Below are positions 1 through 29,553 of a stretch of 29,553 bases of DNA, one piece after another; position 1 is the stretch's first letter, and every line of letters begins with the position of its first letter. This stretch comes from a virus. The notes below the pieces were generated by a model, which did not search any database, was not told the DNA's origin, and saw only the letters and a program-made list of their open reading frames with translations. Position numbers and translations under genes: made by a program. The DNA lies in the IMG/VR virus record IMGVR_UViG_3300032579_001182, positions 1-29,553 of that record; one strand, 5' to 3'.

Positions 1-159
1 ATGAGCCTGTCGGACAACGTGATGCGGTCCCGCAATCCCGGAACGCAGGCTAGCCCCGAACCGAAGCGTGGCCTTGCCGACCTGATCATGATCGGTGGCC
101 TCCTGGCAGGCCTGGCCGTGATCGGACAGAGGCTCATGCTGGCGCTGAGCGCTGGTTGA
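1..159 (+). CDS. Small single-pass membrane protein, unknown function
   Basis: A 52-residue ORF starts with ATG at the first base of the window and ends with TGA at 157-159, so the true start may lie further upstream. The first 24 residues are polar and basic (MSLSDNVMRSRN...). They are followed by one hydrophobic stretch (about residues 28-50, rich in Leu, Ile, Gly, Ala) that could span the membrane with the N-terminus in the cytoplasm. I recognise no family. It lies left of the attachment site, so it probably belongs to the host chromosome and not to the prophage. Codon choice is ordinary for a G+C-rich genome. It could also be the tail of a longer gene or a chance ORF. Confidence 0.45.
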   Translation: MSLSDNVMRSRNPGTQASPEPKRGLADLIMIGGLLAGLAVIGQRLMLALSAG

Positions 160-926
160 AGGCGTGGATGTAGGCCTTTGCGCGGCGCGTCCCTTCCTGT
201 CGCCCGATCCCTTTCGCCGGCGGGCTTCCAAGCTCGCCCATCGCCCGTGGGCTCGGCCGCGCTGCTCGTCGACACATCGCGTCTCCTTCGGCCCGCCTGT
301 CGTGGCGGGAAGATGTTTCTCCGAGCAGGGCAACGGCCGCTTCACCATCCCACGCGGATGCTGTTACTGAATCGGGGTCCGGGCCGTTTAGGCGGATGGA
401 TCAGTCCGCGCCTCCCGAAACGGACCGTCATGCGACGGAGTCGGATGCCCTCGCCGCGTTGCCGACGGGCGTTTTTGTCACCCGATGGCGTCAAATCACG
501 GGCGAGCCGCCGGCCGTTCTCCTGAACTCGCGATCCGCGATGATCGCGCTACTGGTGGAGAGTGTACCCGCCGCGCCGCTCACGCTTCCCGGTGCCGGAT
601 CCGAAAGGACGGATCTCGACGCTGGCCCGCGCCGACCGCAGAAGCAGAGTGCGGGACGCCCGGACGGGCGAAGCGGGGGATAGTCTGCGCTCGGACCGCC
701 GGGCAGGCCTCACGTCGACCGAGACCCAGAGGCGACCCGCGCAGAAAATCGGACCGAGGGGCGCAAGTCGGACACACGTCGAGGCCTGCGCAAGGCCGAT
801 GAACGCGTTCGTGCGGACACGGGACGCTCTCGAGGCGGCTGCGGCGCGTTACACGCGCCCAAGCATCACGCCTGTTCGGCAACACTAGGCCGACCGGCGC
901 CTACTTTCAGTGATCTCGGGAAATCT
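160..926. other. Intergenic flank without a convincing gene
   Basis: This 767-base stretch between the small membrane ORF and the tRNA fragment has open frames on both strands, but their translations are Arg/Pro/Ala-rich and low in complexity, as expected from chance frames in G+C-rich DNA, and none has a good ribosome-binding site. A terminator-like hairpin lies at 447-476. I see nothing else I can name. It is probably host chromosome. Confidence 0.5.
447..476 (+). terminator. Possible rho-independent terminator
   Basis: GCCC-TCG (447-453) can pair with CGA-(C)-GGGC (463-470) with one bulged base, and the stem is followed by G and five T (472-476). The stem is short and imperfect, and the nearest upstream gene end is almost 300 bases away, so this is tentative. 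Confidence 0.3.
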
Positions 927-974
927 TGGTCGGAGTGGCAGGATTTGAACCTGCGACCCCCACGTCCCGAACGT
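927..974 (-). other. attL: 3' part of tRNA-Pro(CGG) at the prophage end
   Basis: Read on the minus strand this is the 3' part of a tRNA: the ACG end of the anticodon stem, the loop TTCGGGA (anticodon CGG, proline), stem CGTGG, variable GGGTC, a complete T arm with GGTTCAAATCC, acceptor strand CACTCCG, discriminator A and encoded CCA. Pairing fails at the second position of the anticodon stem (972-976 give CGACG against CGTGG), and no D arm or 5' acceptor strand follows, so it is not a complete tRNA. Fragments like this mark where a phage recombined into the 3' half of a tRNA gene; the integrase gene ends 13 bases away. From the orientation, the intact tRNA should stand at the right end of the prophage, outside this window. 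Confidence 0.85.
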
Positions 975-986
975 CGGGGTATATCT

Positions 987-2183
987 TCATCCCGTAGTGC
1001 GCCGACCGATTTTCAGCACGTTTGTTCGCGATTGTTCACGCTCGTTTCTGTCGTTCCTGTCGGGTTTCTGTCGGGACCGGGCGCCCGCCTTTGCCGCTGC
1101 CTCGCGCTGATAATCGGGATGGTGGTGCCAGTAGTGCCGCTCGATAGTTTCGACCGTGGTAGCGTAGAAGCCCGCGGCATCCTCCTTCGTCATGCCGTTC
1201 TGCATGCCCCAGGTGACGGCGGTGTGCTTCAGGACGTGCGGCGTCACGTCGGCCGACAGACCCGCATCCGCGACCGCGCGTCGGAAGGCCTTGTCCACGT
1301 CCAACACCGGAGCGCCGTTCCACTCCACCACGTGATGCCGGCAGAGCCCCTTGCGGTGCCATCGCCGCAAATGCGCCAGCAGGCGATCCGGCAGTCGCAC
1401 CGGCAGCTTGCGCTTATTCGTCTCGCGCTCGCCGGCAGGGCGCCGGTAGAAGACACCGGTGTCGAGGTTGATCCAGCCCCTCCCCTCGGTCGGCTCGAAC
1501 GAGGCGGCGCAGATCGCGCCGGCCCGGGTGCCGGTGTAGAGCGCGACCAGGATGAAGCGGGCAACGTGGCGGCGCGACCGGCGCCCGGTGGCGTGTCCCT
1601 TCTGGACCTCACGGTAGCGGTAGGCAGCGTTGATCAGACGGGCAGCCTCGGATCGGGTCAGCCATCGCTCACGGGCCACGCCCTTCGGTGGCAGCACAAC
1701 GCGCACGATCTCGCGGTGCAGGCCTTCGCTTAGATGATGCTCGATCGCCGCACGTAGGTCTTCGAGCTGCCGGCGTGTGCCGCCCTTTGCGATGTAGGCC
1801 CGGCACGTCTCGCCGGTGACCTGCGCCAGCGTCTTCGATCCCCAGAACCGCTGAAGCGCCGCAGCGCGTTGCGCGACCTCTTTCGGACGCGCCTGTCGTT
1901 CAGCGCAGTCCTTCAGGTAGATGTTGATGACGTCGGCGACCGGGACGGCAGAGAGTGGACGGTGGCCTTCGCGCGGCGGTTCGTGCTTCCCCGCGAGGTA
2001 GCGGGCGAGGGCTTGCTCGGCTTCTGGAGGAGCCTTTCGATCGTCCTCGACAGGGACGCCTGTGCTGCGCTTGACGGAGCCGTCTCGGACGACCCAGACG
2101 GCGCGTTCGAGGAGCTCTCCTGTCCGCTGATCGCGCCGCTCGGCCTGAGGGTAGAGACGGGCGCCCTTCGAAGGCCGCGACAT
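987..2183 (-). CDS. int: Phage tyrosine integrase
   Basis: A 398-residue site-specific recombinase that inserts and excises the prophage at the neighbouring tRNA-Pro. The N-terminal region (about 1-165) has the arm/core-binding layout; the catalytic domain covers about 170-360. Visible active-site elements are Arg220 in YTGTRAG, His316 in TPHVLKHT, and the nucleophile Tyr351 in ERHYWHHHPD. The second catalytic arginine of the usual H-x-x-R is Lys319 here, a variant I believe occurs in related alphaproteobacterial integrases. The tail (365-398) is basic and probably disordered. The ATG at 2181-2183 lies inside the excisionase-like gene in another frame, so the two are translationally interlocked. 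The gene reads toward the att site, the standard arrangement. Nothing suggests inactivation. Confidence 0.93.
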   Translation of the reverse strand: MSRPSKGARLYPQAERRDQRTGELLERAVWVVRDGSVKRSTGVPVEDDRKAPPEAEQALARYLAGKHEPPREGHRPLSAVPVADVINIYLKDCAERQARPKEVAQRAAALQRFWGSKTLAQVTGETCRAYIAKGGTRRQLEDLRAAIEHHLSEGLHREIVRVVLPPKGVARERWLTRSEAARLINAAYRYREVQKGHATGRRSRRHVARFILVALYTGTRAGAICAASFEPTEGRGWINLDTGVFYRRPAGERETNKRKLPVRLPDRLLAHLRRWHRKGLCRHHVVEWNGAPVLDVDKAFRRAVADAGLSADVTPHVLKHTAVTWGMQNGMTKEDAAGFYATTVETIERHYWHHHPDYQREAAAKAGARSRQKPDRNDRNEREQSRTNVLKIGRRTTG

Positions 2184-2398
2184 GCTTCTCTCATCCGTTC
2201 GATCTGCCGAAGGGTGGTGTACTCCTTACCCGCCGTGAACTCGGTTACCAGGCGTCCGGCATCGCGCTCCTTCCGGAGCCCACTCGCCGACATGCCTCCA
2301 CCGGGATAGGCGAGCGCGGCCGCCACGTCGAGGCGCAGAGGTGTGTCGTGGTCGACCTCGTGTCGAGCTGGGATGCTGACGCTACGCGGCACGACCAT
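1913..2398 (-). CDS. Excisionase-like HTH protein overlapping the integrase gene
   Basis: A 161-residue ORF. Residues 1-75 resemble the small DNA-binding proteins encoded before tyrosine integrases in Rhizobiales prophages: a motif like SIPARHEVDHDTPLRLD, then a winged-helix-like MSASGLRKERDAGRL and GKEYTTLRQIERMREACR, which I read as an MerR/Xis-like recognition unit. The rest (about 73-161) is Ser/Pro/Thr-rich and is read out of frame through the first 271 bases of int. From memory, homologues of this family also carry such a tail (SGSSET-like and SPxTSxxST-like segments), so I keep the long form. If the tail is only chance, the gene is still likely because of its N-terminal half. It presumably assists excision or represses int. 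It overlaps the 3' end of the next upstream gene by 17 bases. Confidence 0.7.
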   Translation of the reverse strand: MVVPRSVSIPARHEVDHDTPLRLDVAAALAYPGGGMSASGLRKERDAGRLVTEFTAGKEYTTLRQIERMREACRGLRRAPVSTLRPSGAISGQESSSNAPSGSSETAPSSAAQASLSRTIERLLQKPSKPSPATSRGSTNRRAKATVHSLPSRSPTSSTST

Positions 2399-2867
2399 CC
2401 TCCGCTCGGTCTACCCTGATGACGCAGCCAGACTGGATCCAGGCGGCTAACGCACCTTCTTCCCGGAACCACTCACCAGCCGTTCGCAGATCGTCGAAGT
2501 GCGCATGAAGCCGCTTCTCAAGCGCTGGCGATCCGTGGATGCTCGCGGCCAGCGTGAGCTTCTCCGCCGATCCGATCTGCAGGTAGCTCAGTCGGCTCTT
2601 GGGATCGTTGCGGGTGTAGCCAATCTTAACATGGCTACCTGATCTGATGACGTAGACGTAGCCGGCCTGCTCGTCGTCTTCAGGCAACCTGAGCGCGTTC
2701 TTAAAAGCCTCCAGATCGCCCCGCATGATCCCGACTTTACGAGGACTGAGCCGATAGCGACGCGGGCCTCTCCCCTCGTCGCACATACGGCGGAGAGCCA
2801 CGGCGCTCAGACCCAGCTCGTAGGCAGCGGCCGACAGCTCCACGAAGCGAGGCGCGGGGTCGATCAT
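2382..2867 (-). CDS. GIY-YIG (MUG113/T5orf172-type) protein with N-terminal HTH
   Basis: A 161-residue protein. Residues about 8-60 look like a helix-turn-helix or MerR-like unit (ELSAAAYELGLSAVALRR...GRGPRRYRL). Residues 69-145 match the MUG113/T5orf172 branch of GIY-YIG nucleases: GYVYVIRSGSHVKIGYT, then SRLSYLQIGSAEKL, LEKRLHAHF and GEWFRE. The paired Tyr-Val-Tyr/Ile and the Lys-Ile-Gly-Tyr-Thr segment are the family hallmark. Function in phages is uncertain: a DNA nick or repair nuclease, or a DNA-binding regulator. The ATG at 2865-2867 has a strong Shine-Dalgarno (AGGGAGG on the minus strand) and overlaps the upstream stop as ATGA, so the start is secure. It lies in the long leftward early operon. 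Confidence 0.8.
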   Translation of the reverse strand: MIDPAPRFVELSAAAYELGLSAVALRRMCDEGRGPRRYRLSPRKVGIMRGDLEAFKNALRLPEDDEQAGYVYVIRSGSHVKIGYTRNDPKSRLSYLQIGSAEKLTLAASIHGSPALEKRLHAHFDDLRTAGEWFREEGALAAWIQSGCVIRVDRAEDGRAA

Positions 2868-3064
2868 GGCTTTCCTCCCTGTTCCTTCAGCCCGGCTTCG
2901 TACTTTGCGCGCTGGATCGCGCGGTTCTGGATGGCGGCGCGCTGCGCCTGGAGGCGCTGCCACTCGGCCTTCGCCTTCTCGGACTGAGCGACGATCGCCG
3001 CCTCGTCCTCGGTGAGATACGCCCGCCAGTTCCAGCGCGGCGGTCGCTTGGCCCAGGCGGTCAT
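2864..3064 (-). CDS. Small charged protein, unknown function
   Basis: A 66-residue protein with a Trp-rich start (WAKRPPRWNWRAYL) followed by an almost continuous predicted helix rich in Ala, Glu, Lys and Gln (residues 18-62), which could form a coiled coil. It has no Cys and no membrane segment. It overlaps the genes on both sides by 4 bases (ATGA), so it is almost certainly translated as part of the operon. I recognise no family. Confidence 0.7.
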   Translation of the reverse strand: MTAWAKRPPRWNWRAYLTEDEAAIVAQSEKAKAEWQRLQAQRAAIQNRAIQRAKYEAGLKEQGGKP

Positions 3065-3444
3065 GCTGCCCTCCCGCTCGTGTCCTCGGTCGGCCGAATG
3101 ATGCCGTCGACCGGCTTCCCGGCCTTGGCTCGGAACTCCTCGATGTCCGCGACCATCTTCGTGCGCCCGCGCCGCTGCGCGTCGAAGTAGCTGGCCCCGT
3201 AGCGGTCGGTCTCGATCGCGCCGGCCTGGATCGCCAGGGCGCGCTTGCCCTTGGCGATGTCGAAGTGGACCCACGAGGCGTAGCGGTGCTTCCCGAACGA
3301 GAGATCCGGGTGGCCCTGGATCCACTTCCGGTCAACGCCGATGCGGTCCACCATCGCCAGCAGCTCGTCGAGGCTGTCGGCCCAGAGGTGGCACATCATC
3401 ATGCGCCCGAACGGGAAGATGGGCTGGTCAACGTAGCAGCTCAT
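3061..3444 (-). CDS. DUF4031-family protein
   Basis: A 127-residue protein. The start SCYVDQPIFPFGRMMMCHL, the following WADS, the RIGVDRKWIQ segment and the HFDIAKGKRALAIQAGAIE segment match the DUF4031 pattern common in phages and bacterial genomes (a Tyr-Val-Asp start, His-Leu-Ala/Trp-Ala-Asp-Ser, and a Lys-Arg-Ala-hydrophobic motif). The biochemical role of the family is not established to my knowledge. The C-terminal part (80-127) is a basic extension with RRGRTKMVADIEEFR. It overlaps the flanking genes by 4 bases on each side and belongs to the leftward operon. Confidence 0.75.
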   Translation of the reverse strand: MSCYVDQPIFPFGRMMMCHLWADSLDELLAMVDRIGVDRKWIQGHPDLSFGKHRYASWVHFDIAKGKRALAIQAGAIETDRYGASYFDAQRRGRTKMVADIEEFRAKAGKPVDGIIRPTEDTSGRAA

Positions 3445-4154
3445 TCCGCGGCCTCGGCGATCGGCGCGAGCTGGTCGATGTTGCGCGCGTGGACGGAGAA
3501 GCTGACGGCCACGACCCACGGGTTGGCCTGCCAGGACTCGGGCCCGTTGATGTGCCCCCAGAGTTTCGCGAAGCTGCGCGCCGCGTGGCGGCCGCCGGGC
3601 TCCTCGATGCCGACGGCAGTGATGCTGTGTGGCCAGATGCCGGGCACGTAGTGGAAGGGCGGATCCGCGCTTTCGAGCTCGACGCCCTCCGCGGCCGCAT
3701 CCCGCTCGCTGATGTCCTGCAGTCGCTCGACCCGGACGTCCGTCACCATGAGCGTGAGGCGCGAGGCCCAGCGCGGCATGTGGATCGACGGACGCCAGCG
3801 CGAGATCTCGCCGTCTACGGTGCTCTCGTCGGCCTTGTAGAAACCGCGGTCGGCCAGAGCCTGGGCGCCCGGGTCGTTGTGGGTCAGCGCGTCGAGCGGC
3901 GCCCATGCCTCGCGGACATAAAGGCGATCGCCGACCGCATACGGAAGTTCCTGCCGCGTCACGACACGACCGAGCGTGACACGCGGGCGCCGGTCACCCT
4001 CGGCATGCAGGCACCCGACTTCACAGAGCGTCCCCCGGTCGTCGACCGCAAAGGGGATCGGCTGAAGCTTCAGGATGCGCCGGGTCTGCGTCTTCCGGCC
4101 GGCGAGCAGCGCTCGGACCATCGGCGCTGAGAAGATCACGGGACGGTCAGCCAT
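3441..4154 (-). CDS. ASCH-like phage protein
   Basis: A 237-residue protein. The segment FSAPMVRALLAGRKTQTRR near the N-terminus (about 7-27) is the signature of a phage family usually described as ASCH-domain-like; the ASCH fold (PUA-related) is predicted to bind RNA or modified nucleotides. Further conserved-looking pieces are GDRLYVREAWAPL, HMPRWASRLTL (with a Trp typical of this family) and VERLQDISERDAAAEGVE, which also recur in such proteins. The ATG at 4152-4154 is chosen because the family start MADRPVIFSAPM fits it; upstream in-frame sequence overlaps the neighbour and looks like noise. It lies 2 bases downstream of the preceding gene and overlaps the next by 4. Confidence 0.75.
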   Translation of the reverse strand: MADRPVIFSAPMVRALLAGRKTQTRRILKLQPIPFAVDDRGTLCEVGCLHAEGDRRPRVTLGRVVTRQELPYAVGDRLYVREAWAPLDALTHNDPGAQALADRGFYKADESTVDGEISRWRPSIHMPRWASRLTLMVTDVRVERLQDISERDAAAEGVELESADPPFHYVPGIWPHSITAVGIEEPGGRHAARSFAKLWGHINGPESWQANPWVVAVSFSVHARNIDQLAPIAEAAE

Positions 4155-4156
4155 GG

Positions 4157-4450
4157 TCAGGCGCTCCCTTTCGTGCCGCCCCAGTATTCCGTCGGCTTCT
4201 CCAGCCGCCGGTCGATCGCGCGCTTCAGGGCGTCGGCTGCCTGGGCGTCGCCGTAGTTCGCCCGCCATAGGTCGACGGCGGTCACGACCATCACGTGGGC
4301 GGCGATGTCGGCCTGCATGCCCTCGTCGAAGGGCTTCTCCAGCAGATTCATGATCCCGCTGGCGAGCTCGGTGACGTGCCGGCCCGAGACGTTCGCCATG
4401 CCCTCGGGTGGGACGTGGCCGGCCGCGGCCTTGCGCTTCTGCTCACCCAT
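4157..4450 (-). CDS. Conserved-looking phage protein, unknown function
   Basis: A 97-residue protein, mostly helical by composition, with no Cys or membrane segment. It has a short basic N-terminus (MGEQKRKAAAG) and a middle (residues 28-75) of alternating helices. I do not recognise it. It is supported by its place in the operon: the start overlaps the end of the zinc-ribbon gene upstream by 8 bases and the end lies 2 bases before the next start. Confidence 0.65.
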   Translation of the reverse strand: MGEQKRKAAAGHVPPEGMANVSGRHVTELASGIMNLLEKPFDEGMQADIAAHVMVVTAVDLWRANYGDAQAADALKRAIDRRLEKPTEYWGGTKGSA

Positions 4451-4637
4451 GGGTCGCCTCCTTCTTCTGAGCGGCGTCGACGGCCTTCAGCGCGCGATCC
4501 GCGCAGCGCTGGCAGAACGAGCCGATCCGGTCGTTGCGGAAGCTCATCAGGTCGCCGGTGGCGGGCTTGCCGCAGGAGGCGCATGGGCCCAGGCCGCGGA
4601 ACCAGCGCGCGGTCGGGTAGCAGGGTGCCTTAGCCAT
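4443..4637 (-). CDS. Small zinc-ribbon protein
   Basis: A 64-residue protein with two CxxC knuckles, Cys19-x2-Cys22 (PCASCGKPA) and Cys42-x2-Cys45 (FCQRCADR), 19 residues apart, the layout of a one-zinc ribbon. Such small phage proteins usually bind nucleic acid or act as adaptors; no specific function can be read here. Both ends overlap neighbours by 8 bases, so expression is coupled to the Gp37/Gp68-family gene upstream. Confidence 0.72.
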   Translation of the reverse strand: MAKAPCYPTARWFRGLGPCASCGKPATGDLMSFRNDRIGSFCQRCADRALKAVDAAQKKEATHG

Positions 4638-5562
4638 GGCTCACCTCCGGCATGCCGTTGTGCTCGACGCCGTCGAGGAGCCGGCCGGCGGCTCTCTTGC
4701 CGATCCGCGCCACATACTCTTCGTCGGCCGTAGCCTCGCCCCAGCCCTGATCGCTCCACCCGTGCAACGGCAGGCTGACCGGGTGATCGGCGTACCAACC
4801 ATCGGCAGACAGCCACTCGCCGTTCTGCTTGTGGTGGTACGGCACACCGGCGGCGGCGCACTGGTCACGGATGCTGCGAAACCAATCTGGGTGCGTCGGC
4901 CGAGCCTTGTGGCCGCCCTGATCGGTCTCTCCGCCAGTGATGACCCAATCGATCCGCTCGATGCCGGAGGCCTTCAGGGCATCGCGGACCACCGTGAAGT
5001 CGCCGGCCTTGCCGTAGACGATCCGGGTAAAATCGATGGGTCCGAGGAGCGGCTCGGCCGAGACGAAGCTGAAGGCCGGGCGCAGGTCGCGGGCGGCGTC
5101 GAGCAGGTGCCGGACGTTCCGGTTCGCGACCTCCTGGTTCTCGCAGGTGGCGCCGAGTGCAGCGTTCTCCGGCAGCCCGCCGGCTGCCTCGGCCATGGCG
5201 ACTGCGTTCTGCGGGCGCTTCGACAGGAGCAGGTGTAGCAGGTGCGGCGTTTCCCGCATTACCGAGAACCACTCGCGCCGGATGCCCGGATCAGCGGCGT
5301 TGTCCCACGGGTCGCAGAGCGACGGGAACACGCTGATGATGCGCCCGGCTGCCTTCGCCTCCCGGTCCCATTTCGCGAGGTTGCGCCAGTAGGACTCGCT
5401 GGTCCGCTTCCGCTCGCCGTGCGGGCCCCACTCGACGCGGCCGAGGCGGGTGTCCATCAGGTGCGCAGCATAGCATCCGTCGCACGCCGGGCTGACCTTT
5501 GTGCAGCCAATCCAGGGCGACCACGTGCGGTCGCACCACGAGATGCCGGTTTCCTCAGCCAC
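4630..5562 (-). CDS. Phage Gp37/Gp68-family protein (DUF5131)
   Basis: A 310-residue protein with the full signature of the phage Gp37/Gp68 (DUF5131) family: GISWCDRTWSPWIGC at residues 6-20, then Cys27-x2-Cys30 in ACDGCYA. The cysteines 20, 27 and 30 resemble a metal or Fe-S site, and the family is often compared with radical-SAM folds, though activity is unproven. Later family-like stretches are SVFPSLCDPWDN, LLLSKRPQN, WVITGGETDQGG and KARPTHPDWFRSIRDQC. The length is close to what I expect for the family, so the gene looks complete. It sits in the middle of the leftward operon and overlaps the genes on both sides by 8 bases. Confidence 0.88.
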   Translation of the reverse strand: MAEETGISWCDRTWSPWIGCTKVSPACDGCYAAHLMDTRLGRVEWGPHGERKRTSESYWRNLAKWDREAKAAGRIISVFPSLCDPWDNAADPGIRREWFSVMRETPHLLHLLLSKRPQNAVAMAEAAGGLPENAALGATCENQEVANRNVRHLLDAARDLRPAFSFVSAEPLLGPIDFTRIVYGKAGDFTVVRDALKASGIERIDWVITGGETDQGGHKARPTHPDWFRSIRDQCAAAGVPYHHKQNGEWLSADGWYADHPVSLPLHGWSDQGWGEATADEEYVARIGKRAAGRLLDGVEHNGMPEVSHG

Positions 5563-5755
5563 GGGCGCCTCCCGTCGCGAGGGCGGCGGTCAGCGCGGCC
5601 TCGGCATCCTCCAGAACCTCGTCCTTCAGCTTCTGCGGCAGGATTGCGAGAACGTTGCTGATCGGCGGCGCGCCCCGCCGGCCGGTCCGGGCGTTGGCGA
5701 TCGCCGCTGCTGCCGCCTCGATCATCTCGCGCGTGATGGTGCTGGACTCGGCCAT
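5555..5755 (-). CDS. Small phage protein, unknown function
   Basis: A 66-residue Ala-rich, probably helical protein without Cys or membrane segments; residues 8-24 and 40-60 could form a helical hairpin. The ATG at 5753-5755 follows a GGAG Shine-Dalgarno at good spacing, and the stop overlaps the next gene by 8 bases. It follows the methyltransferase remnant by 4 bases. I recognise no family. Confidence 0.68.
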   Translation of the reverse strand: MAESSTITREMIEAAAAAIANARTGRRGAPPISNVLAILPQKLKDEVLEDAEAALTAALATGGARG

Positions 5756-5759
5756 ACTG

Positions 5760-7205
5760 CTACTCCGCGGCTTCGAGGAACGGGGTGGCGTCGTCGCGTG
5801 AGCGCGGCACGGCGTCGGCCATGATGGCAGCGACGCAGGCCCTCATCTTCGCGACCGAGACGGCGTTGCCGATCTGCTTGATCTGCTCCGTCTTCGTGCC
5901 GGTGAACTCGTACCGACGCTCCTCGTCGTTGAAGCCCATGGCCGCGGCCAGCTCGTGCGGCTCCAGCATCCGGAAGAGGATGTCGTAGGTCTCGGTCCCC
6001 TCGACGAGGTTCACCCGGCCGGTGGCGCAGAGCGTTGGCGCCGGGTCCTCGATGTCGTGGACGCGGGGCGCTTGGCCCTCGCGCTCGCCGAACTGCGCGG
6101 CGATGAAAGCCAGCTCGCCGCGGTGCGCCGTCGTGATCGTCGGCAGCGGATCGGTTTCCGCATCCCTCGCGCGGTTGCCGCCGTCGGCGTGCGTGATCGG
6201 CACGACCATGCCGAACCGCGCCTTGGCCGTGGCCGTTGGCAGAGGGTCCTCGCCGCTCGCGCAGGTCTCGCCCGAGCCGGAGCTGTAATAGGGCGAGATC
6301 AGAAGATGCGAGTGCTTCGCGACCTGGGTGGGCGTGGGCTCGCTGACCGGACGCGCGGCGCCCTCCGCGTGACGGGACAGCACGAGCGGCTCGACCACAC
6401 CGAAGTTGCCGCCGCCCGCATGGACGGTCCCGAGCGGCTCCTCGACGCTCTTGCTGCGTCGACCGTGGGGGTTGGCCTCGCCAGCATCGACGCCATGGGC
6501 GGCCGACAAGACGAAGGGCTCGACCAGCATGGGCCGGGCGCATCCTGGATCCTCTGACCCGGCGCCGCCGGTGGTGATCGTCGGGAGTGGGTCAGCGGTT
6601 ACACGAGGCACACCCGTGCTCCCCGTGGCCATGACGAAGGGCTCGGCCGAGAAGAGGTGAGGTGCGTGCGCGGTCTGGGTCGGCAGGGGCTCGTCGGATG
6701 CCGAGGCGGTGGAGCGCCCCTTCATGTTGACGATGATGGGCTGCGCGAGCCCGATATGCGTGCCGCCCGCGGTGATCGCCGGCAGCGGCATGTCCATGCC
6801 CTGCGCGGTCATGTGATTGCGCAGGACGACCAGGAAGGGCTCGGGCCAGCCGTGCTTCTGCGCCCCAGCATAGATCCGGGCGAGCGTTTTCGGCGCGAGG
6901 GGCTTCTTCCGGTTGAAGATCGATCGGCCCTTGATGCCCCAATCGATGATCTCGCGGGCTGGGCGCCACGGCTTCGAGCCGGAGAACAGGTCGCCGGCCA
7001 TATCGTCCCGGCGGCGGTGCGTCGGGGTCGGCCAGACCAGCTTCTTGCCGTCCGAGCGCCCCATCAGGATGAAGCGGCTGCGGGTGGTGGCGTCGCCGTA
7101 GTCCGCCGCGTTCAGCTTCCGCCATTCGAGCCGGAAGCCGAGGCGCTTCAGCGTGTCGATCCAGGCGCGGAAATACTCGCCCTTGCGCGACGCCACAGGC
7201 TTGCC
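5760..7205 (-). pseudogene. C5-cytosine DNA methyltransferase, N-terminus deleted
   Basis: About 480 residues of a DNA cytosine-5 methyltransferase remain. The surviving part begins at GKPVASRKGEYFRAWIDTL, a segment that in full-length relatives follows the ENV motif (VI), continues through NAADYGDATTRSRFILMG (motif VIII region) and ends with motif IX (FRMLEPHELAAAMGF) and motif X (KQIGNAVSVAKM). The SAM-binding motif I and the catalytic Pro-Cys of motif IV are absent, so the product cannot methylate DNA. Between motifs VIII and IX lie eight imperfect repeats around D-x-P-L-P-T-I-T (DMPLPAITA, DEPLPTQTA, ADPLPTITT, EEPLGTVHA, SEPTPTQVA, EDPLPTATA, TDPLPTITT, EDPAPTLCA), the target-recognition region. 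The open frame continues to about 7445, but there it is out of frame over the exonuclease gene and meaningless. Confidence 0.85.
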
Positions 7206-7209
7206 GGTG

Positions 7210-7707
7210 CCCGGTCTGGATCTGGAGCACGTAATCGGCCGGGATCGTGCCCTCGGGGACGTGCACCAGGAACGTCTCGACCTGGTACTTCTGCCGACGC
7301 GACTTGCACTCCACGAGGCCGTCGGTGCCGACCAGCGCGTCCGGCGAATAGCCGAGCGTGAAGCCCCAGCGGTCGTTGGTGATGAAGCCGACGGTCTCGG
7401 TCTCAGCGTAGTGCCGCGCGTAGAGGGTGAGCGCCTCGACCTCATCGTCCCGGCCGCGCAGCATGTCGTCGCTGACGTACCGGGGCTCGACGAAGCCGGT
7501 GATCCGCTGGGCGAGCAGCTCGTACAGGTGCGCCCGCTCCTTCTCGTTCCTGGCCGCCTTGAGGGTCGGCGTGAGGATCAGCGACATCTCGCTGGCGGTG
7601 AGCATCCCGCAGCGGGCCGCGATCCACTCGTCCGTGCCCTGGTAGAGGTCGGCGTGGATGCGCACGGTGGACGGGCGCGCGGGGGCGTCGGGGGCAAACA
7701 AGGCCAT
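7210..7707 (-). pseudogene. YqaJ-type phage exonuclease, C-terminus lost
   Basis: Residues 1-166 are a lambda-exonuclease-like YqaJ recombinase: IHADLYQGTDEWIAARCG, ASEMSLILTPTLKAARNEKE, the acidic active-site Asp123 in GYSPDALVG, and Glu133-x-Lys135 in LVECKSR, followed by PADYVLQIQTG. Relatives go on with a final helix-rich part after QMQ or QIQTG; here the family sequence stops at base 7210, and methyltransferase sequence begins within about 5 bases in another frame. Translation would run on in a nonsense frame to 6592 (386 residues from the outermost start). The ATG at 7705-7707 has a clear GAGGAG Shine-Dalgarno. The protein normally resects double-stranded ends for phage recombination with a RecT/Bet partner, which I do not find in the window. 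Confidence 0.85.
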
Positions 7708-7717
7708 GGGGCGCTCC

Positions 7718-7996
7718 TCAGAAGGGGATGTCGTCTGCTCGGGGCGCGGCATGGCCGGCGCTTCCGAGCCGCTCTTGGACGGCCCAGTCGAATTGCTCGC
7801 GCGCGAAGGTATTCCACGGTACGCGGCACACGACTTCGTTGAGATTGCCGGGGTCGAAGTTCGCCTTCGCGTAGATCCTGCGAGCTTCTTCTTCCGAATA
7901 CAGGCCGGCTTCGTGGGTCAGCGTGGTGTAGCCGTTGTGGTTCGGCTTCCACCACATGCCGCGCTCGTTCGACCAGATGAGGTAGCGAACCTGCAC
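7718..7996 (-). CDS. Phage protein with Trp-rich start, unknown function
   Basis: A 92-residue protein beginning VQVRYLIWSNERGMWWKPNHNGY from a GTG at 7994-7996; GGAGG lies about 10 bases upstream. I have seen this type of N-terminus (a 'WSNEHGMWWKPNRRGYT'-like pattern) in phage proteins of unknown function. The pattern THEAGLYSEEEA and the C-terminus PRADDIPF fit that picture; an acidic DDIPF tip recalls the interaction tails of single-stranded-DNA-binding proteins, although no OB fold is visible. It stands immediately before the exonuclease gene (10 bases), suggesting a role in recombination or DNA metabolism, which is inference only. Confidence 0.65.
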   Translation of the reverse strand: MQVRYLIWSNERGMWWKPNHNGYTTLTHEAGLYSEEEARRIYAKANFDPGNLNEVVCRVPWNTFAREQFDWAVQERLGSAGHAAPRADDIPF

Positions 7997-8001
7997 GGCT
8001 C

Positions 8002-8301
8002 TCAGGCCTCCGTTGGCACAGGCTGCCCGGCGACGCCGAGCCCCGCGTTGATGGCGGCGGCGAGCATCTCGGCCCGCTCGCGGTCCATGCCCGGCGAGCC
8101 GGTCGACAGGATCAGCGCGAACACCGTCCCGTCGGCGTCGGCGAGGCCGCGCAGGGTGCTCTCGCAGACGCGGACCGGCGCCCGGATTCCGAGGAAGGTC
8201 GCGCGTTGGGCGGGCGTGACGGCGCGGGGCTCGCGCATCTCGAAGGGGAGCACGGAGCGGGTCATCGCGGCCTCGGTGTGGGTGAAGGGCGGAAGGGTCA
8301 C
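8002..8301 (-). CDS. Phage protein, unknown function
   Basis: A 99-residue protein with a mixed alpha/beta composition (for example GTVFALILSTG, residues 58-68, and a terminal helix RAEMLAAAINAGL). It has no metal ligands or membrane segment. A second possible start (MTRSVLPF, residue 13) exists, but the first ATG overlaps the upstream stop as ATGA and is preferred. I do not recognise the family. Confidence 0.62.
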   Translation of the reverse strand: MTLPPFTHTEAAMTRSVLPFEMREPRAVTPAQRATFLGIRAPVRVCESTLRGLADADGTVFALILSTGSPGMDRERAEMLAAAINAGLGVAGQPVPTEA

Positions 8302-8543
8302 TGCGGCCTCCCCTGATCGGGCTGGCGGAACAGGGCAGCGCGTTTCGCGACCATCGCCGGTAGGTCTTCGGCAATGACGGTGGCGACCAGCGTCGACGCG
8401 GTCGGATCACCCTGCGTCGTGGCGGCGATCGTGGCGGCGAGCGCCGAAGCCACGATGTGAGTGAGGTCGGCGCAGGCCTTGAGCCCGCGCGTCTGCCGGA
8501 TTTCCTCCAGGCACAGGTCGAGGAGCCGCTGCTCGAAGCTCAC
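8298..8543 (-). CDS. Small helical protein, unknown function
   Basis: An 81-residue protein with an Ala/Leu-rich helical profile and one central mildly hydrophobic helix (ASALAATIAATT) that is probably buried and not membrane-spanning. The start and the stop both overlap neighbours as ATGA, which fixes the reading frame. No family is recognised. Confidence 0.62.
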   Translation of the reverse strand: MSFEQRLLDLCLEEIRQTRGLKACADLTHIVASALAATIAATTQGDPTASTLVATVIAEDLPAMVAKRAALFRQPDQGRPQ

Positions 8544-8935
8544 AGACGCCTCCCGGCAGCCCGGAGCCGGGTGCGCGCGTCGGCGAGGACGGTGACGTCG
8601 TCGCGCCCGTCGAGGTCGACGCGGGTCTCGGCGGTGAAGAGCGCGATGTTGCCGGCCATGCTGCCGGCGGCGGCGCGCTCCAGCGCCTCCTCAAGCGTGC
8701 GCTCCAGGGTCTCGCGCGGCTGGTCGAGGCCGGTGTGCAGGAGCAGGACCTGCGCGGCCGCCGCGTGCTCGGTGACGGTGCGCAGGGCGGCGTAGAGGTC
8801 GGCGGCACGCTGGTCCTGCGCGTGGACGGCACGGACCAGTTCGCTGTAGCTGGGGACACCGAACGCGGCGGCGTGGCGGTCGACCAGGGCGATGAAGGCC
8901 TGATGGTCCGGGGCGGAGCGGACGGCGCAGCTCAT
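8540..8935 (-). CDS. Helical phage protein, unknown function
   Basis: A 131-residue, mostly helical protein. Its middle (50-105) is Ala/Leu/Glu-rich and might form a helical bundle or coiled coil; the C-terminus is basic (ARTRLRAAGRRL). No catalytic motif is visible. It is held in the operon by 4-base overlaps at both ends. It is not related by eye to its neighbours. Confidence 0.62.
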   Translation of the reverse strand: MSCAVRSAPDHQAFIALVDRHAAAFGVPSYSELVRAVHAQDQRAADLYAALRTVTEHAAAAQVLLLHTGLDQPRETLERTLEEALERAAAGSMAGNIALFTAETRVDLDGRDDVTVLADARTRLRAAGRRL

Positions 8936-9312
8936 CGCGCACCCGCCAGCTTCGTCGAGAGGCGGTCGGCGGAAAGCTCTACCTTCTGGTGGATCTCGCC
9001 GAGGCGCTCGGTGATGCGCTGGAGCCGGTTGAGGTCGTAGGGTTGGCCGGCGCCGCGCTCAACGGCGCGCTCGACGTGCCACGCCATCATGGCGAGGGAC
9101 TCGATCAAGCCGTCCAGGCCGCAGATGCCAGCGCCGAGTTCGCCGAGCGAGTGGCCCCGATCGAAGTCCGAGACCTGCGCGGCGATCTCTTCGATGGTGA
9201 CGCCGGGAGCGAGGCGGATGAGGGGTTGATCCTCGGCTACGCTCTCGACGAGGTGCGGGGCGACCTTGGGCAGGTGGCCGAAGGCGGCGCGGATGGGGTG
9301 CTGGGCGTTCAC
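8932..9312 (-). CDS. Phage protein, unknown function
   Basis: A 126-residue protein with an acidic middle (TIEEIAAQVSDFDRGHSLGELG) and two long helices in the C-terminal half (IESLAMMAWHVERAVE and LNRLQRITERLGEIHQKVE). There is one Cys and no membrane span. ATGA overlaps at both ends support the frame. No recognised family; its place among early leftward genes suggests a host-takeover or DNA-metabolism accessory role, but nothing in the sequence proves it. Confidence 0.62.
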   Translation of the reverse strand: MNAQHPIRAAFGHLPKVAPHLVESVAEDQPLIRLAPGVTIEEIAAQVSDFDRGHSLGELGAGICGLDGLIESLAMMAWHVERAVERGAGQPYDLNRLQRITERLGEIHQKVELSADRLSTKLAGAR

Positions 9313-9593
9313 AGCAGTGCTCCAGTCGGCGACCGGACAGCGGCCGGCGCGAGGGACAGGTCGAGGCGGGTGTCGCGGGCCGGCGGCTCGGTGCGGCCCA
9401 GCTCGCGGTTGGTCTCGACGCGGGCGGCGACCCAGCGGCGGGCGTGGTCCTCCATCTCGGCGATCGCCGCGTTGAGGGCCGGGCTCTGGCTCGGGCGGAA
9501 GCGCGGATCGGGCAGGCTCGCCCGGCCGGCGTCGCAGCGGGCGGCGAAGCGGGCGAGGCTGGCGGCGCGCGCCTTGGCGGAGTGGGTCGCCAT
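9309..9593 (-). CDS. Small basic protein, unknown function
   Basis: A 94-residue protein with a basic helical start (ATHSAKARAASLARFAARCDAG) and a central helix (ALNAAIAEMEDHARRWVAARVE). The ATG at 9591-9593 is chosen because the preceding codons of the longer open frame (to 9686) overlap the upstream gene and are Arg/Pro noise. It ends in a 4-base overlap with the next gene. No family recognised. Confidence 0.6.
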   Translation of the reverse strand: MATHSAKARAASLARFAARCDAGRASLPDPRFRPSQSPALNAAIAEMEDHARRWVAARVETNRELGRTEPPARDTRLDLSLAPAAVRSPTGALL

Positions 9594-9595
9594 GG

Positions 9596-9757
9596 TCAGC
9601 GGGCGGCGCGGTAGGCGCGGACGTGATCGGCGACGAAGCCGGGCACGAACGGGCCGAGGCCGAGAGCCATGAAGCTCAGGACGCATCCGGCGATCTGGGC
9701 ACCGGCCGAGGCGTGCTGGAGATTGTCGAGGTAGGCGGTGAGCATCTGTGGCTCCAT
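9596..9757 (-). CDS. First gene of the leftward operon: tiny hydrophobic protein
   Basis: A 53-residue ORF (MEPQMLTAYLDNLQHASAG...), with a hydrophobic stretch at about residues 20-43 (QIAGCVLSFMALGLGPFVPGFV) that could be one membrane span, and a basic tail. It ends 2 bases before the next gene's ATG, and its start lies about 19 bases after the predicted transcription start of the leftward promoter, so its position is what one expects for the first gene. The ribosome-binding site is weak. It is short, so a chance ORF cannot be excluded. Confidence 0.55.
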   Translation of the reverse strand: MEPQMLTAYLDNLQHASAGAQIAGCVLSFMALGLGPFVPGFVADHVRAYRAAR

Positions 9758-9782
9758 CGGCTCGGTGAGCGGCGATGGACCA

Positions 9783-9810
9783 AAGATACCGTTCTGGTAT
9801 GTTCAGTCAA
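9783..9810 (-). promoter_or_regulatory. Leftward early promoter (PL-like)
   Basis: On the minus strand TTGACT (-35, 9810-9805), 16 bases, TATCTT (-10, 9788-9783) form a good sigma-70-type promoter; transcription should start near 9776, just ahead of the first leftward gene. An operator ATACC-N5-GGTAT lies in the spacer and runs into the -10. Confidence 0.7.
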
Positions 9811-9824
9811 TACCAGTTCGGCAT
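9786..9824. promoter_or_regulatory. Repressor operator pair (OL-like)
   Basis: Two copies of the dyad ATACC-N5-GGTAT, 24 bases apart start to start: 9786-9800 (ATACC GTTCT GGTAT, perfect) and 9810-9824 (ATACC AGTTC GGCAT, one change). The inner halves also form a larger inverted repeat CTGGTAT/ATACCAG. The same dyad occurs next to the repressor gene, so these are likely binding sites of that repressor and/or of the Cro-like protein. Confidence 0.72.
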
Positions 9825-9892
9825 ATTTTGCGTGCGGCGGATCCAGAAGCGCCGCCGATCAGCAGCGCTAACGCGGCGACTATCCACATTCG

Positions 9893-9921
9893 TCCACAGG
9901 CTCAAACCGTCACGGTATTTT
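9893..9921 (+). promoter_or_regulatory. Candidate rightward promoter with operator for the paralogous pair
   Basis: TCCACA (-35, 9893-9898), 17 bases, TATTTT (-10, 9916-9921). The dyad AAACC-GTCAC-GGTAT (9904-9918; one change from the perfect operator) overlaps the -10 in the same way as at the other two early promoters. The predicted start near 9928 leaves a leader of about 56 bases before the gene at 9984. The -35 is weak. Confidence 0.5.
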
Positions 9922-9983
9922 CTGTTCGCTTTTCGTTCTTATCCCGTGTCACCCTCTGGTTGTGGTCGTGCAGAGGAGTGGCC

Positions 9984-10244
9984 ATGGGCCAAAGCGTTCA
10001 GTTCGCCGTCCAGCGCTTTCAGGATGCCGGTTCGGGGCAGTGGTCTCGGGGGCGTCTCACCGAATGCAAGACAGCAGACGAGGCTCGGCGATTGGCAGAG
10101 CGTTGCGTTGCAAGGGGTGAGTCGACAGGAGCAGCGGCGTTTTCGCGACGCTCTTCAGGAGAGTTTGGAGTTCAGGACAGCCCGATCACCATCGCTGCTT
10201 TTGGCGATGTCCCACCGGAAGCGAAGGATATCCTTCCGTTCTGA
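9984..10244 (+). CDS. Immunity-region protein, paralogue 1 of 2, unknown function
   Basis: An 86-residue protein starting at ATG 9984 behind an excellent GAGGAG Shine-Dalgarno. It has a Gln/Arg-rich N-terminal half (VQFAVQRFQDAGSGQWSRGRL) followed by CKTADEARRLAERC, a short Gly/Ala-rich loop, AAAFSRRSSG and a C-terminal ITIAAFGDVPPEAKDILPF. The next gene encodes a clear paralogue with the same order of elements, so both are real. The pattern (beta strands, a helix beginning with a D-E-A-type N-cap, then strands) suggests a small alpha/beta fold. I know no function. The gene is placed downstream of an operator-bearing promoter and would be silenced with the lytic genes in a lysogen. Confidence 0.72.
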   Translation: MGQSVQFAVQRFQDAGSGQWSRGRLTECKTADEARRLAERCVARGESTGAAAFSRRSSGEFGVQDSPITIAAFGDVPPEAKDILPF

Positions 10245-10278
10245 CCGATCGATCCACTTCAACAGGGGAGAGCACCAC

Positions 10279-10545
10279 ATGGCCCTCAAGCCCATCGTCG
10301 CTCACAACGTGCAGCTCTTCGTGCTGGTGAAGGGCAAGCTGGTGGCGGGAAATCTCGTGAGCTGCAGGGATCCCGAGGACGCCTGCCGCACCGCCGAGCA
10401 GAAGGTCCAGAGTGGCCGGGCAATCGGGGCGGCCGCCTTCACGCGTACGATCGTAGATCCAGAATACGACGATGGATCGGAGCCGACCACGCTCGCCACC
10501 TTCGGCCGGCTGCCGCCTGGGTTGGCGGAGAGCCTTCCGTTCTGA
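10279..10545 (+). CDS. Immunity-region protein, paralogue 2 of 2, unknown function
   Basis: An 88-residue protein with the AGGGGAG Shine-Dalgarno before the ATG at 10279. It aligns with the preceding gene product over its whole length: VQLFVLVKGKLVAGNLVSC against VQFAVQRF...RGRLTEC, the helix DPEDACRTAEQKVQSGRAIG against TADEARRLAERCVARGESTG, AAAFTR against AAAFSR, and TLATFGRLPPGLAESLPF against TIAAFGDVPPEAKDILPF. Overall the two are clearly diverged duplicates. It ends 2 bases before the converging end of the repressor gene. Role unknown; the conserved Leu/Ile-Pro-Phe C-terminus may be an interaction tip. Confidence 0.72.
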   Translation: MALKPIVAHNVQLFVLVKGKLVAGNLVSCRDPEDACRTAEQKVQSGRAIGAAAFTRTIVDPEYDDGSEPTTLATFGRLPPGLAESLPF

Positions 10546-10547
10546 CC

Positions 10548-11267
10548 TCAGCGCCGGAGGAGCTTCTGCATCGGCCGATATGTGCCAATGACGAAGGCTC
10601 GGACCGCGACTTGGAGATCCTCGCGCGGCTTCCACTCCAGCTCGCGCCGAGGAACGTGGATCGGCTCCTGCCACCGCGGGTCGTCGCTGTCTGGGTGCAG
10701 CTCGACGGAGCCACCTTCGGCCACGCGGTAGACCTTGGCGGTGCGTTCACGCAGATGGCCGCCGAACTGGATCTGCTCGACGATCACGAGTTCGCCGTTC
10801 TGCGGCTGGTGGCCGCTGATCCCTATATCGACGCAGTGCAGGATGTCGCCGTCGATCGCTATCTGATTGATCGAGGTGCCACGCACGACGAGGCCGTACT
10901 GCGCCTTCCGTGGGTAGCGCGAGTCCGGCACCACCGGCGCGCGCTCATAGATCGTCTCGTCGACCGCGGTATCGACGGTGAGGAACCGGCCGGCCGCGAC
11001 TTCGCCCGGCACGTCCAGCCCGGCTTCCCCGTCGATCGTCCAGCCAGGCCCGTCCTCGCCTTCCGGCTCATTCAGGTTCGCAGGCGGGAAGAGCAGGGTC
11101 TCCGCGCTGATGCCGAGAGCTGGGGCGAGTCGCTCGGCCCATTCCTTCGTGAGCTTCCGCTCCCCAGCCTCGAGGCGGCGGATCTGCGGCTGCGAGGTGC
11201 TCGCCGCATCCGCCAGCTCCTGCTGGGTCAGCCGCGCCCTCTCCCGGAATTGCTTCAACGCGCTCAT
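10548..11267 (-). CDS. CI/LexA-like phage repressor with S24 peptidase domain
   Basis: A 239-residue prophage repressor. Residues 4-60 are an XRE-type helix-turn-helix (FRERARLTQQELADAA, TSQPQIRRLEAGERKLT). Residues about 85-235 are a LexA-type S24 domain: a self-cleavage site Ala92-Gly93 in GEVAAGRF, the nucleophile Ser132 in VVRGTSINQIAIDGDIL, and the general base Lys178 in RERTAKVYRV. It should therefore be inactivated by RecA-stimulated self-cleavage after DNA damage, inducing the prophage. The start at 11265-11267 is chosen because the helix-turn-helix begins right after it; the longer frame crosses the operator region. No Shine-Dalgarno precedes this ATG, and an operator (11266-11280) overlaps it, suggesting autoregulation. 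It is divergent from the Cro-like gene. Confidence 0.92.
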   Translation of the reverse strand: MSALKQFRERARLTQQELADAASTSQPQIRRLEAGERKLTKEWAERLAPALGISAETLLFPPANLNEPEGEDGPGWTIDGEAGLDVPGEVAAGRFLTVDTAVDETIYERAPVVPDSRYPRKAQYGLVVRGTSINQIAIDGDILHCVDIGISGHQPQNGELVIVEQIQFGGHLRERTAKVYRVAEGGSVELHPDSDDPRWQEPIHVPRRELEWKPREDLQVAVRAFVIGTYRPMQKLLRR

Positions 11268-11351
11268 ACCAAAGTGATATTTCGCGCTATCCAGTCCGTC
11301 TAAGGACAAAATGGTATGAGGGGGCTTGTCGTTGATATACCGTAACGGTAT
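11266..11351. promoter_or_regulatory. Operator region between repressor and cro-like gene (OR-like)
   Basis: Two good operator dyads: 11266-11280 (ATACC AAAGT GATAT, one change, overlapping the repressor start codon) and 11337-11351 (ATACC GTAAC GGTAT, a perfect 15-base palindrome over the cro promoter -10). A single half-site GGTAT stands between them at 11313-11317, and the flanks CTCATACC are shared in inverted orientation by the first and this half-site. Confidence 0.75.
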
Positions 11352-11354
11352 GTT
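11326..11354 (+). promoter_or_regulatory. Rightward early promoter (PR-like)
   Basis: TTGTCG (-35, 11326-11331), 17 bases, TATGTT (-10, 11349-11354). The perfect operator 11337-11351 fills the spacer and covers the start of the -10. The expected transcription start is at about 11361, directly at the ATG of the Cro-like gene (11362). Confidence 0.7.
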
Positions 11355-11361
11355 CGTTGGC

Positions 11362-11604
11362 ATGAGGCTCACCGACTACCTTCGCCAGCACGAGCTCACC
11401 CACACCGAGTTCGCCGCCATGATCGGCGCGACCCAGGCGGCGGTGACGCGATATGTGAACGGCCGGCGCAAGCCGAGCCTCGACAAGCTGATCCTGATCG
11501 AGCGCGTGACTGCAGGTGCGGTTCGTGCGCTCGATTTCGCCAACGATCCGGCGCCCGCCGATCCGTCGGCGGAGGCTTCCTCCGTCGAGGGAGCGGCCGC
11601 GTGA
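11362..11604 (+). CDS. Cro-like HTH regulator
   Basis: An 80-residue protein with an XRE/YdaS-type helix-turn-helix at residues 1-50: MRLTDYLRQHELTHTEFAAM, IGATQAAVTRYVNGRRKPS, LDKLILIERVTAGAV. The C-terminal 20 residues are Ala/Pro/Ser-rich. It is divergent from the repressor and first in the rightward operon, the place of Cro. The ATG at 11362 is preferred to that at 11350, which lies inside the operator and -10. There is no Shine-Dalgarno, and the predicted transcription start coincides with this codon, so translation is probably leaderless. The next gene overlaps its stop codon. Confidence 0.82.
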   Translation: MRLTDYLRQHELTHTEFAAMIGATQAAVTRYVNGRRKPSLDKLILIERVTAGAVRALDFANDPAPADPSAEASSVEGAAA

Positions 11605-11921
11605 TGCGCGCCGATCTCACGGACATCCTCGGCACCGATCGGGCCGTGCACACGCACGATGAAGCCCGCCGCGTGATCGAAGCGGCGCTCGACCGGAACG
11701 ATGGGCCGTCCCCGCAGGCCTACGCTGACGTTCTGAGCGCGTACGTCGCGGCGACCGACTTCGGACGGGCCAACCTCTTCCTCGAGATGGCGTGCCGGGC
11801 CGTCGCAGGTGCGCCGCGGCCGGTCGCTTCCCCTTCCGCACGCTTCCGCCCGGATCTGACCGAGTGGATGGGCCGAGCCTATGCGCGGCCGCCGCGGCGC
11901 CCTGCGGAGGCTCGGCGCTGA
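11604..11921 (+). CDS. Early phage protein, unknown function
   Basis: A 105-residue protein with helices at about residues 16-32 (THDEARRVIEAALDR) and 38-65 (AYADVLSAYVAATDFGRANLFLEMAC), then a Pro/Arg-rich tail. The ATG overlaps the cro stop (GTGATG; the GTG three bases earlier is also possible). It overlaps the next gene's start in the same manner. I recognise no family. Confidence 0.62.
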   Translation: MRADLTDILGTDRAVHTHDEARRVIEAALDRNDGPSPQAYADVLSAYVAATDFGRANLFLEMACRAVAGAPRPVASPSARFRPDLTEWMGRAYARPPRRPAEARR

Positions 11922-12073
11922 TGCTCGCGGCACTGATCCTCCTCCTCAAGCTGATGGTGGTGGCCTCGGTCGGCACGGTCGCCGGTGGCCTGCTCGGCTT
12001 CCGACCGATCATCGCGGCGATCACCGTGCTGCCGGCGCTCGTCATCGGCTGCCGCGCCCTGGCGGTGCTGTGA
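11921..12073 (+). CDS. Tiny two-helix membrane protein
   Basis: A 50-residue hydrophobic protein (MLAALILLLKLMVVASVGTVAGG, then FRPIIAAITVLPALVIGCRALAVL), which could form two membrane helices with a short polar turn at LLGFRP. Start and stop overlap neighbouring genes (TGATG), so it is translationally coupled. Function unknown; early membrane proteins of this size in phages often interfere with host membrane functions, but this is not shown by the sequence. Confidence 0.65.
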   Translation: MLAALILLLKLMVVASVGTVAGGLLGFRPIIAAITVLPALVIGCRALAVL

Positions 12074-12582
12074 TGACCGCCGCCCCTCGCCTTTCGCCGC
12101 GTGCCCCTGCCGTCGCCAGCGTCGAGGCCTCTGCCTCGGTGGCGGTCTCCTGCCTGGAGCCCACCGTGACCGACGCGAAGACCCTACTGGCCCTTGGCTG
12201 CGCCTGCCGCCGCGCTGCGGGCGCGTTCGCGATCCTGGCGTCGCGTCTCGCCATCGAGGTCGAGCGCGGCGAGCATCCGGACACCGGCGCGCCGGCCGAG
12301 ATGGCGCAGCAGGCCCTCGACCTGGAGCGCGCCGCGCAGCAGCTGCAGGCCGAAGCCCAGGACGCCGAGCTGCTGGCGCTCCTCCCGCACCGGGAACGCT
12401 TCGCTGATCTTCTGCGCATGGCCCAGGCCATGGACCGCGGGCTGGTGTTCGTGCCGGTCGAGCCCGTCGCCGCGGACCAATCTGAGCGACCGGTGGATGT
12501 TGTCGTTGTCGGCCAGGACAACACCGCCTCGCTTCGGGAGCGCGTGAGCCGTGGCATGGCGCGTCTGAAGAGGCGCGCCTGA
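12073..12582 (+). CDS. Phage protein with central coiled coil, unknown function
   Basis: A 169-residue protein. After a Ser/Ala/Pro-rich start, residues 33-66 contain a helix with several Cys (TLLALGCACRRAAGAFAILA); residues 72-125 are Ala/Gln/Glu/Leu-rich with coiled-coil character (MAQQALDLERAAQQLQAEAQ); the end is basic (RERVSRGMARLKRRA). No known domain is visible. Its ATG overlaps the upstream stop (TGATG). Confidence 0.62.
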   Translation: MTAAPRLSPRAPAVASVEASASVAVSCLEPTVTDAKTLLALGCACRRAAGAFAILASRLAIEVERGEHPDTGAPAEMAQQALDLERAAQQLQAEAQDAELLALLPHRERFADLLRMAQAMDRGLVFVPVEPVAADQSERPVDVVVVGQDNTASLRERVSRGMARLKRRA

Positions 12583-12583
12583 G

Positions 12584-13039
12584 ATGTCGTTGCCGATCGC
12601 CATGGCCGGTCCTGCCATCCTCGTCCGCGCCAAGAATAGCGCGTTCGCCGGATCAGTGTCGCTCACGGCGAATGCTGGCCTGTGCATGATTTCACCTCAT
12701 CGCGCCGGGCTTCACCGGCCGATCGCCCGCCTGTCTTATTTTCTCCGTTTCGACCGTCGGCAGGCGGGCGTCCCTGTTTCGCGCGATCTGCGCGTCCCGC
12801 TGCCCCGTCGGGGGCTGCCCTTCGTGGGCGTTTCCTCCCTGACTGCCGGGGCCCTCGTGGCCCTGGCCCTTTGTCCCGCATCCCTGCCGTCTGACCGCCA
12901 AGCCGTCGGCGTGGGTGCTCGTGTGTCTGCGTACCTCGTCAACCTCCCGCATTCGCTGCGCTCCTCTTCGACATCCGCAAGATGTCGCGAAGGAATGGCC
13001 CAGTGGGGACAAAGACTGACCGGAACCGAGCAATGCTGA
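12584..13039 (+). CDS. Possible protein of unknown function in an atypical stretch
   Basis: A 151-residue open frame starts 1 base after the upstream stop and ends overlapping the next gene's start codon by 7 bases, exactly the spacing seen for real genes in this operon, and third codon positions are mostly G or C. On the other hand the translation (SLTAGALVALALCPASLPSDR, VSAYLVNLPHSLRSSSTSARC...) shows no familiar domain, there is no good Shine-Dalgarno, and the DNA contains several hairpins (such as 12724-12770 and CCCC-GTC-GGGG near 12812), as expected of a non-coding RNA or regulatory stretch. Either reading is possible. Confidence 0.4.
   Translation: MSLPIAMAGPAILVRAKNSAFAGSVSLTANAGLCMISPHRAGLHRPIARLSYFLRFDRRQAGVPVSRDLRVPLPRRGLPFVGVSSLTAGALVALALCPASLPSDRQAVGVGARVSAYLVNLPHSLRSSSTSARCREGMAQWGQRLTGTEQC
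12724..12770. repeat. Inverted repeat, 10-bp stem
   Basis: CGCCCGCCTG (12724-12733) and CAGGCGGGCG (12761-12770) are perfect inverted repeats separated by 27 bases of pyrimidine-rich sequence. There is no T run after it, so I do not call a terminator. It lies inside the doubtful ORF 12584-13039. Confidence 0.5.
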
Positions 13040-13521
13040 CCGCATCTCAAGCTCGGGACGAGACCTTGCCGAAGCTGTCGGCACTCGTCCGCCTCGCCCA
13101 GACGAGCATGGGCTCGAAGATGGCCGCCTACGACGCGGTCGGACGCCGGATCGGCGCTTCGGGCTCCTGGGTCCGCAAGTTCATCGGGCGCCAGGACACC
13201 GGCCTCGACGGGCACGTCCTGCACAACATCCGGACCGCCTACGAGCGGCTCTGCACCAGCATCGAGGCCGCCGCAGACGCGGCCGAAGCCAGCAACGCCC
13301 TGCTCCGGGAGGATCTTCATGCGGCTCTTCAGGGAGATCGGCCGGCTGCTGCGAGAACGCCGGGAGGAGCGCCGGCTGCGGGCGCAGCTCCGCGCCGTCC
13401 AGGACGGCCGACCTCACCGGCACTGGTCGTTCCGGATGCTCGCCCGCGTGTGCCGAGCCTGCCGGGTGCGGGTGATCTGACGGACCTGCCGCTGTGGCGG
13501 GCCGCGAACGAGGAGGAGTGA
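13033..13521 (+). CDS. Putative DNA-binding phage protein (HTH-like)
   Basis: A 162-residue protein. Residues 1-100 look conserved: TASQARDETLPKLSALVRLA, then a helix-turn-helix-like AAYDAVGRRIGASGSWVRKF and LDGHVLHNIRTAYERLC, typical of small phage proteins of Rhizobiales with a likely DNA-binding role. From about residue 100 onward the translation turns into Ala/Pro/Gly/Arg low complexity, and at the same place another frame with a strong Shine-Dalgarno (ORF 13319-13480) begins; the end (DLTDLPLWRAANEEE) is again ordinary. A longer start at 12982 is open, but the ATG at 13033 overlaps the previous stop. Confidence 0.62.
   Translation: MLTASQARDETLPKLSALVRLAQTSMGSKMAAYDAVGRRIGASGSWVRKFIGRQDTGLDGHVLHNIRTAYERLCTSIEAAADAAEASNALLREDLHAALQGDRPAAARTPGGAPAAGAAPRRPGRPTSPALVVPDARPRVPSLPGAGDLTDLPLWRAANEEE
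13319..13480 (+). CDS. Tiny basic protein overlapping the HTH gene in another frame
   Basis: A 53-residue ORF (MRLFREIGRLLRERREERRLR...), extremely Arg-rich, ending in ARVCRACRVRVI with a CxxC pair. It is preceded by GGGAGGA at ideal spacing before the ATG at 13319, better than the site of the surrounding gene. It lies wholly inside the 3' part of the HTH gene. It might be the true second gene here, with the HTH frame being a chance read-through, or both may be used. No family recognised. Confidence 0.4.
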   Translation: MRLFREIGRLLRERREERRLRAQLRAVQDGRPHRHWSFRMLARVCRACRVRVI

Positions 13522-13523
13522 GC

Positions 13524-14129
13524 ATGGATCCCTTCAAGCCGACCCACGTCTCGCACAAGAAGGTCGAAGCCTACCCGATCTCCGCGGCCGCTTTCAGCGC
13601 CGACGGCTCGGGTCGGATCGCCCTCAAGGGCGGCGGCATCGTCGATGTCGGTCCCGGCTTCGCATCGCGTGGCGCGCCGGCCGAGGGCGACATGCTCGTC
13701 CGGTACGAGCCGACCCCGGGTCAGAGCGACGGCTACCTCTCGCACTCGCCGCGCGGTGTGTTCGAGGCGGGGTATGCGCCGGTCTCGCAGCAGGCCGATG
13801 CCCGTGGTGAGCCGGCGCTGTCGCTCGGCGAGACGCAGGCCATCGTCGAGACGAAGACGGCGCCCCGCGTCACCGAGGCTTCGATCAAGGCGAAGATCGC
13901 CGACGTCGAGTACTTCCGCGTCCGGCACCTGACGATCTGCATCATCACACTGCGGAACGGCTTCTTCGTGGAGGGGCACAGCGCGCCGGCCGCGCCGGAG
14001 AACTACGACCAGCAGGTCGGCGAGCGCTACGCCTACGACAACGCCTTCCGGCAGCTCTGGCCGCTCGAGGGCTACCTGCTCCGCGAGCAGCTCTCGGCGT
14101 CCGAGGCTGATCCGGTCCGGGCGGCCTGA
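13524..14129 (+). CDS. N4 Gp49/Sf6 Gp66-family protein with N-terminal extension
   Basis: A 201-residue protein starting at ATG 13524 after AGGAGGAG. The C-terminal part (about 115-191) is the N4 Gp49/Sf6 Gp66 family: IKAKIADVEYFRV, LTICIITLRNGFFVEGHSA, APENYDQQVGERYAYDNAF and LWPLEGYLLREQL. The N-terminal part (1-87) has the other phage element found with such proteins, GDMLVRYEPTPGQSDGYLS followed by a GVFEAGY motif. Function of the family is unknown; it is common in early or replication-near regions. The fusion of two small phage modules in one polypeptide is the notable feature. Confidence 0.83.
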   Translation: MDPFKPTHVSHKKVEAYPISAAAFSADGSGRIALKGGGIVDVGPGFASRGAPAEGDMLVRYEPTPGQSDGYLSHSPRGVFEAGYAPVSQQADARGEPALSLGETQAIVETKTAPRVTEASIKAKIADVEYFRVRHLTICIITLRNGFFVEGHSAPAAPENYDQQVGERYAYDNAFRQLWPLEGYLLREQLSASEADPVRAA

Positions 14130-14131
14130 CC

Positions 14132-14425
14132 ATGTCCGACGGCGCCTTCGTCACCACCCTGCCAGCTCACTTCTCGGCCCTGCGCAAGGGCATCGAGGAG
14201 CACGTCCCCGAGACGGCCGTGAACGCGATCCTCCGCAACGGCCTGATCGCCCTTCTCGGCTGGGCCGAAGCGATGGCGCGCGCGCTGGTGGCGATGACGC
14301 CGGCGGCCGCGCAGCAGCAGTTCCACGCGCCGCTCGGCGACCGCTCGCCCGTCGTCGAGGTGCCTCGCGTGCCGCGTCACGCCGGCCACGACCCGCGCCT
14401 GCCGGGCAACCGCCCGCACCCTTGA
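14132..14425 (+). CDS. Phage protein, unknown function
   Basis: A 97-residue protein starting 2 bases after the Gp49-like gene. Residues 5-60 are helical (LPAHFSALRKGIEEHVPET, AILRNGLIALLGWAEAMARALVAM), and the tail is Pro/His/Arg-rich. There is no known domain. It is followed by a hairpin at 14434-14463. Confidence 0.6.
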   Translation: MSDGAFVTTLPAHFSALRKGIEEHVPETAVNAILRNGLIALLGWAEAMARALVAMTPAAAQQQFHAPLGDRSPVVEVPRVPRHAGHDPRLPGNRPHP

Positions 14426-14433
14426 AACGAGAA

Positions 14434-14463
14434 CCGCCCGGCCTGCGCGAACAGACCGGGCGG
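14434..14463 (+). repeat. Intergenic hairpin, possible attenuator or terminator
   Basis: CCGCCCGG (14434-14441) pairs with CCGGGCGG (14456-14463) around a 14-base loop in the gap between genes 14132-14425 and 14494-14988. There is no T tract, so it may be a weak terminator, an RNA-processing signal or an attenuator inside the operon. Confidence 0.45.
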
Positions 14464-14493
14464 ACGATGAAATCCCCTGCGACGGGTTGAGCT

Positions 14494-14988
14494 ATGAAGG
14501 CCACAAGATCTTCTCCCGATCAAGTCTCGGCCGCTGATGGCGTCGCTGCGGATGAACTTCGACAGTTCATCGAGCGGCTCGAACGCCTTGAGGAGGAGAA
14601 GGCCGGCATCCTCGGCGACATCAAAGAGGTGTTCGCCGAAGCCAAGGGTCGAAAAGGCTTCGACACGAAGGCGATGCGGACCATCCTCCGCATCCGCAAG
14701 CAGGATCACTCCGAGCGCCAGGAGCAGGAGGCGATCCTTGAGCTCTACATGCAGGCCCTCGGCATGCTCGCGGACACGCCGCTCGGCCGTGCCGCTGTGA
14801 GCCGGGAGTTCGCCGAGGCCCGCATCACGATCTCAGGGCCCGGCATGGAGCCGGTCGAGACCACCGGCGCCGGCCTCGCCCGCGCATCGGCCTCGCTCGG
14901 CGTCGAGGCGCACGCGCAGCGCAACCGCCGCGGCGGCTCTGCCGCGCGCCAGATCGACCTCGAAGACGCCATCGCGGCGAGCCGGTGA
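14494..14988 (+). CDS. GapR-like (DUF2312) DNA-binding protein
   Basis: A 164-residue protein. Residues 20-91 match the GapR/DUF2312 family closely: [50 protein letters not shown] and [18 protein letters not shown]. GapR of alphaproteobacteria is a nucleoid-associated protein that encircles over-wound DNA and helps replication and transcription. Here the core is followed by a 70-residue extension ending [20 protein letters not shown], so the protein is clearly longer than host GapR (about 90 residues). It stands next to recombination and replication genes, so it may serve the phage replicon or compete with the host protein; that is inference. Confidence 0.88.
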
Positions 14989-14993
14989 CCGCC

Positions 14994-15452
14994 ATGCGCC
15001 GCCCGACGTCCTCCCATGGCCCCGTGTTCGCGCCGCCCGGCCGCCGCGTGGTCGATTCCGTGACCGTGCTCCTGCCGGTCCCGCCCTCAGTGAACGCCCT
15101 CTACCGACATGGTGGGGGCAAGGGGCCGCACCGGTCTGACGTCTACCGGTCCTGGATCGACGGCGCCGGCTGGCGCCTCCAGGCGCAGCGGCCGGGACGC
15201 GTGCCGGGCCCCTACGTCCTTCTGCTGGCCGTGCCGCGCACGTCCCGCATGGATCTCGACAACTCGGTCAAGGCGGTCTCCGACCTGCTCCAGCGGCACG
15301 GCGTCGTCGACAACGACCGGAACGCGGTCCGCGCGCTGCTGGAGTGGCACGCCGAGCACGACGAGGTCGCCGCCACGGTGCGCGGGCTGTCCGACGGCGC
15401 CGCCCTGGAGCCGATCGCCCCCGTGCGCCCTCCCCTGGAGGCAGTGGCATGA
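14994..15452 (+). CDS. rusA: RusA-family Holliday junction resolvase
   Basis: A 152-residue endonuclease of the RusA family, which cuts Holliday junctions in phage recombination. LLPVPPSVNALYRHGGGKG (about 27-45) is the family's N-terminal motif, and RMDLDNSVKAVSDLLQRHGVVDND (split over 86-108) carries the catalytic acids Asp87, Asp89 and Asp106/Asp108 with Lys93. A GTG at 14985 overlaps the upstream stop and is an alternative start; I use the ATG at 14994. The last 40 residues are a variable tail. The stop overlaps the next ATG. All visible catalytic residues are present. Confidence 0.88.
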   Translation: MRRPTSSHGPVFAPPGRRVVDSVTVLLPVPPSVNALYRHGGGKGPHRSDVYRSWIDGAGWRLQAQRPGRVPGPYVLLLAVPRTSRMDLDNSVKAVSDLLQRHGVVDNDRNAVRALLEWHAEHDEVAATVRGLSDGAALEPIAPVRPPLEAVA

Positions 15453-15646
15453 CGTGGCTCCTGATGAGTGAGCGCCGCGTCCTCTACCGCGGCCCCTACG
15501 GGCAGGCGCTCGACGCCGCCGAGTCCTTCGAGCTGTGCGCGCGGTCGTTCCACCTGGACGGCACCGAGCTGACCCCGCGCCTCGCGCCCGGCGTGCGTCT
15601 CGTCCCGGAAGACATGATGCCGGTTCGCCGTCGGAGGGCTGCGTGA
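15449..15646 (+). CDS. Small phage protein, unknown function
   Basis: A 65-residue protein (TWLLMSERRVLYRGPYGQALDAAES...) with a GGAGG Shine-Dalgarno and an ATGA overlap with rusA. It looks like a compact beta-alpha unit: strand MSERRVLYRGPY, helix QALDAAESFELCAR, then VRLVPEDMMPV. No family recognised; the C-terminus is basic (RRRRAA). Confidence 0.68.
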   Translation: MTWLLMSERRVLYRGPYGQALDAAESFELCARSFHLDGTELTPRLAPGVRLVPEDMMPVRRRRAA

Positions 15647-16278
15647 GCGATTTCGCGACCCTGCCCCGCCGGCACTACCGCTGCATCGTGATGGACTCGC
15701 CGACCCGCTTCGTTGGCGGGACGAAGGGGCGTCCGCAGCACTACCCGCGGATGTCCGATCACCAGATCGCCGCCCTTCCGATTGGCGAATTCGCGCATCC
15801 GGACGGCTGCTTCCTCTTCTACTGGCACACGTCACCGAAGTTCTACCGGGCCCCGCGCGCCACCACGCGGTTGACCGCCCAGGAGATCGTCGAGGGCTAC
15901 GGCTTCCGCTATTCGGCCCGCGCCTTCCTCTGGGTGAAGACCGAGCGCGGCGATCAGGACTCGCTCTTCGCCTATCGGGATGGCCTCTTCATGGGCCAGG
16001 GCTACACCACCCGGAAGAACGCCGAGGACTGCCTCCTCTTCCGGCGCGGACGGCCGCAGCGCCTCTCCGCGTCCGTGCACGAGGTGATCCTCGCCCCGGT
16101 GCGCGAGCACAGCCGGAAGCCAGACGAGTTCTACCGGCGCGTCGAGCGCTTCTGCCCGGGCCCCTACCTCGAGATCTTCGCTCGCCAGTCGAGGCCGGGC
16201 TGGGATGCCTGGGGTAATGAATCGACGAAATTCGATCCGGCTGCCGAGGCGCTGCCCCTTCCTATGGCGGCGGAGTAG
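15643..16278 (+). CDS. MT-A70-family adenine methyltransferase with altered catalytic motif
   Basis: A 211-residue protein from GTG 15643 (GGAGG upstream, overlap with the previous stop). It follows the MT-A70 phage pattern: YRCIVMDSPTRF, QHYPRMSDHQIAALPIGEFA, CFLFYWHTSP, EGYGFRYSARAFLWVKT, MGQGYTTRKNAEDCLLFRRG, VILAPVREHSRKPDEFYRR, and PYLEIFARQSRPGWDAWGNE. The catalytic tetrad of N6-adenine methylation is normally DPPW; here it reads DSPT (residues about 18-21), with both the second Pro-position and the aromatic residue changed. The rest of the fold, including the SAM-side motifs near the C-terminus, is intact. It may be inactive, use another substrate, or bind DNA or SAM only. Confidence 0.85.
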   Translation: MSDFATLPRRHYRCIVMDSPTRFVGGTKGRPQHYPRMSDHQIAALPIGEFAHPDGCFLFYWHTSPKFYRAPRATTRLTAQEIVEGYGFRYSARAFLWVKTERGDQDSLFAYRDGLFMGQGYTTRKNAEDCLLFRRGRPQRLSASVHEVILAPVREHSRKPDEFYRRVERFCPGPYLEIFARQSRPGWDAWGNESTKFDPAAEALPLPMAAE

Positions 16279-16283
16279 CCGCC

Positions 16284-16997
16284 ATGGCCGTCACCGCAGA
16301 GATGATCGACGCCATGGTCGCCGCCGGCATCAGCCCGGAGCAGATCCTCGTCGTCGTTCGCTCCGAGCTGGCCCGCGAGCATGTCACGGCCGCCGAGGCG
16401 GAGCGGGCGCGCATCGAGGCGAACCGCGAGGGCAACCGGCTTCGGCAGGCTGCCTTCCGGGCGCGGCGTAACGCGCGTAACGGCGAACGTAACGGAAGTA
16501 ACGCCGATAACGCGAGTAACGGCGTTACGCCCCCTAAAAGGTCCCCCGCACCCCCTAAAACTACACCCCCGAAAGATTCCCCCTCGGACCCTAAAGGGTC
16601 CTCTGCCCCCAAGGGGGCGGACCGGCATCGGGGCACCCGCATCCCGGTCGATTTCGGTCTCCGTCCGGAAGCTCGGCAGGCCTGCCTCGATGCTGGCCTC
16701 GCCGGACGGGACATCGATGAGGCGCTGGCCGAGTTCCAGGATTTCTGGATCGGCGTGCCGGGTGTCCGCGGCATGAAGCTCGACTGGCTCGCCACGCTCC
16801 GGAACCGCCTCCGCGAATCCGTCCGCCGCACCGTCCGGCCCCGCGATGCCCCTGCCCGCCGCGGCACAGGCAACGGCTTCCTCGACGCTCTCCTCGACGA
16901 CCACGGGGGTTCCCATGACCCAGGTTCCAGCCACCACCAGCCCGAACACGGAAACGTCCATCGCCTCGCGGCCGGCGGCCGCAACTCGGGCCGGTGA
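16284..16997 (+). CDS. Putative replication protein (lambda-O-like position)
   Basis: A 237-residue protein in three parts: an N-terminal helical region (1-62) ending in basic LRQAAFRARRNARN; an Asn/Pro/Lys/Ser-rich linker (62-115); and a C-terminal unit with TRIPVDFGLRPEARQACLDAGL, ALAEFQDFW and GMKLDWLATLRNRLRE (118-178), like the DNA-binding ends of phage replication proteins that end in a Trp-x-x-Thr-x-Arg-Asn helix. The linker-coding DNA holds GTAACG repeats (16468-16528). Together with the following gene, this is the order of an origin-binding protein and helicase loader, as lambda O and P, but assignment rests on layout and weak similarity. The last 60 residues are low complexity and overlap the next gene. 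Confidence 0.6.
   Translation: MAVTAEMIDAMVAAGISPEQILVVVRSELAREHVTAAEAERARIEANREGNRLRQAAFRARRNARNGERNGSNADNASNGVTPPKRSPAPPKTTPPKDSPSDPKGSSAPKGADRHRGTRIPVDFGLRPEARQACLDAGLAGRDIDEALAEFQDFWIGVPGVRGMKLDWLATLRNRLRESVRRTVRPRDAPARRGTGNGFLDALLDDHGGSHDPGSSHHQPEHGNVHRLAAGGRNSGR
16468..16528. repeat. GTAACG iteron array, candidate replication origin
   Basis: Five exact GTAACG hexamers start at 16468, 16477, 16489, 16498 and 16516; a variant ATAACG is at 16507, and the inverse CGTTAC at 16523-16528. Spacing is 9, 12, 9, 9 and 9 bases. Three CCCTAAA copies follow within about 75 bases (near 16531, 16551 and 16589). Iterons inside the linker-coding part of the replication gene are how lambda's origin is arranged. 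Confidence 0.55.
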
Positions 16998-17664
16998 CGT
17001 GGTGGTCGCGATCTACCGAAACCGCCTGGACCGCAGCGGTGGCTATGGCGTGCCGCCCGCGATCCGCGCGGACCAGGCCCCGACGGCGGCGGACCGCGGC
17101 GTGATGACGGACCGCCTCGCCGCGCTCCGGGCCGGCCTCTCCGATGGTGAGGATTCGAGGGCCGGTCAGGTGGCGAAGCGCGACGTCGTCCTGGCGCTGC
17201 TGGCCGCGTTCCCGACCTTCGGCGTGGCAGCCGACGGCGCGCGAGCCACGGCGAACCTCTACGTCCGGGCTCTCGCCGAGCTGCCAACGTGGGCCGTTCG
17301 TGAGGCGACCGCTCGCTTCCTCGGGGGCAAGACCCTGCTCCCGTGGGCCGGCGAGCGCTGCCCGACGCCGCCGCAGCTCGCCGCGGAGACGAGGCGGTCG
17401 CTCGACGAGATCCACGCCGAGATCGCCGGGCTTGTGGAGGTCCTCGACGCGGTGCCGTACCGGCCGATCTCGGACGCCGAGCGCCAGAAGGTGCTCGACA
17501 ACATCGCGGCTGCGCCGAACAGCCTGCTCATCGCCGGCAGGGCGGAGCGCGGCTCCTCACCGGCGATCCCTCGTCCCTCTGACGCCGAGATCGTGGCGCC
17601 TCTCCGCACCCTGGACGTCTCGCACCTCATGGCGAGCCTCGACCGCAAGCGGGTGCCGGCATGA
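16915..17664 (+). CDS. Putative replication accessory protein (lambda-P-like position)
   Basis: A 249-residue protein. After a disordered Thr/Ser/Pro start (1-30), residues 83-160 give VAKRDVVLALLAAFPTFG, ATANLYVRALAELPTWAVREA and PWAGERCPTPPQLAAETR: a 'cells of Tyr-x-x-Leu-x-x-Leu-Pro, then a Pro-x-Pro-x-Leu' pattern that I associate with phage helicase-loader-like proteins. The C-terminal third is helical. It overlaps the replication-like gene upstream by 83 bases in another frame and the next gene by 4. The ATG at 16915 is the most likely start, although several Met codons follow. Helicase loading is an inference from position. Confidence 0.55.
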   Translation: MTQVPATTSPNTETSIASRPAAATRAGDVVVAIYRNRLDRSGGYGVPPAIRADQAPTAADRGVMTDRLAALRAGLSDGEDSRAGQVAKRDVVLALLAAFPTFGVAADGARATANLYVRALAELPTWAVREATARFLGGKTLLPWAGERCPTPPQLAAETRRSLDEIHAEIAGLVEVLDAVPYRPISDAERQKVLDNIAAAPNSLLIAGRAERGSSPAIPRPSDAEIVAPLRTLDVSHLMASLDRKRVPA

Positions 17665-17954
17665 GCCGCCGCCCCGATCTCTGGAAGGCCGAACTGCGCG
17701 ACCGCGAGGCCGCGCGGAAGGCGGCCGAGGCTGAGCGAGAGCCGCCGGCCGAGCACGTCTGCGCGGAATGCGGCGTGTTCGGCGCCTCGTTCGGCTTCGG
17801 CGTCTTCCGGAATCGTAGCGATGGCATGTGGTCGTGCGCCGATCCGGACTGTCGCGCGATCGTCGAAGCGCGGGTGGCGGTGCCCCCGATGCCAGCCGTG
17901 CCCGCCCGCGCCGACCCGCCGGCGCCCGACCTGTTCGGCCGCTCTGCGGCCTGA
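17661..17954 (+). CDS. Small zinc-finger protein
   Basis: A 97-residue protein with a charged helix (DLWKAELRDREAARKAAEAERE), then a four-cysteine unit Cys34-x2-Cys37 (HVCAECGVF) and Cys59-x4-Cys64 (WSCADPDCR), which should bind one zinc. The segment between the pairs (FGFGVFRNRSDGMW) looks like the beta hairpin of a zinc ribbon. The C-terminal 30 residues are Pro/Ala-rich. It overlaps the previous stop (ATGA). Function unknown. Confidence 0.7.
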   Translation: MSRRPDLWKAELRDREAARKAAEAEREPPAEHVCAECGVFGASFGFGVFRNRSDGMWSCADPDCRAIVEARVAVPPMPAVPARADPPAPDLFGRSAA

Positions 17955-17983
17955 CCAATGCGTGACGTGGGGAAGTAGGCGAG

Positions 17984-18217
17984 ATGGCCAGCGAGCCCGT
18001 CTTCAAGCTGAACGATGCCGATGGTGGCTCGGACTCTCTCGAGGCCTACTGCCATGGTGGCCAGGTCACGATCCAAATTGAGGAGCCCTGGGCCGGCAGC
18101 ACCGAGACCGGCTTCGGACAGTCGTGCTCGATGGGGCTGAGCCTTGATGATGCTGAGAGCCTCGGCCGCTGGCTACTGGCCACGGTCGACCGCACGCGCC
18201 TCGCCGGCGACCGGTAG
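17984..18217 (+). CDS. Phage protein, unknown function
   Basis: A 77-residue acidic protein. The N-terminal half looks like beta strands (VFKLNDADGGSDSLEAYCHG, GQVTIQIEEP), followed by a C-terminal helix that begins SLDDAESLGRWLLATV, a pattern frequent in small phage and plasmid proteins (a beta sheet closed by one helix). GTAGGCGAG precedes the ATG. No function can be assigned. Confidence 0.62.
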   Translation: MASEPVFKLNDADGGSDSLEAYCHGGQVTIQIEEPWAGSTETGFGQSCSMGLSLDDAESLGRWLLATVDRTRLAGDR

Positions 18218-18232
18218 GGGATTTCTGACGCG

Positions 18233-18670
18233 GTGCTGATGGCGAACCCGCTGAGGATCGAGGGCCCGGACCCGCCGGCCATGACGTGCGCGGATGTGGA
18301 GCGGTGGCTGGTGGCGGCGTTCATGGCCTTCACCAGCTCGGGCATCTTCAGCGTCCGGACAAACCGGCTCCAGCCGAACGACCCGGAGGAGATGCGGGCG
18401 ACGTTCGACTGGATCGTGTTCTCGGCCGAGATCCTGGGCCGGGACAGTAAAGAGCGGATCGCGCTGCTGACCTGGGCTCGGGCAACGGCGCGTCGACGGA
18501 TCAGGCGGCACCGCCGGCTGCGGCTTCTGCGGGAGGTTCCAGGCGGTACCGTCACCGACTATTGCGACGAGTTCGGCGTCCAGCGGCGCACCTTCGACCG
18601 GCGCCGGAAACGAGCGTGCCTTCGCCTTGCCGATGCCTGGAACGCAAAGGTCACGGGCACGCCGGAGTGA
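18233..18670 (+). CDS. HTH protein, possible late-gene regulator
   Basis: A 145-residue protein (GTG at 18233; the ATG at 18239 is an alternative). After a helical N-terminal part (TCADVERWLVAAFMAFTSSGIF), it has RIALLTWARATARRRIRRHRRLR followed by a helix-turn-helix that resembles sigma region 4: TVTDYCDEFGVQRRTFDRRRKRA. Proteins of this build, encoded upstream of the terminase genes, often act as late-transcription activators or antiterminators (RinA/Q-like). That role is inferred from position and fold. A short hairpin starts at its stop codon (18670-18698). Confidence 0.6.
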   Translation: MLMANPLRIEGPDPPAMTCADVERWLVAAFMAFTSSGIFSVRTNRLQPNDPEEMRATFDWIVFSAEILGRDSKERIALLTWARATARRRIRRHRRLRLLREVPGGTVTDYCDEFGVQRRTFDRRRKRACLRLADAWNAKVTGTPE

Positions 18671-18698
18671 CGCACGCATAGATCACGCTTGCGTGTGT
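18670..18698 (+). repeat. Intergenic hairpin
   Basis: ACGCACGCA (18670-18678) pairs with TGCGTGTGT (18690-18698), with one G-T wobble and an 11-base loop, directly after the HTH gene's stop. No T run follows. It may be a weak terminator or an antitermination/processing site. Confidence 0.4.
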
Positions 18699-18764
18699 CC
18701 AAAAACGGGACGCAGATCAGGTGTCACGGATCGACGGAAGGTCGGCCAGCACAGGGGCACCACC

Positions 18765-19634
18765 GTGGCAGCGTCCAGGACCAAGGCCATCACCCTCGCC
18801 GGCTCGCCGGCAACCCACACCCACGTGCGCGCGGGCAAGCCGGAGCGGCGCCGGGATCCGCGCGGCGACCGGTACGACCACGCCGGCGCCTTCGACCCGC
18901 GCACCGACCTATCGAAGCCGGTCCGGGGCAAGCGTGGCCCGATCCAAACGGCGGCCGTGGCTGTCGACGATCCGTGGACGCCGGGCGGCCGTAGCCTTGC
19001 CGCGGTCAACCGCCGGGTCGACGTGCTGGAGATGGAGCGCTCCCACGGGCGGCTCACGGTCTCGCAGTACGAGGTCGGGCGCCAGGTCCAGGCGATCTTC
19101 GAGCGGGCCTCTGGAGCCCGGCTCGGCTCCATGGACTTCGGCGTCCGCGGCTCGAAGGACATGACCATCGCGCACGAGTTGTCCGTCATCTACGCGATCG
19201 ACGACGCCCGGCTGGTGGCGAAGCTCAAGGACAAGGTCGTCCGCGCGGTCGGCGCACCCGGCGCCCGATTCCTCCACGAGGTCCTCACCGGTCGGAAGAC
19301 CTTCGCGCAGTTCGCCGAGGCCCGCGGCAAGGGCGGCGACCGCGGCACGGCCTACATCGCCGAGCACTTCCGGATCCTGATGGAGAACCTCGACGAGGAC
19401 TTCGCGGCCGAGGGGGTCGCCAACGTCCAGGAGCGCTTCTTCCAGGGCCAGAAGACCGGCGAGGAGACCGACGCGCGCGGGCGGGCTGTTCCGGCCGGCC
19501 AGGGCCAGTACTGGGGGGCCGAGGAGGCGCGCTACGCTCCGCAGGCAAAGCCGGACGTCCAGCGGGCCGTCGCCGGGCGCGGGCGGGTGCGAGACATCGT
19601 GGCGGCGCGGTGCCGGGTCGGTGGCGACGCGTGA
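18765..19634 (+). CDS. Phage protein, possibly DUF6456-like, unknown function
   Basis: A 289-residue protein from GTG 18765, which has AGGGG at good spacing. Residues 1-75 are basic and disordered (THTHVRAGKPERRRDPRGDRY). From about 80 onward it is folded: LAAVNRRVDVLEMERSHGRL, TVSQYEVGRQVQAIFERA, KLKDKVVRAVGAPGARFLHEVL and FAQFAEARGKGGDRGTAYIAEHFR. The pattern of a helix, then 'a new cycle of FAx...R...RGxxYIAxxFR' resembles the DUF6456 domain of alphaproteobacteria, a putative helix-turn-helix, but I am not certain. The C-terminal 70 residues are again low complexity. A regulatory role before the late genes is plausible. Confidence 0.6.
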   Translation: MAASRTKAITLAGSPATHTHVRAGKPERRRDPRGDRYDHAGAFDPRTDLSKPVRGKRGPIQTAAVAVDDPWTPGGRSLAAVNRRVDVLEMERSHGRLTVSQYEVGRQVQAIFERASGARLGSMDFGVRGSKDMTIAHELSVIYAIDDARLVAKLKDKVVRAVGAPGARFLHEVLTGRKTFAQFAEARGKGGDRGTAYIAEHFRILMENLDEDFAAEGVANVQERFFQGQKTGEETDARGRAVPAGQGQYWGAEEARYAPQAKPDVQRAVAGRGRVRDIVAARCRVGGDA

Positions 19635-19685
19635 CTTCCTCCGGCCGATGCGCCAGCATGGGCGCGTCGGAACGGAGGTGCGCTC

Positions 19686-19922
19686 ATGGCTTGGATTGAA
19701 CTGACGCTTGCTCGGATGATGTCGCCCACCGTCGTCAACACCGATCATATCGTCAGGTACGGTCCTCAGAAACGCGGTGATGAAATCACCGGCACCTACG
19801 TGGTCACTACTGCTCCTGCGGGCGACAAGGGCTCCCACTTCATTGAGGTCGAGGAAATGCCCGATCAGATTGAGCGCATGTTGGAACTGGGAGGAGCACC
19901 AGTCCGCCGCGCCGCTCCTTGA
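19686..19922 (+). CDS. Small FlbD-like beta protein
   Basis: A 78-residue protein (AWIELTLARMMSPTVVNTDHIVRYGPQ..., GTYVVTTAPAGDKG, FIEVEEMPDQIERML). The order 'IELT - V-N-x-D-H-I-V - strand - V-x-E - helix' is shared with FlbD-like small proteins, known in flagellar operons and also in phages. A role cannot be read from it. GGAGG precedes the ATG at good spacing. A terminator-like hairpin follows at 19967. Confidence 0.65.
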   Translation: MAWIELTLARMMSPTVVNTDHIVRYGPQKRGDEITGTYVVTTAPAGDKGSHFIEVEEMPDQIERMLELGGAPVRRAAP

Positions 19923-19966
19923 CCCGTCGGGCGAAACCCGGCAAAACCCGATCGTCGCGAGACGCA

Positions 19967-19996
19967 CGCCCGGGGCTGAAGAGCCGCCGGGCGTTT
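19967..19996 (+). terminator. Rho-independent terminator-like hairpin ending the early operon
   Basis: CGCCCGG-GGCT (19967-19977), loop GAAG, AGCC-(G)-CCGGGCG (19982-19993), followed by TTT. Eleven base pairs with one bulged G and a short T run, 44 bases after the last gene of the rightward early operon. The T run is weak, so readthrough is possible. Confidence 0.55.
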
Positions 19997-20063
19997 GCAT
20001 GTCTGGCGCTTTGGGGGCTTCGGCCTCATGAGGTCGAACCTCAGTCCCACGCCTCAGGGCGTC

Positions 20064-20097
20064 CCCGGCAGCCGCTAATCCGTTCGCCGCTGCCGGG
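20064..20097. repeat. Inverted repeat in the gap 19923-20178
   Basis: CCCGGCAGC (20064-20072) and GCTGCCGGG (20089-20097) are a perfect 9-bp inverted repeat with a 16-base spacer. It is one of several hairpins in this 256-base gap; no gene is evident there. It may be another terminator or an RNA structure in the leader of the next gene. Confidence 0.45.
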
Positions 20098-20178
20098 CCA
20101 GCTTCACCGAACCCGCTCAACAGCTTAGGCGTTGCCCCGTGAGACGCGGGCGGTGTTCCATGTCATGATCGGTCCCCG

Positions 20179-20421
20179 ATGAGCGCCCACGCTATCGTCA
20201 CCGCGATCGAGGAGGAGAGCCTCGCGCTCTGCCGCCTGCGCGTGACCGGCCGCCAGGACGTCGACCTGGAAGCCCGCGACCATCACTGCCGGCGCATCCG
20301 GTCGCTGATCCGCCAGCTTCGGCCGCTGATCGGAACCGTCGAGAAGCGCACCTTCGGCCTGTCTGGACAGAGCGAGAAGGGCAAGCCGTTCACGGTGGCC
20401 CGGCGGCGTCGGGCAGCCTGA
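20179..20421 (+). CDS. Small basic helical protein, unknown function
   Basis: An 80-residue protein with a helix-rich, Arg-rich sequence (IVTAIEEESLALCRLRVTGR, DHHCRRIRSLIRQLRPLIGT) and a basic end (FTVARRRRAA), consistent with nucleic-acid binding. It stands alone between a terminator-like region and the palindrome before the serine recombinase, in the same direction. The Shine-Dalgarno is weak. No family recognised. Confidence 0.55.
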   Translation: MSAHAIVTAIEEESLALCRLRVTGRQDVDLEARDHHCRRIRSLIRQLRPLIGTVEKRTFGLSGQSEKGKPFTVARRRRAA

Positions 20422-20432
20422 TTTGAAGGCCA

Positions 20433-20460
20433 TTTCCAAGGTCTCCTGAGATCTTGGAAA
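20433..20460. repeat. 28-base near-perfect palindrome before the serine recombinase
   Basis: TTTCCAAG-G-TCTC / CT / GAGA-T-CTTGGAAA: all 13 positions of each arm pair, with one G-T wobble. It lies in an A+T-richer gap 49 bases before the recombinase start. It could be a recombinase site, an operator of the recombinase, or a terminator for the gene at 20179; there is no T run right after it. Confidence 0.6.
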
Positions 20461-20508
20461 CATCGGCCACCTAGACGCTAAAACATCAACAAAAACAGAG
20501 GCTTGCAG

Positions 20509-21360
20509 GTGGTTTCGGGCTCACGCCGTGTGGGCCGCCAGCGGGCCCGGAATAAAATCCAGACAGAGACGAAGGCAGCCAGCGCCGTCCGGGCGCTCGG
20601 GTACCTGCGGGTCTCGACGGAAGAGCAGGCCGCGACCGGCCACGGGCTTGAGGCGCAGGAGAAGGCGGTCCGCTCCTTCGCCGAGAGCCAGGGCTACGAG
20701 CTGATCGAGGTCCTCACCGACCCGGGTGTCTCGGGCGCGACCCGGCCCGCCGATCGCCCCGCCTTCGGACAGGCGCTGGAGCTCGCCGCGGCCAAGGCCT
20801 TCGACGTGCTGCTGGTGGCGAAGATCGACCGGCTGTCACGCGACATCCGCCACGCGATGACGACGGTCTCGGATCTGGCGGAGCAGCACGAGGTCGCGTT
20901 CCGGTCGGTCACGGAATCGGTGATCGACACATCGAACCCGATGGGCCGGACCTTCTTCTCGATCTTCGCCGGCATGGCAGAGAACGAGCGGTTCGTGATC
21001 CGGGACCGGACCGCCGGCGGCCGGGTGGCCAAGGCGGGCAAGGGCGGTTTCGCCGGGGGGCAGGCCCCCTACGGCTACACGAAGGACCTCGAAGGCGGCC
21101 TCCGGGTCGTCCCGGAGCAGGCGCGCATCGTCCGCCGGATCTACCAGGAGCGCCGCCGCAAGCGGACGCTCCAGGCCATCGCCGACGGCTTGAACGCCGA
21201 GGGCATCCCGGCGCCGAAGGGCGGCCGCTGGGCCGTCTCCACGGTCGCCTACGTGACCGACAACCCGAAATATCGCGGCGCGATCGAGTACCTGTTCCGC
21301 TGGAACGGGACCGAGACGCACGTCCTGCAGCCGGGCGCCCACGCCGCGATCATCGGCTGA
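20509..21360 (+). CDS. Serine recombinase, mid-sized
   Basis: A 283-residue serine site-specific recombinase. The resolvase-type catalytic domain spans about 28-170: GYLRVSTEEQ with nucleophile Ser36, LTDPGVSGATRPADRPAF, LLVAKIDRLSRDI, and NPMGRTFFSIFAGMAENER followed by RDRTAGGRVAKAGKGGF. Then comes the start of the recombinase domain: GGQAPYGYTKD, VVPEQARIVRRIYQERRRK, LQAIADGLNAEGIPAPKGGRW and VAYVTDNPKYRGAIEYLF. The long coiled-coil and zinc part of large serine integrases is missing, so it is intermediate between resolvases (about 190) and integrases (about 500). There is no ATG; GTG at 20509 has AGAGG 8 bases upstream and is preferred to TTG at 20503. Confidence 0.88.
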   Translation: MVSGSRRVGRQRARNKIQTETKAASAVRALGYLRVSTEEQAATGHGLEAQEKAVRSFAESQGYELIEVLTDPGVSGATRPADRPAFGQALELAAAKAFDVLLVAKIDRLSRDIRHAMTTVSDLAEQHEVAFRSVTESVIDTSNPMGRTFFSIFAGMAENERFVIRDRTAGGRVAKAGKGGFAGGQAPYGYTKDLEGGLRVVPEQARIVRRIYQERRRKRTLQAIADGLNAEGIPAPKGGRWAVSTVAYVTDNPKYRGAIEYLFRWNGTETHVLQPGAHAAIIG

Positions 21361-21372
21361 CGAAAGCTCCAC

Positions 21373-21606
21373 ATGGTCATCTCGAAGCTTCACGCCTCCC
21401 TCCAGGAGGCGCGCGTCGCCGCGCTCATCGGCCGGACGTCGCTGTCCGGTGTCGCCGCGCTCCACATGGCGAACGTCGTGGCGGCCTGGAGTGCGATCGC
21501 GCCGAAGCGCATCGCCGCCACCCGCGAGGTGCCGGGCGCCACTATGGTGCTGCACCCGACCAAGGGCTGGCGCCGCATCTCGCACAAGCGCCTCGGCATC
21601 GCCTGA
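21373..21606 (+). CDS. Small phage protein, unknown function
   Basis: A 77-residue protein 12 bases after the recombinase. It is helical in the first half (KLHASLQEARVAALIG, GVAALHMANVVAAWSAI) and basic at the end (PTKGWRRISHKRLGIA). It overlaps the next gene by one base (TGATG). No family recognised. Confidence 0.62.
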   Translation: MVISKLHASLQEARVAALIGRTSLSGVAALHMANVVAAWSAIAPKRIAATREVPGATMVLHPTKGWRRISHKRLGIA

Positions 21607-21839
21607 TGCGCACCGGGGCCGAGTTCACCACGGCCGACGCGGACCGGGCGCTTCGCCACGCGCAGCGCCTCCAGCGCGACCCGGCGGCCCAGGCCTACGG
21701 CGACTACCTTCGCCGGCAGGGCGTCATCGGGAAGCCGGCCGCCACGCCGCTCCCGGCCGAGACCCCGTACGACGAGGCCCGGGCCGGCGAGTTCGAGGTC
21801 CGCCGCTCCATGGCGATGCTGCGAGCCCGGCCATGCTGA
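21606..21839 (+). CDS. Small phage protein, unknown function
   Basis: A 77-residue, charged, helical protein (TTADADRALRHAQRLQRDPAAQAYGDYLRRQ) with a Pro-rich middle. It is coupled to both neighbours (TGATG at the start, ATGCTGA at the end). No known domain. Confidence 0.6.
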   Translation: MRTGAEFTTADADRALRHAQRLQRDPAAQAYGDYLRRQGVIGKPAATPLPAETPYDEARAGEFEVRRSMAMLRARPC

Positions 21840-22015
21840 AGCGCCTCGTCCTCCGCTTCCTGCTCCGCGGCCAGCCGGCCGCGCCCGCGGCGATCGTCCA
21901 CCGCGGCGAGCGGGAGATGTGCCCCGGGCCCGACATGGGCGCGCCGGCCGGCCCGGTCTCGAAGCTGTCCTACGACGAGGCGCTCCGGTGCTTCGGCGTC
22001 CACCAGGGGAGATGA
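21833..22015 (+). CDS. Small phage protein, unknown function
   Basis: A 60-residue protein with a short hydrophobic-basic start (MLKRLVLRFLLRGQPAAP) and a polar end (LSYDEALRCFGVHQGR). It overlaps the previous gene by 7 bases and ends 2 bases before the next, so it is probably translated. The pattern SYDEAL may begin a helix; no family recognised. Confidence 0.58.
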   Translation: MLKRLVLRFLLRGQPAAPAAIVHRGEREMCPGPDMGAPAGPVSKLSYDEALRCFGVHQGR

Positions 22016-22017
22016 GC

Positions 22018-22131
22018 ATGGGCGTTCTTGGTGTTGTCGGCGTCGTCCTCGGCACGGTGTTCGTGCTCAGCGCCCTGGCCGGGGCCGCCTTCTTCGTAGC
22101 GTACATCTTCGCCGAGGGCTTCAAGCACTGA
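22018..22131 (+). CDS. Tiny single-span membrane protein
   Basis: A 37-residue protein that is almost entirely one hydrophobic helix (GVLGVVGVVLGTVFVLSALAGAAFFVAYIFA) with a short charged end (EGFKH). GGGGAGATG gives a good ribosome-binding site. It could be a membrane anchor, a small lysis factor or a superinfection-exclusion peptide; the sequence alone does not decide. Confidence 0.62.
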   Translation: MGVLGVVGVVLGTVFVLSALAGAAFFVAYIFAEGFKH

Positions 22132-22304
22132 TGCCCCGCCTCTGCGCCGCCATACTGCTCGCCGGCGTCGCCGCGGCGGCCCTGCGTTCGCGACGCTCAG
22201 CCGCGGTCGTGCTCGCGCGCCGCGCCCTTCCCGACGATGTGCGCGTGTCGGCCGAGCGCCTGATGCTCCTCTTCGGCGATATGCCGTCCCGGGCCAAGCA
22301 CTGA
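22131..22304 (+). CDS. Small protein with N-terminal hydrophobic segment
   Basis: A 57-residue protein: a Leu/Ala-rich segment at residues 5-18 (CAAILLAGVAAAAL) that resembles a signal peptide or anchor, then a basic region (RSRRSAAVVLARRAL) and a helical end (VSAERLMLLFGDMPSRAKH). It is coupled at both ends by one-base overlaps (TGATG). No family recognised. Confidence 0.55.
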   Translation: MPRLCAAILLAGVAAAALRSRRSAAVVLARRALPDDVRVSAERLMLLFGDMPSRAKH

Positions 22305-22501
22305 TGTCGCTCGACGATCAGCACCTCCGCTATGCCGGTATGAGCTACCGGCAAGCCTCCGAGGAGGCTGAGCGGCTTCTGAAGCGTGCGCTCGCCTCTG
22401 GATCCTGGTTCGCGCTTCCGGAGGCGCTCGTCGTCCTCCGTACCGTGATGGATCGTCGGAAGGCCGGGCACTCACCGGACACTGATGAGAGGGCGCTCTG
22501 A
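22304..22501 (+). CDS. Small phage protein, unknown function
   Basis: A 65-residue helical protein (SLDDQHLRYAGMSYRQASEEAERLLKRAL...). It has no Cys or membrane segment. One-base overlaps at start and stop tie it to the surrounding chain of tiny genes before the terminase. Confidence 0.6.
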   Translation: MSLDDQHLRYAGMSYRQASEEAERLLKRALASGSWFALPEALVVLRTVMDRRKAGHSPDTDERAL

Positions 22502-22806
22502 TGCGCGGGATCGTCGGCTTCCGGCACGCCGCCGGCATCCTCCTGGTGCTCGTCGTCGGCTGGGCGTGGGTGTGGGTGTTTGACCGCCCCGCGCAGGCCG
22601 CCTCGTCCGGGTTCCTGGCCGGCGCCCTCGCCTGCCCGGCCGGCGTCGATGGCCCGGCCTGCACCCGCGAGACCGCGCTCGACGTGCTCACCCAGCCGGT
22701 GTCGCTGGTCACCGAGTGTCCGATGGTCGGTACGCTGCTGGTCACGCATCTGAGCCTGCCGGCCGGCGGCACGCACAAGACGTTCTGCGAGCGGCGGAAG
22801 GGCTGA
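22501..22806 (+). CDS. Secreted or membrane-anchored small protein
   Basis: A 101-residue protein with an N-terminal signal/anchor (HAAGILLVLVVGWAWVWVF, about 9-27) and a possible cleavage after AQAASS. The mature part contains four Cys (CPAG, ACTRE, ECPMV, FCERR), which could form disulfides in the periplasm. Immediately upstream of the small terminase. It could be a lysis or exclusion factor, but no known family is visible. Confidence 0.6.
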   Translation: MRGIVGFRHAAGILLVLVVGWAWVWVFDRPAQAASSGFLAGALACPAGVDGPACTRETALDVLTQPVSLVTECPMVGTLLVTHLSLPAGGTHKTFCERRKG

Positions 22807-22809
22807 GCG

Positions 22810-23262
22810 ATGGGACGCCCGAGCGACTTCAGCCAGGAGATCGCGGACACGGTTTGCCTGCGCCTCGCCGATGGTCAGACCCTGCGGGAGATCTGCCGCG
22901 ACGAAGCGATGCCCGCTCGCTCGACGATCCACCTCTGGCTTCTCCAGCACGAGGCATTCTCGGACCAGTACGCGCGCGCGAGGGACATCCAGGTCGACGG
23001 CTGGGCTGACGAGATCATGGAGATCTCCGACGACGGATCGAACGACTGGCAGGAGCGCGAGCATGGACCGTCGCTCAACGGCGAGCACGTCCAGCGCTCG
23101 AAGCTCCGCGTCGACACCCGCAAGTGGCTGATGGGGAAGGCCGCCCCGAAGAAGTACGGCGACAAGGTCGCGCACGAGGTCGCCGGCAAGGATGGCGGCG
23201 CGATCACGACCAGCCTGACGGTCACGTTCCTGAAGCCCGGGCAGACGCCCGATGAAGGTTGA
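22810..23262 (+). CDS. terS: Terminase small subunit
   Basis: A 150-residue DNA-recognition subunit of the packaging motor. N-terminal helix-turn-helix: SQEIADTVCLRLADGQTLREIC followed by PARSTIHLWLLQHEAF. A helical region, YARARDIQVDGWADEIMEIS, then RSKLRVDTRKWLMGKAAPKKYGDK, typical of the Sf6/gp1-like small terminase family. It binds the pac or cos site and loads the large subunit. It overlaps the large-subunit gene by 11 bases. Confidence 0.88.
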   Translation: MGRPSDFSQEIADTVCLRLADGQTLREICRDEAMPARSTIHLWLLQHEAFSDQYARARDIQVDGWADEIMEISDDGSNDWQEREHGPSLNGEHVQRSKLRVDTRKWLMGKAAPKKYGDKVAHEVAGKDGGAITTSLTVTFLKPGQTPDEG

Positions 23263-24574
23263 GTTCCCGGAGAAGCTCGCCTTCCTGTTCGAGCCGGCCC
23301 GCTACAAGGTCGCCTATGGCGGGCGCGGCGGGGCGAAATCCTGGGGCTTCGGCCGGGCTCTCCTGATCCAAGGGGCGCAGCGCCCGCTCCGAGTCCTCGC
23401 CGCTCGCGAGTTCCAGAACAGCATCGCGGAATCGGCACACGCGCTGTTCGCGCAGCAGGTCGACCTCCTGGGACTGCACGGCTTCTACGACGTGCAGGAG
23501 AAGCGGATCCTCGGCCGGAACGGCACCGAGTTCATCTTCAAGGGGCTCCGGCACAACGTCGCCTCGGTGAAGTCGACCGAGGGCGTCGACATCTGCTGGG
23601 TCGAGGAGGCCCGCACCGTCTCGAAGACGTCCTGGGACGTGCTGATCCCGACCATCCGCAAGGAAGGCTCGGAGATCTGGATCAGCTTCAACACCGAGCT
23701 GGAGGAGGATGAGACCTACCAGCGCTTCGTGAAGAAGCCGCCGACTGGCGCGCGGGTCGTGAAGATCGGCTGGGAGGATAACCCCTGGTTCCCCGACGTG
23801 CTCCGGCAGGAGGCGTTGGACCTGAAGGAGCGCGACCCGGTCGCCTACGAGACGGTCTGGGGCGGCAACTGCAAGGCCGTGCTCGACGGCGCGATCTACG
23901 CGAACGAGATCCTTGCGGCGACGACCGCCAAGCGCTTCACGAAGGTCCCCTACGACCCGACCAAGCCGGTCCACACGTTCTGGGACCTGGGCCGGGCCGA
24001 CAAGACCAGCATCTGGTTCGCCCAGATCGTCGGCTTCGAGTTCCGGCTTATCGACTTCTACGAGAACCGCGGCCATGCGCTCGGCCACTACCTCGAGGTG
24101 CTGAAGGAGCGGGCGCTGCCGGTCGAGCAGGGTGGGAAGGGCTACGTCTACGGCGAGCACTGGCTCCCGCATGACGCCCGGAACGAGCTGCTCGCCTCCG
24201 AGCGCACGATCGAGCAGCAGATGTGGGCGGCCGGGCACCGAGTGCGGATCACGCCGCGCCTGACGGTGGCCGCCGGCATCGACGCGGCCCGCAAGATCTT
24301 CGCACGGTGCTGGTTCGACGAGGAGGCCTGCGCCGACGGGCTCCAGGCGCTCCGGAACTACCGGTTCGACGTCGACCCGAACACGCAGGCCTTCTCCAAG
24401 GCCCCTCTGCACGACTGGGCGAGCCACGCGGCCGACGCCTTCCGGTACTTCGCCATCGGCATCGCCGAGCCCCGTGAGGACGATCCGCCGGTGGATGGTC
24501 CGAACGACGTCTACGCACGCCGACGCCGCCGCGAGGCGGATGAGAGCACATCAGGATCAGGTTGGGCGGCATGA
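23252..24574 (+). CDS. terL: Terminase large subunit
   Basis: A 440-residue ATPase/nuclease that packages phage DNA. ATPase part: Walker A GGRGGAKS (23-30), Walker B with acidic end VDICWVEEAR (112-121), and a coupling motif near WISFNTEL (143-150). The adenine-binding region is at the N-terminus. Nuclease part: Asp245 in HTFWDLGRADKTS, Asp308 in EHWLPHDARN, and Asp388/Asp395 in LHDWASHAADAFRYF. The layout matches the PBSX/Terminase_3 type. The ATG at 23252 lies inside the small-subunit gene. The end is disordered and polar. All key residues are present, so the protein looks functional. Confidence 0.93.
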   Translation: MKVEFPEKLAFLFEPARYKVAYGGRGGAKSWGFGRALLIQGAQRPLRVLAAREFQNSIAESAHALFAQQVDLLGLHGFYDVQEKRILGRNGTEFIFKGLRHNVASVKSTEGVDICWVEEARTVSKTSWDVLIPTIRKEGSEIWISFNTELEEDETYQRFVKKPPTGARVVKIGWEDNPWFPDVLRQEALDLKERDPVAYETVWGGNCKAVLDGAIYANEILAATTAKRFTKVPYDPTKPVHTFWDLGRADKTSIWFAQIVGFEFRLIDFYENRGHALGHYLEVLKERALPVEQGGKGYVYGEHWLPHDARNELLASERTIEQQMWAAGHRVRITPRLTVAAGIDAARKIFARCWFDEEACADGLQALRNYRFDVDPNTQAFSKAPLHDWASHAADAFRYFAIGIAEPREDDPPVDGPNDVYARRRRREADESTSGSGWAA

Positions 24575-26529
24575 CGGATACGGACGCGCCCGCCCTCGAC
24601 GGCGAGGCGGTGGATCAGGCTGGGCTGGATCGCGAGGCGCTGCTGCGCCGCCTGCGCGCTTGGTACCGCACCGACCGGGAGGCCTCCGCGAAGTGGCGCG
24701 AGGATGCCCGCGAGGACTTCGACTTCGTCGCCGGCCGCCAGTGGAGCACCGAGGACGAGGCCGTGCTGCGCCAGCAGGGCCGCCCGCCCGTGACGTTCAA
24801 CCGGATCCTGCCCGTCATCAAGGCGGTGGCCGGCTCCGAGGTGAACAGCCGGCAGGACATCCAGTACCTGCCCCGCGAGATCGGCGACGCAGCCAAGAAC
24901 GAGTTGCTGACCGAAGCGTCGCGCTACCTCGCAGATGAGGCCGAGGCGGAGGACGAGGAATCCGACGCGTTCGTCGACTGCGCGATCTGCGGCATGGGCT
25001 GGGTCGAGATGCGTCTCGATTACGAGACTAATCCGGACGGCGCCTATGTCGAGGACCGGGTCAACTCCCTGGAGATGATCTGGGACGCGGCCGCGCGGAA
25101 GCGGAACCTCGCCGACGCCCGCCGCCTGTTCCGCGCGAAGACGATGGATCGGGCCGAGGCCGAGGCCTTGTTCCCCGACGTCGACCCCGCCCTCCTCGAT
25201 GCCGCCTGGGCCGAGGATCGTGACGGCGACGGCGAGCACCGGGAGATCCAGCCCGGCGAGCGCCGCATCGACCGGCCGGGCCAGGATGCCGACGCCTCGT
25301 CCTCGCGCGTGACCATCGTCGAGTGCCAGTGGTGGGAGCGCGCCCGCGTCGCGGTGGTGATCGAGCCCACGACCGGCGAGCCGCAGGAGATGGAGCCGGA
25401 GCAGGCCGCCGTCCTCGTCCGCCGCGCCGAGATGGTCGGCATCCCGCTGAAGGTGTTCCACCGGATGAAGCGGGTCTACCGCCGCGCCTTCCTCGGCGCC
25501 GTGGTGCTAGAGGAGGGCCCGGCGCCTGCCGGCGACCAGTTCTCTTACGCCTGCCTGACCGGCGACCGCGACCACAACAAGGGCACGTGGTTCGGCATCG
25601 TGCGGCCGATGCGCGACCCGCAGCGCTTCGCCAACAAGTGGCTGTCCCAGACCCTCGACATGCTCAACCGCCAGTCCAAGGGCGGCTGGATCATGGAGAA
25701 GGGCGCGGTCCCGGACCAGCGCGCCTTCGAGGCCAGCATCGCCAAGCCCGGCGCCGTGTCGTGGGTGTCCGACGGCGCCCTGATGTCGGCCCGCATGAAG
25801 GAGAAGCCGCTCCCGGTCCTGCCGTCGGGTCACTGGCAGCTCATGGAGTTCGCGATCGGCTCCATCCGCGACACGTCGGGCGTGAACCTGGAGCTGCTCG
25901 GCCAGAAGCAGAACGATCAGGCCGGCGTGCTGGAGTACCAGCGCAAGCAAGCCGCCATGACGATCCTGGCGACGCTGTTCGACTCCCTGCGCCGGGCTCG
26001 GAAGCACATCGGCCGCGTGCGCCTCTACTTCATCCAGACATACCTCTCGGACGGCCGCCTGATCCGGATCGTGGGCGATGAGGGCGCGAAGGTCGTCCCG
26101 CTCATCCGCGATCGGACCATGGGCGACTTCGACGTGGTGATCGACGACGCCCCGGCCTCGCCGAACCAGCAGCAGATCGTGTGGCAGACCTTCACCAGCG
26201 TCCTGCCGATCATCAAGGACATGATCACGCCGCAGGTCCTGCTCGAGATCCTGCCCTACTCGCCGTTCCCGGCCTCGTTCGTGGCCAAGATGCGCGACCT
26301 GCTCGCCCAGAGCGCCGAAACCCCAGAGCAGGAGCAGCAGAAGCAGATCGCCGTGCAGACGGCGGTTGCCCGGATCCAGGACATGACGGCCGGGGCGAAC
26401 CTGAAGAACGCCAAGGCCGGGCGCGAGCAGGCGCTCACCCACCAGGATCACGCCTCGGCCGCCGTGCAGCTCGCCCAGCTCCTGACGGCGCCCGAGGGCG
26501 CAGCCCAGGCCGCGGAATCCGCCGCCTAA
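24571..26529 (+). CDS. P22-like portal protein
   Basis: A 652-residue portal, through which DNA enters and leaves the capsid. It matches P22/Sf6-type portals in length class and landmarks: an N-terminal SAKWREDAREDFDFVAGRQW, VTFNRILPVIKAVAGSEVNSR, FVDCAICGMGWVEMRLDYE, a later KGTWFGIVRPMRDPQRFANK and LNRQSKGGWIMEKGA, the VNLELLGQKQNDQAGVLEY region, and a C-terminal Gln-rich helical part (TPEQEQQKQIAVQTAV). ATG 24571 overlaps the terL stop. A podovirus-like morphology is suggested by the portal type, but tail genes are not in the window. Confidence 0.92.
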   Translation: MTDTDAPALDGEAVDQAGLDREALLRRLRAWYRTDREASAKWREDAREDFDFVAGRQWSTEDEAVLRQQGRPPVTFNRILPVIKAVAGSEVNSRQDIQYLPREIGDAAKNELLTEASRYLADEAEAEDEESDAFVDCAICGMGWVEMRLDYETNPDGAYVEDRVNSLEMIWDAAARKRNLADARRLFRAKTMDRAEAEALFPDVDPALLDAAWAEDRDGDGEHREIQPGERRIDRPGQDADASSSRVTIVECQWWERARVAVVIEPTTGEPQEMEPEQAAVLVRRAEMVGIPLKVFHRMKRVYRRAFLGAVVLEEGPAPAGDQFSYACLTGDRDHNKGTWFGIVRPMRDPQRFANKWLSQTLDMLNRQSKGGWIMEKGAVPDQRAFEASIAKPGAVSWVSDGALMSARMKEKPLPVLPSGHWQLMEFAIGSIRDTSGVNLELLGQKQNDQAGVLEYQRKQAAMTILATLFDSLRRARKHIGRVRLYFIQTYLSDGRLIRIVGDEGAKVVPLIRDRTMGDFDVVIDDAPASPNQQQIVWQTFTSVLPIIKDMITPQVLLEILPYSPFPASFVAKMRDLLAQSAETPEQEQQKQIAVQTAVARIQDMTAGANLKNAKAGREQALTHQDHASAAVQLAQLLTAPEGAAQAAESAA

Positions 26530-26544
26530 CCAGCAGGAACAGAC

Positions 26545-26823
26545 ATGGCAGTCGAGAAGAGCGCGGTCCGCGAGGGCAACCTGACCAGCCTCGCCGGTAC
26601 AGTGTCGTTGACGGCCGGCAGCCAGACGCTCAGCGGCTCGGGCACGGCGTTCACCACTGCGATCACCGGCCCAGTCTACCTCAAGGTAGGCGGTCAGTAC
26701 GTGAAGGTGATCCGCGTGAATTCGGATACCTCGGCGGTGATTGAGACCGGGGCACCCGTCGCCGAGCCGAGCTTCTGGGCGCGCGTCCACGCCCTCCTCT
26801 CCCGCAAAGCCAAGGTGGCCTGA
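26545..26823 (+). CDS. Small beta-rich phage protein, unknown function
   Basis: A 92-residue protein 15 bases after the portal. It is Thr/Ser/Gly-rich with beta-strand character (TVSLTAGSQTLSGSGTAFTTAI, GPVYLKVGGQYVKVIRV), the composition of head or tail accessory proteins; the pattern 'V-x-G-S-G-T-x-F' is common in phage structural proteins. The end is a basic helix (ARVHALLSRKAKVA). Unknown function; possibly a head-completion or decoration protein. Confidence 0.62.
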   Translation: MAVEKSAVREGNLTSLAGTVSLTAGSQTLSGSGTAFTTAITGPVYLKVGGQYVKVIRVNSDTSAVIETGAPVAEPSFWARVHALLSRKAKVA

Positions 26824-26824
26824 C

Positions 26825-27091
26825 ATGCATCCCGCTCGCTTTCGCCGCGTCCGCCTCGGCATCATGCGCTGGTACGCCGCCGCGCGCGGGTACCGGATCT
26901 ACGCGGTCGCCTTCGTTCTGGCCGTGCCCGATATCCTCGACGCGCTGGCCGGCGTCGACTTCACCGTCCTGCTGCAGCCGGGCTGGGGCGCGAAGGCCGC
27001 CTCCATCCTGGCTATCCTGCGCGTCGTGCTGGGCATCGTGATCCGGCGCCTCGCCATGGTCGGGCCGCCGCCGGCGGGAGGGCCTCGCTGA
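26825..27091 (+). CDS. Small membrane protein
   Basis: An 88-residue protein with a basic N-terminus (MHPARFRRVRLGIMRW) and two hydrophobic stretches, about 25-42 (IYAVAFVLAVPDILDALA) and 58-76 (AASILAILRVVLGIVI). It overlaps the next holin-like gene by one base (TGATG). Two-span proteins beside a holin may be antiholin, or a second holin; the sequence does not prove it. Confidence 0.62.
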   Translation: MHPARFRRVRLGIMRWYAAARGYRIYAVAFVLAVPDILDALAGVDFTVLLQPGWGAKAASILAILRVVLGIVIRRLAMVGPPPAGGPR

Positions 27092-27516
27092 TGGGCGCCG
27101 CCCTCGCCATGGTCGGCAGCCTCCTCGTGAAGCTGTTCGGCTCCGGCATCGTCCAGGCGGTGCTCGCCTATCTCAACAAGCGCTCCGACAACGGCGTGCT
27201 GACGAACGCGCAGAACGTGACCGGCGACGTGACGGTCGGCCAGGCGCAGCTCTCCGCGTACATCGAGGAGCGCAAGGTGGTCGCGCAGGAACGCGCGGAG
27301 CAGCACCTCTCGCCCTGGACGGCGTGGATGATCCCGACGGCGTTCGGGCTCTGCATGATCCACTTCGGCGCGATCGTCTTCGACAGCACCTTCCGGTTCA
27401 ACTGGCAGGTCGCGAAGCTGCCGGCGCCGTACGACGCGATGGAGAACGCCATCGTGCTCTCGGTGATCGGAGTCGCCGGCATCGCGCCGACCGTCCGCCG
27501 GATCTTCGGCAAGTAG
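27091..27516 (+). CDS. Holin-like membrane protein (3TM type)
   Basis: A 141-residue protein with hydrophobic stretches near residues 5-27, about 78-95 (WMIPTAFGLCMIHFGAIVF) and about 119-134 (IVLSVIGVAGIAPTVR), and a polar, charged loop (YIEERKVVAQERAEQHL) between the first and second. The layout is like the 3TM phage holins that end with a 'G-x-x-x-R' basic tail. Holins form membrane holes and set lysis time. No endolysin gene is visible next to it. Moderate confidence. Confidence 0.65.
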   Translation: MGAALAMVGSLLVKLFGSGIVQAVLAYLNKRSDNGVLTNAQNVTGDVTVGQAQLSAYIEERKVVAQERAEQHLSPWTAWMIPTAFGLCMIHFGAIVFDSTFRFNWQVAKLPAPYDAMENAIVLSVIGVAGIAPTVRRIFGK

Positions 27517-27539
27517 CCGCTCAGCCCCGAGGCCGTGCC

Positions 27540-28034
27540 ATGTCCGACGAGAAGCCCCGCCGAGTCCGTCGGCCGGCCGTGCCGCGCAAGGCGCTCGACC
27601 TCATCGCGGACGGCTTAGCCGAACGGGTGCCGCCGCCCATTCCGCCCGGCCTCGGAGAAGGCCTCCTCTGCCGCGCTCGAACCTCCAGGAACCCACTTGC
27701 CATGTCTGCCGGTCACGAGGGGGGCGCCGACGCCAACCCCGAAATGCGCATCCTGATCGCCCTCGCGCGCATCGAGGAACGACAGACCTCGCTCGTGGAG
27801 GCCAACAAGGCCGCCCAATCGGCGGCGGAGGCGCGGCACACGAACGTCATGCAGGCGATCGCGACGTTCGTGCCGCGCTCGGAAATCGAGAAGGACAACA
27901 AGGCGCTGCACGAGCGGATCGACGGCGTCGAGAAGCGCCTCGACATGATGGACAAGCGGATCTGGGGGGCGCTCGCCGGCGCTGTCGGAGCGTTCGGCAC
28001 CGTGATCCTGACCAAGGTCGGCCTAATGCACTGA
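27540..28034 (+). CDS. Coiled-coil/TM protein, possible lysis accessory
   Basis: A 164-residue protein. Residues 1-54 are Pro/Arg-rich and disordered; residues 68-130 are a charged coiled coil (MRILIALARIEERQTSLVEANK..., EIEKDNKALHERIDGVEKRLDMMDKR); residues 138-160 are one membrane span (IWGALAGAVGAFGTVILTKV). XhlA-type lysis accessory proteins of phages have the coiled-coil plus C-terminal membrane layout. GAGG precedes the ATG at 27540; another in-frame ATG at 27702 would give a 110-residue form with only the coiled coil and span. A strong terminator follows. Confidence 0.65.
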   Translation: MSDEKPRRVRRPAVPRKALDLIADGLAERVPPPIPPGLGEGLLCRARTSRNPLAMSAGHEGGADANPEMRILIALARIEERQTSLVEANKAAQSAAEARHTNVMQAIATFVPRSEIEKDNKALHERIDGVEKRLDMMDKRIWGALAGAVGAFGTVILTKVGLMH

Positions 28035-28066
28035 CCCGCCGCTTCACATCCTACTTCACACCCTCG

Positions 28067-28095
28067 GGCGCCCTGGCTTCGGCCGGGGCGCCTTT
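28067..28095 (+). terminator. Strong rho-independent terminator with UUCG loop
   Basis: GGCGCCC-T-GGC (28067-28077), loop TTCG, GCC-G-GGGCGCC (28082-28092): eleven pairs with one T-G wobble and the very stable UUCG tetraloop, followed by TTT-CG-TCG-TTT. It ends the transcript that carries terminase, portal and lysis-like genes. Confidence 0.8.
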
Positions 28096-28396
28096 CGTCG
28101 TTTCGGGACTACCGGCACTTCCACACGGCGCCGTCAGTCCCTGATGGTCTGATACAAGCCGCGCACCAGCAGCTTGAACGGCCGTCGAACATTCAGGCCG
28201 CCCGGATCGCACAGCGGGCTTTCTTTTCCTCAACCAGATCGGGTATCAGAACCCCTGCAGGCGCACCCGTTGGTGGATGGCATCCTAGCACGTGAGTTGC
28301 TTGGTCGATAATGCCATTCAAGCCAACCCATTAGCCCGTCGTCGCGCCGACGTATTAGTGCTTTAGCTTTTATTGGTTCGAAATAGGAATGTCGCA
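28096..28396. other. A+T-richer gap before the methyltransferase gene
   Basis: About 300 bases without a convincing gene. A hairpin GGGACT/AGTCCC (28105-28110 and 28136-28141) has inner CGGC/GCCG pairs. Possible promoter elements for the next gene are TTAGCC-16-TATTAG near 28331-28358 and a lone GATAAT near 28307; both are weak. Base composition drops visibly against the phage genes to the left. Confidence 0.5.
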
Positions 28397-29137
28397 ATGA
28401 TGGATCTTGCCTCAGCTCAAACACTTATAAGCTCAGCGGATCCCGCGGTATTCAAACTCGACAGCGAGACCAGCACCTCAGACCGGCAAATGTTGCTGGC
28501 AGTCCAGAACATCGTGCGTCGCAATGTAGATAAATACGTTTATGTTGAGACCGGATCGTACATGGGAGGAACCCTTGTTCCTCACCTCTTGGACGAGCGC
28601 TGCTCGATGGTCATATCCATCGATCCTCGCCCGGACCTACAACCGGATGAGCGCAGCGTTACGTTCGATTACACCAGATCCAGCACAAAGCTTATGGTCG
28701 AGCGGCTAGAGACGGAGATCCCGCTCTCGTCGATGCTGAAGCTGCACACATTCGATTACGACGCATCGACGCTGCCGCCAGAGGCGAAGTCGACCGATGC
28801 AGATCTGTGCTTCATCGATGGCGAGCATACAAATCGAGCCGCGTTTAGCGACTTCATGAGCCTCTACAGCTTTACGAAAAAGGATTGCGTCTTCGTGTTT
28901 CACGACGCAAATCTCGTCATCGACGCCATTGCTAATGTGCAGGCGTTCTTGGCTTACGAGGGCGTCAGGTTCGAAGCCATGGTGCTGCCGAATGTACTCT
29001 CGGCAATCTTTATCGGAAAATATGCAACACTGGCCGCCCCGTTGAAGCGGCACGCGGGGAACATGGAAGAGTTCTACAGGGCCTCGAAAGAGAGCCTATG
29101 GAAGGAGATCGCCAACTCCCGGGCCCAGCAGGGCTAG
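28397..29137 (+). CDS. Class I SAM-dependent methyltransferase (Methyltransf_24-like), probable cargo gene
   Basis: A 246-residue protein with the marks of the Methyltransf_24/CmcI-like class: glycine-rich SAM loop VETGSYMGGTL (50-60), the ribose-binding acid in VISIDPRPD (Asp76), DADLCFIDGEHT (135-145) and VFVFHDANLV (165-174). Such enzymes methylate sugars, small molecules or glycans; the substrate is not visible. AGGA lies 8 bases before the ATG at 28397. Codon use and base composition are clearly more A+T-rich than in the rest of the window, with many AAA, ATT and CTT codons, and it is bracketed by a terminator and a large hairpin. This is the build of a moron/lysogenic-conversion gene or of a foreign chromosomal gene at the phage border. 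Confidence 0.82.
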   Translation: MMDLASAQTLISSADPAVFKLDSETSTSDRQMLLAVQNIVRRNVDKYVYVETGSYMGGTLVPHLLDERCSMVISIDPRPDLQPDERSVTFDYTRSSTKLMVERLETEIPLSSMLKLHTFDYDASTLPPEAKSTDADLCFIDGEHTNRAAFSDFMSLYSFTKKDCVFVFHDANLVIDAIANVQAFLAYEGVRFEAMVLPNVLSAIFIGKYATLAAPLKRHAGNMEEFYRASKESLWKEIANSRAQQG

Positions 29138-29155
29138 CTGCGCCGACGACGCTCC

Positions 29156-29194
29156 GCTACAACCCCGCCCGGTCGCACCGCGCGGGGTTGTAGC
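29156..29194. terminator. Long bidirectional hairpin between converging genes
   Basis: GCTACAACCCCGC (29156-29168) and GCGGGGTTGTAGC (29182-29194) are perfect 13-bp inverted repeats; the loop pairs again (CGGT/ACCG around CGC). It stands 18 bases after the methyltransferase stop and 2 bases before the end of the converging minus-strand gene. No T tract is present on either side, so it may work only in part as a terminator. Confidence 0.65.
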
Positions 29195-29196
29195 GC

Positions 29197-29553
29197 CTAT
29201 GACGGTCCGTGGTGCTTCCACCAATAGGCCGATGAGAGCAGCGTCTTCTCATCCGCGGTAGTGGCGTCTTTCCCCACGATCGCGTGGCTACGGATATCAA
29301 GCTCTCGCCGGATCGAGTCGCGCATACGATCCAGCATATCCTCGACGTAGCGGTCGCCCTCGAGCTCAGCCCTGAGCACGTCGATGCTCAGCCCGACATG
29401 GAACGCGGTCAGGTCCGTCTGATACATGCCTCGCCGGCCGATGGAGATCGCGCCAGCGGCATGCTTGTCGCGCTCTGTCTGCAGCTCGGCACGTAGCTGA
29501 TCCCGCTCCTCAATGAGCTTGCGGATCTCGTCCCTCAGGCCTTCGTCGCTCAC
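29197..29553 (-). CDS. Coiled-coil protein of unknown function at the window edge
   Basis: A 118-residue frame whose first codon is a GTG on the last three bases, so the start may be real or the gene may continue outside. Residues 1-34 form a charged coiled coil (LRDEIRKLIEERDQLRAELQ). The middle has GRRGMYQTDLTAFHVGLSIDVL, then a helical, acidic part (LEGDRYVEDMLDRMRDSIRRELDI) and a polar end (YWWKHHGPS). No family recognised. It converges on the methyltransferase gene. It is the first minus-strand gene after the whole rightward region, so it may belong to another module or to the chromosome. Confidence 0.6.
   Translation of the reverse strand: MSDEGLRDEIRKLIEERDQLRAELQTERDKHAAGAISIGRRGMYQTDLTAFHVGLSIDVLRAELEGDRYVEDMLDRMRDSIRRELDIRSHAIVGKDATTADEKTLLSSAYWWKHHGPS

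Follow-up and report, generated by a model that had tools for sequence, protein, structure and literature searches.

A predicted lambda-like lysogeny switch built on a 15-base dyad that recurs beside related repressors of temperate phages

The 15-base dyad ATACC-N5-GGTAT, found on both sides of the repressor gene of this prophage, is very probably the binding site of its lysogeny repressor, and about 30 temperate phages that otherwise differ carry the same site beside related repressors, with little variation in its distance from the start codons. We read the region as a lambda-like CI/Cro switch with two operators at OL, one at a third place designated OX and three at OR, with leaderless cI and cro transcripts and a PRM set for activation by CI from OR2, and we give this reading, on sequence grounds, a probability of roughly 0.87. 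A lambda-like switch is of a known kind; what is new is the operator code, the ruler of fixed distances on which the operators lie and a predicted third operator-covered promoter. The argument is built on computed site positions and spacing, on conservation and on recurrence of the sites together with a recognition helix.

Predicted operators and promoters around the repressor gene

The window, by which we mean the whole 29,553-base virus record analysed here, encodes a cI-like repressor (10548-11267, minus strand) that combines an HTH domain (HTH_3/HTH_31) with a Peptidase_S24 domain and carries the recognition helix TSQPQI. A cro-like gene of 80 aa with an HTH_3 domain (11362-11604, plus strand) is divergent from it. 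Two small plus-strand genes, 9984-10244 (86 aa) and 10279-10545 (88 aa), fall into no family, and the stop of the second lies 2 bp from that of cI.

A sequence-only reading of this DNA had listed five copies of the dyad, and their coordinates and mismatch counts all held: the copies at 9786-9800 and 11337-11351 are perfect, and those at 9810-9824, 9904-9918 (AAACC-N5-GGTAT) and 11266-11280 each have one change. When the whole record was searched at up to one mismatch, these five were the only matches, all of them in the switch region, and the pattern read backwards, used as a control, gave 0 matches. A weight matrix trained on 106 sites taken from other phages, to which neither the window nor its close kin contributed, placed the same five at the top of the window, at 24.1 bits (9786), 23.7 (11337), 21.0 (11266), 20.5 (9810) and 15.8 (9904). 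The sixth match, 11303-11317, scored 10.8 bits and the seventh only 3.8, so that the held-out matrix recognizes six sites and no more, all inside the switch region. The comparison with expectation that the earlier reading had proposed came out in its favor, as Markov-1 sequences of equal length carry on average 0.03 matches of at least 14 bits and 0.17 of at least 10 bits. The rank of 11303-11317 and the gap above the seventh match indicate an OR with three sites; the earlier set of five dyads was correct and had missed this one.

On the left side of cI, the perfect dyad at 9786-9800 lies over the -10 of PL (TTGACT-16-TATCTT, 9783-9810, minus strand), which begins inside GGTAT, and its half-sites are invariant in four records. 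The second OL operator, 9810-9824, abuts the PL -35. The two are 24 bp apart with TTGACT between them, a layout that agrees with the 22-26 bp around a TTGAC -35 seen in the family. All of the promoter hexamers named in the sequence-only reading are present, and only PL passes a simple sigma-70 threshold in a promoter scan.

On the right side, OR1 (11337-11351) starts at -84 relative to cI and -25 relative to cro, both measured from the ATG, and the -10 of the putative PR (TTGTCG-17-TATGTT, 11326-11354, plus strand) begins inside its GGTAT. OR3 (11266-11280) starts at -13 from the cI ATG and overlaps both the -10 of a candidate PRM (TTAGAC-18-TATCAC, 11274-11303, minus strand) and the cI start codon (11267-11265), the latter overlap having escaped the first reading. 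Between them lies the degenerate OR2 (11303-11317), which has three mismatches and one perfect half and reads ATACCATTTTGTCCT on the minus strand (11317-11303); the starts of the three sites are spaced 37 and 34 bp. OR2 starts at -50 from the cI ATG. In a scan of 38 dereplicated family members, 29 share this offset (-50 to -51), and TTAGAC likewise occurs at an equal offset in many relatives. A distance of 43 bp separates the center of OR2 from the cI ATG, and the inner half of the site is adjacent to the TTAGAC -35. In lambda, OR2 is centered near -42 of PRM, the position from which CI activates. The PRM transcript would be expected to start at the cI ATG, and if the cI message is indeed leaderless, the geometry would put OR2 at an activating position for PRM.

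Three further IMG/VR records (L006, L007 and L008) encode a repressor identical to that of the window and keep all five sites at matching places. Across the four records, which amount to three distinct sequences since L006 equals L007 across the aligned stretches, the half-sites of the six operators are unchanged at 60 of 60 positions, against 48 of 232 variable positions in other intergenic sequence (Fisher p = 7e-6). The spacer of the 9904 site varies in these relatives (GTCAC, GGCGC, GTCGC), with AAACC and GGTAT constant.

Several features elsewhere in the window merit mention in their own right. Beside the integrase stop, a stretch of 61 bp (914-974) matches Methylobacterium bullatum DNA at 98% identity. 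By eye it resembles the 3' portion of a minus-strand tRNA gene; ARAGORN detects no complete tRNA there. It is probably the attachment core, and the match hints at a Methylobacterium host. On the minus strand at 5760-7752, genes for a cytosine-5 methyltransferase and a YqaJ-type recombinase nuclease overlap, each in its own frame. The model of the methyltransferase is best matched only at its C-terminal end; a deletion or frameshift could have joined two genes here. A strong DUF5131 protein (E = 2.5e-60) with weak likeness to a radical-SAM mobile pair protein is encoded at 4630-5562 (minus strand).

Recurrence of the site beside related repressors

The Rhizobium phage RHph_Y25, the Microcystis phage Mae-JY35 and a Shinella plasmid encode repressors that are 31 to 40% identical to that of the window over the whole protein, and in all three the dyads recur at both OR and OL, the OL pairs being 24 to 25 bp apart. 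In the RHph_Y25 and Mae-JY35 records these operators carry no annotation. An Azospirillum plasmid, whose repressor is 28% identical, has dyads on both sides of cI. The TSQPQI helix is invariant across the five aligned repressors, that of the window included. We rejected phiLM21 and a Methylobacterium currus plasmid as carriers; their repressors match mainly in the S24 half, and there are no ATACC dyads near them.

The family was approached from both the operator and the protein. The operator-first scan covered 2.9 million viral contigs. The PL signature GGTATTGAC-N(4-7)-ATRCC-N5-GGTAT matched 33 of them, as against 0 for the reversed pattern. A related repressor adjoins 20 of these 33 (HTH model, E <= 4e-9), with the SQPQ helix in nearly all, and several of the remaining matches are fragments that end before the repressor. 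Four others (L099, L102, L123 and L127) are one common sequence with no related repressor and were set aside as probably unrelated. Three contigs (L113, L125 and L128) have four ATACC dyads each in an OL/OR-like layout, and the HTH model detects no repressor in them; a repressor of another, unrelated type may act on their operator.

The protein-first search, made with an alignment of the HTH, returned 39 loci. Among them are 29 dereplicated SQPQ repressors whose detection did not depend on the operator, and 27 of these have a dyad with no more than one change in the 130 bp upstream. An OL pair with a spacing of 22-26 bp accompanies 21 of the 29, and the 24-bp pair of the window recurs across the family. 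The two exceptions, L151 and L158, show no site at one mismatch, L158 having degenerate ones. Counted over 38 OR regions, a set that includes the operator-first loci and is thus biased upwards, there are 60 sites against 0.075 in shuffled sequence.

Counted from the cI ATG, the site starts of most members fall at -82 to -86, -50 or -51, and -13; a second type of member has a site near -26 instead of -13. Measured from the cro ATG, the first site starts at -23 to -26 in most members. The window fits this ruler, with strong sites at -84 and -13 from cI, a degenerate one at -50 and -25 from cro. That the offsets are fixed relative to the ATGs argues for leaderless transcripts, and both cI and cro are probably transcribed in this way. 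The OL/OR arrangement proposed in the sequence-only reading is likewise borne out, in that the same dyad flanks cI at fixed distances in many divergent phages.

We considered whether the dyads might instead be sites of a host regulator, or a chance or structural repeat, and found no point in support. In different genomes the sites accompany a single repressor family and keep their distances to cI and cro, and the record contains none outside the switch region. In two unrelated alphaproteobacterial assemblies the dyad is about as frequent as its reversed control (12 to 14 and 16 to 12). We regard this explanation as very improbable.

Variation in the recognition helix was compared with variation in the operators. 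Rhizobium phage 16-3, like the prophage, is an alphaproteobacterial temperate phage, and its C repressor has a similar S24 half and operators on both sides (OL1, OL2, OR1, OR2). It differs in its annotated operators, which are ACAA-N4 or N6-TTGT, in its helix, SQQAI, and in having two OR sites; the first 50 kb of its record, which we scanned, hold no ATACC dyad, and the dyads of the window are not ACAA...TTGT operators of the 16-3 type flanking the repressor. A prophage-like switch in L093 (1400-2300) has the helix SESQI and TACCC-N5-GGGTA-type sites, one of them 25 bp before the cro-like ORF, and is possibly a specificity variant of the same family; a scan for more SESQI repressors returned none, leaving this operator change a single case. 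L126 has the helix EQPTI yet keeps the ATACC dyad, which indicates that the rule from helix to site is not strict. These few cases would fit recognition of the operator by this helix.

The putative third operator and the genes that face cI

The two small genes between OL and cI are paralogues, 39% identical over 70 aa. They are carried only by the three close records, and no relative was found among phage proteins, Pfam, PHROG or NCBIfam. An AlphaFold model of a paralogue (beta-beta-alpha-beta-beta, pLDDT 81) had no significant fold match in two libraries (E > 0.001). Both proteins end in LPF after a divergent tail (KDILPF and ESLPF), slightly like the C-terminal tip of single-strand binding proteins; an ORF at 7718-8410 (minus strand) ends in DDIPF.

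Upstream of the pair lies the OX operator (9904-9918), whose half-sites are kept in L006-L008. Its GGTAT overlies the TATTTT of a candidate promoter PX (TCCACA-17-TATTTT, 9893-9921, plus strand), the -10 beginning inside GGTAT in the same register as at PL (TATCTT) and PR (TATGTT). The -35, TCCACA, is poor, and PX falls below the threshold of the promoter scan. We infer that PX fires and is repressed through OX.

The weak consensus match of PX would also suit an auxiliary OL site that aids looping or cooperative OL-OR binding, the paralogues being read from elsewhere. Between the start of the 9904 site and that of the nearest OL site there are 94 bp, about nine helical turns, and L109 has a third site, also AAACC-N5-GGTAT, at a distance of 75 bp from OL, which no gene separates from cI. 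Against this, in all four records 9904 stands in the same register to its TATTTT -10 as the PL and PR dyads to their own, a Shine-Dalgarno-like AGAGGAG and a gene start follow downstream, and in the family this interval usually holds rightward genes that face cI. We consider an auxiliary role for 9904 unlikely, though deserving of weight.

A third promoter under operator control is not peculiar to this prophage, as the sequence-only reading might suggest. Eleven dereplicated phages have a gene that faces cI and begins 9-14 bp away from OL, with a TATA-type -10 within one OL operator and a -35 region that touches the other, so that OL in these phages would consist of two opposed promoters under the same two operators. 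The facing genes of RHph_Y25 and Mae-JY35 encode an HTH_36 domain with weak likeness to phage replication initiators, and those of the other nine align with them; the facing gene appears to be leaderless and of winged-helix type in these phages. With eleven such relatives, a third promoter under operator cover counts as a recurrent trait. Separate third sites are rare in the wider family; one is found in L109, and L133 has three sites. In this prophage and its three close kin the candidate third promoter stands 94 bp from OL with an operator of its own, and the place of the facing gene is taken by the paralogue pair.

The arrangement in the eleven relatives raises the question of whether the rightward genes of the window are also read from inside OL, with OX secondary. 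The OL of the window does have CATATT after GG on the rightward strand, but the rightward -35 there is poor, and the first gene starts 160 bp away and has a ribosome-binding site. This origin for the transcript seems to us somewhat less probable even than an auxiliary role for 9904, and we retain PX under OX as the preferred reading.

Proposed regulation and its place among known switches

Under the proposed switch, the dyads would be operators of the prophage's own CI and probably of Cro too. CI on the two OL sites would block PL, on OX the rightward promoter of the two paralogous genes, and on OR1 PR and thus cro. A CI bound at OR2 would contact sigma at PRM and activate cI, in the manner of lambda CI at the corresponding operator. 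At OR3, which overlies the start codon of cI as well as the PRM -10, Cro or excess CI would turn cI off. The cI and cro messages would start at or beside their ATGs. After DNA damage, self-cleavage of the S24 repressor would release all early promoters together.

The switch resembles that of lambda in having cI between OL and OR, a divergent cro and an S24-type repressor, and probably also in having three OR operators, the degenerate OR2 among them, with OR2 at a predicted position near -42 of PRM, the lambda geometry being general knowledge. It differs in the 15-bp dyad itself, in the OR spacing of 34 and 37 bp, in having two OL sites only, in the overlap of OR3 with the cI start codon and in a candidate third operator-covered promoter that reads towards cI. 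Lambda has rex in that place, read with cI.

RHph_Y25 and Mae-JY35, in their repressor C regions, share the dyad, the OL pair 24 bp apart, the OR offsets and the cro ATG at -25; there, unlike in this prophage, the third gene encodes a leaderless HTH_36 protein and its promoter lies inside OL. The telomere phages PY54, N15 and phiKO2 also have an operator immediately upstream of the repressor gene, and leaderless cI and cro messages have been shown by RACE for PY54 (PMC4488713). PY54 differs in that Cro binds a single 16-bp site whose end base pairs set specificity. The repressors and stoperators of Cluster A mycobacteriophages offer a parallel in which related motifs across a diverse repressor family govern immunity classes (PMC6550527). 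Stoperators, in contrast, are asymmetric, occur many times per genome and lie mostly away from promoters, and L5 and Bxb1 have distinct consensus sites and are heteroimmune.

A 2025 survey of phiLM21-like prophages found no lambda- or 16-3-like operators and left the matter open (PMC12429752). Our search of the phage literature, largely outside the subscription journals, returned nothing relevant to the dyad and no experiment on these sites.

The operators of most alphaproteobacterial prophages are unknown, and the family described here offers switches that can be read from sequence. Repressors otherwise only about 30-40% identical may share one operator specificity across a widespread family of temperate phages, which would place phages of different hosts in a single immunity class. 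OL, for its part, may in many of these phages be a symmetric, face-to-face promoter pair, serving the early left operon on one side and a leaderless winged-helix-type gene aimed at cI on the other, both shut by the same two operators. We advance these two proposals together and tentatively, at somewhat less than even odds. With a fixed site and a ruler, one could predict for many prophages where the switch lies, which start codons are the true ones and what immunity class is likely, and with these cross-immunity between unrelated-looking phages. The third promoter suggests that a further early gene aimed at cI is a regular part of the switch.

Follow-up and report, generated by a model that had tools for sequence, protein, structure and literature searches.

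The virus record examined (IMGVR_UViG_3300032579_001182) was analysed over its full length of 29,553 bases, here called the window, and it is most closely related to four viral contigs and to a Methylobacterium gossipiicola locus. An open frame in its replication module, designated here the initiator gene (Table 1), encodes a 237 aa protein that matches phrog_3992 and phrog_2447, both of them phage replication families. Phage_rep_O, the family of lambda O, gave no match to this protein up to E = 1 and was absent from seven relatives searched up to E = 0.1, and a phrog_2447 search across 240 genomes found nothing. Relatives of the product of the next gene (P0002) occur at many loci related to the window initiator; family library searches with P0002 gave no match naming a function, and it is regarded as a candidate helicase-loading partner.

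Upstream of the initiator gene, the module includes a GapR-like DNA-binding gene (14494-14988, + strand; PF10073, 1.2e-32), a RusA-like gene and, immediately before the initiator, an MT-A70 methylase gene (15643-16278, + strand; PF05063, 4e-21; phrog_359, 2.3e-55). In Bradyrhizobium phage ppBjS10J-1 a DUF2312 gene is likewise found immediately upstream of the initiator. The record also carries a tyrosine-type integrase (987-2183, - strand) and a serine-type recombinase (20503-21360, + strand), both judged from the translations alone. GC content drops to about 0.56-0.58 at 28001-29500, against about 0.69 across most of the window, and this stretch is possibly a recent insertion or cargo region.

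Table 1 Features of the initiator locus, in window coordinates.
Feature	Position	Strand	Details
Initiator gene, 237 aa (P0001)	16284..16997	+	Open frame; phrog_3992 1.8e-6; phrog_2447 2.3e-5; invariant Arg and C-terminal positions in homologues
Segment coding residues 18-70, predicted single continuous helix	16335..16493	+	AlphaFold2 model, 14 sequences, high local confidence
Segment coding basic motif R54-Q55-A-A-F-R59, X1 = Q55	16443..16460	+	R59 invariant, R54 at least 90% in alignments A2 and A8
Iteron array	16468..16528	+	GTAACG 16468, 16477, 16489, 16498, 16516; ATAACG 16507; CGTTAC 16523-16528; 0/42 hexamer bases changed in L003
C-run tract with three CCCTAAA	16524..16628	+	2 silent and 2 amino-acid differences from L003 in 35 codons; possible opening element
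Segment coding DnaT-like C-terminal domain (residues 116-184)	16629..16835	+	Conserved in homologues; sub-threshold PF17948 in relatives; DnaT chains E 0.02-0.15; helices in model
Next gene (P0002), overlapping the initiator end	16915..17664	+	Relatives in many initiator loci; candidate helicase-loading partner

The AlphaFold2 model of the initiator predicts a long helix that terminates just past a basic motif, written here R-X1-x-x-x-R, followed by a linker of low confidence (pLDDT below 50 at residues 73-86 and 93-114) and then by a helical C-terminal domain. The pTM of this model, built from 14 sequences, is 0.34, and the relative placement of the domains cannot be read from it; Foldseek with the whole model gave no significant match. 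In an alignment of 17 homologues R59 is invariant and R54 is present in at least 90%. By its sequence the C-terminal domain appears DnaT-like, with matches to solved DnaT chains at the E values of Table 1 and PF17948 matches below the cut-off in relatives, while Pfam DnaT (PF17948) gave no match to the window protein itself.

Five GTAACG hexamers, one ATAACG and one inverted CGTTAC at mostly 9-base spacing had been reported in an earlier note on this DNA, and all were located in the central part of the initiator gene, with start-to-start distances along the array of 9, 12, 9, 9, 9 and 7 bases. Only three further matches to RTAACG lie elsewhere in the window. Over the whole window a total of 10 is no rarity, since 10 of 100 shuffles reach it; the clustering within the gene is rare, with six exact GTAACG/CGTTAC copies against a mean of 1.26 under synonymous codon permutation and only 4 of 20,000 permutations reaching six. 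The three CCCTAAA copies that the note had placed after the hexamers were also found (16532, 16553 and 16589); they are the only ones in the window, all lie at the 3' side of the array, and none of 100 shuffles reaches three. By these two measures, an array formed by chance was rejected. The tract beside the iterons is constrained as DNA and C-rich, with runs of five C, rather than AT-rich, and possibly serves as an opening element. The note had also assigned the repeats to a part coding for a low-complexity linker; the linker that they encode is mostly predicted with low confidence, although the segment for the predicted helix of residues 18-70 extends at its end into the first hexamers.

Comparison of the array with that of a relative whose initiator protein is 81% identical (L003) disclosed five substitutions, all of them between hexamers. 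None of the 42 hexamer bases is changed, against 5 of the 25 spacer bases (p 0.0055), and the four codons affected all alter the amino acid. Codons 61-115 show silent changes at 2 of 49 conserved residues, whereas codons 1-60 and 116-210 together show them at 48 of 125 (p 1.5e-6); codons 211-237 were left out of the comparison for their overlap with the next gene. The low level of silent change continues through the C-run tract, and the constrained element thus extends beyond the hexamers. The array is a DNA element under selection at the DNA level, not an Asn-rich peptide repeat. The note had entertained a coding repeat as its alternative, and a repeat kept for an Asn-rich or Val-Thr-rich peptide would suit the low complexity of the linker and the five of six intervals that are multiples of three. 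However, the hexamers stay constant while the peptide varies between the window and this relative, word counts exceed those of synonymous permutations in the window gene, in its homologues and in the second initiator family described below, and the words fall in several frames and on both strands; the coding repeat was rejected on these grounds and is hardly credible. The outcome that the note had named as contrary to an origin, namely relatives that keep the peptide with scrambled codons, is the reverse of what was found.

Twenty-one non-redundant homologues of the window protein were collected from bacterial genomes by protein alone, past the profile cut and outside the window's own family, after removal of the duplicates L151 and L171. 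In 10 of them GTNACG was clustered with the lowest P that 500 synonymous permutations allow (0.002); such a cluster was absent in the other 11, some of which carry other repeats, GCAACG in L144 and L152 and GGGACA in L140. The homologues and phage initiators with unrelated N-termini have the same or sister words (GTNACG, GWAACG, GCAACG) downstream of R-X1-x-x-x-R, in various frames and in either orientation. Other repeated words occupy this linker in initiators that lack the strict basic motif (GGGACA in L140 and L245), and repeats were noticed by eye in the translations of L458, L463 and L477-L480, again without the strict motif; the arrangement may therefore exceed the GNNACG class.

It was observed, before any further collection, that Gln or Thr, Ser and Val after the first Arg of the motif went with GTNACG, GCAACG and GAAACG, respectively. 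A second initiator family was then collected via its N-terminal domain with queries that stop at the motif and thus contain no iterons, and 139 non-redundant pattern matches yielded 125 genes with the family context. In these X1 is Val in 93, Ser or Ala in 20 and Gln or Thr in 12. Genes of the V class contain GAAACG 250 times against 69.4 in the synonymous null (maximum 87) and GTAACG 127 times against 28.1; GCAACG occurs 88 times in the S/A class (null 15.5, maximum 26), and GTGACG 42 times in the Q/T class (null 6.8, maximum 15). The words stand in several combinations of phase and strand, which argues against a conserved peptide as their cause, and their numbers on the two strands are similar.

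X1 and the word covary. A tree was built from the domain without the motif (119 rows), and 114 rows were scored after five without a clear word had been set aside. The class of X1 equals the class of the word in 113 of these 114 genes (S/A: GCAACG; Q/T: GTGACG; V: GWAACG, a word broadened from GAAACG to GAAACG or GTAACG after inspection of the data), L425 being the exception. The fewest changes on the tree are 11 for the residue class over all rows, 9 by Fitch count over the 114 rows, and 10 for the word class. Simulated independent change did not reach 113 in any of 11,382 runs, the best being 103 with any relabelling allowed; sign tests on independent pairs pointed in one direction but were small, 2:0 and 4:0 (p 0.5 and 0.125). 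Among 95 alignment columns X1 is the best, accounting for 0.88 of the word-class entropy, with 0.60 for the next. A near-minimal natural pair, 73% identical over 83 residues, combines RSRKHR with GCAACG in L144 and RVRKHR with GAAACG in L373.

Inverted words in the second family often overlap by two bases, and 62 adjacent V-class words begin four bases apart, an arrangement that suggests binding by dimers. On the 3' side of the iterons, L144, L282, L373 and their relatives encode DTDTETE-like peptides almost solely in codons of the GATACA type, even in GC-rich genes. Over 42 genes of at least 55% GC, Thr in the DT/ET-repeat stretch is ACA in 137 of 138 cases and Asp is GAT in 79 of 81; outside the stretch the figures are 82 of 601 and 298 of 761. 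This codon bias points to a second, hidden DNA element in the second family, perhaps its opening region.

The original mapping of Val to GAAACG alone, applied to the 85 V genes found later, agrees in 55, whereas 18 favour GTAACG, eight tie, two favour GCAACG and two have none of the words. The S/A class is clean: each of its 17 genes has more GCAACG than other words, against 1 of 95 genes outside the class. The window itself combines X1 = Q with GTAACG, a word common to V and Q, and so provides no sharp test of the code. In a pre-registered test on loci found via the C-terminal domain (58 examined, four window-family loci having been set aside from the set), the strict motif was present in 8 and lacking in 50; three were scorable and all three agree. 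Outside the second family, in sets that contain loci met before and some retrieved by the GTAACG word itself, genes with the strict motif gave 10 agreements (two from the window's own family), no disagreement and four cases with too few words, and those with a relaxed motif gave 6 agreements, one disagreement and six with too few words. In the one disagreement (L191) the rule picked RSRAKR; the overlapping RTRRSR would agree, and the locus is still counted as a miss. A further 110 genes with a DnaT-like domain outside the second family are without such a motif. The N-terminal segments examined form 14 BLAST clusters without detectable mutual similarity, and their scorable members fit the code. 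A further genome search added no scorable locus, 10 of the 15 loci examined having no frame that passed the filter and five no motif. Named phages that fit are Acinetobacter phage Silvergun (V) and Bradyrhizobium phage ppBjS10J-1 (Q). Microcystis phage Mwe-JY07 counts against the code, having G as X1 in a motif that none of these words accompanies.

A scan for the GTAACG word returned at least 120 loci, many of them Gly/Asn or collagen-like repeats or lying outside initiator genes, and the total is therefore no count of origins. Among the matches listed, 22 non-redundant pairs of motif and array had X1 as V (8), Y (4), S, Q and R (2 each) and others (4); by reading, the ten V and Q pairs lie in initiator-like frames, one S pair (L033) is integrase-like and the rest are low-complexity. 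The corresponding 18 non-redundant pairs among the matches listed for GCAACG had R (7), L (3), S, Q and T (2 each), A (1) and D (1), nearly all in low-complexity repeats, and only L560 (S) among those matches resembled such an initiator. GTAACG words were also seen near the C-terminal end of large frames of helicase type, as judged by reading (L020, L027, L043), which are not such initiators, and as arrays in frames coding VTFVTF or VTLVTL with GTTAC words nearby (L014, L015, L024, L050, L054 and others).

The covariation could arise if the words were recognised by the N-terminal domain, or by the initiator as a whole, and X1 only hitchhiked with the true determinant, in which case the array would still be an origin. 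The N-terminal domain of the second family is well folded in its model, and a structure search with that model gave only winged-helix-like matches, none of them significant, as would be expected of a DNA-binding domain; the motif forms a short helix after this domain, predicted with low confidence (62-71), and other columns correlate with the word as well. Yet X1 is by far the best column, L144 and L373 differ in class despite their 73% identity, and the same words follow the same motif in initiators whose N-termini form 14 clusters without detectable mutual similarity. Hitchhiking is for these reasons unlikely.

Recognition of the word, on which the covariation bears, is silent on what the bound complex does, so that the array might instead be an operator, bound by the protein or by another phage factor for transcription control of the replication genes. 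The sites nevertheless lie deep within the reading frame of a replication-type gene, whose product has a DnaT-like domain, and the adjoining second tract constrained as DNA fits the layout of the lambda origin better than that of an operator, which makes this explanation quite improbable. An element acting in the mRNA, through translation control or RNA binding, would be consistent with its place inside a transcribed gene; words on the two strands in similar numbers would, however, be different sequences to a reader of RNA, and such an element is given very little credence.

It thus seems probable that the initiator binds the array as part of a lambda-like origin, which lies inside the initiator's gene and is read by its basic helix. 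The candidate origin proposed by the earlier note is in this respect supported, as far as sequences can tell, by hexamers conserved as DNA within a gene of replication families. We infer iteron binding, dimerisation, opening, helicase loading and origin activity along the following lines. The basic helix R-X1-x-x-x-R would be the part of the initiator that contacts the iterons within the gene encoding it, a step that rests on the covariation, and X1 would help to set the word, Gln or Thr specifying GTRACG, Val GWAACG and Ser or Ala GCAACG. The helix would probably bind as dimers, the iterons of relatives being often in inverted pairs. By analogy with lambda and from the anatomy of the locus, the neighbouring tract would open or stay single-stranded, and the DnaT-like domain together with the protein of the next gene would bring the host helicase.

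Lambda is a known case of an origin within an initiator gene; there, iterons of about 18 bases lie in the middle of the O gene, in its linker-coding part, beside a second special tract and before the part for the C-terminal domain, with the P gene following. The window has the same order, with iterons mid-gene in linker-coding sequence, a second special tract, the C-terminal domain and a conserved gene in the position of P. The O/P layout suggested by the note is matched in these respects, but the protein has no match to the lambda O family and its C-terminal domain is DnaT-like. The words are of 6 rather than about 18 bases, and the DNA reader is likely to be the short basic helix coded just 5' of the array, after the N-terminal part, and not an N-terminal domain like that of lambda O.

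DnaT is a restart protein, and its gene is to our knowledge without an origin array. The C-terminal domain of the window protein resembles, by sequence, DnaT and phage primosomal proteins (PF17948, phrog_3992, phrog_1408); unlike DnaT, the window gene has an origin-type array within it, and its protein has no Pfam DnaT match. In the bZIP proteins of eukaryotes a long helix has a basic stretch at one of its ends, and the sites are short and often palindromic. The initiators would be similar in the basic end of a long helix and in short, often palindromic sites, as in the Q/T-class gene L142, which holds GTGACGTCAC, but the order is reversed in the window protein, with the helix first and the basic end last, and there is no sign of common descent. 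In extrachromosomal mycobacterial prophages repA is reported to be required and sufficient for replication, and the authors suppose that the origin lies within or beside it; in contrast to the window, no repeated motifs are reported for the region examined there (PMC7157519). Apart from that study, mycobacterial phage proteins with RepA-like or replication initiation annotations show a weak similarity to the C-terminal part of the window protein (E about 1e-3).

A wider proposal, to which we give somewhat less than an even chance, is that many phage initiators read an origin within their own gene by one basic helix, with X1 as a switch for the middle bases of GNNACG. Origin specificity would then shift by one substitution and matching changes in the nearby linker-coding sequence, half-sites would be bound by dimers in a reversed-order, bZIP-like manner, and the helix would have been joined to many unrelated N-terminal domains. 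A literature search of titles and abstract openings, in which subscription journals were thinly covered, recognised no paper on the covariation of X1 and word or on a shared basic helix. With the reader and its site within one gene, a few codons apart, the specificity of an origin could change inside a single recombination unit. Should X1 be the switch, sequence would allow prediction of the origin class for many uncultured phages, and the coevolution of initiator and origin would be directly testable on natural near-minimal pairs.
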